A stretch of 64,000 nucleotides of DNA from an uncultured Lachnospiraceae bacterium (GTDB taxonomy: Bacteria > Bacillota > Clostridia > Eubacteriales > Anaerofustaceae): positions 1 to 64,000 of the forward strand of contig CALWKX010000020.1 of the NCBI GenBank assembly GCA_944381375.1, written 5' to 3'. A program made the translations under genes and the position numbers. How positions within the stretch are numbered: position 1 is the first letter of the stretch; every line of letters begins with the position of its first letter. Positions 1 through 64,000 of this stretch are shown here, in pieces. Below the pieces are notes generated by a model that did no database searches, was not told the origin of the DNA, and saw nothing but the letters and a program-made list of their open reading frames with translations.

Positions 1-2
1 CG

Positions 3-275
3 GCTGACTACGAAGCCGAGCAAGCGGAGCTGAAAAAGAGAGCCGCCGCCCTGCAAGCCGAACTGGACAAGTCACAGGCAGCTACCGTCAACGCCGAGAA
101 ATTTATGGGCATTGTCCGCAAGCACCATGCCTTTGAAGAACTGACACCCACTCACTTGCGGGAAATGATCGAGAAAAATGTGGAGCATGAGTGCAGCTAT
201 GATGAGAACGGCACCCGCAGCCACGACACTCAGACTTATTACAGCTCCGCCCCCCAGACCGACTTGCCCGAATAA
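3..275 (+). CDS. Large serine recombinase, C-terminal end (partial)
   Basis: The reading frame enters from the left edge and ends with TAA at 273-275, giving about 90 residues. The first third is rich in Ala, Glu and Lys, as in the coiled-coil of large serine recombinases. The rest contains RKHHAFEELTPTHLREMIEK followed by a DENGTRSHDTQTYYSSAP-type tail, which matches the C-terminal region (DUF4368-like) of transposon/ICE serine recombinases. The catalytic N-terminal domain lies outside the window. Such genes normally lie at the end of the mobile element they move, so the right end and attachment site should be a little downstream. Family call is from remembered motif similarity. Confidence 0.75.
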   Translation, partial: ADYEAEQAELKKRAAALQAELDKSQAATVNAEKFMGIVRKHHAFEELTPTHLREMIEKNVEHECSYDENGTRSHDTQTYYSSAPQTDLPE

Positions 276-283
276 CCGCCCGA

Positions 284-316
284 CCTATCCGACACAATGG
301 CCAAGTGTCGGATAGG
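284..316 (+). terminator. Hairpin terminator after the recombinase gene
   Basis: A 12-bp perfect inverted repeat (284-295 with 305-316, arm CCTATCCGACAC) with a 9-nt loop starts 8 nt after the recombinase stop. A run of T (327-332) follows about 10 nt later, so it is a plausible intrinsic terminator. Confidence 0.65.
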
Positions 317-332
317 AACGGCAAAATTTTTT

Positions 333-664
333 GCACTTCTATTGCTTCTTTATCGCACATAAGCAAATATTCGGGCGTTGCAACAGAGAAATAAATAAGT
401 ATGAAATCACTGCCGGCATCAGAACGCTGACGGCGATTTTCGTATTTGTCAAATGTCAGGGGAAAATTTTTGTACGCTACAGTCTATCGCTGAAGATATG
501 ACGGAATTATGTATTCGAGTTTTAATCAAATTCTGTTAATTTATGCTGATGATGAGTTAGAAATATGAATAAATCAGTAAAGTCTTTTACTCATAATTCA
601 AGTATTGTTTTTTAATACTTTCATTGTTTATAATTAAAGAAATTCATAATATCAGGAGGACAAT
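333..664. other. Intergenic region between recombinase remnant and nitrilase
   Basis: No convincing gene is visible. The first part (about 370-520) has a base composition more like the recombinase tail than like the AT-rich stretch at 520-650, so the element boundary may lie near 480-540. I see no clear attachment-site repeat because the other end of the element is outside the window. Confidence 0.4.
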
Positions 665-1654
665 ATGAAGGAAAAAAACGTAAGAGTAGCAATAGCGCAA
701 CTTGCGCCGTGCATGTTCGATACTCCTGCTTCAGTCGAGAAAGCATGCAAGGCTATAAGAGAGGCTGGAAAAAACGGAGCAAAAATCATTTTATTTCCGG
801 AAGCTTACATAGGCGGATATCCCAAAGGAATGACTTTTGCTACTTCAGTAGGCTTCAGAAATCCTGAAGGCAGAAAGGCTTTTCGTAAATATTATGAAAG
901 TTCTATAGCTATTCCAGGAGAAGAGACCGCAAAGCTCGGAGAGGCTGCTGCCGCAGTTGGAGCGTACGTGGTTATAGGCGTTATAGAAAGGCAGGAAGAT
1001 AATTCAACCCTTTACTGCACGGCTCTTTTCATTGGTCCCGACGGCAACGTTATAGGAAAGCACCGCAAATTGCGTCCGTCCGGCAGCGAAAGGCTAATTT
1101 GGGGCATGGGCGACGGAAGCACGCTTCCTGTCATTGATACTCCTTACGGTAAAATTTGCGCAGTGATCTGCCGAGAGAATTCAATGCCTTTACTCAGGGC
1201 TGCGATGTATGCTAAAGGCGTCAGAATCTATCTTGCGCCGACGCTTGACCATCGTCCGGGCTGGCAGTGCTCTTTGCGTCATATTGCCCTTGAAGGACGC
1301 TGCTTTGTGCTTGCCTGCAATCAGTACATGAAAAAAAGCGATTATCCCGAAGAATTCCCATGCAAAAATGAACTTGATGATAAGCCGGATGTGCTTTTAA
1401 AGGGAGGAAGCGCTATAGCCGGACCCATGGGCGAATATATAGTTGAACCTATTTGGGAAAAAGAAGAAATTGCATATGCGGATTTGGATCTGGGACAAAT
1501 AGAGGAAGCTAAATATGATTTTGATGTTGTGGGCCATTACAACAGACCTGATGTTTTCCAGCTTTATGTAAATGAAGAAGAACAGCAGGGATTTATATTT
1601 ACAGGCTCTGATGATTATTGTGACTGCTGTGCAGAGCATGAAGAGGAATTTTAA
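665..1654 (+). CDS. Nitrilase-family carbon-nitrogen hydrolase
   Basis: The 329-residue protein has the nitrilase superfamily fold signals. The catalytic Glu is in FPEAYIGGYP (about residue 45), the Lys in KHRKLRPSGSE (about 130), and the Cys in AVICRENSMPL (about 164). These residues hydrolyse nitriles or amides to acids plus ammonia. The length and GGYP/RPSGSE motifs point to the true nitrilase branch (aliphatic or aryl-acetonitrile type) rather than amidases or NAD synthetase domains. The usual CWEN around the nucleophile reads CREN here. The start follows a strong AGGAGG site at 654-659. It appears monocistronic. Substrate cannot be read from sequence. Confidence 0.9.
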   Translation: MKEKNVRVAIAQLAPCMFDTPASVEKACKAIREAGKNGAKIILFPEAYIGGYPKGMTFATSVGFRNPEGRKAFRKYYESSIAIPGEETAKLGEAAAAVGAYVVIGVIERQEDNSTLYCTALFIGPDGNVIGKHRKLRPSGSERLIWGMGDGSTLPVIDTPYGKICAVICRENSMPLLRAAMYAKGVRIYLAPTLDHRPGWQCSLRHIALEGRCFVLACNQYMKKSDYPEEFPCKNELDDKPDVLLKGGSAIAGPMGEYIVEPIWEKEEIAYADLDLGQIEEAKYDFDVVGHYNRPDVFQLYVNEEEQQGFIFTGSDDYCDCCAEHEEEF

Positions 1655-1656
1655 AT

Positions 1657-1672
1657 TGTTTCACGTGAAACA
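1657..1672. promoter_or_regulatory. parS site 1 (ParB/Spo0J binding site)
   Basis: The 16-bp perfect palindrome TGTTTCACGTGAAACA matches the Firmicutes parS consensus TGTTNCACGTGAAACA. It begins 3 nt after the nitrilase stop codon and is 290 bp from an identical site. ParB binds such sites, spreads along the DNA and loads SMC, and they cluster in the origin-proximal part of the chromosome. Confidence 0.92.
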
Positions 1673-1689
1673 TCCTTTTTTTTGACTGA

Positions 1690-1767
1690 AGGGGCTCTTC
1701 CGTATATCGGGGATAGATAATAAATAAAGCGCGCATGGCGCGCTTTATTACATAAGCGGGGAGGGGA
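1690..1767 (+). repeat. G-tract/hairpin module, copy A
   Basis: Four G-tracts occur at 1691-1694, 1709-1712, 1758-1761 and 1763-1766. Between the second and third lies a near-perfect hairpin (about 1720-1750, arm TAATAAAGCGCGC). The flanks CGTATATCGGGG and CATAAGCGGGG are shared with other copies in the window, whereas the hairpin sequence varies. The order suggests a possible quadruplex with a hairpin as its long loop. Copy A is followed after 44 nt by cloverleaf element P1. Confidence 0.8.
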
Positions 1768-1810
1768 TTTTAAAGGCTCAGGGCGTTCGGCTCAGACAGC
1801 GGCCAGTATG

Positions 1811-1901
1811 CGCGGGCGGGCGCGGCCAACGCTAAAGCGTTGGCTGAAGCGGCTAAAGCCGCTTCAAAAGCCGCTGCGCGGCTGCGCCGCGCCCGCCCGC
1901 G
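1811..1901. repeat. Cloverleaf palindrome P1 (closing stem plus three hairpins)
   Basis: The closing stem pairs 1811-1826 with 1886-1901 (16 bp, arm CGCGGGCGGGCGCGGC). Inside are three hairpins: CAACGC-TAAA-GCGTTG (1827-1842), TGAAGCGGC-TAAA-GCCGCTTCA (about 1844-1866) and AGCCGC-TGC-GCGGCT (about 1869-1883). It lies between the two parS sites and shares hairpins with P5 and P7. Confidence 0.88.
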
Positions 1902-1946
1902 TTCCTGCCCCATACGACGTTTCTTATTCAATTAAGCGCCGCGCTG

Positions 1947-1962
1947 TGTTTCACGTGAAACA
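1947..1962. promoter_or_regulatory. parS site 2 (ParB/Spo0J binding site)
   Basis: This is a second perfect TGTTTCACGTGAAACA palindrome, 290 bp from site 1. Together the two sites flank a composite repeat (module A plus P1). Paired parS sites this close would make a strong ParB nucleation point. Confidence 0.92.
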
Positions 1963-2031
1963 CTGTACATGATCGCATGTAAGTTGTCTATTTGCATTGA
2001 ATAAAAGCTGCAATTAAAAAGAAAAAAATGC

Positions 2032-2060
2032 TTGACAAATATTTTAATATGGTTTAATAT
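2032..2060 (+). promoter_or_regulatory. Promoter of the trpB2 T-box transcript
   Basis: TTGACA (2032-2037) and TAATAT (2055-2060) are separated by exactly 17 nt, a good vegetative sigma-A-type promoter. Transcription would start near 2067, just before stem I of the T-box leader. Confidence 0.75.
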
Positions 2061-2069
2061 GCAAAAAAA

Positions 2070-2332
2070 ACAAACCCGTGATCAAGATGAGTAGTCGTTT
2101 TAGAAAACGCCTCAGAGAGCCGCCGCTATGGTGAAAGGCGGAGCGCGAGTATTATCGGCGAATGGACTTGAGAGGGCCGTCCGAAATTTTTTAAAAAAAG
2201 TAGGCGCGGACGCAGCCGCAGCGTTAAGGGCGGGCGCGTATGACAGTACGCGGCTAAGAGGACACAGAATGTGTCAACTCGGGTGGTACCGCAGGAATAA
2301 TCTCCTGTCCCGTATGGGGCAGGAGTTTTTAT
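2070..2332 (+). promoter_or_regulatory. T-box riboswitch, tryptophan specifier
   Basis: The leader carries T-box landmarks in order. There is an early stem with AGTAGTCG and AGAGAGCC, then a specifier region GAATGGAC just before CTTGAG, with TGG (Trp) at 2163-2165. The T-box sequence GGGTGGTACCGC lies at 2281-2292, and a terminator hairpin (CTCCTGTCCC with GGGGCAGGAG, about 2302-2325) is followed by a T-run. Uncharged tRNA-Trp should bind specifier and T-box bulge, stabilise the antiterminator and switch on trpB2. Confidence 0.93.
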
Positions 2333-2359
2333 TTATAAATATTCAAGGAGGAAAAACCA

Positions 2360-3730
2360 ATGACAAAAATTCCCTACAAGATCTATTTATCAGAAGACGA
2401 GATGCCGAAACAATGGTATAACATAAAGGCCGATATGAAAACTCAGCCTGCGCCGTTCTTGAACCCGGCAACGCTGAAACCGGTAACTGCTGACGATCTC
2501 AAGCAAATATTCTGCGAAGACGCAGTGGATCAGGAAATGAATAAAACGGATCGCTTTATTGATATTCCTGAAGAAATTCGTTCATTCTATAGAATGTACC
2601 GTCCCTCAGCATTAGTAAGAGCATATTGCTTGGAAGAAAAGCTTGGCACTCCGGCAAAAATTTACTATAAGTATGAAGGAACAAATACTTCAGGTTCTCA
2701 CAAACTCAATTCAGCAGTAGCTCAGGTTTATTACGCAAAGAAACAAGGCATTAAAAGCCTTACTACCGAAACCGGAGCAGGTCAGTGGGGCACAGCGCTT
2801 GCAATGGCAGGAGCGTATTTCGATATTCCCATAAAAGTATTTATGGTTAAAGTGTCTGCTGAACAGAAGCCTTACCGCAAGGCAGTTATGGAAACGTACG
2901 GAGCTGAGGTTATTCCCTCGCCTTCGGATACTACTGAGACGGGAAGAAGAATTTTGAAAGAAAATCCGAACACTGGCGGAAGCCTGGGATGCGCTATAAG
3001 CGAAGCTGTAGAAGAAGCGGTAAAAGGAGATAACTGCCGCTACGTACTTGGTTCCGTTTTGGATCATGTGCTGCTGCACCAAAGCGTTATAGGGCTTGAG
3101 ACAAAAACGGCACTTGAAAAATACGACATAAAACCCGATATAATTATAGGTTGCGTAGGCGGCGGAAGCAATTTCGGAGGACTTATAGGAATATTTGCAG
3201 GAGAAAAAATACAGGGAAAGAACAATATCAAATTTATCGCCGTTGAAAGCTCTTCCTGCCCATCAATGACCAGAGGACTTTTTGCTTACGATTATTGCGA
3301 CACGGGTAAAATGACTCCGCTTGCAAAAATGTACACACTCGGTTCAGGCTTTATCCCAAGTCCCAACCATGCGGGCGGATTGCGTTACCACGGAATGAGT
3401 CCCATAGTAAGCGAACTTTATCATCAGGGAATCATTGATGAAGCGCGTGCGCTTACACAAAAACAGGTATTTGAGGCGGCAACTTTGTTTGCTAAAAGTG
3501 AAGGTATCCTTCCCGCGCCGGAATCATCTCACGCCATACGCGCAGCGATTGATGAAGCGGTAAAATGCAGAGAAACCAATGAAGCAAAAACGATTGTGTT
3601 CGGTCTTACGGGCACGGGGTATTTCGATCTTGCCGCATACATGAAGTACAACAGCGGCGAGCTTACCGATATTGAAGTGACAAACGAAGCCCTTGAAGCA
3701 GGTTTCGCTTCATTGCCGAAAATAGATTGA
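2360..3730 (+). CDS. trpB: Tryptophan synthase beta chain, TrpB2 type
   Basis: The 456-residue PLP enzyme joins indole and serine to make tryptophan. The PLP lysine is in NTSGSHKLNSA (about residue 115), the catalytic Glu region is TTETGAGQWG, and the phosphate-binding loop is GCVGGGSNFGG. The length and N-terminal extension fit the stand-alone TrpB2 class rather than the 400-residue TrpB1 that pairs with TrpA. No trpA or other trp gene is adjacent. Start follows AAGGAGG. Control is by the Trp T-box directly upstream, which supports a tryptophan role. As a lone TrpB2 it may salvage indole. Confidence 0.95.
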   Translation: MTKIPYKIYLSEDEMPKQWYNIKADMKTQPAPFLNPATLKPVTADDLKQIFCEDAVDQEMNKTDRFIDIPEEIRSFYRMYRPSALVRAYCLEEKLGTPAKIYYKYEGTNTSGSHKLNSAVAQVYYAKKQGIKSLTTETGAGQWGTALAMAGAYFDIPIKVFMVKVSAEQKPYRKAVMETYGAEVIPSPSDTTETGRRILKENPNTGGSLGCAISEAVEEAVKGDNCRYVLGSVLDHVLLHQSVIGLETKTALEKYDIKPDIIIGCVGGGSNFGGLIGIFAGEKIQGKNNIKFIAVESSSCPSMTRGLFAYDYCDTGKMTPLAKMYTLGSGFIPSPNHAGGLRYHGMSPIVSELYHQGIIDEARALTQKQVFEAATLFAKSEGILPAPESSHAIRAAIDEAVKCRETNEAKTIVFGLTGTGYFDLAAYMKYNSGELTDIEVTNEALEAGFASLPKID

Positions 3731-3745
3731 TCATTCGCCATTGAA

Positions 3746-3783
3746 AGAACGTATTGCTGGGAACAGCATGCGTTCTTTTTTTA
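3746..3783 (+). terminator. Terminator after trpB2
   Basis: A hairpin with arms around AAGAACG and CGTTCTT is followed by a run of T, 15 nt past the trpB2 stop codon. Confidence 0.8.
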
Positions 3784-3825
3784 CGGTTGTGTTTGATTAT
3801 GCAGCAAAAACAAACAACCTAAAGG

Positions 3826-3978
3826 TATCAAACGTCCGCGGACTTATGCAAAGAACAGCCGCGGCCGCCCTTTGAATAAGCGTCGCTAAGGATAACAAAC
3901 CTTGCTCCGCCAAATCGTCGTCCTTCGTGAAATATGAATTCCCCCAAACGGCGGTTAGGTCCGCGGGCGTTTCAAATA
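3826..3978. repeat. Decayed cloverleaf palindrome (P0)
   Basis: Imperfect outer arms (3826-3843 with 3959-3978, core GTCCGCGG) enclose three weak stems in the same order as the intact elements: CAAAG/CTTTG (3849-3853 with 3870-3874), AAGG/CCTT (3888-3891 with 3900-3903) and CCGCC/GGCGG (3907-3911 with 3950-3954). I read it as an old, mutated copy. It is much less certain than P1-P10. Confidence 0.4.
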
Positions 3979-4068
3979 TAATTATGTTTTTAACGCTGAA
4001 TGACAAACAGCTTGTATCATAACATGTATTTCCGGCGCATATATATCCTTATGGACGGAGGTTTGGAT

Positions 4069-4764
4069 ATGAATAGTTTTTCCAAATATGATCTGAAGCT
4101 TCGGGGAGCGTCTAAAAAAAACGACGTAACCGGCAAAGGCGGCAAAAATAAAGGTCCCGATAAATTTATAAACAAAATGATAATATGCGTTGTAATACTT
4201 ACAGCAATAGTTTTTTTGAAAATGAGCTCATCATCCGTAGCGACGAAAATAACTGATAAAATAGCCTATTTTCTTGATGCGCAAACCGATTTTATTTCAA
4301 TGGCCGAAAACGTTGGCAACTTTGTAAACAGAACGGTTGCAAAAATCATGGGTAATGAAACTGTAAGTCTTCCAGTAGACAATAAAGTATACGGATTTGT
4401 TTTGCCTGTAGATGAATGTACATTTCCCTCAGAGCAGTTCGATGCGAGCGTATCGCCTTCGATAGTGATTACTACTGAAGAGGGAGCAAGCGTTTATGCG
4501 TGTTCTGAAGGAATCATAGACAATATTATGACCAACAGCGACGGTACAAAGCGAATTACTCTCAAAATCAGCGATATGCTCGTTGTTGTCTACGACAATG
4601 TGGGAGCGGTTTATGTAAACGAAAATGATACTGTTAGCAAAAAAGCGATGATAGCTTCATTGCCCGAGGGCAGCGCAAATCTTTCGTTTACGGTATGGCT
4701 TAACGGGAGCGCGGCCGATCCGGCCGGATTTTTCGATACCAGCATAAATCATAATAATGAATAA
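4069..4764 (+). CDS. spoIVFA: SpoIVFA-like membrane protein with degenerate M23 domain
   Basis: The 231-residue protein has a basic N-terminus, one membrane segment (about residues 40-58, CVVILTAIVFL) and an extracytoplasmic C-terminal domain laid out like a LytM/M23 fold (VYGFVLPVDE, EGASVYACSEGIIDNI, LPEGSANLSFTVWLNG). The M23 zinc-binding His/Asp motifs are absent, as in SpoIVFA, which holds and inhibits SpoIVFB in the forespore outer membrane during sporulation. Start at 4069 is chosen for the GGAGGT site in front of it; longer frames lack one. It overlaps the next gene, a SpoIVFB-like protease, which strongly supports the pairing. Confidence 0.72.
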   Translation: MNSFSKYDLKLRGASKKNDVTGKGGKNKGPDKFINKMIICVVILTAIVFLKMSSSSVATKITDKIAYFLDAQTDFISMAENVGNFVNRTVAKIMGNETVSLPVDNKVYGFVLPVDECTFPSEQFDASVSPSIVITTEEGASVYACSEGIIDNIMTNSDGTKRITLKISDMLVVVYDNVGAVYVNENDTVSKKAMIASLPEGSANLSFTVWLNGSAADPAGFFDTSINHNNE

Positions 4765-5371
4765 GTATGTTAAACTTTTGATGTTTTGTCTCATGACAGC
4801 TCTTGTCGCATATACGCGCGGTATTATAGAAACAGTGATTTTTTTTACATCGATATTGCTGCATGAAGCGTTTCATATACTTATATCCGCCTGCTTCGGA
4901 TTTGAAATAAAAAGCTTTGGTATCGGAGCTTTTGGTTTTAAATTCGGCTGTGAAGCATTGCCCCCTTCAGGCCTGAGAGGATCTTTGATATATTTGGCAG
5001 GACCGCTTGCAAATCTTTCGCTGGCGTTTTTAACAGGGTTTATTAATTATTACGCAGAAATGCCCATGAGTCAGTTTATAATATTTTACAATTTGATATT
5101 ATTTGCGGTTAATATGATTCCTGCATATCCAATGGACGCCGCCCGCGCCTTGACTTCGGCTCTAAGCAAGTACATGGGAAATTTAAAAGCTGTAAGAATC
5201 GTATCAACATTGAGTTATATGGTAAGCGCTTTATTATTTACCGCAGGCGTCATCGCGGCTCTGACAAACGGAAATCTTGTTTTGGCAATGCTGTCGGTAG
5301 TTATCGCTTTAAACACAAAAAAGGAAAAGAGCTTCAGCGTGATGAACTATTTGAAAAACATAAAAATCTAA
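4757..5371 (+). CDS. spoIVFB: Site-2 metalloprotease, SpoIVFB-like
   Basis: The 204-residue multispanning protein has the zinc motif HEAFH (in ILLHEAFHIL, about residue 35) and a distal NMIPAYPMDAARAL motif supplying the third ligand Asp. Both are the hallmarks of intramembrane site-2 proteases of the SpoIVFB type, which cleave pro-sigma-K in the mother cell. The classic PxDGGR reads PMDAAR here, a mild departure. It overlaps the SpoIVFA-like gene by 8 nt, indicating translational coupling. It lacks the C-terminal CBS domain found in B. subtilis SpoIVFB (about 290 aa). The substrate here is inferred, not shown. Confidence 0.82.
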   Translation: MNKYVKLLMFCLMTALVAYTRGIIETVIFFTSILLHEAFHILISACFGFEIKSFGIGAFGFKFGCEALPPSGLRGSLIYLAGPLANLSLAFLTGFINYYAEMPMSQFIIFYNLILFAVNMIPAYPMDAARALTSALSKYMGNLKAVRIVSTLSYMVSALLFTAGVIAALTNGNLVLAMLSVVIALNTKKEKSFSVMNYLKNIKI

Positions 5372-5477
5372 TGGAAGAACTCATGTGCGTTTCATTAGAA
5401 CGAACGTCAAAGCTGCAAGACGATTATATTATTATGCCGTACGCAGTATTTAAGCAGAGCCGGTCAGCCCATTTTAA

Positions 5478-5560
5478 GTCCCCCGCCCCGCTTATGTTGC
5501 AAAGAGCGCGCCGAACGCGTCTTTGCGTACGGATCTGCCCCATATCAGGGTATCCCCTTA
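5478..5560 (-). repeat. G-tract/hairpin module, copy H
   Basis: On the minus strand, G-tracts correspond to C-runs at 5554-5557, 5538-5541, 5486-5489 and 5480-5484. A hairpin (GCAAAGACGCG with CGCGCTCTTTGC) lies between the second and third tracts. The conserved words ATATGGGGCAGAT and ACATAAGCGGGGCGGG are both present. No cloverleaf is next to it. Confidence 0.8.
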
Positions 5561-5707
5561 CAGTAATTATTCCAAAGCGAATATAAAATGAAAAATTTCC
5601 CGGGAAATTTCACAATATCAAAAAAGACTTATTTCTCCCTGCCCTTTTACTAACGCAGCTTTTCAGTGCACGAAAAAAATTGTCTGCAAACCGATATCAG
5701 TAGAGGT

Positions 5708-5985
5708 TCATAGAAAGTCAACGGTCTTTTCTTCATTTGGCTTGTGCAGCCGGCCCTCGTAATCGACAGCTTTCATGCCGCAGGTCAGCTCTCCCTTACA
5801 CTCCACATCGAAGTAATATCAGTCGCCGGTAAACAACCCCAAGTCAGTCAGATACATTATGGGGCACAGGTCTTGAATATTTGATCCTTTGGGGTTCTGC
5901 CCGCCGGTGGTGGCTTAGTAGGATTTCAGCACTTCGTTTGCCATGGCTGCGGCGGCCTGCCCATCCCGCGTACCTTTGAAACTCC
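5708..5985 (-). pseudogene. Decayed fragment of an unidentified gene
   Basis: One minus-strand frame reads as plausible protein broken by stop codons: DGQAAAAMANEVLKSY, stop, ATTGGQNPKGSNIQDLCPI, then MYLTDLGLFTGD, stop, YYFDVECKGELTCGMKAVDY, EGRLHKPNEEKTVDFL and a final stop at 5708-5710. The two internal stops probably replaced Tyr and Trp codons. I do not recognise the family. No intact copy is in the window. The codon choice matches the neighbouring island, not the core genes. Confidence 0.5.
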
Positions 5986-6160
5986 GCTTTTGTCAAATAG
6001 GCCCGCGAGGGGGCAATTCCAGCGCGTCAAGTATGTTCTATATGGTGTTTTTAATGGTTTAAGTATTTTCTTTTCCGGATACAAGGGCGCGCACTATTTT
6101 TCAAAAGAATTGCGTTGCTTATATGCTGGCCAAAATCAAAAAGCTGTCCAGCATAGAGAG

Positions 6161-6189
6161 TTGACTGAGAAAAACGGACGTGCTATAAT
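6161..6189 (+). promoter_or_regulatory. Strong promoter before the tRNA-Leu-like sequence
   Basis: TTGACT (6161-6166) and TATAAT (6184-6189) are 17 nt apart, close to a perfect sigma-A promoter. Transcription should begin around 6196, six bases before the tRNA-like sequence. Confidence 0.72.
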
Positions 6190-6201
6190 AAGCTATATTA
6201 T

Positions 6202-6285
6202 GCGGACGTGGCGGAATTGGCAGACGCGCCAGACTTAGTATCTAATGGTACTCCCATGCAGATTTAAGTCATGTCACCCGCACCA
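6202..6285 (+). pseudogene. tRNA-Leu pseudogene (TAG anticodon)
   Basis: The sequence starts GCGGACGTGGCGGAATTGG and ends CCGCACCA, with CTTAGTA as anticodon loop (TAG), so it derives from a tRNA-Leu. Mismatches break the helices: two in the acceptor stem, two in the anticodon stem and two in the T stem. The T-loop TTC is now TTT. The variable arm (TGGTACTCCCA) is still paired. A strong promoter precedes it and a terminator follows. It is probably a decayed tRNA, perhaps left by integration of an element at a leucine tRNA gene. A repurposed RNA cannot be excluded. Confidence 0.65.
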
Positions 6286-6286
6286 G

Positions 6287-6326
6287 TGGTACCGCAAGCT
6301 TCATATCGCTTGCGGAGATTTTTTTA
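6287..6326 (+). terminator. Terminator with T-box-like sequence after the tRNA-Leu relic
   Basis: CCGCAAGC pairs with GCTTGCGG across an 8-nt loop and is followed by ATTTTTTT (ending 6326). The 5' arm overlaps TGGTACCGC, the core word of T-box leaders, immediately after the tRNA 3' ACCA. The terminator call is solid. The T-box resemblance may be chance, since no specifier stem is visible. Confidence 0.7.
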
Positions 6327-6360
6327 ATGTACTTTTGACTGCCCAGAAGAAAGGGAAATT

Positions 6361-8772
6361 ATGAAAAAAACGATAAAAAAATTTTTTTGTATAGGACTGA
6401 CCATGGCAGTTCTGCTGGGAGTTTTCTCTCCCGCGGTATCGGCCGCAAGCGCTGAAACCGCCGCCGAGCAGACGTCCCTGGCCATGACGGGCGTTCCCGC
6501 GCCCCAAAACAATGCGGGAGCGGGCGTATTCTTTCTTGATGAAAACGGGACGCAGGCAAGTTGTGACACATACACGGAAATTGGAAGTGGGATGTTTACC
6601 TGGGGCGTAAAAGGAGAAAGCACCTGGTATGTTGCCGGCAGCACGTAGGAACTCGCAGAAAGAGTTACTGTAAACGGAGATGTCCATCTGATTCTGGTGG
6701 ATGGGGTCACCCTCACAGTCAGCGGTGGCATTCGGGTCGCAAGCGGCAGCAGCTTGACGATCTATGCCCAGTCTACCGAGGGCCTGATGGGCGCGCTGGT
6801 TGCCAACGCTTCGTCCGAAGGAAATGCAGGAATTGGCGGCAACGCAATGGAGTCCAACGGTGCGATCACAATAAACGGCGGGAAAATTACTGCAACAGGT
6901 GCGGATGCTAGCGGTAATAGAGGCGGCGGCTCTGGTATTGGCGGCGGAGAAGGCGTTAAGGTAAAGGGCACCATAACAATAAACGGAGGCAACATTACTG
7001 CGATCGGTGGCACAGGAGACTATGGAGCCGGTGCCGGCATCGGTGGAGGAGGCATCTCCTCCTATGTGGAGAAAATTGTCATTACTGGCGGTGTGATTTA
7101 TGCTGAGGCAGGGGCAAACGGTGCGGCCGGAATTGGCGGTGGCGGACACGATGGCATTCTGGAAACAATTGTAATTACAGGCGGGATTATTACGGCAAAA
7201 GGCACTTACCGGAATGGAATTCCCGGCAACGGACATGCCAACGCCATTGGCGGCGGCGGCGGTAAAAACGCTGCCGACCCCTCGGATTTCAACGATTGTA
7301 TAATTACAGACGTGCAGGCACAGAAAACGTCAATTTATGGGGATAAGAGCAACGATGGATACGCTGTCCTGAGTGAAAATTATATCATTGCAGATGGCGA
7401 AACGCTTGAAATTACGGAAGGGACAATTTTGGTTATCGAACGCGGCGTCACACTGACCAACAACGGAACGTTTATACACAACGGCGGGTTGGAAAACTAT
7501 GGAATGATTACAGGAGACGGAACGGTTATCCATCACCTGTCCAGCGGAACGGCCATCGATGCAAATGAGCATAGGGGTGCTTGTGGCTGCGGGGAACCGA
7601 TGCAGGGAGCGCATATCTTTGGAAACTATCGCGACAATGAGGACGGAACCCATACTGGGTACTGCAGTATTTGCCAATATGAAAAGGATACTTCTCATAC
7701 CTACAACACACAGATTATAAGCGATGCCTTTGTGCAAAGCTGTAGCCTCTGTGGGATGAAACGCACCATTACAGTCAGCAGCGTCATCGGCGAGTTGCAA
7801 TTTGATACATCGGGCCCGGATATTAAAGTGGGTCTGACGTTGCAGGCGGAGGCGAGCACGGATGTACAGGAAATGTCTTGGCAGTGGCAGAAGATGGAGA
7901 CCAAGACCGCATTTTCAATTGCGCCGAGTAAAGAAAATGACGAAGGCTATCGCCTATCCTACACCTACCAAGATGTGCCGGAGGGAGGAACCATCGCGTT
8001 TAGGTATCTGGCGTCTGCAGCCTGTCATTTTGATTATTATTTAAGTGGACCCGATCAGTCGAGGGAATACGTCAATGTGGATAAGGCCATGTCCGACTAC
8101 GAGACCGTTGTGTTTGCCGAATTGCCTGCTGGGACATATACACTGCATATTTATATGCCGTATGAAGATAATGTGCTGACGCTGGACATGCAGGCTGCAC
8201 AGGTAAGTTATGGAGTATATACCGATATCAGCGGGGCTGCCAAAGCGTCTTATACAGAAATGGCCTTTGAAAGCGGCGCACAATACCGTGTGCAGATATT
8301 CCTGGAAAACCAGACCCTCGTGCGGGAGTACCTCTGTCCGGAAAGGCTTACAATTAGCGGTGTGGAGGCACAGGTTGCGCAGTATGACGGCAGTGCCCAC
8401 ACAGGCTATACTGGAACTGCTGTTGTAGAGGGTTACAACGGGTATATTGAAGTGACCTATCAGATAAAAAACGGAGAGACCTATCGTGATATTGCCTCTG
8501 CACCGGTTGAACCGGGCCAGTACAGAGTTCTGTTCACCACTGTTTCAGAAGATGGGGCACTCTATGGAATTGAGGCTCTGGAATTTGCCATCACGGGGCA
8601 GGATACGTCATCAGACAACCCTGGAGAGGGTGACAACGGAGGAACAAACTCCGGAGAAAGTGCTGTGCAGACCGGCGACGAGAGTAACCTGTTTTTCTGG
8701 ACGGTTCTTCTGTGCACCAGTGCGGCGTGCCTTGCAGGAGCTGGCTTCGTATATAAAAGAGGCAGAAAGTAG
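6361..8772 (+). pseudogene. Surface-anchored glycine-rich repeat protein, interrupted by TAG
   Basis: A signal peptide (MKKTIKKFFCIGLTMAVLL, cleavage near AVSAASA) opens a frame of about 803 codons stopped by one in-frame TAG at 6646-6648; the frame stays open on both sides. Downstream are repeated ITINGG/VVITGG-type beta-helix units with GIGGG turns (about 6740-7260), a Cys-pair region (CGCGEP, CSICQ, CSLCG) and a C-terminal AVQTGDESN sorting-like motif, membrane segment and KRGRK tail. It resembles cell-wall-anchored adhesin-like proteins of gut Firmicutes. Codon use is richer in CTG, CAG and GGC than in neighbours, suggesting transfer. TAG ends other genes here, so suppression is unlikely. 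Confidence 0.72.
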
Positions 8773-8845
8773 GTCTAAACAGACGGAAAAGCAAGGATTT
8801 TCCGCTGTTCTGACGGGTTTTTGAATAAAAAAATAAAAATCAGGG

Positions 8846-8880
8846 AAGGAAGCGTCAGCTTACTTCCTTTGTTTTTTTAC
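8846..8880 (+). terminator. Terminator after the surface-protein gene
   Basis: GAAGGAAG pairs with CTTCCTT-type sequence across a short loop and is followed by GTTTTTTTA, about 75 nt past the stop codon. Confidence 0.65.
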
Positions 8881-9189
8881 GGCGTGATGCAATCTTCGGC
8901 GAGAATCCGAACAGAGAAGGGCCGGGCCAAGCGGTCATCTTTGGAGCTAACGTGAAAACGCGGCAGGACAGATGCGTTTTGGTCAATCGAATACTTAAAT
9001 GCAACTTCTTTATGTTGTTTCAGGTGATTGGGACTGACCAGAGGAAAAATTTTTACCGACCCGATGAAGGTCGAAGCGAATCTGAAAAACGCAGAGATTT
9101 AGTGCCGAGTATCTTGCAGCCGATTCCTATCCAAGAAGGAATGAAACGGCCACGCATCCTTCGGCGTTGAAATTTTGAAAAAACAAAAG
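8881..9189. other. Non-coding remnant region at the end of the island
   Basis: The plus strand has a weak open frame to 9170 without a good ribosome site and with no recognisable domain. It may be debris of the transferred segment. I see no repeat or RNA. Confidence 0.35.
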
Positions 9190-9236
9190 AAAAACTCCAT
9201 GTGAATGATTAAACTAATCGCATAGAGTTTTTTATT
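9190..9236 (-). terminator. Terminator of topA
   Basis: On the minus strand AAAAAACTCTATGCG pairs imperfectly with the ATGGAGTTTTT arm, followed by CTTTTG. It lies 80-125 nt past the topA stop and looks able to work in both directions. Confidence 0.65.
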
Positions 9237-9315
9237 TTCTGTTCGCTTAGCATAGATAGCTATTTTGCAATACTTCTTTATGCTCTCTGTCGACAAAAGC
9301 GCTTTTTTTTACGAG

Positions 9316-11376
9316 TCAGATTTTTTCCTTATAGCCACATTCTTTATCAGTACAAATCAGACTTTTTGTTTTGCCGTTAGTTTCATAAAGCTCCTTGCCG
9401 CATTGAGGGCACTTTTTGCCCGCCGGCTTGTACCAGGACATAAAATCGCAGTCAGGATAATTTTTGCAGCCGTAAAATGATTTTCCTTTTTTTGTTTTGC
9501 GCACTATTACTTCTCCGCCGCATTTGGGACACTTTGCATCCGCCTTTTCTATTAAAGGAAGCGTGAAACTACATTCGGGATAATTCGGGCATGCGAGAAA
9601 TTTGCCGTATCTGCCATGCTTTACAACCATATTGCTTCCGCACTTTTCGCATTTTACATCACTGATCTCTTCAGGGAGTTTTATGCGCTGTATATTTTCC
9701 GCCGCGTTCACTTCCTTCATAAGATCTTTGTAAAAATCATCCATAATGTCAGTCATGGCAAGACTGCCTTCAGCTATCTTGTCAAGATTGTTTTCCATGT
9801 CTGCGGTAAACTTTAAATTTACAATGTCAGAAAAATTTTCCTCCATAAGCTTATTGACTGCTTCTCCAAGGTCAGTGGGCTTGAATTTTTTATCCTCAAG
9901 CTCCACATAATTGCGCGCAAGTATCGTGCTTATGGTAGGAGCGTATGTGCTCGGCCGTCCGATTCCCTGTTCTTCGAGCGCTTTCACAAGGCTTCCCTCA
10001 GTGTATCTTGCAGGAGGCTGCGTGAATTTCTGTTCGCTCTTTACTTTGTCTAAATCAAGAAGCTCTCCCTCTTCGAGCAGCGGTACGGTCATTTCTTTTT
10101 CAGCATCACCAGGATTGTATACTTTCAAATAGCCGGGAAAGCAAAGCTTAGAGCCTGATGCATGAAGCGTATACTCAGCGCAGGATATATCCGCGGCTAT
10201 GGTATCGTATACTGCGGCGCTCATCATTGAGGCCAGAAATCTTAAGTAAATCAAAGTATAAAGCTTATGCTGCTCTTTTGTCAGTGATTTTTCAGCTTTT
10301 TCGGGCGTAAGCAGAATATCGGTCGGTCTTATTGCTTCATGGGCGTCCTGTACGTGAGAAGCCTTCTTAGCGCGTGCAGCGTAGCCCGAAACATATTCCT
10401 TGCCGAAAGTATCTTTTATATATGCGCGCGCAGAAGCGGCGGCTGAATCAGCTATTCGCGTTGAATCAGTCCTCATGTACGTAATAAGACCTATATGACC
10501 CTTGCCTTCTATCTCGAGACCTTCGTAAAGCTGCTGAGCTACGCTCATGGTGCGCTTGGTGGAAAACGACAGTTTTCTAAAAGCGTCCTGCTGCAAAGTG
10601 CTTGTTGTAAACGCAGGATAAGGATTTTTTCGCCGTTTTGCCTGTTTTACGTTGTCTACTTTATATTCTCCGCATTCAAGCTTTTTTACTATAGCCTGCG
10701 CCTGTTCAGCCGTCTTTATCTCAGCTTTCTTTCCGGAAATTTTCGTAAGGCGCGCCTCAAACGGTTCGCTGTCTTTATCTTTCAAAAGAAAAGCCGATAT
10801 GACCCAGTATTCCTCGCTGACGAAATTGCGTATTTCGTTTTCACGGTCCACTATCATTTTTGCGGCAGCAGATTGAACTCTTCCCGCCGAAAGCCCGCGC
10901 ATAACTTTTTTCCACAACACTGGGCTGATCTTGTAGCCTACCAGCCTGTCAAGTATCCTTCGCGCCTGCTGAGCGTTGACAAGGTCCATGTCTATAGAAC
11001 GTTTGTTCTCAACGGCGTTTTTTATTGCTTCGGGCGTTATCTCATGAAACTCGATTCTGTTTTTATCGTTCAAATCAAGATCAAGATAATTCGCTATATG
11101 ATAAGAAATAGCTTCGCCCTCTCGGTCAGGGTCTGTGGCAAGCATTATCTCATCAGATTTTTTGCCTTCGCTTTTGATTTCCTTTAATAATTTGCCTTTG
11201 CCTTTGATAGGCTTATACTCGGGAATAAAGCCGTGTTCTACATCTATTCCTATTTGAGATGTGGGAAGATCTATGACATGACCCATAGTCGCCATGACCT
11301 TGCAGTCCTTTGGCAGGTATTTTGTAATTGTTTTTGCTTTTGCAGGGGATTCGACTATGACAAGCCTTTGTGACAT
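9316..11376 (-). CDS. topA: DNA topoisomerase I
   Basis: The 686-residue type IA topoisomerase relaxes negative supercoils. The Toprim domain at the N-terminus shows VESPAKAKTI and the metal-binding DPDREGEAISYH. The catalytic tyrosine is in GLITYMRTDSTRI (about residue 300). Three C-terminal four-cysteine zinc ribbons follow (CEKCG...CPNYPEC, CPKCGG...CKNYPDC, CPQCG...CTDKEC), usual for Firmicutes. The start has a GGAGG site. dprA lies 14 nt upstream, the same dprA-topA order as in Bacillus, implying co-transcription. Confidence 0.98.
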   Translation of the reverse strand: MSQRLVIVESPAKAKTITKYLPKDCKVMATMGHVIDLPTSQIGIDVEHGFIPEYKPIKGKGKLLKEIKSEGKKSDEIMLATDPDREGEAISYHIANYLDLDLNDKNRIEFHEITPEAIKNAVENKRSIDMDLVNAQQARRILDRLVGYKISPVLWKKVMRGLSAGRVQSAAAKMIVDRENEIRNFVSEEYWVISAFLLKDKDSEPFEARLTKISGKKAEIKTAEQAQAIVKKLECGEYKVDNVKQAKRRKNPYPAFTTSTLQQDAFRKLSFSTKRTMSVAQQLYEGLEIEGKGHIGLITYMRTDSTRIADSAAASARAYIKDTFGKEYVSGYAARAKKASHVQDAHEAIRPTDILLTPEKAEKSLTKEQHKLYTLIYLRFLASMMSAAVYDTIAADISCAEYTLHASGSKLCFPGYLKVYNPGDAEKEMTVPLLEEGELLDLDKVKSEQKFTQPPARYTEGSLVKALEEQGIGRPSTYAPTISTILARNYVELEDKKFKPTDLGEAVNKLMEENFSDIVNLKFTADMENNLDKIAEGSLAMTDIMDDFYKDLMKEVNAAENIQRIKLPEEISDVKCEKCGSNMVVKHGRYGKFLACPNYPECSFTLPLIEKADAKCPKCGGEVIVRKTKKGKSFYGCKNYPDCDFMSWYKPAGKKCPQCGKELYETNGKTKSLICTDKECGYKEKI

Positions 11377-11390
11377 TCAATAACCTCCGA

Positions 11391-12494
11391 TTAATACGCT
11401 ATATATATTTTGCCCGCCGTCACGGCAACCATTTGTTTGAGCTCCATAAATGTAATTGTTCTGTTTATATGAGATACGGGTCTTCCGATACGCTTCGAAA
11501 TAGCGTCGGGCGTTTGAAAGCCTTCGCGGATTGCAGTGAGGATTATTTCCTCTTCTTCCGTCATTGGTTCATTGGAAAGCGGATATATGCGGTTTTTGTT
11601 TTCCTTCAGCGGCCGCAAGTACACTTTCAGGTCGAAATATATATCGTCGACGTCAGTTACAAGCTTTGCGCCTTCTTTTATCAAATTGTTGGCGCCTTCC
11701 GACTGCTCTGAAAATATTTGTCCCGGTACGGCATAAACATTTTTGCCCTGTTCGAGAGCATAGCGCGCAGTCTTTAAAGAACCGCTGTTTTTAGAAGCTT
11801 CCACCACTATTGTACCGAAAGCAATGCCGCTTATTATACGGTTGCGCCGAGGGAAATTTTGGGCCAGAGGAGGCGTCATAGGCGTAAATTCGCTTAAGAT
11901 CATTCCTCCTTCTTCAATTATCCTGTCATGAAGATATTTGTTGGCCGATGGATAAACAACGTCAGCGCCGCAGCCCAGCACTCCAATAGTTGTTCCTCCC
12001 ACATCCAAAGCGCCCAAATGCGCTTGAGCGTCAATACCCAAAGCCAAACCGCTGACGATACACAAATCTCCGGATGCAAGCTTGGAAGAAAACATTCGGG
12101 CTGCTTTTTGTCCGTAATCCGTACATTTGCGCGAACCAACTATCGAAATACATATAGGGTTATTTTGGATTAGATTGCGTCCCTTGTAAAAAAGAATCGC
12201 AGGAGGAGCGTAGATATTGTGAAGAGCTGCGGGATAGTAATTATCTTCATACGTAATGAAATGAATATTCTTTGTGTACAGATATTCCTCGGTATGTTTG
12301 TATTTTTCGAGAGATTTATTATAAGCCAGATTTACGGCCAGTTCTCTTGTTATACCCTCCACCCTTAAAAACGCATCGGCGTCGTCGCATTCATATACTT
12401 TTGAGGCGCATCCGAATTCGTTGATTAGATTTGCAGCTCTTACCACTCCGCACTGAGCTCGGTCCGTAAGCCATAAATAATGTTTAATATCCAT
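11391..12494 (-). CDS. dprA: DNA-processing protein DprA (Smf)
   Basis: The 367-residue protein binds incoming single-stranded DNA in transformation and loads RecA. The Rossmann-like core shows SIVGSRKCTDYG (about residue 118), GLALGIDAQAH and GGMILSEFTP. A short helical domain precedes it and a winged-helix-like tail (MTEEEEIILTAI...INRTITFMELKQMV) ends it. The AGGAG site supports ATG at 12494. Presence of dprA hints at competence or a general recombination role. It forms a pair with topA. Confidence 0.96.
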   Translation of the reverse strand: MDIKHYLWLTDRAQCGVVRAANLINEFGCASKVYECDDADAFLRVEGITRELAVNLAYNKSLEKYKHTEEYLYTKNIHFITYEDNYYPAALHNIYAPPAILFYKGRNLIQNNPICISIVGSRKCTDYGQKAARMFSSKLASGDLCIVSGLALGIDAQAHLGALDVGGTTIGVLGCGADVVYPSANKYLHDRIIEEGGMILSEFTPMTPPLAQNFPRRNRIISGIAFGTIVVEASKNSGSLKTARYALEQGKNVYAVPGQIFSEQSEGANNLIKEGAKLVTDVDDIYFDLKVYLRPLKENKNRIYPLSNEPMTEEEEIILTAIREGFQTPDAISKRIGRPVSHINRTITFMELKQMVAVTAGKIYIAY

Positions 12495-12686
12495 TTTGAT
12501 AACTCCTGAATTATTTACTCATAATGGATATTAGAAGTGCGGAGCGTTTTCCCTCTTTTTTTTGAAAAAAAATTTATTTTTTACTCGATATATTATAATG
12601 GCTTAAGATAAAAGTGCAAGTTCTTTTATCATTTTTTTTTATTACGAAAGCAGCGGTTTGTGAAATATCGAACGCATGTACTGTAT

Positions 12687-12789
12687 GGGGCGCGCGCAGC
12701 GCCTTCGGACGCGGCCGAAGGCGCGTAAGGCAAGGCCAAGCCTTGCCTTATGGCAAATAAACGCAAGGTTTATTTGCCGCGCGCGCCCC
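12687..12789. repeat. Cloverleaf palindrome P2
   Basis: Closing stem GGGGCGCGCGC (12687-12697) pairs with 12779-12789. Three hairpins lie inside: GCGCCTTCGG/CCGAAGGCGC (12699-12724), TAAGGCAAGGC/GCCTTGCCTTA (12726-12750) and GGCAAATAAAC/GTTTATTTGCC (12752-12778). Stems are perfect, and they share no obvious sequence with P1. Confidence 0.9.
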
Positions 12790-12837
12790 TGCGCAGATTT
12801 CATATCAAAAATTACTGCAGTATCTCTTGCGCGCCGT

Positions 12838-12900
12838 TTCATATAAAAGAAACAAAGCTTTAGCTTTGTTTCTTTTAATAAGCGGGCGGCCCAACACGGA
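12838..12900 (+). repeat. Hairpin with half of a G-tract module
   Basis: A hairpin around AAAGAAACAAAGC/GCTTTGTTTCTTT is followed by AATAAGCGGGCGGCCC, which resembles the 3' half of the G-tract module. The 5' half with its G-tracts is missing, so this may be a broken copy. Confidence 0.4.
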
Positions 12901-13020
12901 TAAATACAGGGCATATGAAATAAGTTCATACCGCAGCATTAATCCAGCAGGAATGATATTCTGTCTGAATATAAATTATCGCAGCATATGTCGCGCTTAG
13001 GGTTACTTGCTCGGGTCTTT

Positions 13021-13104
13021 TATATTCCCCGCCCGTCTAATGACGCAAGATGTCTTAAAACACATCTTGCCCCGTATCTGCCCCATACAAGGTAAGCCCC
13101 TCGT
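13021..13104 (-). repeat. G-tract/hairpin module, copy G
   Basis: Minus-strand G-tracts match C-runs at 13097-13100, 13081-13084, 13070-13073, 13032-13034 and 13027-13030. The hairpin GCAAGATGTG/CATCTTGC sits between the third and fourth runs. TATGGGGCAGATACG and the 3' GACGGGCGGGGAATATA follow the family pattern. Confidence 0.78.
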
Positions 13105-13132
13105 GATATTCTTGTATTGAGCCGGTTAGATT

Positions 13133-13162
13133 ATACAAAAAAAACGGGCAACGCCCGTTTTT
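13133..13162. terminator. Bidirectional terminator after korC
   Basis: ACGGGC-AAC-GCCCGT has a run of A before it and a run of T after it, so it can end transcription on either strand. It ends just before the korC stop codon on the minus strand. Confidence 0.85.
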
Positions 13163-13166
13163 TGTA

Positions 13167-13766
13167 CTATTTCGATGGCCTTCTTTTTAATCTTTCCATA
13201 GCTTTCGCCCTTCTCTTGTTCTCCTGCAAAAGCTTCATGCAAAGCTTCCTGCCTTCTTCATAAGCCTGAATATTAAGAGGAAGAATCTTCGTTTTGAAAT
13301 TATCCTCCATAGCCATTAAAACAGCATCCTTTGAAACCGTATTGGTAAGCGAAACAAGAGTGCCCAATGCCACAGTGTTCACGCAAAGCGGATTTCCGAT
13401 TACTGTCTTAGCAGTGCTTATAATCGGGGAAGCATATATGTTTACTCCCTGAAGTTTCTCCATATCAACAGAGCAGTGCTGCGAATCTATAAGCAGTATG
13501 CCTCCGGATCTGATATCGTAGGCATATTTATCGCAAGCCTCCTGTGAAAGACATAATACTATATCGGGAAGTTCTACCTTGGGATAAAAAATTTCCGTAT
13601 CAGATATTACTACTTCGCCTTTTGAAGCTCCACCACGCGATTCGGGTCCGTAAGCCTGACTTTGAACAGCATTAAAACCGTCATAAAGCGCAGCGTCAGC
13701 AAGAATCACTGCAATCTTTATGATACCCTGCCCTCCCGTACCGCTCAGACGGATCTGAGTTTTCAT
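13167..13766 (-). CDS. korC: 2-oxoacid:ferredoxin oxidoreductase, gamma subunit
   Basis: The 199-residue protein is the gamma (KorC/PorG-like) domain of 2-oxoacid ferredoxin oxidoreductases. It begins with RLSGTGGQGIIKIAVIL and has the SQAYGPESRGGASKGEVVIS motif typical of this subunit. The complex oxidises a 2-oxoacid (probably 2-oxoglutarate or a branched-chain 2-oxoacid) with CoA, passing electrons to ferredoxin. Its ATG overlaps the korB stop (TAATG), showing coupling. It is the last gene of korD-korA-korB-korC. Confidence 0.95.
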   Translation of the reverse strand: MKTQIRLSGTGGQGIIKIAVILADAALYDGFNAVQSQAYGPESRGGASKGEVVISDTEIFYPKVELPDIVLCLSQEACDKYAYDIRSGGILLIDSQHCSVDMEKLQGVNIYASPIISTAKTVIGNPLCVNTVALGTLVSLTNTVSKDAVLMAMEDNFKTKILPLNIQAYEEGRKLCMKLLQENKRRAKAMERLKRRPSK

Positions 13767-14587
13767 TATTTTCTCGCTCCTTTCTTTACGGAAGCTTCAA
13801 GCCTTTCAAATGCATCACAGTATTCTTCATCTTCGGATTCGTAGAATATGCCCGTTATTATCTTTCCTTCAAGCGCTTCAGGATTCATCCTTGATGCTCT
13901 GTTGAGCGCAATCGTTCTTTTTTTCAGATAATTGACCATGTCGGCAGCGCCTTTGAATTTATTGTGCCTTCCATATGAAATCGGGCACGTAGATACAGCT
14001 TCTACTACCGAAAAACCCTTGTGTCTCGCCGCTTCCGCAATCAGATAGCTGAGTCTGAAAGCGTGAAATACATCGCCGCGGGCTATATATGTTGCGCCGG
14101 CTCCCTTGCTCAAATCTACAATATCAAAACTTCTGTCAATATTGCCGTAAGGAGCTGTCGTGGCCTTCCTGCCCTTTGGCGTCAGCGGTGAAAACTGACC
14201 GCCTGTCATGCCGTATATGTTATTGTTGATTATTATCGTCGTTATGTCTATATTGCGCCTGCATGCATGAATAAAATGATTTCCGCCTATTGCAGCGGCG
14301 TCTCCGTCGCCCATTATTACAAAAGTTTTAAGACGCGGTTCGGCAACCTTAGCTCCTGTCGCAAACGCAAGAGCTCTTCCATGCGCAGTATGCAACGTAT
14401 TAAAATCAAGATATCCTGTTATCCTCGAAGAACATCCAATGCCTGATACTACCAAAACCTCGTCTTTATCGTAATCAAGCATTTCAATAGCTCTGGCAAA
14501 AGCGCCCATTACTATGCCGTTGCCGCAGCCCGGACACCATATATGAGGCAGATTGTCTCTGAAATATTTCTTATAAGCTGTTTGCAT
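13766..14587 (-). CDS. korB: 2-oxoacid:ferredoxin oxidoreductase, beta subunit (TPP-binding)
   Basis: This 273-residue subunit binds thiamine diphosphate: WCPGCGNGIVMG near the N-terminus, GIGCSSRI, the GDGDAAAIGGNH metal/TPP motif (about residue 92) and INNNIYGMTGGQ. It does the decarboxylation chemistry of the complex. Compared with pyruvate oxidoreductase beta subunits, the CPGCG start and length fit KorB. The GGAGG site supports ATG at 14587. Confidence 0.96.
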   Translation of the reverse strand: MQTAYKKYFRDNLPHIWCPGCGNGIVMGAFARAIEMLDYDKDEVLVVSGIGCSSRITGYLDFNTLHTAHGRALAFATGAKVAEPRLKTFVIMGDGDAAAIGGNHFIHACRRNIDITTIIINNNIYGMTGGQFSPLTPKGRKATTAPYGNIDRSFDIVDLSKGAGATYIARGDVFHAFRLSYLIAEAARHKGFSVVEAVSTCPISYGRHNKFKGAADMVNYLKKRTIALNRASRMNPEALEGKIITGIFYESEDEEYCDAFERLEASVKKGARK

Positions 14588-14591
14588 ATCC

Positions 14592-15743
14592 TTAAACCTC
14601 CCCGCGCTCCTTAAGTAAACTTATTACCTTATCAGCCATTACTTTGGGATCAATCAAATCCGCTTTCGCGCCGTGCAATGAATAAAAAGGAGTATCTTTT
14701 ATTGCCCTTTCCACTTCAAGCGAAAGCTGTCCCAAATTCATCTCAGGCATAAGCACAAGTTTTTTGCCGTGGCATTTTTCGTATATAAGCGTGTCGTTGA
14801 ACGGCCATAGTGTAATTAGGCGAATAAGTCCTGCCTTGACATTTGAAGCGCGCAGCTTTGATACTGCTTCCTTAGCGCTTCTTGCCACTGAGCCGTAAGA
14901 TACGATTACGACTTCAGCATCATCCATTTCAAACATTTCATATTCACAAATATCTTCTTTGTTTTTTTCGATCTTGTCGTATATTCTGAAAAGGAATTTT
15001 TCAACTTCATCGCTTTTTTGAGTGTAAAAACCTTTTTCATTGTGCGTGAGCCCTGTTATGTGATAGCGCGCGCCGCATCCGAGCGGTATGAATTCCGGAA
15101 CCATTGAAGGTGTGTTTTCATACGGAATATAATTTTCTTTATCAAGCGTGCGCTTTCTTTGAATTATTTCGGGTATCTCGTCATCGCTTACGTCGAATCC
15201 CTCTCTCAAATGCCCTATTTTTTCATCCATTAATATTATTACGGGCGTGCGGTATTTTTCAGCAAGATTAAACGCCTTTATAGTTTGTATATATGTTTCT
15301 TTTACGGAATACGGCGATATTGCTATTATTGAATGATCGCCGTGAGTTCCCCATCTTGCCTGCATTACGTCTTGAGCTGCAGGAAGAGTAGGAAGCCCCG
15401 TGGAAGGGCCTGAACGCATAACATTAGCAATTACAATAGGTATTTCCGCATTGCATGCATAACCTATCAGCTCCTGCATAAGGGAAAATCCCGGTCCGCT
15501 CGTCGCCGTAAACGATTTATGCCCTACACAAGAAGCTCCTATTATTGCTCCTATGGAAGCTATTTCATCCTCCATCTGCATAAATCTGCCTCCTGCTTTG
15601 GGAAGCTGCGCCGCCATATATTCGGCGATCTCGGTTGAAGGCGTTATGGGATAGCCGCCGAAAAAAGTTGCTCCTGCTTTAATCGCTCCCATAGCGCAGG
15701 CAATATTGCCCTGCAATAGTTTTGGTTTCTTTGCTTTAGTCAT
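14592..15743 (-). CDS. korA: 2-oxoacid:ferredoxin oxidoreductase, alpha subunit
   Basis: The 383-residue alpha subunit starts LLQGNIACAMGAIKAGATFF and has the GYPITPSTEIAEYMA and TATSGPGFSLMQE motifs of the pyrimidine-binding half of the TPP site. The C-terminal transketolase-like domain carries VVIVSYGSVARSAKEAV. The start at 15743 is chosen because GGAGGTG precedes it; a longer frame would begin inside korD. It overlaps the end of korD by 8 nt, indicating coupling. Confidence 0.95.
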   Translation of the reverse strand: MTKAKKPKLLQGNIACAMGAIKAGATFFGGYPITPSTEIAEYMAAQLPKAGGRFMQMEDEIASIGAIIGASCVGHKSFTATSGPGFSLMQELIGYACNAEIPIVIANVMRSGPSTGLPTLPAAQDVMQARWGTHGDHSIIAISPYSVKETYIQTIKAFNLAEKYRTPVIILMDEKIGHLREGFDVSDDEIPEIIQRKRTLDKENYIPYENTPSMVPEFIPLGCGARYHITGLTHNEKGFYTQKSDEVEKFLFRIYDKIEKNKEDICEYEMFEMDDAEVVIVSYGSVARSAKEAVSKLRASNVKAGLIRLITLWPFNDTLIYEKCHGKKLVLMPEMNLGQLSLEVERAIKDTPFYSLHGAKADLIDPKVMADKVISLLKERGEV

Positions 15744-15942
15744 TTTGCACCTCCACAACTTCGATTGCATAATCGGGACAATGCACTTCGCAGCTTAAAC
15801 AGCCGATGCATTTTTCGAGCGACTTGACGACTGCCTTGCCTTCGTCATCGGCGTCAAAAACATTTTTAGGACATAGAAAAATGCATATGCCGCAAGCTTT
15901 GCACCATGCGGAATTGATTGTGATATTAAACTTCTTTTCCAT
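15736..15942 (-). CDS. korD: 2-oxoacid:ferredoxin oxidoreductase, delta (ferredoxin) subunit
   Basis: This 68-residue protein carries two [4Fe-4S] motifs, CKACGICIFLCP and CIGCLSCEVHCP, in the bacterial 2x4Fe-4S ferredoxin pattern. It is the electron-transfer subunit of the KOR complex and opens the operon korD-korA-korB-korC. An AAAAGGA-type site precedes the ATG. Confidence 0.94.
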   Translation of the reverse strand: MEKKFNITINSAWCKACGICIFLCPKNVFDADDEGKAVVKSLEKCIGCLSCEVHCPDYAIEVVEVQND

Positions 15943-16290
15943 CCTTTTAAGCCTTTCACTTACATTATATATACTTACCGCTTCATTACAGCGTTTGGTA
16001 AAAGCATAAGCGTTGTATATTTGTCTATAATATCATATACGGATGAGGATTGCACATGTTTTTTTAATAAATTTGAAGAAAATTACGTAATTAACTTCGT
16101 CTTAAAACAAATTTTGCTTTATTTATATCATAAATTCACTTATTTGGTGTTTTTTATATATTATTTTATAATAAACAGGGTTTATTTAATTTTCAAGATA
16201 TCAAATTGAAGGATTCTGACAGTAATAATATACAACATAATAAACATTATGTAGTTTAATTGCAAACAATAATAGGTATTTCATATTTTG
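15943..16290. other. AT-rich divergent intergenic region
   Basis: It lies between the divergent korD and GtrII-like genes and must hold promoters for both. The sequence is very AT-rich and I cannot single out one convincing -35/-10 pair. No RNA or repeat was seen. Confidence 0.4.
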
Positions 16291-16305
16291 AAAGGTGACT
16301 TACAA

Positions 16306-17148
16306 ATAAAAGGCTTATTAACTGAAAAAAGATGGTGTGAATATAACTCAAATAGTCTTTTGGACAAACTGAGAAGAAATCGCAAGCAAATCATTTTGTG
16401 CCTTGCAGCGGCATTTATTTGGGGGCTGGCAGCCCACGCTTATGTATTTTTTCACAGTTCTATTTCTCATGATTCCTTATTTGAGTTTGTTGCAGATACG
16501 GATAGAAATGTATGGCGAATAAAATTAGGCAGAGTCTTTGTGCCTGCGTACCGAATACTCTTCAGAGGCGCCATTACAGCTCCGTGGCTCATAGGATTTC
16601 TTTCGCTGCTCTATATTGGCATAACAGTTTTTTTAGTAACAAAGATATTTGATATTCGTTCTAAAACGCTGATTGCTTTAATATCGGGTGTTTTTGCAAC
16701 CAATATAACGATTATTTCGACAGCAGCTACATACATTCACGATTTAGATGCCGATATGATGGCATTGCTTTTAGCTGCTTTTGCGGTTTATTTGTGGAAA
16801 TCATTTGATAAAGGCTTTTTGTATGGTATTATCCCGATTTGCCTTTCTCTTGGTTTTTATCAAAGTTACGTTTCCGTTGCCATTACACTGATCTTATTAT
16901 ATTTGATTATGCAACTGCTTAACGGATATAGCGCCGACGGGAAGTACCGCTCATTTGTACAAATAATGTTTTTTCCGTTTTCGCACATTTATTATATGGT
17001 TTTAAATTCCTTGGTCTTTGCATTGCAGATTTTAATGATAAGCTCGTCAACCGCATCGGTATATCTGCCTTCGGCTATCAGTCGATTTCGCATTTCGTTG
17101 AGAGCGTTTATCATTATACCTTGCTCGTATCTGTCAAATGCTATGTAA
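16306..17148 (+). pseudogene. GtrII-type glucosyltransferase, 3'-disrupted; probable ATA start
   Basis: The first 220 codons encode a multispanning protein of the GtrII/Glucos_trans_II type: a basic N-terminus, ILCLAAAFIWGLAAHAYVFF, DSLFEFVADTDRNVWRIKLGR, then several hydrophobic segments. Family members are about twice as long, with a C-terminal half absent here. After about 16965 the frame continues to 17148 opposite a separate minus-strand gene and no longer looks like the family, so an insertion or deletion has cut the gene. AAAGGTGA at 16291-16298 is 7 nt before ATA at 16306, better placed than the upstream TTG (16288). Confidence 0.6.
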
Positions 17149-17165
17149 TATTTCGTTTCTTTCAC
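16992..17165 (-). CDS. Small protein typical of Firmicutes mobile elements
   Basis: The 57-residue protein (KETKYYIAFDRYEQGIMINA, then LNEMRNRLIAEGRYTDAVDE and a short basic tail) resembles small conserved proteins seen in conjugative elements and plasmids of Clostridia; the function is unknown to me. GTG at 17163-17165 is preferred because AAGGAAG lies about 8 nt upstream; an ATG extension to 17198 is possible. It sits antisense to the 3' part of the broken GtrII frame and may be what remains of the insertion that broke it. Confidence 0.6.
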   Translation of the reverse strand: MKETKYYIAFDRYEQGIMINALNEMRNRLIAEGRYTDAVDELIIKICNAKTKEFKTI

Positions 17166-17231
17166 CAGTCCAACTTCCTTGCGCCTATATTGTAGCAAAA
17201 GGCGGTTTTATCTGCAATTGTGCAGATAAAA

Positions 17232-17266
17232 AGAAAGAGAGAAACTTGAACTTAACCAAGTTTCTC
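17232..17266 (-). terminator. Terminator of the VanY-like gene
   Basis: AGAGAAACTTG pairs with CAAGTTTCTCT across an 8-nt loop. On the minus strand it is followed by CTTTCTTTTT, 35-70 nt past the stop codon. Confidence 0.75.
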
Positions 17267-17301
17267 TCAATTCCTGCTCCTTGCGTTCCGTATATATTCG
17301 C

Positions 17302-18324
17302 CTATCTTACGACTGACAAAAATTCATCAAGCGTACTCATTCCGCTTTCGTGATATGCCATCGCCATCTCTACGCCTATATATCTGTAATGCCAGGGCTC
17401 AAACATATAAAGCGTTATATCCTCGCTGTCTTTTGGATATCTGAGCACCCATCCGTATTTATAACTGTTTTCGGTAAGCCATGCGTATTCTTCATCATAT
17501 TCCATAGACTGATACAGCCCTCCGGAAGCGCTTGCCCATGTGATGTCCATGGTAAGCCCTGTCTGATGTTCGCTGTAGCCCGGCTTTGCCGTGTCATTCT
17601 GATCTTCTCCGAGCGAAGCTACAGCCGCATCATAGAGCTTTTGCTGCATATCGTAAGGTCTGTAGCCCGAACACGCCCATAGCTCAATACCGTCGTTTTC
17701 AGCAGCTGTAAACATCTGTTCCAAAGCTGCATTGGCTTCGCTTCTGAGCTGACTCACAGTATTTGAGCGTCCGTTCGTATAATATATCCAATCGCTTACT
17801 ACAAGATCGCTAGGCTCGAAAGTTTCGCCTACGCCCGTGAACGTGTTGACAAGCAGCGCATAGTTATTTTCAGATACTTCCTGCTTTACAACATTATATG
17901 TAAAGCTTTCCGTCAAAGGTCCGAACGTCACCGTAAGACTTATATTCTTTTGCGAGCCGTCGTCATATATTGCTATTGTGTTGCTGCGCAGAAATGTATA
18001 ATCGGATTCGTTCGCAGCTTCGCTCACATTAACCTGATTGAAGCGCTGAGTTATATTTTCTCCTTCAGCCGTCTTTCCCGATATTTCGGCGTAATAAGTA
18101 ACAGCGCTTCCCGCCAGAGCCGTATCCGTCGGATTGGTGGAAATTATGCGCGCCCTGCTTATCTGAGTTATATCAGTATAGCCTGAATCGTTCAGATACG
18201 TCAAAATTTCGCTGTACTTTTCATCTTCTTTAGCAATGTTGCTTTGCTGATTTTCTTGTTTTGAACATGCGCTGAAACTGATCATCAAAATCATAACTGC
18301 AGCAGCAAATATTCTTTTTTTCAT
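17302..18324 (-). CDS. D-alanyl-D-alanine carboxypeptidase lipoprotein, VanY/M15B family
   Basis: The 340-residue lipoprotein begins MKKRIFAAAVMILMISFSAC with the lipobox Cys at about residue 20. A bacterial Ig-like/DUF region (about 40-150) precedes the M15B peptidase domain, shown by GYRPYDMQQKLYD, the zinc motif SEHQTGLTMDI and EPWHYRYIG near the end. It trims terminal D-Ala from peptidoglycan stem peptides outside the membrane. The start at 18324 is one base after the khpA stop codon, so it may be coupled to that operon, where rimM/trmD are usually found. Confidence 0.88.
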   Translation of the reverse strand: MKKRIFAAAVMILMISFSACSKQENQQSNIAKEDEKYSEILTYLNDSGYTDITQISRARIISTNPTDTALAGSAVTYYAEISGKTAEGENITQRFNQVNVSEAANESDYTFLRSNTIAIYDDGSQKNISLTVTFGPLTESFTYNVVKQEVSENNYALLVNTFTGVGETFEPSDLVVSDWIYYTNGRSNTVSQLRSEANAALEQMFTAAENDGIELWACSGYRPYDMQQKLYDAAVASLGEDQNDTAKPGYSEHQTGLTMDITWASASGGLYQSMEYDEEYAWLTENSYKYGWVLRYPKDSEDITLYMFEPWHYRYIGVEMAMAYHESGMSTLDEFLSVVR

Positions 18325-18325
18325 A

Positions 18326-18556
18326 TTAATCCATAATTTCGAGCACGGCGTTTTCATTAAGCTTCATTGCCTGAGCTTTGATAACCGTTCTCATCGCTTT
18401 TGCTATGCGCCCTTGTTTTCCTATCACTTTACCCATATCGGAAGGAGCTACCCTAAGTTCAAGTATTGTGGTATTTCCCACATACTTCTCACTTACGCTG
18501 ACTTGTTCAGGATGTTCCACAAGAGCCTTCGCCATTACTTCTACAAGCTGTTTCAT
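18326..18556 (-). CDS. khpA: KH-domain RNA-binding protein KhpA (YlqC)
   Basis: The 76-residue protein is a single KH domain with GKVIGKQGRIAKAMRTV, where GKQG is the RNA-gripping GxxG loop. In Firmicutes it pairs with KhpB/EloR (Jag) and affects cell elongation and RNA binding. It follows rpsP by 22 nt, the standard ffh-rpsP-ylqC order. The expected rimM-trmD-rplS genes do not follow. Confidence 0.95.
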   Translation of the reverse strand: MKQLVEVMAKALVEHPEQVSVSEKYVGNTTILELRVAPSDMGKVIGKQGRIAKAMRTVIKAQAMKLNENAVLEIMD

Positions 18557-18578
18557 ATGATATGCCCTTAAATTAATA

Positions 18579-18821
18579 TTATTCCAATATGCCGTTTTTC
18601 TTAAATAAAACCTTTACCGTATCGGTCGGCTGAGCGCCTGTCGAAAGCCATTTGCGCGCTTTCTCAGCATCGATTTTTACAGCCTTTTCGCCTACGGGTT
18701 TATAATAGCCTATCTCGTCAAGAGCTTTTCCGTCTCTTTTGACGTCCTTGTCCGCTACTACGATTCTGTAAAAAGGATCTTTTTTTGCTCCCATTCTTTT
18801 TAATCTGATTTTTACTGCCAT
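18579..18821 (-). CDS. rpsP: 30S ribosomal protein S16
   Basis: This 80-residue protein matches S16 in length and motif: [20 protein letters not shown] at the N-terminus, then [20 protein letters not shown]. It helps assemble the 5' domain of 16S rRNA. An AAAGGAT site lies about 12 nt before the ATG. It sits between ffh and khpA as in most Firmicutes. Confidence 0.98.
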
Positions 18822-18854
18822 TTGTTTGTATTATCCTTTCATTAAATGTTTTAT

Positions 18855-20174
18855 CTACATAAACGGAAATTGAGAAAATTTCCCTTTATTGCCTTTTAAG
18901 CGTTTCATAAGTTTTTTGCTCTGCGCAAATCCCGAAAGAAGTTTGTTTACCTGCATAACGCTGGTTCCGCTGCCTGCAGCTATCCTTTTTCTTCTGGAGG
19001 CGTTTATTATTGCAGGATTCGCCCTCTCCTTTTTGGTCATTGATTGTATTATGGCCTTGGTATGCACGAGTTGTTTTTCATCGATGTTGATAGCTCCCAG
19101 TTTTGATTTAGGTATAGGCAGAGAACCGATTATCTGACTTATGCCTCCCATTTGAGCTATGCTTTCGATTTGCTCAAGATAATCGTCAAGAGTAAAATCA
19201 TTATCAGCCAGCTTTTTAGCCATCTTTTTGCGGCTCTCTTCATCAGCCAGCTTCTCCGCTTTCTCTATAAGGGTAAGCATATCTCCTTTGCCGAGTATTC
19301 TGCCTGCGACTCTGTCCGGGTGGAACAGTTCAAAATCAGAAGGTTTTTCTCCCGTGCCTGCAAATTTTATCGGTTTTTTTGTAACATAGCTTACTGATAG
19401 AGCCGCGCCCGCTCTTGCATCGGAATCCGCTTTGCTCAGTATAAATCCCGATATATCGACTGTTTCATCGAATGCAATAGCTGCGTCAACTGCCGCCTGC
19501 CCCATCATGCAGTCAACAACAAAATAGACTTCATCGAATTTTACGGCCGATTTTATCTGCGCTATTTCGTCCATTAGTTCTTTGTCCACATGCTGACGGC
19601 CTGCCGTATCTACAATCAGTACGTCTATAGCGTCATTTTGAGCTTTAGCGTATGCTTTTTTTGCTATATCTTGCGCTTTTTCGTTTTTATTGCCGCGGTA
19701 TATTTCACAATCAATCTGTTTTGCCAGTATTTCGAGCTGATCGACGGCAGCGGCTCTGTGAGTATCGCATGCTGCTAAAGCAACGCTTTTGCCTTTAGTT
19801 TTTATATAAAGCGCCAGTTTTGCGGCACTTGTAGTTTTTCCCGAACCTTGTACGCCCGCCATTAGTATTGTAAAGGGCTTGGAAGAATTGAATTTTATGT
19901 CGCTTGCAGTTCCGCCAAGAAGTTTCGTCATTTCCTCGTTGACTGTTTTTATTACCTGTTGGCCTGGCGTCAAGCTTTTCATAACTTCATCGGTAAGAGC
20001 TTTTTCTCTTACGCTGGCAAGAAACTGTTTGACTACTTTATAATTTACGTCGGCTTCAAGCAGCGCCATTTTGATTTCTCTTAGCGCTTCGTCAACGTCT
20101 TTTTCGCTCAGTTTGCCCTTGCCAGTGAGTTTTTTGAATGTTGATTGAAGTTTATTTCCGAGTGAATCAAACAT
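18855..20174 (-). CDS. ffh: Signal recognition particle protein Ffh
   Basis: The 439-residue SRP GTPase delivers signal-peptide-bearing ribosomes to the membrane. The N domain is followed by the G domain with GVQGSGKTTSAAKL (P-loop, about residue 108), DTAGRQ and SKADSDARAG. The methionine-rich M domain ends at FSQFPFM and contains the RNA-binding SRRKRIAAGSGTSVMQV segment. The AAGGA site supports the start. It is transcribed after ylxM, 13 nt upstream. Confidence 0.98.
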   Translation of the reverse strand: MFDSLGNKLQSTFKKLTGKGKLSEKDVDEALREIKMALLEADVNYKVVKQFLASVREKALTDEVMKSLTPGQQVIKTVNEEMTKLLGGTASDIKFNSSKPFTILMAGVQGSGKTTSAAKLALYIKTKGKSVALAACDTHRAAAVDQLEILAKQIDCEIYRGNKNEKAQDIAKKAYAKAQNDAIDVLIVDTAGRQHVDKELMDEIAQIKSAVKFDEVYFVVDCMMGQAAVDAAIAFDETVDISGFILSKADSDARAGAALSVSYVTKKPIKFAGTGEKPSDFELFHPDRVAGRILGKGDMLTLIEKAEKLADEESRKKMAKKLADNDFTLDDYLEQIESIAQMGGISQIIGSLPIPKSKLGAINIDEKQLVHTKAIIQSMTKKERANPAIINASRRKRIAAGSGTSVMQVNKLLSGFAQSKKLMKRLKGNKGKFSQFPFM

Positions 20175-20187
20175 ATTTATTCCTTTT

Positions 20188-20505
20188 TTACAGGTTTTCC
20201 TTGAGCTTGGTTAGAATATCTTTTGCCTCTTCGTCATGTTCGATATGTTTTTCAAGCTCATTGCAAAGTCCGATATTGTATAAATATTTGTCTAATAAAA
20301 AAAGTTTTTTGTCATAAGAATGAAGAATTTTTTCTATTCTTTTTATAAGCTCGCTTACTGCCTGACGGCTGACTCCTGTCATTTGTGCAATTTCGCTTAC
20401 AGTAATATCTTCTTCGGCGTAAAGCGAAATGATTTGACGTTGCTTTTCGGTAAGCAAGCCTGAGTATATATCTATAAGGTAAGATAGTTTTACGTGCTTT
20501 TCCAT
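20188..20505 (-). CDS. ylxM: YlxM-family SRP-associated HTH protein
   Basis: The 105-residue protein has a helix-turn-helix resembling sigma region 4 (ITVSEIAQMTGVSRQAVSEL, about residues 33-53), followed by an acidic helix. YlxM/UPF0122 proteins sit before ffh across Firmicutes and influence SRP GTPase activity. The ribosome site before the ATG is weak. It is the first gene of ylxM-ffh-rpsP-khpA. Confidence 0.93.
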   Translation of the reverse strand: MEKHVKLSYLIDIYSGLLTEKQRQIISLYAEEDITVSEIAQMTGVSRQAVSELIKRIEKILHSYDKKLFLLDKYLYNIGLCNELEKHIEHDEEAKDILTKLKENL

Positions 20506-20621
20506 ATTTTTAAGTCTGCCGCAGCAAACGTAATAATAGCATACAGAAATTTTAATGTCAAGTAATTTTACTTTACAAAATGATTTTGATATTGGTTGAC
20601 ATATTTTGTTATGCGAAAAGC

Positions 20622-20741
20622 GGGGCCGCGCGCCGCAGAAAGAATCAGCCGGATATCCGGCTGATTCTTTCTGCGCGAAGGCTTGCGCCTTGCTGCCGTA
20701 AAGAAACGCGTTAAGCGTTTCTTTACGGCACGCGCGGCCCC
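20622..20741. repeat. Cloverleaf palindrome P3
   Basis: Closing stem GGGGCCGCGCG (20622-20632) pairs with 20731-20741. Hairpins: 19 bp from 20635 to 20673 (tip GGATATCC), AAGGC-TTGC-GCCTT (about 20678-20691), and TGCCGTAAAGAAACGC with its complement (about 20694-20730). It is the only copy lying between divergent genes (ylxM and bipA), so it sits upstream of both. Confidence 0.9.
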
Positions 20742-20871
20742 AAGAAGCGCTCGAGCGCTCAATTGCGCTTTCTGTTGCTCAAAATACATAAATATCATTA
20801 ATAATTGTATGTTGTTATATATTTTTGTGCTAAAATACTACGTCATATTTTTTAATAAGAGGAATATAATT

Positions 20872-22716
20872 TTGCATAAGGAAGAACAAATAAGAAATAT
20901 AGCCATAATTGCGCATGTAGATCACGGAAAGACCACTCTCGTTGATGCAATGCTCAAACAAAGCGGCGTCTATCGAGAGAACCAGCAAGTTGTGGAACGA
21001 GTAATGGATTCCAACGACCTGGAACGTGAGCGCGGGATCACTATCCTTGCTAAAAATACAGCCGTAGAGTATAAGAACACGAAAATCAATATAGTGGATA
21101 CTCCCGGCCACGCTGATTTTTCCGGAGAGGTGGAACGTATTCTCAAAATGGTAAACGGCGTTTTGCTTTTAGTGGACGCCTCCGATGGTCCGATGCCGCA
21201 AACGCGCTTCGTGCTTTCCAAATCTTTGGAGCTCGGACATAAAGTAATAGTGGTGATAAATAAAATCGACCGTCCTGACGCCAGGATAGATCAGGTTATA
21301 GATGAAATCCTGGATTTGTTCATAGAATTGGGCGCAAGCGATGAGCAGTTGGACAGTCCGTTTATATTTTGTTCGGCTAAAAAAGGAACGGCAAGCGTTG
21401 AGCAGGATGTTGAGGGAACAAATCTTATTCCTCTTTTTGAAACGATACTTGAATATATACCTTCGCCTCCTCGCAATAAAGAAATGCCGCTTCAAATGTT
21501 GATCTCATCCATAGATTACAACGAATTTGTCGGCAGAATCGCCATCGGACGAATAGAACGGGGCATGATAAAGCAAAATCAGGAGCTTGTCGTGTGCAAT
21601 TATCACGATAAAAATATGCTTAAAAAAGCCAAAGCAGTCAATATTTATCAATTTGAAGGATTGAGCAGAGTGAGTGTCACTGAAGCTGCAGCGGGAAATA
21701 TTATAGCGCTTTCAGGTATACCGGATATAACAATAGGAGATACGGTTTGTTCGGCGGAATGTCCGCAGGCTCTTGAATTCGCTCAAATTTCCGCGCCGAC
21801 TATTGAAATGACATTTTCTGTAAACGATTCGCCTTTTGCAGGCAAAGAAGGCAAATACGTTACCTCGCGCAATATACGCGACAGACTCGAAAGAGAGCTT
21901 TTGAAAGACGTCTCATTAAAAGTAAGCGAACTTGATACTACTGATTCTTTCAATGTAGCAGGACGAGGAGAAATGCATTTATCAATATTGATAGAAACTA
22001 TGCGCAGAGAAGGCTATGAGTTTCAGGTTTCGCCTCCTCGAGTGCTTATGAAGGAAATAAACGGTATAAAGAGCGAGCCTGTAGAAAGGCTTGTTGCGGA
22101 CGTTCCTCAGGAATGTGCGGGCGCGGTTATTGAAAAATTAGGGCAAAGGCGCGGAGAGTTGCTAAATATGACGCCTATGGGAGCCAGAATGAAATTGGAA
22201 TTTCTTGCGCCCTCAAGAGGGCTGTTCGGTTACAGAAGCGAGTTTCTGACAGATACCAAAGGAGAGGGCATAATGGCAAGCGTTTTTGATTCGTATGCCC
22301 CGTACAAAGGGACGCTTTCGCGACGTTCGCAAGGCAGTCTTATCGCCTATGAAGCCGGTGAAGCGATTACTTACGGTTTGTACAATGCTCAAGAAAGAGG
22401 CCGGCTTTTTATCGGGCCGAATACTCCTGTATACGAAGGTATGGTTGTAGGCATTTCCTCAAATTCTAAAGACATACCAGTAAATGTGTGTAAGAGAAAA
22501 CAGCTTACAAATATGCGCGCCACAGGACATGACGATGCTTTAAGGCTTGTGCCGCATTTGAAAATGAGTCTTGAGCAGTGCATGGAGTTTTTGGCGGATG
22601 ATGAACTTTTGGAGATAACTCCTAAGTCTTTGAGGATAAGAAAGCGTATTCTCAATCACGAACAAAGAATGAAAGCCCAAAGCCGTGAAAAGAGCGGCGC
22701 AGCCGGCATAAAATAA
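20872..22716 (+). CDS. bipA: Ribosome-associated GTPase BipA/TypA
   Basis: The 614-residue translational GTPase has G1 AHVDHGKTT, the switch [14 protein letters not shown]3 DTPGHADF and G4 [10 protein letters not shown], then EF-G-like domains and the TypA-specific C-terminus. It aids 50S assembly and stress adaptation. Start TTG at 20872 is set by AAGAGGA a few bases upstream and by alignment with the family N-terminus; the longer ATG frame would run through repeat P3. Its last codons (SGAAGIK) and stop fall inside cloverleaf P4, so the C-terminal tail has been shaped by the repeat. Confidence 0.96.
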
Positions 22717-22831
22717 AAAGAGAAAGAAAATCTTTCTCTTTTTATTTTATGCGCAAATTGAACGCCTGCGTTCAATTTGCCCAGCGGCAGAAGAAAGCGC
22801 AGCGCGCTTTCTTCTGCCGCGGCTGCGCCGC
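22694..22831. repeat. Cloverleaf palindrome P4, overlapping the end of bipA
   Basis: Closing stem GCGGCGCAGCC (22694-22704) pairs with 22821-22831. Hairpins: about 22 bp at 22707-22752, GCAAATTGAACGC with its complement (about 22753-22780), and GCGGCAGAAGAAAGCGC with its complement (22784-22820). The 5' closing arm codes for the last bipA residues, and the bipA TAA (22714-22716) is inside hairpin 1. That hairpin also ends in a T-rich run and may terminate bipA. Confidence 0.92.
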
Positions 22832-22861
22832 CCTTTATCGGCTTTGAGCTTTCATCTAAGT

Positions 22862-22934
22862 AACCCACCCAGTTCAAGGAAGGAAAGCCTCACGGCTTTC
22901 TTTATCTGCCCCACAAAAGCGATCCCCTTGAGGT
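22862..22934 (-). repeat. G-tract/hairpin module, copy J
   Basis: Minus-strand G-tracts match C-runs at 22924-22927, 22909-22912, 22868-22870 and 22864-22866. A hairpin (AAGAAAGCC/GGCTTTCCTT) lies between runs two and three. Read on the minus strand it comes first, and P4 follows after about 33 nt, the same composite order as A-P1, B-P5 and C-P7. It abuts the pepV stop codon. Confidence 0.8.
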
Positions 22935-24323
22935 TTACAGTTTTGCAAGCTTAAGAATTGCATTCACATAAATTTCAATGGCCGTCCATAGTCTGTCAAG
23001 TCTGATATTTTCATCGCTGTCATGAATTCGATTATCATCATCCGCAAATTCCGGACCGAAAGCGACTACGTTTTCAAAAGCCCTCGCATAAGTGCCTCCG
23101 CCTATTACTATCGGCTTTGCTTTCGTATCTTTAGTGACTTCGCAGTAAGCCTCCATTAAATTCTTCACAAGTTCGCTTTCAGGATCAACCAGAAGAGGCA
23201 ATGAATGACTTACAAATTTTTCTTCAGCGCCCGCGCCTTTTATTTTTTCACTGATAATTTCGGCATAAGGCGCAAAATCAATGCTTACAGGATATCTTAT
23301 GTCTAAAGTAGCAGTCGCTGTTCCCTGTTTATCGGTTTTTACCATTCCAACATTAAGCGTCAGTGAACCATATTCGTCGCATGCGGCAGCGCCGATTTTT
23401 TCTCCCGAAGTATCCGTACCTATAAGTTTGTTGAAGGTATTCACAAAAGGACTGTCATGTACGATTTCTCCCAAAAACTTTATCATATGACAAGCAGCGT
23501 TTTTCCCAAGCTCAGGCGTGGAAGCGTGCGCCGCTTTCCCTGCCATCTTAAAAGAAACCCCGTCATTTAATATTTCAGCATTGCCGTCAATCTCATATGC
23601 GCTTAAGTACGATAAGAATTTATCTATTGCTTCCGCCGTTTTTGTTTCACCGCATATTACCGCTTCACAAAAATCTGCAGCAGCGTTTCTGGCTGTGCCC
23701 GCTTGTATCCGTTGTATGACGCGTCTGCCGGCATTAATTGCAAGCGGCGCGGAAATATCCGTATCATAATGACCTTTTTCCCCGAAAATCAAAGGGAAAT
23801 CAGCATCCGGCGAAAACCCCATGCTGAAGCCTCCCTCTTTTGATTTGTAATACTTAACGCATCCAAACCCGCTCTCTTCATCAGCGCCTATAACAAGGCG
23901 AATCCTTTTTTTGAATACTTCCCCTTTTATTTCCCGGGCAATCTTCATAGCATAAAGCGCCGCAATCAGCGGACCTTTGTCGTCAACTACGCCTCTTGCG
24001 TACAAAACACCGTTTTCTTCACTCAAACAATAAGGTTCATGCGTCCAGCCTCCGCCTTCAGGCACAACATCCACATGGCATAAAATTCCTATAATGTCTT
24101 CTCCTTCGCCCATTTGCGCGTATCCTGCATAATTATCAAGATTCACAGTCTCAAATCCCATCCTGCCGGCAATTTCCAAGGCTTTGTTCAAGGCATGAGC
24201 ACATTCTTTGCCGAAAGGCATACCTTCACAAGCTTCGCCCTTTACGCTTCTTATTTTTACAAGCTCAGCAATATCGTTTATTATGTCGTCTTTGTATGAA
24301 TTAATTTTTGATTTTATATCCAT
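22935..24323 (-). CDS. pepV: M20 dipeptidase, PepV type
   Basis: The 462-residue zinc peptidase has the M20 ligand set: GILCHVDVVPEGGGW (His, about residue 85), ARGVVDDKGPLIAALYAM (Asp), GADEESGFGCVKYY (Glu pair) and the C-terminal HDSDENIRL. Length and the large lid domain match PepV/carnosinase-like dipeptidases, which act in the cytosol on dipeptides with an N-terminal hydrophobic or beta-Ala residue. It is convergent with bipA. AAGGGGA lies about 12 nt before the ATG. Confidence 0.93.
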   Translation of the reverse strand: MDIKSKINSYKDDIINDIAELVKIRSVKGEACEGMPFGKECAHALNKALEIAGRMGFETVNLDNYAGYAQMGEGEDIIGILCHVDVVPEGGGWTHEPYCLSEENGVLYARGVVDDKGPLIAALYAMKIAREIKGEVFKKRIRLVIGADEESGFGCVKYYKSKEGGFSMGFSPDADFPLIFGEKGHYDTDISAPLAINAGRRVIQRIQAGTARNAAADFCEAVICGETKTAEAIDKFLSYLSAYEIDGNAEILNDGVSFKMAGKAAHASTPELGKNAACHMIKFLGEIVHDSPFVNTFNKLIGTDTSGEKIGAAACDEYGSLTLNVGMVKTDKQGTATATLDIRYPVSIDFAPYAEIISEKIKGAGAEEKFVSHSLPLLVDPESELVKNLMEAYCEVTKDTKAKPIVIGGGTYARAFENVVAFGPEFADDDNRIHDSDENIRLDRLWTAIEIYVNAILKLAKL

Positions 24324-24460
24324 TCTAAAACAAATCCCCTTTTGTTTTCACTATTCACGATTATACTCCCTATCGTTTCTTATGTCTATCAGGCGAGATG
24401 AATATTTGGATTCGAACGCAAATATAATTTATTGACGAATTCGAAAAGGGGGCGAAAAAA

Positions 24461-25249
24461 ATAAAAAATAAATACTATAATATCCTCATAGCGTTGGCCC
24501 TGTTCGCCTTGATAGTCCAGCTTGCTTATACCGGACGCAATGTTTATATTACGGCAAACGCTTCAACAATGGATTGGGGGCTGAGTTTTTTTGAAGAAGG
24601 CGAAACTCCGCAGGGCAGCGCTGAAGAGGAGTATCTTAAAAATTATGATGCATATTTCGTAGGAAATACTGATGAAAAGGTTGTTTATCTGACTTTTGAC
24701 TGCGGATACGAAAACGGCTACACAAATACGATATTGGATGTGCTGAAGGAAAAGAACGTGAAAGCGGCATTTTTCGTGGTTGGACATATGATAGAAAGCA
24801 GTCCTGATATTGTTAAGCGTATGGCGGATGAAGGTCATCTTGTATGTAACCATACATATTCTCATCCGGACGCAACGCTGCTTTCTCAAAGCGAACTTAC
24901 TAATGAATTAACAAAACTGGAAAATACGGCAAGGGAAATATGCGGGATTGAAATATCAAAATATTTTCGTCCGCCAGCCGGCAAATTCAGCGAACAAATG
25001 CTTATTAATGCCCAAAATGCAGGATATACCACTGTCTTTTGGTCTCTTGCTTATGCCGACTGGGATGTCAACAACCAGCCGACGCATAAAAACGCTTTAG
25101 ATAAACTTGTTCCCAGAATTCATAACGGCGCGATAATATTGCTTCATTCAACTTCGGCTACAAATTCGGAAATCTTGTCAGGCTATATTGATGAACTTAT
25201 AAGCCAAGGATACCGTTTCGGAACTTTGGATGAGCTAAACGCCCAATGA
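24461..25249 (+). CDS. Polysaccharide deacetylase, PdaA-like; probable ATA start
   Basis: The NodB-type domain has YLTFDCGYENGYT, the metal site NHTYSHPD and FRPPAGKFSE, then IILLHS, in the order of peptidoglycan N-acetylmuramic deacetylase PdaA, needed for spore cortex. An N-terminal hydrophobic segment would anchor or export it. No ATG or GTG fits: ATA at 24461 lies 8 nt after AAGGGGG and gives a normal basic start (KNKYYNILIALALFALIV), while TTG at 24494 falls inside the hydrophobic segment with no ribosome site. It overlaps the next deacetylase by 4 nt (ATGA). Confidence 0.85.
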   Translation: MKNKYYNILIALALFALIVQLAYTGRNVYITANASTMDWGLSFFEEGETPQGSAEEEYLKNYDAYFVGNTDEKVVYLTFDCGYENGYTNTILDVLKEKNVKAAFFVVGHMIESSPDIVKRMADEGHLVCNHTYSHPDATLLSQSELTNELTKLENTAREICGIEISKYFRPPAGKFSEQMLINAQNAGYTTVFWSLAYADWDVNNQPTHKNALDKLVPRIHNGAIILLHSTSATNSEILSGYIDELISQGYRFGTLDELNAQ

Positions 25250-26112
25250 AAATACAAAAAACAAAGCCCGCTGTTTTTTGTATTGCCGCCGCTTTTATCA
25301 TTGTATTCGCTTTATTGGCGAACTTTGTTTCAGAGGCAAATGCTGAAGATCTCACAACAAGCGTCGATTTGCCGGTAATCATGTATCACAGCATAAGAGA
25401 GGACGGTAAGTATTTCGGCAAATATGTAATATCGCCGCAGCAGCTAAAACAGGACTTTGAATATTTGAAAGAACATGGCTATACTCCCGTAAGCGTATCT
25501 CAGCTTATAGAATATGTGAACGAACCTATGGCGCAGCTTCCTGAAAAACCGATCCTGATTACTTTTGACGACGGATATTACAACAATTATGTTTATGCAT
25601 ACCCTCTTTTGAAAGAATATGAGTTTAAGGCGTTGATATCGATAGTCGGCATATACAGCGAAAAAGAATCAGCGGCAAATGAAGTGAAGCAATCCGCCGC
25701 ATACTCCTATTTAAAATGGGAACAGATTAGAGAAATGACTGAAAGCGGATATGTAGAGATAGGACATCATTCCTATGATATGCATTCGGCGTCCGCAAGG
25801 CAGGGCTCTAAAATAAAAAGCGGCGAAAGCCGCGAAGCGTATGCCGCCGTATTTGCCGAAGATATAATCAAATTAAACAATTTGCTAATTGATAATTCAG
25901 TGAATTTAAGCCCTGTGTATACCTATCCTTTTGGAGCGTACTGCGCTGAGAGCGAAACAGTAATAAAAACTCTCGGCTTCAGTGTAAGTCTCACTTGTGA
26001 AGAGGGCATTAATACGATAAAAAAAGATTCCGGTTTGTATTTGCTCAAACGATTTAATCGTCCGTATGGCTTGTCGAGCGAAGAATTTTTCAAAGATATA
26101 GGCGTAGAATGA
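25246..26112 (+). CDS. Polysaccharide deacetylase, second copy
   Basis: The 288-residue protein has a signal anchor (residues 8-28), then a NodB domain: LPVIMYHSIREDGKYF, ITFDDGYYNNY (catalytic Asp pair), GHHSYDMHS (His ligands) and YTYPFGAY. It is closer to PgaB/YadE-type deacetylases than to its neighbour. The likely substrate is an N-acetylated glycan of the wall or spore cortex. Start ATG overlaps the TGA of the upstream deacetylase, so both are made from one transcript. Confidence 0.9.
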   Translation: MKIQKTKPAVFCIAAAFIIVFALLANFVSEANAEDLTTSVDLPVIMYHSIREDGKYFGKYVISPQQLKQDFEYLKEHGYTPVSVSQLIEYVNEPMAQLPEKPILITFDDGYYNNYVYAYPLLKEYEFKALISIVGIYSEKESAANEVKQSAAYSYLKWEQIREMTESGYVEIGHHSYDMHSASARQGSKIKSGESREAYAAVFAEDIIKLNNLLIDNSVNLSPVYTYPFGAYCAESETVIKTLGFSVSLTCEEGINTIKKDSGLYLLKRFNRPYGLSSEEFFKDIGVE

Positions 26113-26133
26113 AAAAAATGCTATAATTCGTAT

Positions 26134-26289
26134 ATGGAAAGACTTTTGATATTGTTAATATTGAATTCCGCTTCTTCTTCAGGTATCTACCTTTTGGGAA
26201 TGATAGGCCTCGTTCTTCTATTCGTTTTGTTTATTATTACATATGCGGTCTATTCCATAAAAAATAACGATAAAAATAATAAGCGATGA
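26134..26289 (+). CDS. Small membrane protein, possible leaderless transcript
   Basis: The 51-codon frame (MERLLILLILNSASSSGIYL start, one long hydrophobic stretch, then SIKNNDKNNKR tail) would be a single-pass membrane peptide. There is no ribosome site, but TATAAT at 26122-26127 lies 6 nt before the ATG, so transcription could start on the start codon. It sits directly downstream of the deacetylase pair and is closed by a terminator. I do not recognise a family. Confidence 0.42.
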   Translation: MERLLILLILNSASSSGIYLLGMIGLVLLFVLFIITYAVYSIKNNDKNNKR

Positions 26290-26309
26290 GTATTGTATAT
26301 ATGATCTGA

Positions 26310-26345
26310 ATAAAATCCTGTGTTTTGCAAACAGGATTTTTTATT
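26310..26345 (+). terminator. Terminator after the deacetylase cluster
   Basis: AAAATCCTGT pairs with AACAGGATTTT across an 8-nt loop and ends in TTTTTTATTTTT. Confidence 0.85.
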
Positions 26346-26377
26346 TTTGGGCATAATCATGCCGCGGACGAAATGCC

Positions 26378-26460
26378 TCAAGGGGCTTTCTCTGTTAGGG
26401 GGAGAATATGTACGGAAATAACGCAAAAGCGTAATTTCCAACATAAGCGGGGCGGGAATT
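26378..26460 (+). repeat. G-tract/hairpin module, copy D
   Basis: G-tracts at 26382-26385, 26398-26402, 26449-26452 and 26454-26456, with hairpin GGAAATAACGC-AAAA-GCGTAATTTCC between the second and third. The 3' word ACATAAGCGGGGCGGGAATT is identical to copies B and C apart from one base. No cloverleaf follows. Confidence 0.82.
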
Positions 26461-26723
26461 AAAAAATGCGGCGCTGATGTTGAATATATGTTTAGGCAGT
26501 CAATATTTTGCGTGGTTTTCAAATAATTAGTAATTGCCGCTGTATTCAGCGCTGCTGAATCTGCATGCGGTTTTGGCTTGCTGCATATTAAAATCGGGCT
26601 TTTTACTCCATATTTTTCATTGTATTACAATTTATAGTAATCTTAATTATCAATTAAATTCTTTGCCATGTTTGGTATATTCATTATAATAATACTTGTA
26701 TTGCCTCAAGGGGGAGAGAATAT

Positions 26724-27209
26724 ATGAAACAATTTGCAGAAAAGCATGCGGCTTTGTGGCAGTTTATAAAATATTCGTTTATAAGTCTTATGATATCTGT
26801 CGTTGAACTGGTTGTTTTCGCTTTTATGAATTTTGCTGTATTCGCCCCTTTCAAAGATCAGCCGTTCCAGTGGTGGATACTCAATTATCCGGCTGACGGA
26901 GGCGGTCTTGGTGGTTTTCTAGCGGTTATTTCAACTTATATCATAGGACAAACTATTAATTTTTTTCTTCAGCGAAAAAGTACTTTCAAAGCTACAAATT
27001 CTACATCCAAAAGCGCTGTTATATACGGTATTATGATTATCTTAATATGGTTTTTGCAGGCATGGATGGGCGGAGTTCTAATGAAGATTTTAAGAAGGCC
27101 GCTCGGTGAAAAATTAGGCGATATGGCAGCGGCTTGTCTCAATATGATGCTTTCATTCTGTATACAATTTCCGATGAATAAATATGTAATAATGAAAAAC
27201 GATACTTGA
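26724..27209 (+). CDS. GtrA-family membrane protein
   Basis: The 161-residue protein has four predicted membrane segments and the GtrA-like N-terminus (LWQFIKYSFISLMISVVELV) plus the TYIIGQTINFFLQRKSTF motif typical of the family. GtrA proteins are thought to flip lipid-linked sugars for glycan decoration. GGGGGAGAG precedes the ATG. No glycosyltransferase is adjacent, though a broken GtrII gene lies at 16.3 kb. Confidence 0.85.
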   Translation: MKQFAEKHAALWQFIKYSFISLMISVVELVVFAFMNFAVFAPFKDQPFQWWILNYPADGGGLGGFLAVISTYIIGQTINFFLQRKSTFKATNSTSKSAVIYGIMIILIWFLQAWMGGVLMKILRRPLGEKLGDMAAACLNMMLSFCIQFPMNKYVIMKNDT

Positions 27210-27213
27210 ATTT

Positions 27214-27243
27214 AAAAAAAGCGATATGATAAATATCGCTTTA
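27214..27243. terminator. Bidirectional terminator between convergent genes
   Basis: AAAGCGATAT-GATA-AATATCGCTTT with an A-run upstream and T-rich sequence downstream serves both the GtrA gene and the minus-strand gene ending at 27241. Confidence 0.78.
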
Positions 27244-27987
27244 ATTTGTATTTTCATGCGCGGTTTGGGTCTCTGTTATAACGCAGCGCGTTATTTTTAC
27301 ATACTGACCTTCTTCCAATAAAAATGTTTGAGTTCCTGTAAAGCTTGCGTTGGTAATAATGCTGTCAAAAGTGCCTGAAGCGTCCTTTAGTATTTCTACA
27401 TAAGCAGGGTCGGTTTCGGTCGATGTGAACTCATATGTTCCCGCTTGAATGTCGGTTCCTATATGGTACATTCCATCATAATAATTCCCGTCAGAGGCCG
27501 CTGAAGCATGAGATTCATCAGCCGGCGTCATCGAAGCGTTTTCCAGCGTTATGTATTCTCCTTTTTCAACCTGCACATATCTGTATGTGGAAAAATTATC
27601 ATTCATTATAATACTGTCGATATTTGCAGGCATGGTAGTGGAAACCTGTACGTAGCTGTTAGAATTTGAGGAAGAAACAAAATATACTCCAGGTTCAATA
27701 TCTTCTCCGGCAAGATAAGTGCCTGATTGGTATACCGTCGGCTCTTGTTCTGATTGCGCCGTCTGTTGCTGATTATTATTTTGTGTTGCAAAATAATAAA
27801 TACCGCCTGCCAGAACCAAAATAATTATACCGCTTGCTATTTTCAGCCATAATTTATTTGAGGTGAAAAATCGTTTTTTATTTTTTTTAAAAGCCTTAGA
27901 GCTTTGCTTCTTACGGGAAGGCTTATTAATATTACCCGCATCGCTTTCGCTTAATACCTTTTCCAGGATATCGTCGTCCGTTATCAT
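27241..27987 (-). CDS. Membrane-anchored protein with two tandem extracellular repeats
   Basis: The 248-residue protein has an acidic/basic cytosolic N-terminus, one membrane segment (about residues 51-69, IASGIIILVLAGGIYYFA), a Gln-rich linker and two homologous domains. Repeat one runs from GTYLAGEDIEPGVYFV to YVQVEKGEYITLENA; repeat two from GMYHIGTDIQAGTYEF to FLLEEGQYVKITRC. Repeats of this kind (DIxAGxYxF ... ExGxYxxI) are common in Firmicutes surface proteins of unknown role. The start at 27987 is chosen for AAGGTGA; GTG at 27996 is an alternative. Confidence 0.72.
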   Translation of the reverse strand: MITDDDILEKVLSESDAGNINKPSRKKQSSKAFKKNKKRFFTSNKLWLKIASGIIILVLAGGIYYFATQNNNQQQTAQSEQEPTVYQSGTYLAGEDIEPGVYFVSSSNSNSYVQVSTTMPANIDSIIMNDNFSTYRYVQVEKGEYITLENASMTPADESHASAASDGNYYDGMYHIGTDIQAGTYEFTSTETDPAYVEILKDASGTFDSIITNASFTGTQTFLLEEGQYVKITRCVITETQTAHENTN

Positions 27988-28117
27988 TATGTTCACCTTA
28001 TTGCTAACTTACAACGCTTATACTTGTAATAAATTCGTAACATTATTATACATTCCTTCTGTTTGTGAAGCAATAAAAGTTGTCGAAAAAAAATATGAAA
28101 TTTTATTAAAATTTATA

Positions 28118-28146
28118 TTGACAAATACTTCTTAATAGTATATATT
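28118..28146 (+). promoter_or_regulatory. Promoter of the Fur/PerR-rubrerythrin operon
   Basis: TTGACA (28118-28123), 17-nt spacer, TATATT (28141-28146). The AT-rich partial dyad around TTAATAGTATATATTCTCATTA over the -10 could be a Per/Fur box for autoregulation, but the match is loose. Confidence 0.72.
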
Positions 28147-28171
28147 CTCATTAAAGAAAGGATATCAATAA

Positions 28172-28579
28172 ATGTCAGATAATCGTAATACGCTTCAAAG
28201 ATCGCTGATTTTGGCTTCTTTAAAACGGCTTGACCATCCTACAGCGGAAGAAGTGTATAATAACCTTATAAAAGATTATCCCAATATAAGCAAAGCGACA
28301 GTTTACAGAAATTTAAATTTGCTTTATAGGCAGGGAGCCATAGGCAAGGTAATGATGTCTGATTCCGCTGATCATTTTGATGTTACCGCCGAACCGCATT
28401 TTCATGTCAGATGCAGGAAATGCGGAGGATTATTCGATATGTACAAAGACAGATTCAAAGCTTATTTGGACAGCATATGCGAACACGAAGGTTTTACTAT
28501 AGAAGAATATGATATACTGTTTAAGGGGATTTGTCCCAAATGCAAAAAAGAAAATAAATATAAGGAGAAAATTAAATGA
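28172..28579 (+). CDS. perR: Fur-family regulator, probably PerR
   Basis: The 135-residue protein has the Fur winged helix ([20 protein letters not shown], then [16 protein letters not shown]), the metal motif [16 protein letters not shown] and a second Cys pair ICPKCKK for structural zinc. Being coupled to rubrerythrin (start overlaps by 4 nt) points to the peroxide sensor PerR rather than iron or zinc uptake control. The regulatory metal site is the His/Asp set around [12 protein letters not shown]. Confidence 0.88.
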
Positions 28580-29115
28580 GTAAATTAAAGGGTACAAAGA
28601 CGGAAGCAAATCTTATGGAGGCTTTTGCAGGGGAAAGCCAGGCAAGAAATAAATATTCTTACTTTGCTTCACAAGCAAAAAAAGACGGTTATGTTCAGAT
28701 AGCTGCTATATTTGAAGAAACTGCCAACAATGAAAAAGAGCACGCTAAAATGTGGTACAAGCTTTTGCATGAAGGAATCGGCACAACTGAAGAAAATCTT
28801 CTGGAAGCTGCTGAAGGTGAAAATTATGAATGGACTGATATGTACGCAAAATTTGCCAAAGAAGCAAAAGAAGAAGGTTTTGACGATATCGCAAGGCTCT
28901 TCAATGGCGTAGCCGCTATAGAAAAAGAGCATGAAGAAAGATACAGAACATTGCTTGCAAATGTAAAAGAAGGTAAAGTTTTCAAGAGAATCAGCGATAC
29001 TGAATGGCAGTGCGCCAACTGCGGCCATATTGTAGTGAGCAAGGAGGCTCCGAAAGTATGTCCCGTATGCGCTCATCCGCAAAGCTATTTCCAGATCAGA
29101 GCAAAGAATTATTAA
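28576..29115 (+). CDS. rbr: Rubrerythrin
   Basis: The 179-residue protein is a peroxide-reducing di-iron enzyme of anaerobes. The ferritin-like domain shows [16 protein letters not shown] and [14 protein letters not shown], with a second ExxH at [12 protein letters not shown]. The rubredoxin-like C-terminus has CANCGHI and CPVCAHP. AAGGAG precedes the ATG, which overlaps the perR stop. It is a logical partner of a peroxide regulator. Confidence 0.97.
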
Positions 29116-29119
29116 TAAG

Positions 29120-29158
29120 CGCAAGGCGCCGCCCCATAAGATAGGCGCCTTGTTTATA
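29120..29158 (+). terminator. Terminator after rubrerythrin
   Basis: CAAGGCGCC pairs with GGCGCCTTG across a 12-nt loop and runs into TTTATATA. Confidence 0.75.
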
Positions 29159-29175
29159 TAAAGACAATATTTGTA

Positions 29176-29300
29176 TAATTCCCGCCCGCCCGTCTAATGT
29201 TAAAAGACGAAAAATCAGGGAATAAAAATACCGCTCAGGCAGCAGACTGAGGCGGTATTTTATTTTTCATCTTTTATACGGATACAAAGCCCCGGGTGCA
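29176..29300 (-). repeat. G-tract/hairpin module, copy I (divergent)
   Basis: On the minus strand the 3' end CATTAGACGGGCGGGCGGGAATT is family-like, and CCGGGGCTTTGTATCC stands in for the 5' end. The hairpin between (AATACCGCTCAG/CTGAGGCGGTATT, about 29226-29260) is strong and would also end transcription. Spacing is longer than in other copies. Confidence 0.5.
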
Positions 29301-29374
29301 AACGGCAATTAAATACTGATACGAGGCGAATCAGTTCCGGAAGAAATAAAATAAAAGGAGGACGATTATACTGC

Positions 29375-29405
29375 TTGACAAATAATACTATGTGATATAT
29401 AGTAT
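29375..29405 (+). promoter_or_regulatory. padR promoter with overlapping PadR operator
   Basis: TTGACA (29375-29380), 17-nt spacer, TATAGT (29398-29403). The inverted repeat ATACTAT-N7-ATAGTAT (29385-29405) covers the spacer and the -10, exactly where a PadR dimer would block RNA polymerase. This supports autorepression of the three-gene operon. Confidence 0.82.
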
Positions 29406-29425
29406 TCTTGAAAAGAGGAGCACCG

Positions 29426-29749
29426 ATGGACGCACAGTTAAAAAGAGGATTTTTGGATATATGCGTACTCGCTGCCGTAAAAAATGAAGACTCATACGGA
29501 TATAAAATATTAAAAGATGTACCAAAAGCTTTAGAGCTTACGGAATCAACATTGTATCCTGTGTTAAAACGTCTGGAAGCAGCGGGTTGCCTTGCCGAAT
29601 ATACTGTTGAATACAACAGCCGCCTCAGAAAATACTACAAAATCACACAGCAGGGACTTGAACGCATACAGAAATTCAGCGAAGAACGCAAATGCGTATT
29701 GGAAATATACGATTACATACAAAGAGGAAAAAGCAATGACCAAAAATGA
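29426..29749 (+). CDS. PadR-family transcriptional regulator
   Basis: The 107-residue protein is a short PadR winged helix: MDAQLKRGFLDICVLAAVKN, then DSYGYKILKDV and LTESTLYPVLKRLEAAGCLA. The final helix is the dimer arm. Start at 29426 has AGAGGAG upstream. It overlaps the HAAS-domain gene by 14 nt. PadR-HAAS(DUF1700)-DUF4097 clusters are widespread in Firmicutes and usually respond to envelope stress or antimicrobial peptides. Confidence 0.93.
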   Translation: MDAQLKRGFLDICVLAAVKNEDSYGYKILKDVPKALELTESTLYPVLKRLEAAGCLAEYTVEYNSRLRKYYKITQQGLERIQKFSEERKCVLEIYDYIQRGKSNDQK

Positions 29750-30359
29750 ATTCCTGACAATTCTTACTAAAGAGCTTGCTTTGCTTGAATGGAGCGAGGT
29801 GGAAAAAACACTTGCATATTATGATGAGATCATAAACGACAGAATGGAAAACGGGGAAAGCGAAGAGCAGGCAGTGGAAAGCCTCGGTAACGTTTATGCT
29901 ATAGCGTCTCAAATACTTGCGGAAGCTAATGTGAAAGCCAAACCAAAAGAGCCTGAAAAGCGCAAGCAAACATCTCCGACGGCAAAGGCATTAGCCATAA
30001 TCCTTATAATTCTGGGATTTCCGCTATGGTTTCCGCTGCTTATATCAGGCATAGCCGTTGTGCTCGCAATATTTATAACGCTTTGGGCTGTTGCAGTCGG
30101 TATCGCCGTTGCGGTAGCCGCAGTGGGAATAGTCGGAATATTTTTATTCTTCCGCGGTATAATCGGATTTTTTGCTTCTCCGTTTGTTTCCAGCGTGATA
30201 TATCTGGGCGGCGGTCTTGTAGGTATTGGGGCATGTATGATATGCGTGTTTGCCGTTTACGCTTTATTCCGCGCAATAGCATCGTTTACGTCATGGCTTT
30301 TCAAGTCTTTGGCTTCTTTGTTTAAAAAGAGAGGTGAGAGTGTTGAAAAAGGGCGCTAA
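29736..30359 (+). CDS. HAAS/DUF1700 membrane protein
   Basis: The 207-residue protein has a cytosolic N-terminal HAAS domain (MTKNEFLTILTKELALLEWS, YYDEIINDRMENGESEEQAV, ESLGN) and four hydrophobic segments from about residue 85. It is typically the partner of a PadR regulator and a DUF4097 adhesin-like protein, and thought to pass an envelope signal to PadR. It overlaps its upstream neighbour by 14 nt and its downstream neighbour by about 17 nt. Confidence 0.88.
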   Translation: MTKNEFLTILTKELALLEWSEVEKTLAYYDEIINDRMENGESEEQAVESLGNVYAIASQILAEANVKAKPKEPEKRKQTSPTAKALAIILIILGFPLWFPLLISGIAVVLAIFITLWAVAVGIAVAVAAVGIVGIFLFFRGIIGFFASPFVSSVIYLGGGLVGIGACMICVFAVYALFRAIASFTSWLFKSLASLFKKRGESVEKGR

Positions 30360-31284
30360 AATTTGGCTTCTTACAGGTATTATATTGTTCGTTACGGGCA
30401 TGATTATACTTGCGGCAATTTATTTGACGCGGGGCAGCCTTATACCGCAGCATTTCGATGTCTCCAATACGTTCGAAGAAAAGATATATACTGCAAATCC
30501 GTCGCAGTTAAACGGTATTGTTTTTAATGATCTTAATAATGATATTGTTATCATGCCTTCAGAGGACGAAAATATATACATAGAATATTATGAATCCGAT
30601 CTGTGCAGTTATGATATAGTTGAGACTGAAGGGGTTGTTACGTTCGAATATAAGGAAAAGGGCTTTTTGATACTAGATATATTCAACTTTTGTAATACAG
30701 TTCATCGAAATACGGTAACTGTATTGATCCCAAATGATATGCAGGCTTTTATCACGCTTACTACTGTCAATGGTTCGATAAGGGCTGATAATCTTGCTGG
30801 TGTTGCTTCATTAAGTATCAGTACCGTAAACGGTGAAGTAGAAACCAATGATATTGTATCTAATGGCGATATTTCGTTGAATGCAACTAACGGCTATATA
30901 TACGCAGGCGATATTGTCTGTAATAAAGCTAATATTTCCACAATAAACGGAGTAGTGGAACTTGTTCGTCTGAGTGCGGAAGAGTTAAGTATTTCTAATG
31001 TAAATGGTAATATAAGCCTTGATGAAGCTGCTGCACATTCAATATACTGTACTACTACCAGCGCTGATGTGATAATGAATGGTATAAGTGCGGATTACAT
31101 TCAAACATCTTCTGTTAATGGTGATATAAACATGAATATAAATGCGAAGAGTCAGGACTATAATATCAACGCTTCAACAATAAACGGAGATATCCGGTGC
31201 GCAGGCGGCAATGATGCGGCTTTAAAAAAGCTGGATTTATCCACGGTTAACGGTGATGTAGAAGTAGTGTTTACGCAGGATTAA
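30343..31284 (+). CDS. DUF4097 membrane-anchored beta-solenoid protein
   Basis: An N-terminal membrane segment (LLTGIILFVTGMIILAAIYL) is followed by a repeated beta-strand region in which the motif TVNG/TINGD recurs at least seven times (for example TTVNGSIRADN, STVNGEVETND, SSVNGDINMN). This is the DUF4097 putative-adhesin pattern and would form a surface beta-solenoid. TTG at 30343 with GAGGTGAG upstream is preferred; GTG at 30334 or 30340 would add up to three residues. It ends the padR operon. Confidence 0.87.
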   Translation: MKKGAKIWLLTGIILFVTGMIILAAIYLTRGSLIPQHFDVSNTFEEKIYTANPSQLNGIVFNDLNNDIVIMPSEDENIYIEYYESDLCSYDIVETEGVVTFEYKEKGFLILDIFNFCNTVHRNTVTVLIPNDMQAFITLTTVNGSIRADNLAGVASLSISTVNGEVETNDIVSNGDISLNATNGYIYAGDIVCNKANISTINGVVELVRLSAEELSISNVNGNISLDEAAAHSIYCTTTSADVIMNGISADYIQTSSVNGDINMNINAKSQDYNINASTINGDIRCAGGNDAALKKLDLSTVNGDVEVVFTQD

Positions 31285-31291
31285 TTTATAC

Positions 31292-31373
31292 CTTAAGGGG
31301 CCTTGCGTATATCGGGGACAGATAAAAAGTAAAGCGCGCATTATGCGCGCTTTACTACATTAGCGGGGCGGGA
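31292..31373 (+). repeat. G-tract/hairpin module, copy B
   Basis: G-tracts at 31297-31300, 31314-31317, 31365-31368 and 31370-31372, with hairpin AGTAAAGCGCGCA-TTA-TGCGCGCTTTACT between the second and third. Cloverleaf P5 follows after about 40 nt. Confidence 0.85.
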
Positions 31374-31408
31374 ATTAATGAAGCGGGATTATCTGGCTCA
31401 AACGGCAA

Positions 31409-31508
31409 AGACAAGCGGGCGGGCGCGGCCAACGCTTAAGCGTTGGCTGAAGCGGCTTCGCCGCTTCAATGGCCGCTTCGCGGCCTGCCGCGCCCGCCCG
31501 CACTTGTC
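31409..31508. repeat. Cloverleaf palindrome P5
   Basis: Closing stem GCGGGCGGGCGCGGC (31415-31429) pairs with 31487-31501, extended by GACAAG/CTTGTC. Hairpins: CCAACGC-TTAA-GCGTTGG, TGAAGCGGC-TTC-GCCGCTTCA and GGCCGC-TTC-GCGGCC. The first two are nearly the same as in P1, the last two also occur in P7. Confidence 0.9.
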
Positions 31509-31643
31509 TGATTCGCTGCATAAATAACCACACTTATTTAAAGTTAGAGCTTTTTTAATGAATCTGCATAACGAAGAGGCTTTTCTTTACACAAGAGGCC
31601 GATTAATTTATAATAAAAACACTTCATTTTTCAAGGAGCAATT

Positions 31644-32360
31644 ATGAAGCAGACGCTCAGCAAGCTCAGAAGAGCCGTAAACGATTATTCCATGATAAAT
31701 AATGACGATAAAATCTGTGTAGGCATATCAGGCGGCAAGGACAGTATGCTTTTGCTTAAAGCATTATCGTTATACAGCAGATTTTCACCTTCGCCGTTTG
31801 ATCTGACCGCTGTCTTGATAGATATGGGTTTTGGCGGAGATTTTTCTCCGCTAATACACTATGCCGAAAGTCTTGAAATACCTTTGCATATAATCCCTAC
31901 TTCAATAGGAAAAATAGTTTTTGATGAACGGGACGAAAAGAACCCATGCTCGCTTTGCGCTAAGCTGAAAAGAGGAGCTCTTCATAATGCCGCTTTGCAG
32001 TTCGGGTGCAATAAAGTAGCGCTCGGCCATCACTCGGATGATCTTGCTGAAACTCTGCTTATGTCAGTTTTGTATGAAGGCCGTATCAATACATTCAAAG
32101 CCGTAACTTATCTTGACCGAAAAAAGCTCACAGTAATACGGCCGCTTATTTATATGAGAGAAAAAGAAATCCTTTACGCCGTCAATAAAAATAAAATACC
32201 TTTTATGAAAAGCGGCTGTCCGGCTGACGGCGCTACTAAAAGAGAGCTGATGAAACAAATGATGAAAAAGATTTCCGAAATAATACCCGAAAGCGATGAA
32301 AGAATCATATGTTCAGCTTTACCGCTTGCATCAAATGATAGCAATGCATACCAACCTTAA
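31644..32360 (+). CDS. TtcA-like tRNA sulfurtransferase
   Basis: The 238-residue PP-loop ATPase has GISGGKDSMLLLKAL (ATP-activating SGGKDS), a CSLC pair (about residue 104) and a later lone Cys in KSGCPADG. This is the TtcA pattern, where the cysteines hold an Fe-S cluster and the enzyme thiolates cytidine-32 of tRNA. LGHHSDDLAET is the second active-site motif. AAGGAG precedes the ATG. Related TtcA-like proteins in Firmicutes are less well characterised, so the exact tRNA target is inferred. Confidence 0.88.
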   Translation: MKQTLSKLRRAVNDYSMINNDDKICVGISGGKDSMLLLKALSLYSRFSPSPFDLTAVLIDMGFGGDFSPLIHYAESLEIPLHIIPTSIGKIVFDERDEKNPCSLCAKLKRGALHNAALQFGCNKVALGHHSDDLAETLLMSVLYEGRINTFKAVTYLDRKKLTVIRPLIYMREKEILYAVNKNKIPFMKSGCPADGATKRELMKQMMKKISEIIPESDERIICSALPLASNDSNAYQP

Positions 32361-32361
32361 A

Positions 32362-32408
32362 ATATATTCGGCTGCTCTGGAAAACAGTGGCCGAATATAT
32401 TTTATTTT
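32362..32408 (+). terminator. Terminator after the TtcA-like gene
   Basis: ATATTCGGC pairs with GCCGAATAT around a 17-nt loop region and is followed by TTTTATTTTA. Confidence 0.75.
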
Positions 32409-32439
32409 AGGGTTATAATTATTATAAAACGGTAGATTT

Positions 32440-32475
32440 CTTACAAAATTGTAAGATTAATTGCTTATTTGTAAG
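32440..32475 (+). promoter_or_regulatory. BceR-like operator pair before the transporter
   Basis: CTTACAA-AA-TTGTAAG (32440-32455) contains TTACA-N4-TGTAA, which matches the known BceR-type binding pattern TNACA-N4-TGTAA. A second TTGTAAG half-site at 32469-32475 is exactly 20 nt, two helical turns, downstream. A response regulator dimer pair probably binds here, yet no regulator gene is adjacent. Confidence 0.72.
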
Positions 32476-32542
32476 CTTATGTTATGGCTGAAGCGGGTAA
32501 AACGATTGTACAATTGGCCTGTAAAAGAAAGGAAGATCATAA

Positions 32543-33304
32543 ATGAAGTTGTTGGAAGTAAAAAATCTCAAAAAAATATATACTCAGCGTTTTGCTCAGG
32601 CGTCAGTCACAGCACTTTCTAATGTTACCTTTGACGTAGATTACGGTGAGTATCTTGCAATAATGGGTGAAAGCGGAAGCGGAAAAACAACGCTGCTGAA
32701 TATTTTAGCGGCTTTGGATAAGCCGACAGGCGGAATCGTTGTATTGGAAGGCAGAAATATCATTGATATCAGCGAAAAAGATATTTCAGCTTTCAGACGT
32801 GATAATCTGGGATTCGTCTTTCAGGATTTTAATCTTTTGGATACGTTCAGTGTCAGAGACAATATATTTTTGCCTTTGGTACTAATGGATATGAAATATC
32901 CTGAAATGGAAAAAAGACTCAACAGCATAGCGGAATATTTGGGAATTGAGGATATTGTCGATAAATATCCGTATGAGATATCAGGAGGTCAAAAACAGCG
33001 TGCTGCAGTAGCCAGAGCCGTGATCACAAAACCGAAGCTCATCCTTGCTGACGAGCCTACAGGCGCTTTGGATTCACGTTCGACTGATTCACTCTTGGAG
33101 CTGTTTGAAAAGATTAATAACGACGGGCAAACTGTTATTATGGTTACACATTCAATTAAGGCGGCAAGCCATGCTAAAAGAGTGTTGTTTTTGAGAGACG
33201 GAGAAGTATTTCATCATCTTTACCGCGCCGATTTTTCAGTGGATAAAATGTATCAGAAAATATCCGATACGCTGTCAATGATAATGGCAGGTGATTTTAA
33301 ATGA
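32543..33304 (+). CDS. BceA-type ABC transporter ATPase
   Basis: The 253-residue ATPase has Walker A GESGSGKTT (about residue 42), Q-loop FQDFNLL, signature SGGQKQRAAVARA, Walker B LILADEPTGALD and the switch His in VTHS. It belongs to the MacB/LolD-like group that pairs with FtsX-domain permeases; with the 668-residue BceB-type permease next door it should remove or shield against cell-wall-active peptides. GAAAGGA precedes the ATG; it overlaps the permease by 4 nt. Confidence 0.93.
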   Translation: MKLLEVKNLKKIYTQRFAQASVTALSNVTFDVDYGEYLAIMGESGSGKTTLLNILAALDKPTGGIVVLEGRNIIDISEKDISAFRRDNLGFVFQDFNLLDTFSVRDNIFLPLVLMDMKYPEMEKRLNSIAEYLGIEDIVDKYPYEISGGQKQRAAVARAVITKPKLILADEPTGALDSRSTDSLLELFEKINNDGQTVIMVTHSIKAASHAKRVLFLRDGEVFHHLYRADFSVDKMYQKISDTLSMIMAGDFK

Positions 33305-35307
33305 GAAGAGGCTTTTATCTGAAACTTGCGCTTACAAATTTAAGAAAAAACGCAAGGCTTTATTTCCCATATATGCTTGCATCAATAGGCACAATAATGA
33401 TGTTTTACATTATATTGTTTCTTGCTTCAAACAGCGGGCTAGCGAATGTAATCCATGGAGGCTATGTCGGCGTGCTGCTTTCCTTGGGTGCAATAATAAT
33501 CGGTATTTTTTCAGCTATATTCTTGTTTTATACAAACAGTTTTGTTATCAAACAGCGTACTAGGGAAATAGGACTTTTCAATATCCTCGGTATGGATAAA
33601 CCGAATATCGCCAAAATGGTATTTTGGGAAACAGTCATTACATCGTCTATAAGTATTTTTCTGGGGCTCGTCTTTGGCATAGCTTTTTCAAAGCTTGTGT
33701 ATTTGCTGCTTGTAAAAATAATGCATTTTGACGTTTCCTTTAAATTCGAAATTTCTTCCGTTTCGGTTTATGTTACTATAATATATTTTTCTATAATCTT
33801 TATTGCCACTCTGCTGAGCAATCTCGCGCGTATATCCTTGGCAAAGCCTACAGAGCTGATACGTGCCGACAAAACGGGCGAAAAAGAGCCTAAAACAAAA
33901 AAAGCAGTTGCGATAATCGGCGTTCTGACTTTGGGCGCAGGATATTATATGGCTCTTAGGGTAGATAATCCGCTTGACGCATTCATGCTTTTCTTCGTTG
34001 CGGTAATTCTGGTGATTATAGGCACCTACTGTCTTTTTACGGCCGGAAGCATAGCTTTGTTGAAAGCGCTTAGGAAAAACAAAAGATATTACTATAAATT
34101 AAAGCACTTTATTTCCGTATCAGGCATGATATATCGCATGAAACAAAATGCGGTGGGCCTGGGTAATATATGTATTCTTTCAACTATGGTGCTGGTTATG
34201 ATTTCTACAACGCTCAGCATGTATCTGGGCTATGAAGACGCAATCAGACGGCAGTGTCCCCGCAATATCGAAATAATGAGCGCAACGCTTGACAACATAT
34301 CAAAACAGGATGCGGATATACTTTATGATATTGTCTGCGACAAACTTGAGGCGGAAAATATAGACACATTAAATATGCTCAACTACAGATATACGTATCT
34401 CAACGTGAAAAGAAACGGCGATACTTTTACATTTTATGACCACGATAATTCAGGCTCCGAAGAAAACATATACGTATTATACTTTATGACGCTGGAGGAC
34501 TATAATCATCTTAATGGCTCAAATGTCGCTCTTAGCGAAAATGAGGTAATCTTCTACAGCGCAGAGAACTCTTATCAATACGAAAGCTTACGTCTTGGCG
34601 CTGAGGAATATAGCATAAAACTTATGCCTTCTTCGTTCAATATTGAAGAAAGATCCATAGGCTCGTACGCTGATTTATTATATGTGGTAATGGCTGATGA
34701 AACTGCTATTGAAAATGTCTACAATATGATAGCTCAAGGCATAACTCCTTATACAGGTCTTAGGTTATATATTGGATTTGACCTTGATATGCCGATAGAA
34801 GATCAGGATTATATAGGACAAATGATTGAACAAACAATTACAAATGCTGAAGGCGGACGTTTTGATAATGTTTATGTCAGAATAGCTGCATACATAAGCG
34901 AAGATTTCTTTTCCATGTACGGCGGACTGTATTTTCTCGCTATCTTTTTAGGCTTGGTGTTTATCATGGCGGCAGTGCTGATAATTTATTACAAGCAAGT
35001 CTCAGAAGGATATGAAGATAAGAAAAAGTTTGAAATTATGCAAAATGTCGGTATGAGTAAAAAAGAAGTCAAAGCCGCTATCCGTTCACAGATCCTTACG
35101 GTATTTTTCCTTCCGCTTATCACATCTGTAATTCATGTTATTGTGGCTTTTCAAATGATCTCTCAGCTTGTAGGAGTGCTTGGGATTACGAATATTAAGC
35201 TTATGTTCATGTGTACATTAGGCACTGTGATATTATTCGTTGTTTTGTATTCCGCAGTTTATGCGCTCACTGCCAAAGCTTACTACAGAATCGTCGGCAA
35301 CGTATAA
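33301..35307 (+). CDS. BceB-type ABC transporter permease (FtsX family)
   Basis: The 668-residue permease has about ten membrane segments: one near the N-terminus, a group at residues 60-220, a pair around 280-305 and three at the C-terminus. A soluble extracellular domain (about 310-530) separates the two halves. This BceB layout fits peptide-antibiotic detoxification pumps, whose extracellular domain senses the drug and signals to a BceS kinase. KQRTREIGLFNILGM is the conserved FtsX coupling motif. No bceRS two-component genes are nearby. Confidence 0.92.
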   Translation: MRRGFYLKLALTNLRKNARLYFPYMLASIGTIMMFYIILFLASNSGLANVIHGGYVGVLLSLGAIIIGIFSAIFLFYTNSFVIKQRTREIGLFNILGMDKPNIAKMVFWETVITSSISIFLGLVFGIAFSKLVYLLLVKIMHFDVSFKFEISSVSVYVTIIYFSIIFIATLLSNLARISLAKPTELIRADKTGEKEPKTKKAVAIIGVLTLGAGYYMALRVDNPLDAFMLFFVAVILVIIGTYCLFTAGSIALLKALRKNKRYYYKLKHFISVSGMIYRMKQNAVGLGNICILSTMVLVMISTTLSMYLGYEDAIRRQCPRNIEIMSATLDNISKQDADILYDIVCDKLEAENIDTLNMLNYRYTYLNVKRNGDTFTFYDHDNSGSEENIYVLYFMTLEDYNHLNGSNVALSENEVIFYSAENSYQYESLRLGAEEYSIKLMPSSFNIEERSIGSYADLLYVVMADETAIENVYNMIAQGITPYTGLRLYIGFDLDMPIEDQDYIGQMIEQTITNAEGGRFDNVYVRIAAYISEDFFSMYGGLYFLAIFLGLVFIMAAVLIIYYKQVSEGYEDKKKFEIMQNVGMSKKEVKAAIRSQILTVFFLPLITSVIHVIVAFQMISQLVGVLGITNIKLMFMCTLGTVILFVVLYSAVYALTAKAYYRIVGNV

Positions 35308-35324
35308 GCTTATATTCATATTAC

Positions 35325-35482
35325 GCAAAACAGCCAAATTTTGATAAGTTCCCACTCTGCTTAGGTAGAAAAAAACGCGCGTAGCAACCTGCTGAGACAA
35401 AATCAGAATTGTTTTTGAAGGGAAACAGGCAAAAGCGCGTTTTTTTCTTTTGATTTTGTCCCATATCAGGGTAATGCCCGTC
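35325..35482 (-). repeat. G-tract/hairpin module, copy K (divergent, long hairpin)
   Basis: On the minus strand CCCTGATATGGGACAAAATC corresponds to the family 5' part and CTAAGCAGAGTGGGAAC to the 3' part; G-runs are reduced to three. The outer hairpin AGAAAAAAACGCGC with its complement spans about 90 nt and encloses a further inverted repeat. It lies just after the permease gene and may also terminate it. Confidence 0.5.
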
Positions 35483-35533
35483 AAAGTCTTTTCCGCTCTG
35501 CATACGCTGAAATGTTTTGTCTTTTTTATCTTA

Positions 35534-35561
35534 TTGCATATCTTATTTTTTTAAGTATAAT
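35534..35561 (+). promoter_or_regulatory. Promoter of the PAP2 gene (possible leaderless start)
   Basis: TTGCAT (35534-35539) and TATAAT (35556-35561) are 16 nt apart. The ATG at 35568 is 6 nt past the -10, so transcription would begin at or next to the start codon. Confidence 0.6.
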
Positions 35562-35567
35562 AATGGC

Positions 35568-36119
35568 ATGATAGAAAAAATAGTCGATATTGATTTTGCT
35601 ATTCTTGATTGGATAAGAGAGTATCTCACGTGCGGGTTTCTGGATTGGTTCATGCCGAAAATTACGCTTTTGGGCAACGGCGGCATCTTTTTTATTATAC
35701 TTTGTATTATCTTTGTTTTTTTTAAAAGAACGCGCAAATTGGGGTTAATGATGGCGGCAGGGCTTATTTTGTGCCTGATAACATGCAATCTTATTTTAAA
35801 GCCGCTTGTGGCGCGGGAAAGGCCCTTTTATATAAACGAGAGCGTTCTTCCTTTGCTTATCAAAACGCCGGGAGAATTTTCGTTCCCTTCAGGCCATACA
35901 ATTGTGAGTTTTACAAGCGCGTTTATTGCAATAAACCATGACAAACGTTTGGGAGCAGGATTGCTGGTGCTTGCAGTTATAATAGCTTTTTCAAGGCTTT
36001 ACCTTTATGTGCATTATCCGACGGATATACTTGCGTCTGTTATATTAGCGGCGTTGATAGCTTTAGTGGTTGTAAAGGGCGCTGATTTTATAGAAGGAAA
36101 GAAAACCAGGCGGGCTTGA
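35568..36119 (+). CDS. PAP2-family phosphatase
   Basis: The 183-residue membrane protein has the three PAP2 active-site motifs: KPLVARERP, PSGHT and SRLYLYVHYPTD. Such enzymes remove phosphate from undecaprenyl pyrophosphate or lipid phosphates at the membrane. The start at 35568 is chosen for the family-like N-terminus (MIEKIVDIDFAILDWI); no ribosome site is present and the mRNA may be leaderless. The last codons (KTRRA, stop TGA at 36117-36119) are inside the closing stem of cloverleaf P6. Confidence 0.88.
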   Translation: MIEKIVDIDFAILDWIREYLTCGFLDWFMPKITLLGNGGIFFIILCIIFVFFKRTRKLGLMMAAGLILCLITCNLILKPLVARERPFYINESVLPLLIKTPGEFSFPSGHTIVSFTSAFIAINHDKRLGAGLLVLAVIIAFSRLYLYVHYPTDILASVILAALIALVVVKGADFIEGKKTRRA

Positions 36120-36287
36120 GGCGCGCAGCGCGGCAATAGACGTCAAAGGAAAAATATTTTTCCTTTGACGTCTATTGCTTATCCGCGCGAAGCGTTAAGC
36201 TTCGCGCGGATGCACAAAAGAAGGAATTGAAAGTAACCTTTCAATTCCTTCTTTTGTGCTGCGCGCCTCAAGCCCGCCATGGTTTTC
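36101..36287. repeat. Cloverleaf palindrome P6, overlapping the end of the PAP2 gene
   Basis: The longest copy. Closing arms 36101-36127 and 36260-36287 pair over about 27 bp with one bulge. Hairpins: GCAATAGACGTCAAAGGA with its complement (36133-36178), TCCGCGCGAAGC with its complement (36182-36210) and a 21-bp stem at 36212-36259. The PAP2 stop codon lies within the 5' closing arm. Confidence 0.93.
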
Positions 36288-36377
36288 TTCAAGCATGTTC
36301 TCACGTATCATTAATTGCCCTCAAAACCTTTTTTAATAATAAATATTCTACTATAATATTTAATAGGTGATTAATAT

Positions 36378-37115
36378 ATGAAAATAACAAAAAGACAAAG
36401 ACGTTTTCTGAGCGTCATATTCATTATTACTGTAATTGAATTTATCGCTGCAGTGTTGAAGGCCGTTTTCGCTGATATCAATTACCGCGCGGAAAATATA
36501 ACTTTAGCGCTTTTATGCCTTGTGATGATAGCCGTTTTATTCTTTCCTGTCATATTAAAAAAACTGTGGTCCGTGTCTGTTCCCAATTCCATGTATGTAT
36601 TGTTCATAATTTTCTGTTTTTGCGCAATTATACTCGGTGATGTAAAAAACTTCTATTCACGGTTTGCTCATTGGGACGATCTTTTGCATTTTTGCTCAGG
36701 CATGCTTTTATCAGTGCTCGGATTTATGCTTGTCAATACATTAAATAATTCGGAAAATATGAATATATCTCTTAATCCGTTTTTCGTCGCCGCCGTGGCT
36801 TTTTGCTTTACGATGACTGTTCAGGCTCTCTGGGAAATATATGAATTTTTAAGCGATGAGTTTCTTGGAACTAACGCCCAAACGTTTATGCAAACAACTA
36901 CAGGTTCTTTTATCGGGCCTGATGACGTCCCTTTAGTGGGACATGAGGCGTTAAGAGATACAATGACTGATTTTATGCTTGACGGACTCGGAGGGCTGAT
37001 AATTTCCGTACTGGGCTATTTAGAACTGAAAAAAGGCAAAAAAGGATTTTCAACAGACAAAATGAAAATCAGCAGCGAAAAAAACAGCGTCAACTCCAAA
37101 AGCGACGGCGCATGA
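36378..37115 (+). CDS. DUF2238/YjdF-like integral membrane protein
   Basis: The 245-residue protein has about six membrane segments and a conserved patch FAHWDDLLHFCSGMLLSVLG followed by WEIYEFLSDEFLG and DTMTDFMLDGLGG. The paired acidic/His residues are typical of the DUF2238 (YjdF-like) family, whose function is unknown. AGGTGAT precedes the ATG. A Lys/Ser-rich cytosolic tail ends it. It stands alone between P6 and murI. Confidence 0.78.
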   Translation: MKITKRQRRFLSVIFIITVIEFIAAVLKAVFADINYRAENITLALLCLVMIAVLFFPVILKKLWSVSVPNSMYVLFIIFCFCAIILGDVKNFYSRFAHWDDLLHFCSGMLLSVLGFMLVNTLNNSENMNISLNPFFVAAVAFCFTMTVQALWEIYEFLSDEFLGTNAQTFMQTTTGSFIGPDDVPLVGHEALRDTMTDFMLDGLGGLIISVLGYLELKKGKKGFSTDKMKISSEKNSVNSKSDGA

Positions 37116-37291
37116 CGGTTGCCTCATACATATTGTTTTGCCGTTTCAAAAACGCATATAGACATTGAAAAATAAAAGCTAAAAGTTTGTTTAATATTAA
37201 CAGCCGCTTAATTAAACTTAAACAGTTTGCTTTGAGTATATATATAATGGTAAAATCATAAAGTAAAGTAAAAAAAAACGGAGACTGTTAA

Positions 37292-38095
37292 GTGAACGAA
37301 AATCTTCCCGTAGGCATAATAGACAGCGGCGTAGGCGGCCTGACAGCCCTGCTCCAGGTGAAAAAACTCCTTGCAGATGAATCAATCGTATATGTGGGCG
37401 ATTCGGAAAGAATGCCCTACGGAAATCTTTCAAGCGCTGAAATAGTAAGCAACGCTAATGAAATGATATCGTTTCTTGAACAAAAAAAAGTTAAGGTTAT
37501 ATTGCTTGCCTGCAATACAATATCTGCTAATATTTCATCGCTGAAAAGCAGCGTTAAGCTGATAAGCGTTGTGAAAGCCGGCGCGCGCGCTTTGGCAAAA
37601 GCTCAAAAAAGCGGCAAGATCGGAATGATAGCTACCTGCGCTACAGTAAAAAGCGGAGTCTACGAAAAAGAACTCAAAAGCTTAAATCCCGATCTTGAGC
37701 TTGTTTCCAATTCCTCCGCCCTGCTGCCCAAAATCATAGACAGCGAACTCGAAAACATAAACTTGATAGAAGACAGCATAAAGAAATGCGTCGATCCTAT
37801 ACTTAGCGTCCATACAGGCATTGATAAAATACTATTGGGGTGTACGCATTTCCCGATAATAAAAAAAGAAATTTCAAGACTTTATCCGTCAGTCGATTTT
37901 ATAGACCCTGCCGGCGAGCTTGTCATAATGCTCAAAGATTTCCTTTGTGAAAATTCACTCAGCGCTAAAAATCCGCAAAGCAGAATAGATATATATACAA
38001 CAGCGGAAAGCTATGAATATGCTGCAGCCATAAAACGGCTTAAAATTGAAATAGATACTCTCAGCAAGGTAAAACTTACAGAGGCGCCAAAGTGA
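37292..38095 (+). CDS. murI: Glutamate racemase
   Basis: The 267-residue enzyme makes D-glutamate for peptidoglycan. It has IGIIDSGVGGLTALLQ near the start, the first catalytic Cys in LLACNTISAN (about residue 72) and the second in LGCTHFPIIKKE (about 183). Start is GTG with CGGAGA 8 nt upstream. It overlaps addB by 4 nt, an odd partnership that suggests co-transcription. Confidence 0.96.
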   Translation: MNENLPVGIIDSGVGGLTALLQVKKLLADESIVYVGDSERMPYGNLSSAEIVSNANEMISFLEQKKVKVILLACNTISANISSLKSSVKLISVVKAGARALAKAQKSGKIGMIATCATVKSGVYEKELKSLNPDLELVSNSSALLPKIIDSELENINLIEDSIKKCVDPILSVHTGIDKILLGCTHFPIIKKEISRLYPSVDFIDPAGELVIMLKDFLCENSLSAKNPQSRIDIYTTAESYEYAAAIKRLKIEIDTLSKVKLTEAPK

Positions 38096-41000
38096 ATATA
38101 ATAGCTGCAAGGCAAGGGAGAGGAAAAACAACAGAAATATACCGCAGGATAAAAATGCTGGGCGATGAAGAAAAAATATATCTGATAGTGCCTGAGCAAT
38201 ATACATACGAGACAGAATGTGCGCTCTTGAAATATCTGAATAAAGAAGCAGTAGGCAATATCGAAGTAATCAGCCTTACGCGCTTTGCAGGGATATTGGC
38301 CGGAGAAAACACGCGCGGCGGTATTATTGCGCTGAGCGATGAGATGAAAAACATGCTTGTTAAAAGCATTATTGACAAAAAAGCCGACTGCCTGAGCGCA
38401 TATTCCAAATCTGCGGACAAAACGGGCTTTGCCGAAGAGACTGTGAGAGCCGTGTCTGAGCTGAAGCAGGGCGTCATTACGCCTGAGGCTGTTTTGGATG
38501 CGCTTATGAAAGCGCAGGAGCCTTTAAAATCCAAGCTCAGCGACATTTACGAAATATATTCAGAATACTGCCGTTTGACTGCCGGCAGATTTTACGACAG
38601 CGAAGAGTTGGTTTTGGCCGCAGCGCAATCTGCTGCTGAAAGCAAAGAGGTATCCGGCTCTTATTTTTTCTTTGATTCGTTTTATACATTCGACGCTTAC
38701 GCGTACCCGTTACTTCAAAACCTTATGCGCTTTTCCAAAGGCGTTACATTTACACTTACATGGGATGATACGGAATTTTTTGAAATAACTGACAGAACCA
38801 AAAGAAAGCTTACCGGCGCCGCCGCCAAAGCAGGCGACAGCGTTGAAATAACTATCCTGAAAAACAATAAAAACAGCTCGCCCGAAATATGCTTTCTGGA
38901 AGAGACTTTTACCGAATACAAAAATAAAAAATATCCCGATTTGAACAAATCGGTATTGCTTTACGAATTTGACAGTATTTATAAAGAAGTGCAGAGTGCA
39001 GCCGCTTATATCTGCGAATATATAAAACAGACAAACGCGCATTACGATGATATAGCGCTTACGGCGTCGGATATCAAGCTTTACGCTCCAGTAATAGAAA
39101 ATGTATTTTCCCATTATGATATTCCGTACTATGTGGACATGCGTAAAAAAATATATCATTATGCCCCCGTGCGTGCCGTCGTGCTGCTCATGGAAATATC
39201 GCGCGGCGCGTATACGATAGATGATATAACGGAACTTATGAAAACGGGCTGCGTACCCATAAGCGACGATGATGTTTCAATGCTCGAAAATTACGCTGCC
39301 GAATACGGAATAAAGGCATACCGGTTTAAGCGGGACTTCGATTTTGACCCAGGCGGCGCATACGATCTTGAAAGACTCAACCGCGCAAGGAAAATACTTA
39401 TTGATTTTATTGATAAGTTTGTATCAGGCTACAATAGCGCCGCTACTGAAGGAGAGCGCATTATACATGTAAGCGGCTTTATAAAATCAAATCTTAAAAA
39501 GATTTTTTCCGCAAATATTACAATGGCTTCACAAAACGGAGAATACGAACGGGCAAACGCATACATACAGATATACAATAAGCTTTTGGATATAATGCAG
39601 GGCGCTTACGAGCTTTATAAAGATGAAGCATGCGAATCCGACCGCCTGTTTGGAGCTGTTAAATTTTGTCTGGAGCAAACGGATATAGGTACAATTCCTG
39701 CGGTAATAGATGCAGTGAGCGCAGGCGACATTGTGCGCTCCAGATCTCCAGAAGTAAAGCTCATGCTTGTGCTCGGCGTAAATGACGGCGCAGTTTTGTC
39801 GGTTCCTTCTCAGGGCGGTATTTTTGACGACAACGATAAACGCATACTCAAAACTTTTGGTATTGAGCTTAAGAATACCACAGGATATATTATCAAAAAA
39901 GAAAACCTTTCGCTTTACGCCATGCTGGCTAAGCCGTATGAAAAGCTTTATGTTTCAGCTTTGAGAAATGAAGAAGGGGCGCGCTGTTTTGTATTTGAGC
40001 GCCTTATAAGCATGTTTGGATTGATTAAGCAAGATGATCCTCTCAGATACATAACTAATGAACAGACGGCTTATGATGTGATATGCGAAGAATCAAAAAA
40101 TTACGAATACGCAAAATGCGCCGCCGCGATAAGAAAATATTTTGATACTGAATGTGAAAACAGGATTTATTCGGATATTCTTAAAATATCCGAAAATTAT
40201 AAAAATGAGGCGAAGATCAACGATCTGAAGTCGTATGAAGCATTTATATCCCGCTTAGACAGGCTGTCTGTATCGAAGCTGGAAAGATACGCTCAGTGTC
40301 CGTTTTCATTTTTTACCCGTCATATGCTGAAACCTAAAGAAAAAAAGACTTTCGGGATAACAAGACCTGATATAGGTTCGGTAATACACAACTGTTTGGA
40401 TAATTTCGCCGGAATGCTTTTGGACGGCAATTACGATGTATACGCTGTCAGCGATGAAGAGCTTGACGTTCTTTCACATTCGGCGTTGCAAAAAGCGCTT
40501 GACGAATACGCCGAAGGCATATTCGCGCGCGTAATGAAAAGCGAGTATTTCAAAAAGAAAATTTCACGCGCTTGTCTTGCGGCTATAAACCGGACGGTGC
40601 AGCTTATCAGAAAAACAAAATTCAGGCCAGAAGCGGCGGAGGAAAAATTCACAGGTATTATAGTCGATACGCCTGATATGAGATTTGTGCTTGAAGGGCG
40701 TATTGACCGCGTGGACGCTTTTGAAGATGAGTCGGTGAAATATGTGAGGGTCATAGACTATAAAACATCTCTTCACGAAATAGATAAAGAAGCCATTGCA
40801 GCTGGGATAAGCTTGCAGCTTCCCGTATATATGAACGCTGCCGCCGCATCAAGAAATGCAAAAGCCGCGGGGATGTATTATTTCAGCATACGCCCTAATC
40901 CTGAAAAGATCCAAAGCGAGGACATGCTGGAATATATCGAAGAAGTAGTTTCTGAAAGATTTAAGCTCAGCGGGATTGAGCTTGAAAGCGTAAGTCAAAA

Positions 41001-41298
41001 GGCCTCGCTTGAACAAGGCGAGGGGGGCGCTCGTATTTTAAAAGATTTTTCCAAATCGAGTTCGGTTGTATTTTGCGATGAAGCTGAAATAATGGCATTA
41101 AGCCGCGCGGCGGATGAAAATATAGAGAAGCTTGCATGTGATATATACAATGCGAATATATCCATAACTCCGTTAAAATACAAGGGCCAGACTGCTTGCA
41201 AGCTATGCCCTTATATCGGAATATGCAAATTTTCGCTTTCATTCAAAGCTAATAAGTACAAAGAAATAAAGCCTGCAGAAAAGGAGGCTTTGGCATAG
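38092..41298 (+). CDS. addB: ATP-dependent helicase/nuclease AddB
   Basis: The 1068-residue subunit of the AddAB recombination nuclease begins with a P-loop ARQGRGKTTEIYRR and has an inactivated helicase-like core. The C-terminal PD-(D/E)XK nuclease shows GRIDRVDAF and VIDYKTS. Four cysteines for the [4Fe-4S] cluster are CPFSFF (about residue 740) and CKLCPYIGIC (near 1047). GTG start. The partner addA is 18 kb away on the other strand rather than adjacent. Confidence 0.96.
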   Translation: MNIIAARQGRGKTTEIYRRIKMLGDEEKIYLIVPEQYTYETECALLKYLNKEAVGNIEVISLTRFAGILAGENTRGGIIALSDEMKNMLVKSIIDKKADCLSAYSKSADKTGFAEETVRAVSELKQGVITPEAVLDALMKAQEPLKSKLSDIYEIYSEYCRLTAGRFYDSEELVLAAAQSAAESKEVSGSYFFFDSFYTFDAYAYPLLQNLMRFSKGVTFTLTWDDTEFFEITDRTKRKLTGAAAKAGDSVEITILKNNKNSSPEICFLEETFTEYKNKKYPDLNKSVLLYEFDSIYKEVQSAAAYICEYIKQTNAHYDDIALTASDIKLYAPVIENVFSHYDIPYYVDMRKKIYHYAPVRAVVLLMEISRGAYTIDDITELMKTGCVPISDDDVSMLENYAAEYGIKAYRFKRDFDFDPGGAYDLERLNRARKILIDFIDKFVSGYNSAATEGERIIHVSGFIKSNLKKIFSANITMASQNGEYERANAYIQIYNKLLDIMQGAYELYKDEACESDRLFGAVKFCLEQTDIGTIPAVIDAVSAGDIVRSRSPEVKLMLVLGVNDGAVLSVPSQGGIFDDNDKRILKTFGIELKNTTGYIIKKENLSLYAMLAKPYEKLYVSALRNEEGARCFVFERLISMFGLIKQDDPLRYITNEQTAYDVICEESKNYEYAKCAAAIRKYFDTECENRIYSDILKISENYKNEAKINDLKSYEAFISRLDRLSVSKLERYAQCPFSFFTRHMLKPKEKKTFGITRPDIGSVIHNCLDNFAGMLLDGNYDVYAVSDEELDVLSHSALQKALDEYAEGIFARVMKSEYFKKKISRACLAAINRTVQLIRKTKFRPEAAEEKFTGIIVDTPDMRFVLEGRIDRVDAFEDESVKYVRVIDYKTSLHEIDKEAIAAGISLQLPVYMNAAAASRNAKAAGMYYFSIRPNPEKIQSEDMLEYIEEVVSERFKLSGIELESVSQKASLEQGEGGARILKDFSKSSSVVFCDEAEIMALSRAADENIEKLACDIYNANISITPLKYKGQTACKLCPYIGICKFSLSFKANKYKEIKPAEKEALA

Positions 41299-41332
41299 AG
41301 GGAAGAGACGCAGCTATGCCATATATAATTAA

Positions 41333-42157
41333 ATGAAAACAATTCTTATTATTGTAATTTCAGCCGCAGCACTGATGGTGCTTTGGCTGTTTATGATAGC
41401 GCCGAGAATTATAAGGCGTCCGAAGATAGATTATTTTAGAAAGTTTTATTATGCGCACAGAGGGCTTTATAACAATGAAGCAGGCGTACCGGAAAATTCT
41501 ATTGCCGCTTTCAAAAAAGCTGTGGAGCATGGTTACGGCATAGAGATGGATTTGCAGATAACTAAGGATAATTTCATCGTAATACATCATGATAACAACA
41601 TAAAAAGAATGTGCGGAAAGAATTTATTCATAAACAAGTCGAATTTATCCGAAATAAAACAATACCGGCTTTTGGATACTGGCGAAAGCATACCCACGCT
41701 TGAACAGGCGCTTGAAGTCATAGATGGAAAAGTTCCGGTAATATTTGAGTACAAAGCGTATGCAAGTTATAAAAAGCTGTGTATAAAGGCTCATGAAATA
41801 CTTTCTGCTTATAAAGGACGTTATATGACAGAGTCTTTTCATCCTTTCGCTGTACGCGCCATAAGGAAGCTGGATCCAAAGATTGCAGCAGGTCAGCTTA
41901 TGTGCAGTTTTAGAGGAAATGAATCGGGAATTCGAGGCAGGGCTGCGGCATGGGCTTTGAGAAATTTGCTTTGCAATTTTTTGGCGCGTCCTGATTTTAT
42001 CGCATATAAAGTCGAGGATGGAGTGAACTTAAGCTTTTATCTATCAATGAAGCTTTTTAAAGCAGTTCGGGTTGCATGGACGGTAAATGACGAATCAACT
42101 TTTAAAAAATTGAAAAGAGAAAATGCAATGATTATATTTGAGAATTTTATGCCGTAA
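41333..42157 (+). CDS. Glycerophosphodiester phosphodiesterase
   Basis: The 274-residue protein has one N-terminal membrane segment (IIVISAAALMVLWLFMI) and a GDPD barrel: YYAHRGLYNN, PENSIAAFKKAV, EMDLQITKDN and VIHHDNNIKRM. The His, Glu and Asp residues bind the metal used to split glycerophosphodiesters. The start has no ribosome site; TATAAT at 41324-41329 is only 3 nt upstream, so the promoter may lie there or addB transcription may continue into it. Confidence 0.9.
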   Translation: MKTILIIVISAAALMVLWLFMIAPRIIRRPKIDYFRKFYYAHRGLYNNEAGVPENSIAAFKKAVEHGYGIEMDLQITKDNFIVIHHDNNIKRMCGKNLFINKSNLSEIKQYRLLDTGESIPTLEQALEVIDGKVPVIFEYKAYASYKKLCIKAHEILSAYKGRYMTESFHPFAVRAIRKLDPKIAAGQLMCSFRGNESGIRGRAAAWALRNLLCNFLARPDFIAYKVEDGVNLSFYLSMKLFKAVRVAWTVNDESTFKKLKRENAMIIFENFMP

Positions 42158-42161
42158 GCTT

Positions 42162-42243
42162 AAAGGGGCCGGCCGTATATCGGGGCGGATGTATACGGAA
42201 AGCGCGCGTTGTGCGCGCTTTCCAACATAAGCGGGGCGGGAAT
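42162..42243 (+). repeat. G-tract/hairpin module, copy C
   Basis: It carries four G-tracts in AAAGGGGCC, TATCGGGGCGG and AGCGGGGCGGG. The hairpin GGAAAGCGCGC/GCGCGCTTTCC lies between the second and third. Five nt after the GDPD stop. P7 follows after about 43 nt. Confidence 0.85.
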
Positions 42244-42285
42244 TAGTGGTGTGTCCCGAATACTTCGCTATGACGCAGCATGCAG

Positions 42286-42380
42286 GGGCGGGCGCGGCGG
42301 GCCGCTTCGCGGCCTCTGAAGCGGCTGAAGCCGCTTCAGCCGCAGCTTGCGGAATCCGTAAGCTGCGGCCGCGCCCGCCC
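42286..42380. repeat. Cloverleaf palindrome P7
   Basis: Closing stem GGGCGGGCGCGGC (42286-42298) pairs with 42368-42380. Hairpins: GGCCGC-TTC-GCGGCC (42300-42314), TGAAGCGGCT-GA-AGCCGCTTCA (42317-42338), GCCGCAGCTT with its complement (about 42339-42369). The first two are the last two of P5 in reverse order. Confidence 0.9.
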
Positions 42381-42437
42381 GCTGGCCGCTGTGCATATTT
42401 TTAATGCGCTGTAATCGTGATTTTTCTCATTATCATT

Positions 42438-42475
42438 AAAAAATGAAGCCCATTCAATAGGCTTCATTTTTATTT
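42438..42475. terminator. Bidirectional terminator between GDPD and MoxR genes
   Basis: AAAAATGAAGCC pairs with GGCTTCATTTTT across a 9-nt loop. A-run and T-run on the two sides allow use in both directions. Confidence 0.85.
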
Positions 42476-42532
42476 TTCAATGTTCAAAACACAATTGTCG
42501 GCAGAATAAACCTTAAAAGGTACATGCTGCGT

Positions 42533-44035
42533 CTATTGATTTTCCTCTTCTTTGAGCTGTTTTATTATCTCCTTGTGCCTGTCGTAAAACAAAAGCTCTT
42601 TGTTGTATTCAAAATAATCATCGCACCCGTAACGGCTTATGTATTCAGCCGCGTTTTCGTTTGCCGTAAGCTCAGTTACAACAAGCAATATTTCATTGCC
42701 GTCCCTTCCGAAGGCGTCAGCCACAAATGAAAACATATTATGAAGATAACCCGATACTGTTTTGACCTGCTTTTCAAGAGCCGAAACATCTGCCAAATAA
42801 GCTTCGTTCAATGCTTTCGTGTCCGTATCTTCATAGTCTTTATAAAGCGCCATGTATTTGCCTATCGTCTTTATGGCTTCCTTTTGTATCACGAACTGCT
42901 TTTCGCTCATTATCTTTGAAGCGGAATCCTGCGTTATTTTATCTTCTCTTACTTCACATTCCGTTTCAAGAATTTCGCGCACGCCTGCCCCAGCCATAAT
43001 GGATTTGCGGACGCGCTTTACGCTTTGCTTAACCTCCCCCAATATGTCCGTAGTCTGATTCACTGCCTTCATATCCGAGGATACCTCTTCCAGCAGCAGC
43101 GCTATCAAAGAAAGCCTTTCGTCAAATCTGGCGCGTACCGCCTGAGTTCTCGCTTCATCACTTTCTATGCCGCGCAGTATATCGCGCACTTTGTATTTAT
43201 TTTTATATTTGTTGTACAAATCGTAATAAATAGAAAATTCTTTCGCTGTTTTTCTGTTTTGCAGATATTGACTGACTAAATCTTCATCAACCGTTATATC
43301 AAGCTTTTCACTTATCGTTATCATTTTCGAAAGATCTTCCCATGCGCGGGGAGTAACAATATTCATTCCGTCCACAGTGGTCTCTGCGACGAAAAAGTCC
43401 CCTTTCTTTATATCAAGGTACGATATCACGCTTGAATGTATTCCGTTTTTATACGCATATTCCTTCCATACGCTGTAATCCTGCTCCACGTTTATCAGCT
43501 TGAGACGATCCATTGTTACAATATCAAATTCCCGTACAGACTTATTGAATTGCGCCGGATTTCCGGCGCTTACTACAATCCACCCTTCAGGAAGCTTATG
43601 CCCTCCGAATATTTTATATTGCAGAAACTGCAGCATGGAAGGAGCCAGCGTTTCGCTCACGCAGTTTATCTCATCAAGAAAAAGTATTCCTTCCTTTATA
43701 TTTGTCAATTCCATATAGTCATATACCGAGGCTATTATTTCGCTCATGGTGTATTCGCTTACGGAATATTCTTTGCCGCCGTAGTTTTTATTGACTATTA
43801 TAGGCAGCCCTATCGCGCTTTGTCTGGTGTGGTGAGTCATGGAATAAGAAATAAGACCAATGCCCATTTCCTTGGAAAGCTGCTCCATTATAGCGGTTTT
43901 GCCTATGCCCGGCGCGCCCAGCAAAAATATCGGACGCTGTTTTTCGGAAGGTATAATATATCTGCCGTAAGTATCTTTCGCAAGATATGATCTTACCGCG
44001 TTTTCAATTTGCTTTTTCGCCTGCTTTATATTCAT
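42533..44035 (-). CDS. MoxR-family AAA+ ATPase
   Basis: The 500-residue ATPase has Walker A GAPGIGKTAIMEQL (about residue 36), Walker B GILFLDEINC, a sensor-like GWIVVSAGNPAQFN and an arginine-rich stretch. A long helical C-terminal region (about 270-500) goes beyond the usual 330-residue MoxR. MoxR proteins act with von Willebrand A (VWA) partners as chaperone-like remodelers. The VWA gene ends 3 nt upstream and an LRR protein precedes it, so the three form one operon. Confidence 0.9.
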   Translation of the reverse strand: MNIKQAKKQIENAVRSYLAKDTYGRYIIPSEKQRPIFLLGAPGIGKTAIMEQLSKEMGIGLISYSMTHHTRQSAIGLPIIVNKNYGGKEYSVSEYTMSEIIASVYDYMELTNIKEGILFLDEINCVSETLAPSMLQFLQYKIFGGHKLPEGWIVVSAGNPAQFNKSVREFDIVTMDRLKLINVEQDYSVWKEYAYKNGIHSSVISYLDIKKGDFFVAETTVDGMNIVTPRAWEDLSKMITISEKLDITVDEDLVSQYLQNRKTAKEFSIYYDLYNKYKNKYKVRDILRGIESDEARTQAVRARFDERLSLIALLLEEVSSDMKAVNQTTDILGEVKQSVKRVRKSIMAGAGVREILETECEVREDKITQDSASKIMSEKQFVIQKEAIKTIGKYMALYKDYEDTDTKALNEAYLADVSALEKQVKTVSGYLHNMFSFVADAFGRDGNEILLVVTELTANENAAEYISRYGCDDYFEYNKELLFYDRHKEIIKQLKEEENQ

Positions 44036-44038
44036 GCT

Positions 44039-45391
44039 TTAAGCCTCGCTTTCTTTCATGTTTTCTATAGACTCAGTGCTCAGATAGGCCTTTATTGCCC
44101 AGGGCGGCGTTTTTATATCGCGATAATCATCATTCAAAAATACAAACGCCGTTTTGTACGCCGGTTTTCTGCTCGGATAAATTCCGTCTCCGTCCGTAAA
44201 ATATATAAGTCCGGTAAGGTTTTTGAACTGTTTTTCCTCTATAAGTTTGTCTGTATATTCAAATACAGGTCGAAAATCCGTGCCGCCGAGTCCGTGAATT
44301 TTGAAATTATCCAATACGTGTTCCATCTCGTATTTGTTAGTTACTTTCGTAACAGACTGTATTTGAGCATCGCACTGCACTATGTGTATGTTTACCTTTT
44401 GAGCAAACGTATCGGTGGATTTGAGTATCTCAAAAGTATGACTCAAAAACAAATTCACGATATCTCCGGAGCACGACTGCGATGTATCCACAGCTATAAC
44501 GAATTCTTTTATTTCATTTGTATCCTTATATTCCAGCGGTTCTATCAAAGGTACGTTTTTGTAAAGCTTCAGTCCGTATGTGTAATATATGTAATCGAAT
44601 TCATCATCATTGATTTTTACAACTTCATTATGCACTGCGAACTTTTTTAAAAAGAAATCGTAATCATACTTCTCCGCAGCCGCCTGTCTCAGACTTTCCG
44701 CCATTGATCCGCTTTTGTCAGCCCACCCGAGCGACAGCGTCTCGATATCGGTTTTTATGCGCTTTGCCAAATCTTCCCATGCTTTTTCAAGCTCCTTAGC
44801 GCTTCCTAAATCATGAGCGCCGTCCTCTTCCTTTTCCGGTTTGAAAACGCCTTTTTTCCATCTTGTATGATCGTCACTGATAAAATGATTTCTCAGCTGC
44901 GCCGCATCGCTTTCTGATAAATTAATATTAAGAAAATACCTGTATAGTTTCTCCGCAGTCAAATTTTTGAGCTTTTGCTTAAACCCTTCAGCAATACTCT
45001 CCTGTTTTGCAAACAAACCCTTCCCGCAGATATTCAAATTGAGTTCGTTTATTATGTTTTCCACGGCTATATCACAGGCAAGATCCCAAAGTGCGTCGTT
45101 TGCAATCCTTCTGTCAAAAGCATGCCGGAAAATAAGATGAAGCATACTGTGAAAATACACTCTTGTAACGTATTCGCGTCCCTTTAAATAAAGCTCAAGA
45201 ATATAATCGCTGTTAAAATAAAAGTATCTTCCGTCCGTGCTGACAGTAGTTTCCGTCTCGTCGGCTTTTTCGGGCAGCGAATAAATAGCCATATCCAAAA
45301 ATCTCATGGCGATGAGCAGGCTGTTTTTCGACAGCCTTACGGCTTCGTAAGCTAACTTTGTCCTTTTATCCTGCGTATTTTCATTTGTCAT
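44039..45391 (-). CDS. VWA-domain protein with metallopeptidase-like N-terminus
   Basis: The 450-residue protein resembles DUF2201-type proteins: a metallopeptidase-like N-terminal domain and a C-terminal VWA domain. The peptidase motif, usually HExxH, reads HSMLH (FHSMLHLIFRHAF, about residue 82), so the catalytic Glu is missing and the domain is probably inactive or binding-only. The VWA metal site DTSQS (AVDTSQSCSG, about residue 295), the GLGGTDFRP loop and YFTDGDG are intact. ATG overlaps the LRR gene stop. It is the likely substrate-binding partner of the MoxR ATPase. Confidence 0.85.
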   Translation of the reverse strand: MTNENTQDKRTKLAYEAVRLSKNSLLIAMRFLDMAIYSLPEKADETETTVSTDGRYFYFNSDYILELYLKGREYVTRVYFHSMLHLIFRHAFDRRIANDALWDLACDIAVENIINELNLNICGKGLFAKQESIAEGFKQKLKNLTAEKLYRYFLNINLSESDAAQLRNHFISDDHTRWKKGVFKPEKEEDGAHDLGSAKELEKAWEDLAKRIKTDIETLSLGWADKSGSMAESLRQAAAEKYDYDFFLKKFAVHNEVVKINDDEFDYIYYTYGLKLYKNVPLIEPLEYKDTNEIKEFVIAVDTSQSCSGDIVNLFLSHTFEILKSTDTFAQKVNIHIVQCDAQIQSVTKVTNKYEMEHVLDNFKIHGLGGTDFRPVFEYTDKLIEEKQFKNLTGLIYFTDGDGIYPSRKPAYKTAFVFLNDDYRDIKTPPWAIKAYLSTESIENMKESEA

Positions 45392-47619
45392 GTTTGATCT
45401 TTCCGCCTGTCAGAAAGGCTTAACCCGTATTCATATGCGTAAGAGCCTTCGGGAGCTGAGATAATCCCTTTAAAGCCATCAAAAGCATTATCCGCTATAT
45501 CATCTATGCTTGAAGGAAGCTTGACTGTATTAAGAGATATGCAACCTTTAAAAGCTCCCATGCCTATGGAAACAACCCCGTTGGCCACTCTCACGCTTTT
45601 AAGCTGCTTTAAATTACTGAAACAGTACGCGCCGATTCGTCTGACGGATTTTCCTTTTATCTGAGCAGGTGTGATGATATGAGTATCAGCCGATAAATAT
45701 CTGCTCAGAGTTATGCCGTCGTTTTCAAGCGTGTAATCCCATATCTTTTCTGTATCGGTCTCGTCGTCATTATCTAAATCGGAAAGATTTGCAAAACGAA
45801 CATCTCCGCCGCCCAGCTCAAAGCCGGTATCCGATTCTTCTAAAAGCTGGTTTTTGTAATCAAGCAGATATGCCAAAATGTCAGTTTTCGCCTGTTTTGA
45901 GGCGCGTAAGATATAAATATCTATGTTTTCGATTGTAAATATATTCGCTTCGCTCAGTATGCCCAGAGCGTCAAGATCGTTTGAACGAAAAATTTCATCC
46001 AAAGCCGCTTCGGAGTTTTCTTTGAGAAATATTTCGTAATTGTTTTTGTGATCATCAGAAAGTTCAAAAGGGTTTTTCAGTCTGTAAATTGCAGTTCTGA
46101 CAGCGCTCTGCACGCTTTTTATCGAAGAAAAAGCTTCGCCGTCAAAACGGCTGAAATCAAACGCTTTATCAGGCGTTTGGACCATCTCCAATATTTTTTC
46201 GCTTTTTTCATAAGGTGGGATGTATACGCTTTTTTCTTCATTTTCACTGTAAAATGTAAGCTCCAAATCAGAAAAAGCCGCCTCCTGCAGTGTCTTTATG
46301 CTGTCAGGCAGTCTTACATTTTTCAGATTTTCGTCAAAGGCGAATGCGCGGTAACCGATAAATTCCGTCCTGTAAGGTATGTCGGCGCTGAATAAAGCGC
46401 GGCAGCCCTCAAAAGCGCGCGGGCCTATAACGCGCAAGTTTTTGGGAAGTTGTACCTCTTTCAGAGATGAGCAATATGAAAACGCTCCTTCTGATATTAT
46501 TTTAAGGTTATCATTGAATATGATTTGTTTGAGAGAAGCGCATCTTGCAAAGGCATTGCGGCTTAATGAAATCAGTCCGCCGCCTATATGCGCCTTTTCG
46601 AGGTTGCAGCAACCTTCAAATGCTTTCTCATCAATATCTACAACGCTTTTAGGTATTATCACTTCTTTCAAATACGGTGAAGCGTAAAAAGCGGCTCCTA
46701 TTTTTTTGACGCTCTCAGGTATTTTTACTGTTTGCTCCATTCCTTTATAGTCGTAAAGTATACCATCAGCAAGTATGACAAAATCATCTTTATTGATTTT
46801 TTCTGCGCCGCTGCCTTTAAACGCCGCGCGCCCTATATACTCAACGCCTAATGGTACATTGCTGATTTTCAGTTTTGAGCAACATTCGAACGCTCCTTCT
46901 TCAATTCGCCTGAGTGAAGAAGGAAAAATGATATTTTCAAGCGATGTGCAGCCCAAAAAAGCCTCCCAGCCTATTTCCTGTATTGATTCGGGAAGCTCGA
47001 TTTCAGTCAAATCAGAGCATCCGCAGAAGGTGCGCGCCTGAAGTCTTGTCAGACTGTTTGGCAAACGTACTTTTTTCAGCGAAACGCAGCCCGAAAACGC
47101 CCATTCGCCGATTGACGAAACGCTGTCGGGAATATCAGCGGTTGTTAAAGCAGAACAGTTTTCAAATGCTCCTTTTTCTATATTTTCCAAAGTTGAAGGA
47201 AACGATATTACGGACAAAGACGAGCAGTTTTCAAAGGCGCTTTTGCCTATTGTTTTGATTTTCTCGCCGAATATTATTTTTTTGAGTTTGCGGCAGCCTT
47301 CAAAAGCTCTCCATTGGATTTGTTCGACTCCGGACGGGATCATTATTTCACTTAAAGAAACGCATCCTCTGAAGGCGCTGAATCCGATACTTTCAAGCGA
47401 TTCGTTTAAGCAGACGTTTTTCAGATAGCGGCAGTCGAAAAAAGCCAACGGCGCAATATTTTTTACATTGCTGCCGAAGATCACGCTTTCTGCTTTTGAG
47501 CTCTTGAAAGCGCTGCCGCCGATTTGGGTGATTTCATCAGGAAGTCTGATTTCTTTTTCGTTGCCATTGTATTTTAATAAAATTCCATCATTAATTTCAA
47601 AGTATTCAGCGCTGCCCAT
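45388..47619 (-). CDS. BspA-type leucine-rich repeat protein, cytoplasmic
   Basis: The 743-residue protein has about twenty LRR_5 units of the form IGxxAFxGCxxLxxIxIPxxVxxI (residues about 20-450 and 640-720), split by a helical, acidic insert (about 480-630) including an AKTDILAYLLDYKNQ ankyrin-like helix. No signal peptide, sortase motif or membrane segment is visible, so unlike secreted BspA proteins it should stay in the cytosol. It leads an operon with a VWA protein and a MoxR ATPase (ATGA overlap), which suggests a sensor or scaffold for that pair. CGGAG precedes the ATG. Confidence 0.88.
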   Translation of the reverse strand: MGSAEYFEINDGILLKYNGNEKEIRLPDEITQIGGSAFKSSKAESVIFGSNVKNIAPLAFFDCRYLKNVCLNESLESIGFSAFRGCVSLSEIMIPSGVEQIQWRAFEGCRKLKKIIFGEKIKTIGKSAFENCSSLSVISFPSTLENIEKGAFENCSALTTADIPDSVSSIGEWAFSGCVSLKKVRLPNSLTRLQARTFCGCSDLTEIELPESIQEIGWEAFLGCTSLENIIFPSSLRRIEEGAFECCSKLKISNVPLGVEYIGRAAFKGSGAEKINKDDFVILADGILYDYKGMEQTVKIPESVKKIGAAFYASPYLKEVIIPKSVVDIDEKAFEGCCNLEKAHIGGGLISLSRNAFARCASLKQIIFNDNLKIISEGAFSYCSSLKEVQLPKNLRVIGPRAFEGCRALFSADIPYRTEFIGYRAFAFDENLKNVRLPDSIKTLQEAAFSDLELTFYSENEEKSVYIPPYEKSEKILEMVQTPDKAFDFSRFDGEAFSSIKSVQSAVRTAIYRLKNPFELSDDHKNNYEIFLKENSEAALDEIFRSNDLDALGILSEANIFTIENIDIYILRASKQAKTDILAYLLDYKNQLLEESDTGFELGGGDVRFANLSDLDNDDETDTEKIWDYTLENDGITLSRYLSADTHIITPAQIKGKSVRRIGAYCFSNLKQLKSVRVANGVVSIGMGAFKGCISLNTVKLPSSIDDIADNAFDGFKGIISAPEGSYAYEYGLSLSDRRKDQT

Positions 47620-48380
47620 AATAACTCCGCATGAAATTATACAATAAACACATTATATCAAATCTACTTTGGATAATCAATAAAAGCGGTTATGCGATAT
47701 TATCCGCGCGCATAGCAAAATATGTAATATTTATTTATGTATTATTTATCGTTTTAGAGCGGCTTGAATAAACAGAATTGATTTTTACTGCGTCAAAAAA
47801 GCAGAGCTTTTGTTATCAAAAAATCAACGCTGATTCAAATTAACAGCAAAATGATATATATTAAAATACGGATTTACGCGTATATTTCAGCTAATAAAAT
47901 ATTTCTGTGGTAATAAAACTGTTTGCTTGACGAACAGCAGTTATAAACAGGATTTGAATGACATGCAGTAATAACATGGATTGATAATTGTATGTTTATT
48001 AGGGTTGGTTATTGTCGCAGCGGCGTTTTTTTCTTTTACGGCAAAAGAGCTTTTTGACAGCGGGATATAATACAATGTATGAGGAGGGAAAAACCAAGAT
48101 AGATTATTGCAAACATTACCGGAATACTGTGCACAGGGAATCCCGCTTGCTGCACACTGAAAGAAAAATGAGTTTATTTAAGAGGTTTGCTTTCATTAAA
48201 TAAAAACGGGAGAAAACAAAAGCTTTCATCGTGTGGATTTTATAATGCGGCATGTCGGAATACTTTGATTATAATGGACGAGATCATACTTGAAGGTAAA
48301 AAAATTTTTGTGCGCTGAAACAGATAAAATAAAAAAATAAATTGCATTTTATATTAAAGCTGATATAATATAATGTACGT
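47620..48380. other. AT-rich intergenic region between LRR operon and tRNA-Pro
   Basis: It contains the promoter side of the LRR operon and of tRNA-Pro. A 63-codon frame at 48012-48203 lacks a convincing ribosome site and domain. I see no repeat of the two families here. Confidence 0.4.
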
Positions 48381-48457
48381 CGGGATGTGGCTCAGTTTGG
48401 TAGAGCGCTTGGTTCGGGACCAAGAGGCCGGAGGTTCAAATCCTCTCATTCCGACCA
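48381..48457 (+). tRNA. tRNA-Pro (CGG)
   Basis: A complete cloverleaf: acceptor CGGGATG with CATTCCG (one G-T pair), D arm GCTCAGTTTGGTAGAGC, anticodon stem CTTGG/CCAAG with loop TTCGGGA (anticodon CGG), T arm GAGGTTCAAATCCTC, and encoded CCA at 48455-48457. Confidence 0.95.
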
Positions 48458-48465
48458 TTTTAAAT

Positions 48466-48493
48466 GAAGGATAATCTTTAAGGATTATTTTTT
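48466..48493 (+). terminator. Terminator after tRNA-Pro
   Basis: GGATAATC and GGATTAT form a short stem followed by TTTTTTTT, about 10 nt past the CCA end. Confidence 0.7.
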
Positions 48494-48596
48494 TTGCATG
48501 TTATTCATTTATCTGAATCATATACAAAAAGTTTCAGAAGATATAATGAATTTATTTTTTTTGTGTAATACATGCGTATTGACAGCATACAAACTT

Positions 48597-48824
48597 TTAT
48601 TCAGGAGAGTCGCTTTTGCCAAACAAAAAATCATATGAGACACCGAGTATATTGCAGATAGCGTCCAGTTCGAAATCATGCACATAGCGCAGTCCGTTTT
48701 CGATTCTTGATAAAGATCCGCGGCAAATATATAACGGCATTAGTTCGAGTTTGGCGGAAAGTTCGTTTTGCGTCATAGCAGAAAGAAGTCGGGCCTGTCT
48801 TATTCTTTCGCCTGTGATATTCAT
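48597..48824 (-). CDS. XRE-family helix-turn-helix regulator
   Basis: The 75-residue protein is little more than an HTH_3 domain: ITGERIRQARLLSAMTQNEL, then SLSRIENGLRYVHDFELDAI and NILGVSYDFLFG. Start at 48824 is placed at the domain boundary; a longer frame to 48857 exists and neither start has a strong ribosome site. It stands alone between two tRNA genes, next to P8. Its target is unknown and may include its own promoter. Confidence 0.82.
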   Translation of the reverse strand: MNITGERIRQARLLSAMTQNELSAKLELMPLYICRGSLSRIENGLRYVHDFELDAICNILGVSYDFLFGKSDSPE

Positions 48825-48926
48825 AGTTTTTCCGTGAATAAATTTTGTCTTATACATAGGACATAAAAAGTATAAGTTAATTTATATAAGAACGTGTCTA
48901 TAATATAGGACAAAATATTAATATAT

Positions 48927-49091
48927 GATTAAAGACAACGGCAGGGGCGCGCCGCGTGCAAGGGCTTGCGGCCCTTGCAAAATGCAAGGTTTGTAAACCT
49001 TGCATTTTCGAGCGGGGCACGTAAAGGCGAATTTTTCGCGCTTTAATCCGTGCGCCGCTTCCGCGGCGCGCCCTTGCCATTGTCTTTAATC
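48927..49091. repeat. Cloverleaf palindrome P8
   Basis: Closing arms 48927-48956 and 49062-49091 pair over about 30 nt with two mismatches; the outer GATTAAAGACAA part is AT-rich, the inner part G+C-rich. Hairpins: TGCAAGGGC/GCCCTTGCA (48957-48979), AAATGCAAGGTTT with its complement (48980-49008), and AGCGGGGCACG/CGTGCGCCGCT (49011-49059) with its own inner stem. Confidence 0.9.
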
Positions 49092-49213
49092 ACCCTTAAT
49101 ATAAGATATTCCGTTTAATTCGCTGTGAACAGCTCAGTATAAAATAACTTTTTTATTTTTTTCTTGCATTACATAAATTTTAATGTATAATAAATATTGC
49201 TTTATTAAGCAGC

Positions 49214-49298
49214 GGGGAGATGCCCGAGTGGCTAAAGGGGGCGGACTGTAAATCCGTTGGCGTCGCCTACGATGGTTCGAATCCATCTCTCCCCACCA
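49214..49298 (+). tRNA. tRNA-Tyr (GTA)
   Basis: A class II tRNA with a long variable arm. Acceptor GGGGAGA pairs with TCTCCCC, the anticodon loop is CTGTAAA (GTA), the T arm is GATGGTTCGAATCCATC, and CCA is encoded at 49296-49298. Confidence 0.96.
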
Positions 49299-49473
49299 TT
49301 TTGCTGACGATCACCTTGTAAATTTATATAATTGACAAGCAAAGATGTCAGTTTTTTTTATTGTAACTAATTAAAACATAAATCAGAAAAAGAAATGATC
49401 ATTGACTGATTATTATTATTTTAGGAGTATATAGCAAAGAAAGCATTGAGAGATATAAAAATGCGGCATTATT

Positions 49474-49557
49474 AAATTCCCGCCCCGCTAATGTAGAAAG
49501 ATCACCTTAAGTGATCTTTCTTTGATTTGCCCCGTTATAAGGAAGCCCCCTCGGCGG
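49474..49557 (-). repeat. G-tract/hairpin module, copy F
   Basis: Minus-strand G-tracts match C-runs at 49546-49550, 49530-49533, 49483-49486 and 49479-49481. Hairpin AGAAAGATCAC/GTGATCTTTCT lies between the second and third. The 3' end ACATTAGCGGGGCGGGAATT is near-identical to copies B, C and D. Confidence 0.84.
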
Positions 49558-49662
49558 ACAAAATTTTCAGAATTTCATGTAAAATTTGAAAATTGCTTTT
49601 AAATGAGAATATATAATGATATAATAAAAAAACACAACGACATACTATTCGGAGGTAAAACT

Positions 49663-50193
49663 ATGTTTTCTGCAACCACAATAGTTGCGGTAAGAAGAAA
49701 TGGTCAGACAGCGATCGGAGGCGACGGACAAGTCACCTTCGGTGAAAATACCATAATGAAAAGCACAGCGCAAAAGGTTAAAACAGTATATTCAGGCAAA
49801 GTCGCTGTTGGCTTTGCAGGAAGTGTGGCCGATGCGTTTGAATTGAGCGAAAAATTTGAAGCAAAGCTGGAGCAATATTCCGGCAACCTCTCAAGAGCGG
49901 CAATTGAATTGGCAAAGGATTGGAGAAACGACCGCGGCTTGAGAAAGCTGGACGCCCTGCTTATAGCCGCTGACAAAGAAACAATTTTGGTAATATCAGG
50001 CGGAGGCGAAGTAATTGAGCCGGAAGAAGGCGTAACCTCCATAGGTTCCGGCAGCATGTATGCAATGGCTGCGGCAAGAGCTCTCATACGCCACAGCGAT
50101 ATGAATGCAGCCGATATAGTAAGGGAATCCTTGAAAATCGCCTCGGAAATCTGTGTTTACACTAATGACAACATTAAAGTAATAACCCTTTAA
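49663..50193 (+). CDS. hslV: ATP-dependent protease peptidase subunit HslV (ClpQ)
   Basis: The 176-residue proteasome-like peptidase begins [20 protein letters not shown]; the N-terminal Thr/Ser region and GDGQVTFG motif are those of HslV. The [14 protein letters not shown] motif is also conserved. The start at 49663 has GGAGGT upstream; a longer frame to 49603 lacks one. It works with HslU, 17 nt downstream. The hslV-hslU-codY order is that of Bacillus (clpQ-clpY-codY) without the xerC-like codV gene. Confidence 0.97.
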
Positions 50194-50210
50194 GAAAAGG
50201 AGAAGCTTTC

Positions 50211-51626
50211 ATGAAAGATATGACTCCCTCACAAATAGTTAAAGAACTCGATAAATATATAATAGGTCAGGAAGAAGCTAAAAAAAGCGTCGCCATAGCG
50301 CTGAGAAACCGTTACAGAAGAAGACTTCTGCCCGAAAAAATGAAAGACGAAATAACGCCGCGCAATATAATTATGATGGGGCCTACAGGAGTTGGAAAAA
50401 CCGAAATAGCGCGCAGGCTTGCAAAACTGCTCGACGCGCCGTTTATAAAAGTAGAAGCTACAAAATTTACTGAAGTAGGTTATGTGGGCCGCGATGTTGA
50501 AAGCATGATAAGAGACCTTGTCAATACGGCTATACGTCTTGTAAAACAGCGTGAAATAGATAAAGTATCAAAAAAGACGGAAAGTATCGTAAACGACAGG
50601 CTTTTGGATGCGATAGTTCCTGTCAAGAAAAAACAATCAAGTAACCGAACGCCCTATGATATGATGTTCGGTCAGAATAATCAAAAACCCAAGCAGCCCG
50701 AAGAAGCACTGCTGACAGGGCCTACCGAAGAAGAACTGCGTAATAAACGTGCAATGTATAAAGCCCAGCTATTGAACGGAGAGCTGGAAGATTTTATGAT
50801 CGAAATTATCGTTGAGGATAATTCAAGTATACCCATAGGTGTTATGGGTGCGGGCGGCAGCGAAGAAATTACGATGAACATGAACACCATGCTTGGCTCC
50901 ATATTTCCCAAAAAGAAGAAAAAACGCAGAACTACCGTCGCACAGGCGAGGAAAATTTTTACTGCAGAAGAAAGCCAACGCCTTATCGACATGGATGCGA
51001 TCGTAGAAGAAGGACTGCGCACAGCGGAACAGGACGGAATAATATTTTTAGACGAAATAGATAAAATAGCCGGATCAAATTATAAAGGTTCCGGTCCGGA
51101 TGTGTCCAGAGAAGGCGTTCAAAGAGATATTTTGCCTATAGTTGAAGGCTGTACGGTTACTACAAAATACGGCCCCGTAAAAACAGACTATATGCTTTTT
51201 ATCGGCGCAGGCGCTTTCCACATGAGTAAAGTATCAGATCTTATCCCGGAGCTTCAGGGACGTTTCCCTATAAAAGTCAAGCTTGAGGCTTTGAGCGAAG
51301 AAGATTTCCTCAAAATACTCACTCAGCCGGAAAACGCCATAATCAAGCAGTATAAAGAGCTTTTGAAAACGGAAAACGTGGAGCTTGTATTTGAAGACGC
51401 TGCTCTCAAAGCTCTGGCTAAGATGGCATATATGGAAAATGAAACAAGCGAAAATATAGGAGCAAGAAGGCTTTACACGGTAATGGAAAAACTCTTGGAG
51501 GATATTTCCTTTTATGCCAGTGAGTATGACCGCGATGTGTTTACCGTAACGGAAGAATATGTAAAAGGCGTATTCAAGGAAGAAGAAGAGGACTTTAGGA
51601 AAGATACAGGAAAATATATAATATAA
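50211..51626 (+). CDS. hslU: HslU (ClpY) unfoldase ATPase
   Basis: The 471-residue AAA+ ATPase unfolds proteins and feeds them to HslV. Walker A is GPTGVGKTEIARRL (about residue 54), Walker B is GIIFLDEIDKIA and the pore loop region follows VGYVGRDVESMIRDL. The I domain (about 110-240) has a Lys-rich KKKKKRRTTV patch. The final residues DTGKYII end in the hydrophobic tail that docks to HslV. AAAAGGAG precedes the ATG. Confidence 0.98.
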   Translation: MKDMTPSQIVKELDKYIIGQEEAKKSVAIALRNRYRRRLLPEKMKDEITPRNIIMMGPTGVGKTEIARRLAKLLDAPFIKVEATKFTEVGYVGRDVESMIRDLVNTAIRLVKQREIDKVSKKTESIVNDRLLDAIVPVKKKQSSNRTPYDMMFGQNNQKPKQPEEALLTGPTEEELRNKRAMYKAQLLNGELEDFMIEIIVEDNSSIPIGVMGAGGSEEITMNMNTMLGSIFPKKKKKRRTTVAQARKIFTAEESQRLIDMDAIVEEGLRTAEQDGIIFLDEIDKIAGSNYKGSGPDVSREGVQRDILPIVEGCTVTTKYGPVKTDYMLFIGAGAFHMSKVSDLIPELQGRFPIKVKLEALSEEDFLKILTQPENAIIKQYKELLKTENVELVFEDAALKALAKMAYMENETSENIGARRLYTVMEKLLEDISFYASEYDRDVFTVTEEYVKGVFKEEEEDFRKDTGKYII

Positions 51627-51648
51627 AATTCCATAAAGGAGCAATGCC

Positions 51649-52422
51649 ATGAATGCTCTGCTAGTACAAATAAGAAAACTGAATGAAATATTAAAGCGCA
51701 CTGCAACCGAAAAAGTGACTTTTGATGAACTTGCTTCGAATCTGAGCGAGATACTTCAGGTTAATACTTATATATCAAAAGTTGACGGAGAAATAATCGC
51801 TTATAAAACAAGCGCAAGATATCACTGCGATCTAAACGACGCAGCGCTGAGCGGAAAATATTTTCCTGAAGGGTTCAACAATGAAATGCTCAGCCATGCA
51901 GATACTGTAGAAAATATATATACCGATCATCCAAAATGCACATACAACCAGGATATATGGTGCGTATACGAAAATCAGTATCTGACGATCATACCGATAA
52001 AGGCTTCCGGCAGAAGACTTGGAAACCTTTTGCTTGCAAAATATGACGATGCTTTCACTGATGCTGAAATAATCGTATGCGAATATGCATCGGCAATAGT
52101 CGCCATGGAAATGATAAGAAACGATCAGGAAGAATATGAAATATCGCTTAAACAGATTACTGCCGTTAAAATGGCTTACGCTTCACTTTCATTTTCTGAA
52201 CAGGAAGCTATAAAGCGCATATTTTCCGACATGGAAAATAACGAAAAGCTTGTTGTCGCAAGTGCTATAGCTGAGCAGTCCAATATTACAAGAAGCGTTA
52301 TTTCAAACGCTCTCAGAAAATTCGAAAGCGCGGGCGTAATTATGACGCGTTCTTTGGGCATGAAGGGAACATATATTAAAATTACTAACCCAAAGCTCGC
52401 TGAAGAGCTCAAAAAGCTTTGA
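51649..52422 (+). CDS. codY: Global nutrient regulator CodY
   Basis: The 257-residue repressor has an N-terminal GAF domain that binds branched-chain amino acids (with GTP as second effector) and a C-terminal winged helix: ASAIAEQSNITRSVISNALR, then KFESAGVIMTRSLGMKGTYI, nearly the canonical CodY DNA-binding motif. It represses amino-acid biosynthesis and uptake genes in rich medium. It follows hslU by 22 nt with a good AAAGGAG. Confidence 0.97.
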   Translation: MNALLVQIRKLNEILKRTATEKVTFDELASNLSEILQVNTYISKVDGEIIAYKTSARYHCDLNDAALSGKYFPEGFNNEMLSHADTVENIYTDHPKCTYNQDIWCVYENQYLTIIPIKASGRRLGNLLLAKYDDAFTDAEIIVCEYASAIVAMEMIRNDQEEYEISLKQITAVKMAYASLSFSEQEAIKRIFSDMENNEKLVVASAIAEQSNITRSVISNALRKFESAGVIMTRSLGMKGTYIKITNPKLAEELKKL

Positions 52423-52480
52423 TAAACTGAAAAAAATATTTGTATAACGCATAAGACTATGATAGAATATCTGAGCGTTG

Positions 52481-52577
52481 TGATAAATGCAAAAAAAATA
52501 CACACCTGTGCGCGGCCGTTCTTGGTTGTGTTTAAGAGTTAATGCGCATGGGGAGGTGAAAACCAAGGAGGAAGAAT
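52481..52577 (+). promoter_or_regulatory. rpsB leader region
   Basis: The leader before rpsB has the sequence GGGGAGGTGAAAACCAAGGAGG (52550-52571), a pattern seen before rpsB in many Clostridia, and could take part in feedback control by S2. I cannot confirm the fold. The region also holds the ribosome site AAGGAGG. Confidence 0.5.
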
Positions 52578-53405
52578 ATGAGTTATATCACAATGAAACA
52601 GCTTTTAGAAGCCGGCGTACAATTTGGGCATCAGACAAGAAGATGGAACCCGAAAATGAAGAAGTATATTTATACTCAGCGCAACGGCATCTATATTATT
52701 GACCTTCAAAAAACCGTGGGTCTTGTTGATGAAGCATGTGAATTTTTGAGAAGCGTAGCAGAAGAGGGCGGCGGAATCCTTTTCGTGGGTACAAAAAAAC
52801 AGGCGCAGGAAGCTATGGAGCAGGAAGCTAAAAGATGCGGAGTTTTCTATGTAACGCACCGCTGGCTTGGCGGAACGCTCACGAATTTCAAAACCATCAG
52901 CCAAAGGATCGCAAGGCTTCATCGCCTTGAAGAGATGGAAACAGACGGTACTTTTGAAGTTCTTCCCAAAAAGGAAGTGCTTTTGCTCAGAGCTGAACGT
53001 GAAAAGCTTGAAAAATTCCTGGGCGGAATCAAAGAGATGAACGAACTTCCCAAAGCAATGTTCGTTGTTGATCCTAAGAAAGAAAGAATCGCCGTGCTGG
53101 AGGGCAAAAAATTGGGTATACCCATTGTTGCCGTAGTAGATACCAACTGCGATCCGGATGACGCTGATTATGTTATACCGGGGAATGATGACGCTATCAG
53201 AGCGGTTGCGCTTTTGGCTCAGACAGTTGCTAATGCGATACTTGAAGGCAAACAGGGCGAAAGCTTCTACAACGAAGAAGAAGGCGCTGCCGATTATGTT
53301 GAAGGTGAAGCGGACGAAACCGGCGCTGATAATGCTGATATACAATCAAATGAAGCTGAACCGGCTGATGACGCGCAGCCGCAGGAAGTATCAGAGGATA
53401 ATTAA
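52578..53405 (+). CDS. rpsB: 30S ribosomal protein S2
   Basis: The 275-residue protein starts [20 protein letters not shown] and has [33 protein letters not shown] and [20 protein letters not shown], all S2 signatures. A 40-residue acidic tail ([20 protein letters not shown] and on) extends beyond the usual 235-255 residues, common in some Clostridia. It is followed by tsf 20 nt later. Confidence 0.98.
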
Positions 53406-53425
53406 TATAAGAGGTATATTTTGAT

Positions 53426-54076
53426 ATGGTAACCGCAGAATTAATTAAGACGCTAAGGGAAAAAACAGGCGCAGGCATGATGGACTGCAAAAAAGCCCTT
53501 ACTGAAACTAACGGAGATTTGGAAAAGGCTACAGTGTATTTGAGAGAAAAAGGCCTCGCTTCCGCTGCGAAGAAATCTTCGCGCACTACGGCGGAAGGAG
53601 CTGTCGGTTCTTATATCCATATGGGCGGCAAAATCGGGGTGCTTGTAGAAGTAAACTGCGAGACGGATTTTGTGGCGAAGAATACTCAGTTCCAAAACTT
53701 TGTGAAAGATATCGCAATGCATATTGCCGCTTCCAATCCTTCTTATGTGTCTAAAGAGGATGTTCCAGAAGAAGTTATACAAAAGGAAAGAGAAATATTA
53801 AAACATCAGGCTGTGAATGAAGGAAAGCCTGAAAACATAGCTGAAAAAATGGTAGAAGGACGTATTGGTAAGCTTTACAAGGAAATCTGCCTTCTTGAGC
53901 AGCCTTTTGTAAAACAGCCGGATATGACTATATCAGATTACATTAAGGAAAATATTGCAGTAATAGGTGAAAATATTTCTATCAGGCGTTTTACTCGCTA
54001 TCAAATGGGTGAAGGTCTTGAAAAGAAACAGGAAAACTTTGCCGAAGAGATTGCAAAACAAATTTCCGGTAATTAA
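53426..54076 (+). CDS. tsf: Elongation factor Ts
   Basis: The 216-residue protein has the N-terminal UBA-like domain [35 protein letters not shown] and the [13 protein letters not shown] motif that contacts EF-Tu. It exchanges GDP for GTP on EF-Tu. It is shorter than the 283-residue E. coli protein: one of the two C-terminal half-domains is reduced, as in several Firmicutes. A strong terminator follows. Confidence 0.97.
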
Positions 54077-54103
54077 ATTGAATAAAAAAGCGTAAAGCTG
54101 AAA

Positions 54104-54147
54104 GAGATAGGGCGAATCTGAATTATTCAGATTCGCCCTATCTTTTG
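54104..54147 (+). terminator. Terminator of rpsB-tsf
   Basis: A 17-bp near-perfect hairpin (AGATAGGGCGAATCTGAAT with its complement) followed by CTTTTGTT. Confidence 0.9.
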
Positions 54148-54283
54148 TTCATTTTCATTTAGCGCCGTCTGATGAATAAAATTTCTGTTATTTATTTTTG
54201 TTTCCATGCAAATATAAAGGAATCAAAAATTAAATGTTGCTGTTATGCTGATCTTTGAGTTTCGGCATATAGTATTATTTAAC

Positions 54284-54368
54284 TTGAGGGCTCGGCTTAA
54301 GGCTGGGCAGATCATAGGGAAACGCCTTGCGGCGTTTTTCGACATTAGCCGGGCGGGGATTAGTAGGG
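54284..54368 (+). repeat. G-tract/hairpin module, copy E
   Basis: G-tracts in TTGAGGGCTC, GCTGGGCAGAT, AGCCGGGCGGGGA; hairpin AAACGCC/GGCGTTT between the second and third. The words GGGCAGAT and GACATTAG match the family. Tracts are partly reduced to three G. Confidence 0.75.
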
Positions 54369-54721
54369 CGCCGCTTTTTGGGAAAATCGTATTTGTAAAA
54401 AAACGAGCATGTGTATTTTAAACATATAAGGGTCGATACCATGGGGCGAAAACGGGGCTTAGCTTTAAAGACGGAACATATTTATTTATATCTGAAAATT
54501 ACAAATGGTTAAAGTTAAAGTTAAATTTTATGTTCAGTTTTAACTTTAAGTGTCATTTATGGCAGAAGATATACTTGAATTTTATTTTGGTCATTTTATG
54601 TCACTTTTTTTATTTCAAATACACATTAATCTATATATATAAAAATCGAAAAATTCGGTTTAGTGTACATACATATGTATACTAAATTGTTTATTATAAA
54701 ATTACAATATGGATTAATGAG
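54369..54721. other. AT-rich intergenic region with operator-like dyad
   Basis: No gene is visible. A 24-bp imperfect dyad around TAGTGTACATACATATGTAT (about 54660-54684) lies 45 nt before the next start codon and may be a regulator site. Three copies of a GTTAAA-type word are at about 54508-54526. Confidence 0.45.
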
Positions 54722-54730
54722 GTGAGTTTA

Positions 54731-55060
54731 ATGAATGAGACTTATATAACTGTTATGAAAAAGAGAGAATTTGATTACAGTATGTTAGACAAGGGAGATA
54801 TCATAAAATGCCGAAAAAGCGGCTTAAATAAGCAAAGCGCATCGGCTTACTATGCGGATGGTATTATGTGTGGAAAAGTAACGGGTATTATAAAGCCGCG
54901 TAAGGAATGTTTTATAAAAAAGGTTTTGAGCTTTTTCCCTGGCAAGTATTATGCTGAAGTAGTGTTTTGTGTTTCTGATTTATACGTTTGCAGGCTTTTG
55001 CCTAAACGTGAAGCTGCGCAAAATAAGCCTGCTGCATTAAGAACGCCTCAAGTTGTGTAA
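54731..55060 (+). CDS. Hypothetical protein
   Basis: The 109-residue protein has no domain I recognise. It is basic, with a predicted beta-rich middle (DGIMCGKVTGIIKPRKECFI, YYAEVVFCVSDLYVCRLLP) and no clear membrane segment. GAGGTGA 6 nt before the ATG at 54731 supports translation; an alternative GTG at 54722 adds three residues. It ends 12 nt before cloverleaf P9 and may be controlled by the dyad at 54660. Confidence 0.6.
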   Translation: MNETYITVMKKREFDYSMLDKGDIIKCRKSGLNKQSASAYYADGIMCGKVTGIIKPRKECFIKKVLSFFPGKYYAEVVFCVSDLYVCRLLPKREAAQNKPAALRTPQVV

Positions 55061-55072
55061 ACGATTGACCCC

Positions 55073-55193
55073 ACCCACCCGCCCGCCCCGCCGGCGCGGC
55101 CTTGTTTAAGGCAATAGCCTTAAACAAGGCTGAGCGGTTCCCGCTTAATGTCCGCGCAGCGGACAGCCGCGCCGGCGGGGCGGGCGGGTGGGT
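55073..55193. repeat. Cloverleaf palindrome P9
   Basis: A perfect 28-bp closing stem (55073-55100 with 55166-55193) made almost only of G and C. Hairpins: CTTGTTTAAGGC-AATA-GCCTTAAACAAG (55101-55128), AGCGG-TTC-CCGCT (about 55132-55145) and GTCCGC-GCA-GCGGAC (55150-55165). Confidence 0.94.
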
Positions 55194-55271
55194 TCAAAAA
55201 CGCCAATTACATACTGTGCTTAACAAATCCTTTTTGAAATGTTATAATAAAATAAAAAAAGGAGAAAACGT

Positions 55272-56180
55272 ATGCTGGCAGTATTTAATTTAACAGTGGA
55301 TGAAGGGAAAAAATTAATAGCAAAGGGAATATGCGCTATGAGTGAAATAAAAAAAGCGCTCAAAGAAGGAACCATAGCAATACATAACAGCACAAGCGCA
55401 TATTTTCTGATAGAAGAGCTTATCGGAGAAAGCGTGGATACCAACAACGTGTGGCTGTCTGGAATTATAGCCCCGAAAGCAATGTGTGTTCATGAAAATA
55501 CTCAAAGAAATAACAAATCTCCAAAAAGCGAAGGCTATTCAAAACAGATCACCGATGCATCTTCTTTCCCTCATACGCATGTAATTAAAAACGGGAAAAA
55601 AGTTTATGGACTTGTTCTTAAAGACCTGTACGAAAATATGGGAGAAAACGATATCTATATAAAAGGCGTTAACTGCTATGATGCAGACGGAGACGTCGGA
55701 GTATTGATAGGAAGCGCCGATGAAAACGGTACAATCGGAAGAATGTGCTCAGGCAGAAATAAAAACCACTACAAAATTATTGCATGCGCAGGAAACGAAA
55801 AATTTATACCTGAAAGCGTTAGTAAAGCCGCTGCCTTTATAAATAAGAAAAAACAATATGCTATGGGCATAAAAGTCAATCTGTTTAAATTTACTCCTGA
55901 TTATATCATCAACGAAGCAAAAGCTCTCAATATACTTACGGGCGCTGAAACGATGATATTTTCCGCAGGCGGCCTTGCCGGCGCTCAGGGAGGAGTCTGT
56001 ATAGCAGCCGAAGGCACAGAGGAACAAATAAATAAGGCTGTTGAAATATGCGAAAATATCAAAGGAGCAAAACTGCCTGATATCAAAGGCGCAGACTGTG
56101 CGATATGTTCTATGGCTACCTGTGCGTATTTGGATAATGTCGGGACGCAAAAACCATGGATAAAAGAAATCGACTCATAA
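55272..56180 (+). CDS. Hypothetical protein with C-terminal cysteine cluster
   Basis: The 302-residue protein has no family I can name. The N-terminal half reads like an alpha/beta fold (MLAVFNLTVDEGKKLIAKGI, HNSTSAYFLIEELIGESVD). Later come VLIGSADENGTIGRM, a Gly-rich MIFSAGGLAGAQGGVCIAAE stretch suggestive of a nucleotide or phosphate loop, and a short CAICSMATC cluster. No signal peptide or membrane segment. AAAGGAG precedes the ATG. It appears cytoplasmic and monocistronic, with a lipoprotein gene 59 nt downstream. Confidence 0.72.
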   Translation: MLAVFNLTVDEGKKLIAKGICAMSEIKKALKEGTIAIHNSTSAYFLIEELIGESVDTNNVWLSGIIAPKAMCVHENTQRNNKSPKSEGYSKQITDASSFPHTHVIKNGKKVYGLVLKDLYENMGENDIYIKGVNCYDADGDVGVLIGSADENGTIGRMCSGRNKNHYKIIACAGNEKFIPESVSKAAAFINKKKQYAMGIKVNLFKFTPDYIINEAKALNILTGAETMIFSAGGLAGAQGGVCIAAEGTEEQINKAVEICENIKGAKLPDIKGADCAICSMATCAYLDNVGTQKPWIKEIDS

Positions 56181-56239
56181 TATTGACTTATTGAATTTGT
56201 AATATTAGACTAAAGGCAAAAGTCGAAAGGAAATACAAA

Positions 56240-56752
56240 ATGAGAAACAAAAAAATATTAATATTCCTTATCGTAATTTTTGCTGTATTATGCGTATCCG
56301 GCTGCTCGCAGGCTACTCCGTATGATGAAGAAGAAAAGCAGACATATGAAATCGGCGGCGTAACAATTACAGTACCGGCAAGCATGAACGTTGATAATAC
56401 AACTAATCAGGAAATAATCTATGTTCAAATGCCTGACGCTCAGCTTGCAATGGTTCAAATAACAGTGAATGACGCATATGATACCGAAGCCGATTTTATT
56501 CAGGCCTATAAATCAGCTCTTGAAACAAGTTCGTACGAGAACTTGTCCGTAGGAGAAACCAGCGAAACAAAAATAGGCGGTAAAAATATAAGTGCGTTTA
56601 CGTACACGTATACTATAGATAATATAACGGTAAAAAATGATTGCAATGTATATATAACTGACGGGAAAACGATACTTTTTAATGCCATGACTTTGCCTGC
56701 CTATGATGAGGATTTAAGCCAGCTTGTAGCGTATATGCTCAAAAATTTATAA
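56240..56752 (+). CDS. Secreted lipoprotein, unknown function
   Basis: The 170-residue protein has a lipoprotein signal (KKILIFLIVIFAVLCVSGC, lipobox VSGC with Cys at about residue 22) and a small alpha/beta domain beginning YEIGGVTITVPASM. Repeated charged and polar strands (GETSETKIGGKNISAFTYTY) suggest a compact sensor or binding domain as in PsbP/DUF4367-like lipoproteins, but the family is not certain. AAAGGAA precedes the ATG. Confidence 0.78.
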   Translation: MRNKKILIFLIVIFAVLCVSGCSQATPYDEEEKQTYEIGGVTITVPASMNVDNTTNQEIIYVQMPDAQLAMVQITVNDAYDTEADFIQAYKSALETSSYENLSVGETSETKIGGKNISAFTYTYTIDNITVKNDCNVYITDGKTILFNAMTLPAYDEDLSQLVAYMLKNL

Positions 56753-56755
56753 AAT

Positions 56756-56790
56756 ATGAAAAAAAGAGCCGGATAAGCTCTTTTCTTTAT
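56756..56790 (+). terminator. Terminator after the lipoprotein gene
   Basis: AAAGAGC-CGGATA-AGCTCTTT stem followed by CTTTAT, 10 nt past the stop. It is short but well placed. Confidence 0.7.
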
Positions 56791-56817
56791 GCAGTCGTTC
56801 GCCGGATATAAAAAATT

Positions 56818-57534
56818 TTATTTTTCATACCATATAACAATGTCGCTTGAGATTTCAAGCCCCAGCTTCCTTTGAAGCGCAAGAGACGCGTTATTATCAA
56901 CCGAAACATGGCAATACGCAATATTGCCTTTCTTAATCTGTTCATTGATCATATGAGCCTCTAAAGCAAAACCAATCCCCTCTTTTCGGTAAGGCCTATC
57001 TACTTCCAAAAGACCTATGGTCCCCTCAGCATGCGTCCCTACAATGCCCAAAAGTTTTCTTCCTTTGAATGCTCCAAACATGCCCGCCTTTATTCTCTTT
57101 TTTATGTACTCTTCATTATCCATCAGAGAATAAAGTCCTCTTACTTTTTTATAGTAATCCATGGGTATATTTTTTATCTCATATCCGTTTAGTTTATATT
57201 CAACAGGCTGATGACTCATGTAAACAGCCTGATAGCAGCGTAAGGATTCACGGTATCCAAGTTTTTTCATTGTTTCGGAATAATCCCCTCTGTGCAGTAA
57301 AACTAAAGGATAGTGTTTTTGGGCAACAATACCGAAAACCTTCTTTGCAGTTTCATTATTATCAGCGGAAATCGCCATCACATCGCCTCTTTTTTCATAA
57401 ACGGCAAATCCGCCGTCCGATGCGAATATAATTTCGCATGATTTATTACAAAGACTGTCATATATATTCGCATATGAAAGTTTGTCTTTAGATATGTAGT
57501 TTTCAAGTGTTGTTTTGTTGATTGCATTGTTCAT
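56818..57534 (-). CDS. GNAT-family N-acetyltransferase
   Basis: The 238-residue protein has an N-terminal extension and a C-terminal GNAT domain. The acetyl-CoA loop is RKEGIGFALEAHMI (R-x-x-G-x-G, about residue 183), preceded by GTIGLLEVDRPY and followed by VSVDNNASLALQRKLGL, typical of the FR47-like group. The substrate is unknown. It starts 2 nt after the stop of the upstream metallopeptidase, so they are co-transcribed. Confidence 0.87.
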   Translation of the reverse strand: MNNAINKTTLENYISKDKLSYANIYDSLCNKSCEIIFASDGGFAVYEKRGDVMAISADNNETAKKVFGIVAQKHYPLVLLHRGDYSETMKKLGYRESLRCYQAVYMSHQPVEYKLNGYEIKNIPMDYYKKVRGLYSLMDNEEYIKKRIKAGMFGAFKGRKLLGIVGTHAEGTIGLLEVDRPYRKEGIGFALEAHMINEQIKKGNIAYCHVSVDNNASLALQRKLGLEISSDIVIWYEK

Positions 57535-57536
57535 GA

Positions 57537-58250
57537 TTAGTTTAATATTACGCTTTCTTTGAGTTTTTTTCTTATTGATTTATTGTGTGGCAGCAGCTTG
57601 TCCATCAGGGCATGAAAATTTTTACCGTGGTCAGGGTATATAATATGGCATACTTCATGCAGCGCAACATATTCTATACATTCTTCAGGCGCTTCAATCA
57701 ACCTCAGATTGAGGGTTACTGTATGTTTTGCAGTGTTATAGCTTCCCCAAAGGGAAGTCATCGCGCACACTTTGACTTTAGGATATTCTTCTTTATCTAT
57801 GTTCAGCCTGCTGCATGCGGTATATACATAATCCTCAAATACTTCCAGTGAATATAAAGCAAGCCATTGGTCAAATACTTTCTTTCTGAGCGCTTCATCT
57901 TCATTTTTTACTTGGAGAATGATTACATCATCTTTTAGTAGCACATTGTTTTCAGATCCCAAGCATACACTTAGAAGGTATTGCCTGCCTCTTATATGTA
58001 TTTTGGCACCGTCAGAGTAATCTATGGCATAACTTGCATTTTTTATGATTTCTTGGGCATTTTGTATGAACTGCGCCTTTGAAACAATAAATAATTCAAT
58101 TTTTTCACGGCTTATATTATAAGGGGCAGAAACGACCACTTGCGATTTTGAATTGACTTTTAAATATAATCTTTTTATGTTTTTTCTGGTAAGTATGTAT
58201 TCAATTTTTTTATCTGAGTAAATTACTGAATATTTCATTTTTTCAGTCAA
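57537..58250 (-). CDS. YgjP-like (DUF45) metallopeptidase
   Basis: The protein of about 237 residues has VALHEVCHIIYPDHGKNFHALM near the C-terminus, with HExxH plus a distal His that bind zinc. YPKVKVCAMTSLWGSYNTAK matches the conserved SRWGS-type motif of YgjP/DUF45 proteins, here TSLWGS. They are cytosolic, and their substrate is unknown. Start TTG at 58250 is chosen for AAAAAGGA just upstream; alternatives are TTG 58295 and ATG 58238. It is followed by a GNAT gene. Confidence 0.85.
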   Translation of the reverse strand: MTEKMKYSVIYSDKKIEYILTRKNIKRLYLKVNSKSQVVVSAPYNISREKIELFIVSKAQFIQNAQEIIKNASYAIDYSDGAKIHIRGRQYLLSVCLGSENNVLLKDDVIILQVKNEDEALRKKVFDQWLALYSLEVFEDYVYTACSRLNIDKEEYPKVKVCAMTSLWGSYNTAKHTVTLNLRLIEAPEECIEYVALHEVCHIIYPDHGKNFHALMDKLLPHNKSIRKKLKESVILN

Positions 58251-58399
58251 ATTGTCCTTTTTAATATATTCTAACACATACTTATTTCCATTCAATACTT
58301 TAAGCGCGCTTCGGTTTTATTGACTAAGATTGATAACAAAAGTATAATTTAAATATAGCCATAAAAAATATTAATAAAAATACATGGAGGGTAATATAA

Positions 58400-59326
58400 A
58401 TGACGGTTAAGCTCGATGGCTTTGTAAAGAGTATCAACAGTAAAGGAATTGACATGTACGGTATAAATGTTCTCGAAGGAGGAGAAAAGACCGCCGAATA
58501 TTATTGGCGCAATAAACTCAGAAAAGAGATACGTTCGTGCAGCAAAAGCATAACATCGTTGGCCGTGGGTCGAGCAATAGACGAAGGAATGTTTAAGATT
58601 ACTGACAAAATAGCTGATTTTTTCCCTGAACACCTTACTAAAAATCCTCAGCCGGAATTGCTGGAAGTTACGATAAAAGACGTACTCATGATGGCGATGG
58701 GATATGATTATTTTATTTTGAATCCGTTTGTACGCGAAAGCTATAAAGGTGATTGGCTTGACCTGATTTTCAGCGAAAAGATTAATCTTAAACCCGGCTC
58801 GCTTTTTGTTTACAACAATGCCAGCCCTTATCTTTGCGGCGCGCTTATAGCAAAACTTTCAGGACAAAATTATCTTGATTGGATGAAGGAAAGATTTTTC
58901 GATCCTCTCGATATAAATAATCCTCAATGGTTTACGTGCCCTATGGGAAGACCTATAGGTCTCGGCGGATTGTTCCTCACAGTAGATGAGCTTTCCCGTT
59001 TTGGACAGGTATGCCTTGACAGAGGAATGTGGAAAGGTCAAAGACTCGTCAGCGCCGAATGGGTAGACGAAGCGACTTCAAAGCAGATTGAAGTAACTAC
59101 AGGCGTTGATAAGATAGATAATAAGCCGACAAAGGATTTCGGCGCAGGATATGGATATTTCTTCTGGATGAATTCGACGGAAGGCTATCATATGTGGGGA
59201 CGCTACGGTCAGTTTTGCGTGGTGCTTCCAAAACGCAATACTGTTATTACAATGCTTTCGCTTGAAGAAAAGAATGAGCAGGGTATTTTGGACAGCGTTT
59301 GGGATGAGATACTTCCTCAGCTGTAG
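58400..59326 (+). CDS. Serine hydrolase, class C beta-lactamase family
   Basis: The 308-residue protein has the catalytic SxxK in SCSKSITSLAVG (about residue 50), the YxN motif in FVYNNASPY (about 139) and HMWGRYGQ replacing KTG near the C-terminus. No signal peptide is seen, so it probably acts in the cytosol on esters or peptides rather than as a resistance enzyme. GGAGGG precedes the ATG. It is convergent with addA, with P10 between. Confidence 0.92.
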   Translation: MTVKLDGFVKSINSKGIDMYGINVLEGGEKTAEYYWRNKLRKEIRSCSKSITSLAVGRAIDEGMFKITDKIADFFPEHLTKNPQPELLEVTIKDVLMMAMGYDYFILNPFVRESYKGDWLDLIFSEKINLKPGSLFVYNNASPYLCGALIAKLSGQNYLDWMKERFFDPLDINNPQWFTCPMGRPIGLGGLFLTVDELSRFGQVCLDRGMWKGQRLVSAEWVDEATSKQIEVTTGVDKIDNKPTKDFGAGYGYFFWMNSTEGYHMWGRYGQFCVVLPKRNTVITMLSLEEKNEQGILDSVWDEILPQL

Positions 59327-59432
59327 TTGACGCAGCTATTTACAGGTTTAAAATACAATTGGTAAATTAAAATCAAAGAAATTTGCGGGCATAAATTTAA
59401 TTTGGAAGTCGACAACAGGCGGATCAGATTAC

Positions 59433-59637
59433 GTTGCTGCCCAAGCAAAAGCGCCGCGGCGCGCTTAATAAAAAAGACGGCGTTTCGAAAGCTTGCGCTT
59501 TCGGCCGTCTTTTTTATGCGAAAGAAAAGCCCCGTGCGGGGCTTTTCTTGAAGCCGCATACAAAAAAGGCGGATAAATCCGCCTTTCGTATGCGGCTTTA
59601 AGCGCGCCGCTAAACGGCATTGCTTCGTTGCAGCAAC
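59433..59637. repeat. Cloverleaf palindrome P10
   Basis: Inner closing stem GCGGCGCGCTTA (59456-59467) pairs with 59599-59610, extended imperfectly by GTTGCTGC/GCAGCAAC (59433-59440 with 59630-59637). Hairpins: 59468-59517 (ATAAAAAAGACGGC arm), AAGAAAAGCCCC-GTGC-GGGGCTTTTCTT (59522-59549) and 59550-59598 (AAGCCGCATAC arm). It lies between convergent genes and ends 1-2 nt before the addA stop codon. Confidence 0.9.
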
Positions 59638-59638
59638 A

Positions 59639-62600
59639 TCATAAACCCACTTCAACCGTCCTGTTTTGTTCAAGGTATACAATAAAGCATTTGTCCGGAT
59701 TCCTGCCTTTTATTTTGCTAAGAGCCTCCGCATAAAGCCTTATCTGCAAAGAGTATTTTTCATCGCTCTCTTTTTTTCTTTCTTCGCTTATGTATTTGTC
59801 GGTTTTGTAATCTATAAGATATGTTTCGCCTTTATATACAAAATAACAATCTATAACGCCCTGCAAAATAACATCTCTTTTACTTTTCTGCCATCTGCTG
59901 TCAAGCCTGGCCGGCTTGATTTGCATTATAAACGCTGTCTCTTTTTTTATTTGATCTGCATTTAAAAGCGCATGTCCTATATCACTTGAGAAAAACTGCA
60001 CCACAGCATCCGAATTTACAGCCTCAGCTTCTTTTTCAATCAGTACGCCGTTGCTGATGAGTATATTTTTTTGCTTATCAATACTCGATAAAAGATCATT
60101 CTTATCAAGACTTTTTTCATCAAGATGCTGCATGAATTTATGAAGCGCGCTTCCAGCAGCCGCCGGTGTAAGGGCCTGATCTTTGTCGAACACTATATCC
60201 TCCCTCATGCTTATAAGCTTTTTGCCGTATTCAAGCGTCATTGATTCCTTAAGTTCGCTTACTGTGACTTTTGTGGGAATACCTTCGTCATTTTTGTGAG
60301 GATATGTATATCCGATACGGCTTTTGATCTGTTTTACCGCAGCTTCATCTGCCGGATATTTATCCGGTACCGTCTCAGCGCTTTCTTCCGCGGCCTCGGT
60401 ATGCGTTACGGTTTTTATTTTCCAAAGCCTGGTTTCATAAGAGCCGCTTTCATCAAGACTTCTTTTATCAGGGACAATGGCAAAGTAAAGCCATTTCAAA
60501 AAAGATACGCTCTCAGTCAGTGAAGGCGTCATATCGGGCGGATATGCCTTCATTTCCTCATATGCCTTTTCAGTAATGCATCCTGTGAAATACAGCATTT
60601 GCTTTGCGCGGGTTGCCGCAACATACAAAATGCGGGCTTCTTCCTCCCTGTTTTCGGCGCGGTTAGCCGCCGAGGCCGTCAGTCTGTATATTGTATCACA
60701 GCGGTAACTTGCGTCCTCAGAGACAAAAACGGGACATATTCCCACATCTTTGTGACAATATATACTCTCAAATGGACTTTTTTCAATAATATTGAGCGCT
60801 GTATCAACTACTATTACTGCCTCATACTCCAAACCCTTAGCAGCGTGCACTGTCACAAGGCTGACTTTGCCTTCTCCAGCAAAAGCTTTCGAAGCGCCTC
60901 TTTCGGCTTTTTCCTTGAGCTTTTCCAAATATTTTATAAAACTGTATAATCCTCTTGACTGTGTTTGTTCAAAAGAAGCGGCGCGCTGCGCAAGTTCGTT
61001 AAGATTTTGGGAGCGCTTCTCCCCGTCTTTGAGAGCCGATACATACATCGTCAAATTCGTGTCGGCGTATATCTTCATTATGAGATCTTCTATCGAAGAA
61101 ACGCGCGAATAATGCCTGTAGCGTTTTATTTCATTTATCATGTATGAGGTCTTGAGCCTTAAATTATCGTCAGGACCGTCCTTGGCGTATTTTTTTACAG
61201 CGTCGTAATAATGAGCAAACGTATAATGCGCCCTTATTTTCAAAAGCTCGTCTTCGTTAAAGCCGAAAATAAAGCTTCGCATTACTGATATAAGCGCTAT
61301 ATCGTCCATAAAGTTGTCAATTATCTTCAAAAGATTTATCATAAGCGCAATTTCCATCGCGTCAAAATATTCTTCCTGCTCTATGCAGGCAAAATCTATG
61401 CCGGCGTTTTTGAATGCCTGCGTATAATAAGAAGATATACTGTTCATGCGTCGGCCTATAACGGCTATATCTTCAGGCCGCAGAGGCCTTGTAAGATGCG
61501 TTTCCTCATCGTATATGTTTTTGCCTATAAGATTTTTTACCAAAGAGGCAACGTATTCGGCTTCAGCAGCGATACGCGAATGACTGTCGGAATCGCCGCT
61601 GAGGATAATATGAAGCTGAGCGGCATTAGCGCTGTTTAACGTGCTTAAAGACGTCATGCTTTCATCAGACGCATAGTCGATTCCCGATTTGTCCTTTGTC
61701 ATAATGCGCGAGAAAACCGTATTTACCGCCTCTACTATTACAGGCGACGAACGGAAATTTTCTCTCATGCGCACAAGCAGTCCTTTCCCTTTTTCACATT
61801 CGCGCTGCTTTTTTAAAAATATTTCTGGTTCCGCATTTCTGAAACGGTAAATGCTCTGCTTTATATCTCCCACAGCAAAAAGACTGTTTGTTGCGGCAAG
61901 CCGCGTTATGATGGCCTCCTGCAGGGAATTAGTGTCCTGATATTCGTCTATAAATATGTATTTATATTCGCTGCTGAGCTGTTTGAGAACCTGTTCGGAA
62001 TTTAAAATAGCAAGACATTCATGGGCAAGATCCGAAAAATCGGCAAGCCTCATGCTTTTTTTTATATTGGAATATATATCGCTGAAACGTTCAACTATCT
62101 CAACTATCTTGCAAACGCTTTTGGCCGTCAGAAAGATAAACTCAAGATTTTTTTCATAAGAAAAAGCGGCGATCTCCTTAAGCCTTGTAAACGCGCCTTT
62201 GGCTTTTTTGTGCAATAGCTTAAGGCGCATGTAATCTGGATGGCTTTTGGGGACTGTAAATCGCGGAAATTTTGAAACGGCGCGTATCGTTTCGAAAAAA
62301 CTTGAAGCGCTTGACGCTAAAGAAGAGACGATCGCATCCGAAAGTTCTGCCATGCTCGAAAAACATGCCGCACATTTATAATCGGAACGCGTCAGCCTTA
62401 AGCCCTCCTGCGCGCAAATTTTGATATCTGATGCATATATTTCAAGGTGTTTTTTCAGAATTTCGAAAACACGGGAATCGTCAAAATTTTCTGCGCTTTT
62501 TTTAAATTCTTCAGCCTTTTGCTTCAGCCATTCTATAGGCTCGCATTTGTTTTGAATGTGCAGGTATATGTTTATGATGGTCTGAGTAAGAGACGATTCA

Positions 62601-63085
62601 TACCCGAATGAGTATAAATCTTCCAGCCGTTGAAATTCTTCGTCGTTCTCCTCCAAAAGCTCTTCGTAGAGCTTCTCACAGGCTCTTTCCATCATCATGA
62701 GGCTTTCCTGTGCGGAACCTATTACACTGAAGGAAGGATCTGCGCCGATGATATGGTAGAAACGCTCTATTATCCTTTTGCATAGCGAATCTATTGTGCA
62801 TATCGGCGCAAGTTCAAGCTTTGCGAGCTGCTCGCTTATTTTCACACTGCTTGCGTCATTTTCACTTTGCATAAGCTGGCGACGTATCCGGCTTTTCAGT
62901 TTTGCAGCGGCAGACTTTGTAAATGTTACCGCTATGATTTCATCAGCTTCAACAAGGCCCTGCGCAATCAGGCGCGCAATGCGTCCTGCCAGAACGCTCG
63001 TTTTGCCGCTTCCAGCTCCAGCGGAAACCAGTATATTTTTATCTTCGGAATATACCGCTTTTCTTTGAGAATCAGTTAGTTGCAT
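59639..63085 (-). CDS. addA: ATP-dependent helicase/nuclease AddA
   Basis: The 1148-residue protein is the UvrD-type helicase and nuclease subunit of AddAB, which resects double-strand breaks for RecA. Helicase motifs: SAGAGSGKTSVL (I), FIDEYQDTN (II), GDIKQSIYRFRNAEP (III), TVHAAKGLEYEAVIVVD (V) and YVAATRAKQ (VI). The C-terminal PD-(D/E)XK nuclease has GVIDCYFVYKG and YLIDYKTDK. ATG at 63085 with AGGA is preferred over TTG at 63091. addB is 18 kb away on the other strand. Confidence 0.96.
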   Translation of the reverse strand: MQLTDSQRKAVYSEDKNILVSAGAGSGKTSVLAGRIARLIAQGLVEADEIIAVTFTKSAAAKLKSRIRRQLMQSENDASSVKISEQLAKLELAPICTIDSLCKRIIERFYHIIGADPSFSVIGSAQESLMMMERACEKLYEELLEENDEEFQRLEDLYSFGYESSLTQTIINIYLHIQNKCEPIEWLKQKAEEFKKSAENFDDSRVFEILKKHLEIYASDIKICAQEGLRLTRSDYKCAACFSSMAELSDAIVSSLASSASSFFETIRAVSKFPRFTVPKSHPDYMRLKLLHKKAKGAFTRLKEIAAFSYEKNLEFIFLTAKSVCKIVEIVERFSDIYSNIKKSMRLADFSDLAHECLAILNSEQVLKQLSSEYKYIFIDEYQDTNSLQEAIITRLAATNSLFAVGDIKQSIYRFRNAEPEIFLKKQRECEKGKGLLVRMRENFRSSPVIVEAVNTVFSRIMTKDKSGIDYASDESMTSLSTLNSANAAQLHIILSGDSDSHSRIAAEAEYVASLVKNLIGKNIYDEETHLTRPLRPEDIAVIGRRMNSISSYYTQAFKNAGIDFACIEQEEYFDAMEIALMINLLKIIDNFMDDIALISVMRSFIFGFNEDELLKIRAHYTFAHYYDAVKKYAKDGPDDNLRLKTSYMINEIKRYRHYSRVSSIEDLIMKIYADTNLTMYVSALKDGEKRSQNLNELAQRAASFEQTQSRGLYSFIKYLEKLKEKAERGASKAFAGEGKVSLVTVHAAKGLEYEAVIVVDTALNIIEKSPFESIYCHKDVGICPVFVSEDASYRCDTIYRLTASAANRAENREEEARILYVAATRAKQMLYFTGCITEKAYEEMKAYPPDMTPSLTESVSFLKWLYFAIVPDKRSLDESGSYETRLWKIKTVTHTEAAEESAETVPDKYPADEAAVKQIKSRIGYTYPHKNDEGIPTKVTVSELKESMTLEYGKKLISMREDIVFDKDQALTPAAAGSALHKFMQHLDEKSLDKNDLLSSIDKQKNILISNGVLIEKEAEAVNSDAVVQFFSSDIGHALLNADQIKKETAFIMQIKPARLDSRWQKSKRDVILQGVIDCYFVYKGETYLIDYKTDKYISEERKKESDEKYSLQIRLYAEALSKIKGRNPDKCFIVYLEQNRTVEVGL

Positions 63086-63508
63086 ATACAATCCTATTTA
63101 ATATATGATCAAACGCCGTGCTGCGATATTGCGTTTGATTCATGCGATTTATAATTTTCAAAGTGATCTGTTTGTATTTTATCATAATATAATGAGAAAT
63201 GCTTAAATACACATTGGTGTTATATTATATATTTTTTTGCCGGATAAAAAGTATTCGATCACAGAAATTGCTTCGAGTCATTTTTCTGCGGCTGTTTGCA
63301 GCATGTTATATGCGCTGTTTCTTTAATAAAGGCATATTCAAAATAAGCTTTATTTTAAAGCTGTTTTTGTCGATAAGCATAAATATTATTCAGACTGTAA
63401 AAATGCGAATCAAAAACTAAAATAAACAAGTCATTTTCACAAAAAATACACTCAAGACTATTGTGAAATTATTTTTTAGGACTTGCCGCAAACTTAAGCC
63501 GAATTGAG
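63086..63508. other. AT-rich divergent intergenic region
   Basis: It lies between addA and metG, with no gene or repeat visible. A short plus-strand frame at 63199-63420 has no good ribosome site. Confidence 0.4.
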
Positions 63509-63537
63509 TTGACAAATATATTGCGCGGGTATATAAT
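63509..63537 (+). promoter_or_regulatory. Promoter of metG
   Basis: TTGACA (63509-63514), 17-nt spacer and TATAAT (63532-63537): a consensus promoter. The leader to the ATG is only about 60 nt, too short for a T-box. Confidence 0.85.
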
Positions 63538-63606
63538 TTTACAATATTAAATTTATCTCCTAAAAATTTTAAAAAAAATAGTTTATAAGAGAAAAGAGGT
63601 CTGAAA

Positions 63607-64000
63607 ATGAAGAAGCCGTACTATGTAACTACAGCGATCACCTACACTTCGGGCAAGCCTCATATCGGTAATGTGTATGAAATAGTTTTGTCCGACGCAC
63701 TGAGCCGCTTCATGCGAATGTACGGTTACGATGTTTATTTTCAGACGGGAACCGATGAGCACGGACAAAAAATCCAAGCAAAAGCCAACGAGGCAGGCGT
63801 GTCGTGTCAGGATTTTGTCGATAAAACCGCCGCCGAAATAAAGCGTAATTGGGATTTGATGAATACAAGCTATGATGCGTTCGTGCGTACAAGCGATCCT
63901 TTTCACAAGAAAAAAGTTCAGCAGATTTTCAAAAAACTTTATGAAAAAGGCGATATATACAAGGGAGAATACGAAGGCATGTATTGCAGCCCTTGTGAAT
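63607..64000 (+). CDS. metG: Methionyl-tRNA synthetase (N-terminal part)
   Basis: The frame starts MKKPYYVTTAITYTSGKPHI and continues to the window edge (131 codons). It has HIGN, the HIGH-motif variant of MetRS, TGTDEHGQKIQ and CSPCE of the zinc region. The enzyme charges tRNA-Met. A GAAAAGAGG site precedes the ATG. Confidence 0.96.
   Translation, partial: MKKPYYVTTAITYTSGKPHIGNVYEIVLSDALSRFMRMYGYDVYFQTGTDEHGQKIQAKANEAGVSCQDFVDKTAAEIKRNWDLMNTSYDAFVRTSDPFHKKKVQQIFKKLYEKGDIYKGEYEGMYCSPCE

Follow-up and report, generated by a model that had tools for sequence, protein, structure and literature searches.

To our knowledge, the small palindromic repeats of bacterial genomes described so far each consist of one hairpin carrying a tag for a Y1 transposase. 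MITEs, such as RUP and the Correia elements, have ends that match a parent transposase, and the GC clusters or double-hairpin elements of fungal mitochondria are organellar, mobile, GC-rich sequences of one or two hairpins. REPs and BIMEs are abundant, short, intergenic palindromes of 3′ regions that occur in composite arrangements, with compensating changes keeping their structure (PMC2817692); individual REPs are single imperfect palindromes of 20–40 bp, tagged GTAG or CGTC (PMC3733652). The quadruplex-forming G-rich repeats of Xanthomonas and Nostoc are short tandem repeats (PMC4692102).

The element analysed here is a two-part repeat, comprising a G-tract hairpin module and, 3′ of it, a cloverleaf, with ~14 copies in the 1.54-Mb genome of a gut-type bacterium (a 38-contig draft assembly, 92.65% complete). 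Like REPs and BIMEs, it is high-copy, extragenic and biased to 3′ ends; they differ in that REPs are single palindromes with a Y1 transposase, whereas the composite has a four-stem cloverleaf and the single palindrome with a fixed tag was not found, inspection by eye revealing no common tetranucleotide at the outer-stem flanks. A search for Y1 tyrosine transposase (PF01797), positive in 5/14 genomes as a control, gave 0 matches in the assembled genome, which also yielded neither a TnpB (PF07282) of IS200/IS605 type nor a reverse transcriptase (PF00078) of the kind found in retrons, diversity-generating elements or group II introns; with none of the three found in the assembly, this is not a REP/RAYT system. 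The composite resembles MITEs in being non-autonomous, dispersed, non-coding and a few hundred bp long, with inverted repeats at its ends, but its outer arms vary between copies, no parent element was identified, and its module is asymmetric and sequence-specific. Fungal mitochondrial GC clusters are likewise small, multi-hairpin and conserved in shape, although they have no G-tract head. The Xanthomonas and Nostoc repeats share an intergenic location and quadruplex potential with the composite, in which, however, four dispersed tracts surround a hairpin and are joined to a cloverleaf. A search of the library consulted gave no match for repeats of cloverleaf or three-hairpin form, and the composite probably adds a new variety to the small palindromic repeats known from bacterial genomes.

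Elements were located in the window (the whole 64-kb stretch of DNA analysed, part of contig C20) with R1, a covariance model of the G-tract module built from collected copies, and with a sequence-blind scanner for an outer stem around three contiguous hairpins (cut-off 26), so that the cloverleaf was not defined from the copies beside modules. Strand is given where assigned.

1657–1672: parS-type palindrome TGTTTCACGTGAAACA, left of composite A
1686–1771, plus strand: G-tract module A (R1 80.3 bits, E 3e-16 for the whole genome)
1811–1901, plus strand: cloverleaf P1, 39 nt after A; outer stem 16 bp, hairpins 6/9/6 bp (scanner score 34; RNA fold z −5.6)
1947–1962: parS-type palindrome TGTTTCACGTGAAACA, right of composite A
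5476–5563, minus strand: solo G-tract module (R1 73.6 bits), cloverleaf-free for 3.5 kb
12687–12789: cloverleaf P2, no linked module (score 41.5)
13022–13106, minus strand: G-tract module G (R1 60.8 bits), 232 nt before P2
20622–20741: cloverleaf without module (score 48.5)
22689–22836, minus strand: cloverleaf P4, downstream of J; outer stem 16 bp, hairpins 22/12/16 bp (score 63)
22858–22933, minus strand: divergent G-tract module J (R1 21.1 bits, E 0.0024 for the window)
26376–26462, plus strand: solo G-tract module (R1 84.5 bits)
31291–31378, plus strand: G-tract module B (R1 90.9 bits), stop codon 6 nt upstream
31415–31501, plus strand: cloverleaf P5, gap 36 nt, internal polarity like that of P1 (score 33.5; fold z −8.5)
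36109–36278: cloverleaf without module, arms 20–21 bp (score 71.5)
42159–42246, plus strand: G-tract module C (R1 98.2 bits), directly abutting the preceding stop codon
42286–42380, minus strand: cloverleaf P7, gap 39 nt; hairpins 1 and 3 swapped relative to P1 and P5 by alignment (score 37.5)
48944–49074: cloverleaf P8, third hairpin irregular (identified by folding; inverted arms 48926–49092)
49473–49556, minus strand: G-tract module F (R1 70.6 bits), 398 nt before P8 with a tRNA-Tyr between
54282–54363, plus strand: solo G-tract module (R1 53.2 bits)
55073–55193: cloverleaf P9, outer stem 28 bp (score 48.5)

All four close pairs named in the original prediction (A–P1, B–P5, C–P7 and J–P4) were confirmed as a module followed by a cloverleaf, at distances of 39, 36, 39 and 21 nt in place of the 44, ~40, ~43 and ~33 nt first given; the J–P4 gap is counted from the end of the model. 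Despite its low score, J possesses all four G tracts and a hairpin. A partial match at 29185 on the minus strand (18 bits), with only a simple hairpin downstream, was considered as J and rejected in favour of 22858–22933.

The two families had been proposed to form one composite of constant order, to be checked by tabulating distances genome-wide against random placement, and this they do. Across the genome, a cloverleaf lies downstream of 13 R1 modules and of the divergent J, and upstream of none (14/14 linked cloverleafs on the same side, p 1e-4). Within contigs C20, C22, C6 and C24, 9/24 modules had a cloverleaf ≤70 nt downstream and 0 had one upstream, compared with a mean of 0.67 linked pairs when elements were placed at random in the intergenic DNA of the same contigs; the maximum was 5, and 0/5000 trials reached nine (P<0.0002). 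Four further linked copies were found in contigs C15, C16 and C19. The gap from module end to the stem base of the cloverleaf spans a narrow range, 21–64 nt, so that the spacing, originally described as fixed, is constrained without being of constant length. By contrast, the looser pairs that had been taken for separated versions, G–P2 and F–P8, lie at distances expected by chance, as does the module at 54282 relative to P9 (709 nt), which leaves that part of the prediction unsupported.

Spacers between module and cloverleaf, in which a ACGGCAAA-like motif recurs, were more alike between composite copies than shuffled sequences (z 5.1, weak but significant), whereas in the 45-nt flanks outside the composites likeness was much lower or absent (z 2.4 and 1.7). 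Module, spacer and cloverleaf therefore probably descend together, sharing ancestry as a unit, at least in the majority subtype. In two composites, J–P4 and C22:130071, the cloverleaf sequence is unrelated to that of the others, and the association is thus not simply a single recent amplification. The majority of cloverleafs lack a module and about half of the modules lack a cloverleaf, which points to two families with only part of their members fused. An apparently decayed module (TATATCGTGCGGATTGAATGGGCGGGATTTAA) without its hairpin precedes a cloverleaf at 8327–8600 of locus L058 (C22:108327 onward). Contigs of draft assemblies break inside elements (at the end of L029, the start of L136 and several contig ends of the related genome G010), so copy numbers are underestimates.

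Modules were initially gathered with a pattern for the 3′ core, allowing one mismatch, which gave 16 matches (0 for the reversed pattern); R1 then recovered ~30 copies at genome-wide E≤0.01, eight strong ones within the window. The module is ~85 nt long, oriented and conserved in sequence, with the consensus AAGGGG-N~12-GGGG-CARAT-ACGTACG-GAAAG(hairpin)CTTTC-AACATNA-GCGGGGCGGGAATT, in which the context of the second tract may also be written GGGG-NARAT, and the 3′ part reads ACATNA...GGGNGGGAATT, that is, ACATNA followed by GGG-N-GGG-AATT. The hairpin covaries: two-sided changes were seen at 11/11 pairs and 96.6% of cells were paired, against 24–73% in slid controls, in an alignment that was fitted to the structure but with which the first MAFFT alignment agrees. 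Four tracts of at least three Gs are retained on the same strand in 28/29 modules, the tract pattern of a G-quadruplex sequence, while the base within the final GGGNGGG is free (C19/T7/A2). Judged by these tracts, the module could fold into a quadruplex of three layers in which the hairpin is one loop, a loop long enough to fall outside standard quadruplex prediction. A second stem around tract 2 (CCGTAT...ATACGG), plausible at first sight in several copies, was discarded, as partners permuted among copies folded equally well (158/300).

The scanner found 34 cloverleafs in ~436 kb of this genome and 0 in 640 kb of first-order Markov control sequence, where the best score was 20. Each is 80–170 nt long with four stems, and a search allowing a variable number of hairpins returned exactly three in 30/30 chains. 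Arms are perfectly paired and mostly unrelated in sequence between copies; scanner-defined stems contained 1608 Watson-Crick pairs, 8 G-T pairs and 9 others. Relaxing the scan to tolerate G-T pairs added mainly chance matches in AT-rich or coding DNA, together with about three real, irregular copies. When cloverleafs were folded as RNA, G-U pairs made up 1.0%, compared with 4.4% for this genome's terminators (61 hairpins; p 2e-7), a supporting rather than decisive difference because the count included both strands of each element and the scanner is biased towards Watson-Crick pairs. Only this fold-based count separated cloverleafs from terminators; the G-T content of scanner-defined stems did not. 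The scarcity of G-U pairs leans towards structure kept in DNA, or in both strands, rather than in a single RNA.

In the common subtype, the arm of hairpin 1 is of the AGCTTAAG type and that of hairpin 3 of the GGCCGC type. These two hairpins are exchanged, that is, the cloverleaf is reversed relative to its module, in 4/12 classifiable composites (C–P7, L032, L034 and L035), a flip that would follow from inversion between the outer arms, which are nearly identical. Of the claim that order and orientation were the same in all four original pairs, order therefore stands, while the C–P7 cloverleaf is inverted.

Composites are placed with respect to genes. Modules lay sense to the preceding gene in 23/30 cases (23:7, p 0.005), usually immediately behind its stop codon or terminator and typically 1–85 nt past the stop codon, and showed no preference relative to the downstream gene (14:15). 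Reading the upstream sequences by eye placed about a dozen of them behind a complete intrinsic terminator and revealed no shared promoter ahead of the modules. Cloverleafs occurred in 13 convergent and 2 divergent gaps, against a background of 47 and 55 (p 0.004). The module had also been predicted to give the nearly symmetric cloverleaf a direction: the composite as a whole is directional, but the cloverleaf flips freely within it and the module does not fix its polarity.

The module was present in 1/67 genomes of the order, and since no relative carries it among these genomes, sampled at one per species, no empty site could be demonstrated. The sole match in a relative (G035, 31 bits) was removed at a stricter cut-off. 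Plasmid, phage and viral contig collections lacked the module; of five pattern matches in contigs of unrelated organisms, the one inspected (L021) fell in coding sequence and was put down to chance. Rfam produced no element match at gathering score, its matches in the window being only a T-box and tRNAs. The sister genus g5 (genomes G010 and G004) has three-hairpin cloverleafs of its own sequence and lacks the module; these are bounded by C-run/G-run arms, sometimes form tandem pairs, and often lie right after terminators and at contig ends. In G010, for example, a tandem pair sits within a larger C-run/G-run inverted repeat with a terminator immediately before it (L114, 14129–14291). Most other sampled genera had no GC-rich cloverleafs.

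The reading we favour, with moderate confidence, is that the composite is a dispersed DNA repeat, structured and non-autonomous, that resides at gene 3′ ends and works in the manner of REP/BIME or MITE sequences. Its head would be a directional G-tract module recognised by sequence, and its body a palindromic cloverleaf that could be extruded in the cell from either strand as a four-way junction. The body would be kept for its shape, arm sequence turning over while complementarity stays perfect, and could flip between its nearly symmetric outer arms. Such a composite may spread or persist just past transcription units, sense to the preceding gene, through the action of enzymes in trans. Restriction of the module to one lineage, as is usual for selfish repeats, counts towards this reading; the want of an empty site, and of a candidate mover among the Y1, TnpB and reverse transcriptase families in the assembled genome, counts against it.

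REP sequences in E. coli act at mRNA 3′ ends against exonucleases, and the main rival reading is that the composite is likewise a 3′-end RNA element, a G-tract hairpin and cloverleaf in the mRNA tail of the preceding gene that would halt or delay transcription and bar the way to 3′ exonucleases. The sense bias could fit an RNA function equally well, the more so where modules lie 1–50 nt past a stop codon with no intervening terminator visible, as they often do; RNA folding is strong for P1 and P5, and the module hairpin covaries. Modules that follow a complete terminator, however, fall outside the mRNA, G-U pairs are rarer in cloverleafs than in genuine terminators, the polarity of the cloverleaf can be reversed, and many module-less cloverleafs lie between convergent genes. 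The module hairpin is not followed by a U-run, and there is no Rfam relative; we regard an RNA element as somewhat unlikely. That two independent intergenic families, each favouring gene 3′ ends, are adjacent by chance is extremely improbable: a preference for intergenic 3′ regions is common to both, and the majority of members are unlinked, but the intergenic-only null refutes this unless it badly understates clustering, and neither the one-sided order nor the likeness of spacers between copies would be expected.

Location raises a further alternative, an origin-proximal chromosome-organisation site (near the ParB centromere, for example as a barrier or as a site for gyrase or a nucleoid protein). 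Perfect parS sites number just two in the assembled genome, and they bracket composite A, 290 bp apart. The contig that bears them, C20 (85 kb; the window plus 64744–84743), holds 12/31 modules where 1.7 are expected (p 4e-8), cloverleafs are far scarcer in sampled stretches of other contigs, and G004 has a three-hairpin cloverleaf (L160, 1317–1421; C-run/G-run arms) at a distance of ~80 nt from its parS pair. Against this, module density was counted by contig in a draft of 38 unordered contigs, other composites are spread over at least five more contigs, parS in G010 has no cloverleaf nearby, and the coincidence with parS was spotted after the fact; we consider such a site improbable. Also unlikely, though less so, is a new class of DNA elements defined by shape and not by sequence, in which a quadruplex-hairpin head and a body obliged to have exactly three hairpins would be maintained and moved, or used to organise the chromosome near parS, by a dedicated protein machinery that recognises folded DNA and belongs to no known transposase type.

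Whichever reading holds, a strict three-hairpin architecture with almost no common arm sequence is, in part of its copies, fused to an oriented, covarying G-tract module. Perfect multi-arm palindromes should be unstable, and the composite offers a target for asking how bacteria make and keep them.

Elements in the window have ordinary genes as neighbours: carbon-nitrogen hydrolase, PP-loop ATPase, GDPD, pyruvate-ferredoxin oxidoreductase and EF-Ts. Soon after composite A, a T-box leader (2069–2315) lies upstream of a 456-aa ORF (2360–3730), and AT-rich direct repeats (AAAGTTAAAGTTAAA) occur at 54500–54600, downstream of the solo module at 54282. Pairs of parS sites were also seen in the relatives G004 and G009, 37 and 47 bp apart and at different loci.

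Follow-up and report, generated by a model that had tools for sequence, protein, structure and literature searches.

Group IIC introns are mobile elements that choose terminator-like hairpins. The REP and REPIN sequences of the GTAG and CGTC super-families, as presented in the available sections of the source, are dispersed, palindromic and extragenic, are located mostly past the ends of genes and in the gaps that separate unidirectional or convergent ones, and the CGTC REPs are said to lack a dedicated transposase (PMC3733652). The GC clusters of yeast mitochondria are described, in the part of the source at hand, with a main cluster of 42 nt, present in many identical copies and flanked by AG or ACT direct repeats (PMC4478555). 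With respect to gene ends, the accessible text of another study states that some terminators overlap upstream genes and that the E. coli terminator tR2, located a few bp past the stop codon, is almost fully repressed by ribosomes (PMC4824070). Quasipalindrome template switching, according to the portion of the source available, is well established and brings imperfect inverted repeats closer to perfection (PMC7202029).

We analysed a stretch of DNA of 64,000 nucleotides (the window), in which a PAP2 phosphatase gene ends in a four-way cloverleaf, termed P6, at positions 36097-36290. Its DNA fold amounts to -106 kcal/mol (z -21, 0 of 200 shuffles as good) and its RNA fold to -153.2 kcal/mol (z -20.5, again with no shuffle as good). 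A strict version of our cloverleaf detector called 5 cloverleaves in the window; in 5 dinucleotide shuffles of the same sequence, it called 0. The inverted arms located by repeat search, 36097-36129 and 36258-36290, are 33 nt each and 128 nt apart, and the closing stem that they form contains about 31 matched bases as a whole. Its perfect part comprises 21 bp (36109-36129 with 36258-36278), including GGCGGGCTTGAGGCGCGCAG at 36109-36128 and the reverse complement at 36259-36278; the outer part is imperfect, with a lone unpaired T near 36279 and, further out, GAAAG opposite GAAG. Three perfect hairpins of 23, 13 and 22 bp lie inside the closing stem. The last PAP2 codons and the TGA fall within the 5' closing arm, as the first-pass annotation had reported with correct coordinates and sequence, and its further statement that the downstream partner is an inverted repeat of this gene-end arm likewise agrees with the repeat search. 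The features of the locus are as follows.

35571-36119, + strand: PAP2 phosphatase open reading frame (PF01569, E 6.8e-21), start approximate, TGA at 36117-36119
36097-36108, + strand: outer imperfect 5' arm, A-rich, GAAAGAAAACCA, PAP2 coding (from sequence and repeat search)
36109-36119, + strand: GC-rich outer 5' arm GGCGGGCTTGA, PAP2 codons and TGA, locus-specific and outside the shared repeat end
36120-36267, unstranded: type-A cloverleaf repeat proper, GGCGCGCAGC to GCTGCGCGCC, with the end GGCGCGCAGCG common to other copies
36133-36178, unstranded: hairpin 1, a perfect 23-bp palindrome
36181-36211, unstranded: hairpin 2, a perfect 13-bp stem with a 5-nt loop
36212-36259, unstranded: hairpin 3, a perfect 22-bp stem with a 4-nt loop
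36268-36278, + strand: outer 3' arm TCAAGCCCGCC, an inverted match to the PAP2 tail
36279-36290, + strand: outermost 3' arm ATGGTTTTCTTC, in which a single base is unpaired; UGG-UUUUCUU past the stem, similar to a terminator U-tract

A literature search retrieved no report of such cloverleaf repeats, and each of the described systems shares only some of their properties. Like REPs, the cloverleaf copies are dispersed, extragenic and palindromic and lie near gene 3' ends. However, REPs, in the sections of the REP source available, measure 20-40 bp and consist of a conserved sequence plus a tag, whereas the cloverleaf repeats measure about 80-170 bp and combine conserved closing stems with divergent hairpins; at its foot, P6 carries the bases TTGA / TCAA (by reading) instead of the GTAG or CGTC tag, and its core of 148 bp holds three hairpins. 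A gene for the Y1 (RAYT/IS200) transposase that goes with REPs (PF01797) was found in 8 of 13 genomes of the family and in neither of the two cloverleaf carriers, the own genome (G000) and a genome from a different genus within that family (G004), an absence that is uncertain given completeness values of 92.65% and 84%, respectively. With the yeast GC clusters, the repeats have in common that they are GC-rich, palindromic, dispersed and modular units in an AT-rich genome, but those clusters are short, their copies are identical, and a three-hairpin architecture does not appear in the part of the source at hand (PMC4478555). As in MITEs, terminal inverted repeats are common to the copies. Intrinsic terminators likewise have an A-tract, a GC stem and a U-tract where a gene ends, but where P6 has its 148-nt cloverleaf, they have a loop of a few bases. 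In comparison to group IIC introns, P6 is far too short for an intron ORF, and a search of 36050-36330 against Rfam gave no match at or above the gathering score, the sub-threshold matches being mostly hairpin microRNA models.

BLAST of P6 against its own genome yielded nothing beyond P6 itself and its own palindrome arms at E 1e-3, hence its hairpins were not copied from elsewhere in the genome at this threshold, and phage and plasmid collections gave no match at E 1e-3 either. A gapped type-A pattern, which is narrow, was present in 1 of 391 genomes of the class, namely the own genome; the bare 11-mer occurs in 32 of 67 genomes of the order, with facing pairs, by reading, in the own genome only. 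No target-site duplication was seen by eye at P6.

P6 belongs to a dispersed family with 41 copies in 1.04 Mb of its own genome. The detector, which requires a GC-rich closing stem around at least 2 perfect hairpins, found 39 in 1,043,758 bases of a genome totalling 1.54 Mb, and two further copies of the window were added from a pattern match and by eye. This count is a lower bound, as the elements at L060:13626-13738 and L118:17949-18045, which have A-tract/T-tract outer arms, look by eye like cloverleaves that the detector missed. The architecture is constant among copies, while the hairpin sequences vary, with some likeness within types; the inner hairpins are thus hypervariable yet perfect or nearly perfect. 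By sequence, the closing stems group into a few types, among them type A with GGCGCGCAGCG, which includes P6, and type B with GGGCGGGCGCGGC, so that copies share terminal inverted repeats (GGCGCGCAGCG, GGGCGGGCGCGGC and, in G004, GGAGGGGCGGCGG). None of the 41 copies lies inside a gene, and a gene reads towards the copy in 35 of them, at a median distance of 27 nt from the stop codon. Convergent genes flank 15 of 36 copies, a share above that of such regions in the intergenic DNA as a whole (23.2 of 125.8 kb). A further cloverleaf of the window is located at 22694-22831, where the gene 20872-22716 ends in the first hairpin (TAA 22714-22716).

The border of the repeat in P6 can be placed by comparison between copies. 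The genome contains 11 occurrences of GGCGCGCAGCG, of which 10 are cloverleaf arms (the exception is on L091), against 0 for a reversed-pattern control, and in P6 it begins at 36120, the first base past the PAP2 TGA. Two other type-A copies, L043 and L044, resemble each other over the whole core, and their likeness stops within a few nt of its ends. The shared end from 36120 and the likeness stopping at the same border indicate that the repeat proper spans 36120-36267, or 148 bp. The part of the stem that matches PAP2 (36097-36119 with 36268-36290) therefore belongs to the site and not to the shared repeat, in agreement with the first-pass view of the outer arms as inverted matches to PAP2 coding sequence; they are locus-specific and absent from other family members.

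Our preferred reading, to which we assign a probability of roughly 0.5, is that P6 is a cloverleaf repeat (36120-36267) at the apex of the intrinsic terminator of PAP2; we infer the order of events, the mobility of the repeat and termination itself. The ancestral terminator stem would have been (CCA)GGCGGGCTTGA paired with TCAAGCCCGCC(A)TGG, with AAAGAAAA on one side and UUUUCUU on the other, and its 5' arm would have consisted of the PAP2 tail and stop codon from the outset. The 3' arm would then match the gene end simply because terminators are inverted repeats. The repeat may have inserted into the loop of this hairpin, and the insertion would have lengthened the terminator to a long closing stem with three hairpins. 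Several observations bear on this proposal. The GC-rich stem GGCGGGCTTGA with UUUUCUU after UGG at the gene end has the layout of an intrinsic terminator, and when the P6 flanks are joined without the core, they form a hairpin of -30.0 kcal/mol followed by UUUUCUU. With arms of at least 11, 8 of 70 terminator-like hairpins in this genome overlap a stop codon, while shuffles contain none of either kind; with arms of at least 7, the figures are 14 of 128 versus 3.0 of 20.7 for each round of shuffling. Inverted repeats of the A/GC/T kind whose long arms enclose 30-220 nt number 18 in 1.04 Mb of the own genome versus 7 in three shuffles, 6 of the 18 being listed cloverleaves; 258 kb of G004 and 314 kb of other relatives contain 0. 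A terminator scan of 35400-36500, in which loops were limited to 3-8 nt, did not call P6. The near-complete repression of tR2 by ribosomes in E. coli also argues against the proposal, and the existence of terminators that overlap upstream genes argues for it (PMC4824070).

The other copies of the family speak to the outer arms in general. The total closing stem reaches at least 18 matched bases in 14 of 41 copies, which we call extended; 27 of 41 are without such an extension, and several of these come as close as about 13 nt or less to the end of a gene. Over the outermost 8 matched nt of their 5' arm, A outnumbers T in 14 of 14 extended copies (61 A, 10 T), as it does in terminators built of A-tract, stem and T-tract, and a run test on the 5' side of these copies gave 7 for A-runs versus 1 for T-runs. 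Against the terminator reading, four-T runs within 20 nt are present on the 3' side in only 6 of 14, and one extended copy, L110:18338, lies between genes called divergent by a simple gene caller. An earlier rule for extended copies, which misfiled perfect long stems and was later replaced, had given 17 extended copies (13 A>T, 2 T>A, 2 ties). Under this earlier rule, the 5' flanks of non-extended copies are also A-rich (16 A>T and 5 T>A among 24), so that the A bias of the extended arms supports the terminator reading only weakly.

The ends of related PAP2 genes do not carry a cloverleaf, at least among the nearest relatives (35-43% identical). A scan of the genome contigs for PAP2 revealed a single relative, on L041, which is 43% identical and whose stop codon is followed after ~17 nt by the next gene, with no terminator-like hairpin in between. 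In G010, however, the PAP2 end is itself a stop-overlapping terminator-like hairpin (AAGGCGGCTTAA-AACCGCCTTTTGCTTTTT), with an arm, GGCGGCTTAA, similar to the P6 arm GGCGGGCTTGA. PAP2 of G004 and of G011 has a simple terminator-like hairpin soon past the stop, and that of G009 about 50 nt past it. Hence, the overlap between gene end and arm in P6 is respectably explained in an ordinary way, by a terminator whose arm had included the stop codon all along. The argument that one arm must have been copied from gene sequence is thereby not compelling, since a stop-overlapping terminator gives the same relation between the arms without any repeat.

As a close rival to the terminator-apex reading, the repeat could have inserted right past the stop codon, whereupon, in the course of replication, the nascent strand folded back onto the closing stem and extended outwards, copying ~23 nt of the PAP2 end in inverted form onto the far side; the same template switching would keep the inner hairpins perfect. 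We consider this possible, at odds well short of even. It is in line with this that the outer arms are specific to their locus, adjoin the core stem without a gap and vary in length. The same holds for the cloverleaf at 22694, where the outer arms, ATGAAAGC[C/T]CAAAGCCG, again are coding sequence on one side, with two apparently synonymous differences (by reading), and have little likeness to a terminator, of which they would make a poor one. Yet 27 of 41 copies carry no extension even though several of them sit within about 13 nt of a stop codon, the A bias on the 5' arm in 14 of 14 is unpredicted unless the source is always an A-rich 5' flank, and the similar stop-overlapping arm in G010 is left unexplained. 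The idea that flanking DNA is duplicated in inverted orientation, put forward in the first-pass annotation, thus fails as a general habit of the family, and survives as a plausible account of this locus in the form of quasipalindrome template switching. The same annotation had regarded divergence of the arms in other strains without compensating change as evidence against copying; uncompensated, one-sided indels already separate the two P6 arms from each other outside 36109-36278.

A further indication of such copying stems from the sister family in G004. One element of this genome, used as a query, gave 48 matches, which include second matches to the palindromic arms of the same copy and correspond to ~40 copies of a related cloverleaf; against the own genome, G009, G010 and G003, it gave 0 matches. 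An alignment of 8 copies shows both partners exchanged at 18 of 56 pairs, with 42 two-sided versus 3 one-sided cells, and 97.9% of cells are paired, a value that 0 of 500 shuffles attained. The two-sided changes are concentrated in hairpin 3 (15 of 18 pairs). The 37 parsed segments, of which 26 are hairpin 3, 9 are hairpin 1 picked from the wrong strand and 2 are truncated, together hold 740 folded pairs, and only 4 of these are G-T. Since stepwise compensation would leave more intermediates than are seen, this suggests that the G004 helices changed by arm-to-arm copying, and both counts also favor template switching as the origin of the P6 arms. At the G004 loci (L144:101-229, L150-L169), hairpins 1 and 2 are conserved and hairpin 3 is hypervariable; the 5' flanks are often G-rich and the 3' flanks often C-rich.

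A broader proposal, which we offer as speculative and probably too far-reaching, is that the helices of the cloverleaf evolve by self-templated arm-to-arm copying, in which both arms change together and almost without intermediates, and that the same copying would write host sequence such as the PAP2 end into the closing stem, turning a parasite's insertion into a new gene terminator. Independent of this proposal, the repeat family is more unusual than the arm overlap, as its architecture is common to two genera while both arms turn over at once. Dispersed palindromic repeats are usually recognised by a conserved sequence; here, the fold is kept and the sequence of the hairpins turns over. Together with the different closing stems in the two genera, this means that sequence searches would miss the relationship. 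Should the arms be maintained by template switching, these repeats would document this process as it occurs in nature; should the repeats settle in terminators, they would illustrate how mobile DNA can persist where genes end and leave the genes intact.

It is unlikely, in our judgement, that the outer arms are a further hypervariable helix of the element itself, whose 5' arm would have supplied the last PAP2 codons and the stop. The inner hairpins are hypervariable and still perfect or nearly so, an outer helix could be the same, and GGCGGGC is similar to a portion of GGGCGGGCGCGGC, the closing stem of type B. However, most copies have no outer helix, the L043/L044 likeness is confined to the stretch between the core ends, and the PAP2 tail after YPTDILA, at 27 residues compared with 23-31 in four relatives (by reading), has the length of the relatives' tails. 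Moreover, only 1 of 9 G004 flank pairs (L077) resembles an inverted repeat, an imperfect one by eye with a mild score of 8. That P6 is a product of chance or of assembly, the genome being an assembly in 38 contigs, is highly improbable in view of its z of -21, the 0 detections in 5 shuffles and the same architecture in another genus.

Further elements of the window are worth recording. The type-B closing stem GGGCGGGCGCGGC sits in a longer composite repeat of about 225 bp, which is found at about 1680-1901, 31286-31501 and 42165-42380 and consists, in this order, of CGTATATCGGGG, a hairpin AAAGCGCGC..GCGCGCTTT, GCGGGGCGGGAATTA and then the type-B cloverleaf. Terminator-like arms, AAAAAAACGCG and CGCGTTTTTTT, are also located at 35369-35446, downstream of the ORF 33301-35307; the 56 nt between them contain no strong hairpins and may be a further loop insertion or what remains of one. 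Finally, a T-box leader RNA (Rfam RF00230) is located at 2069-2315.
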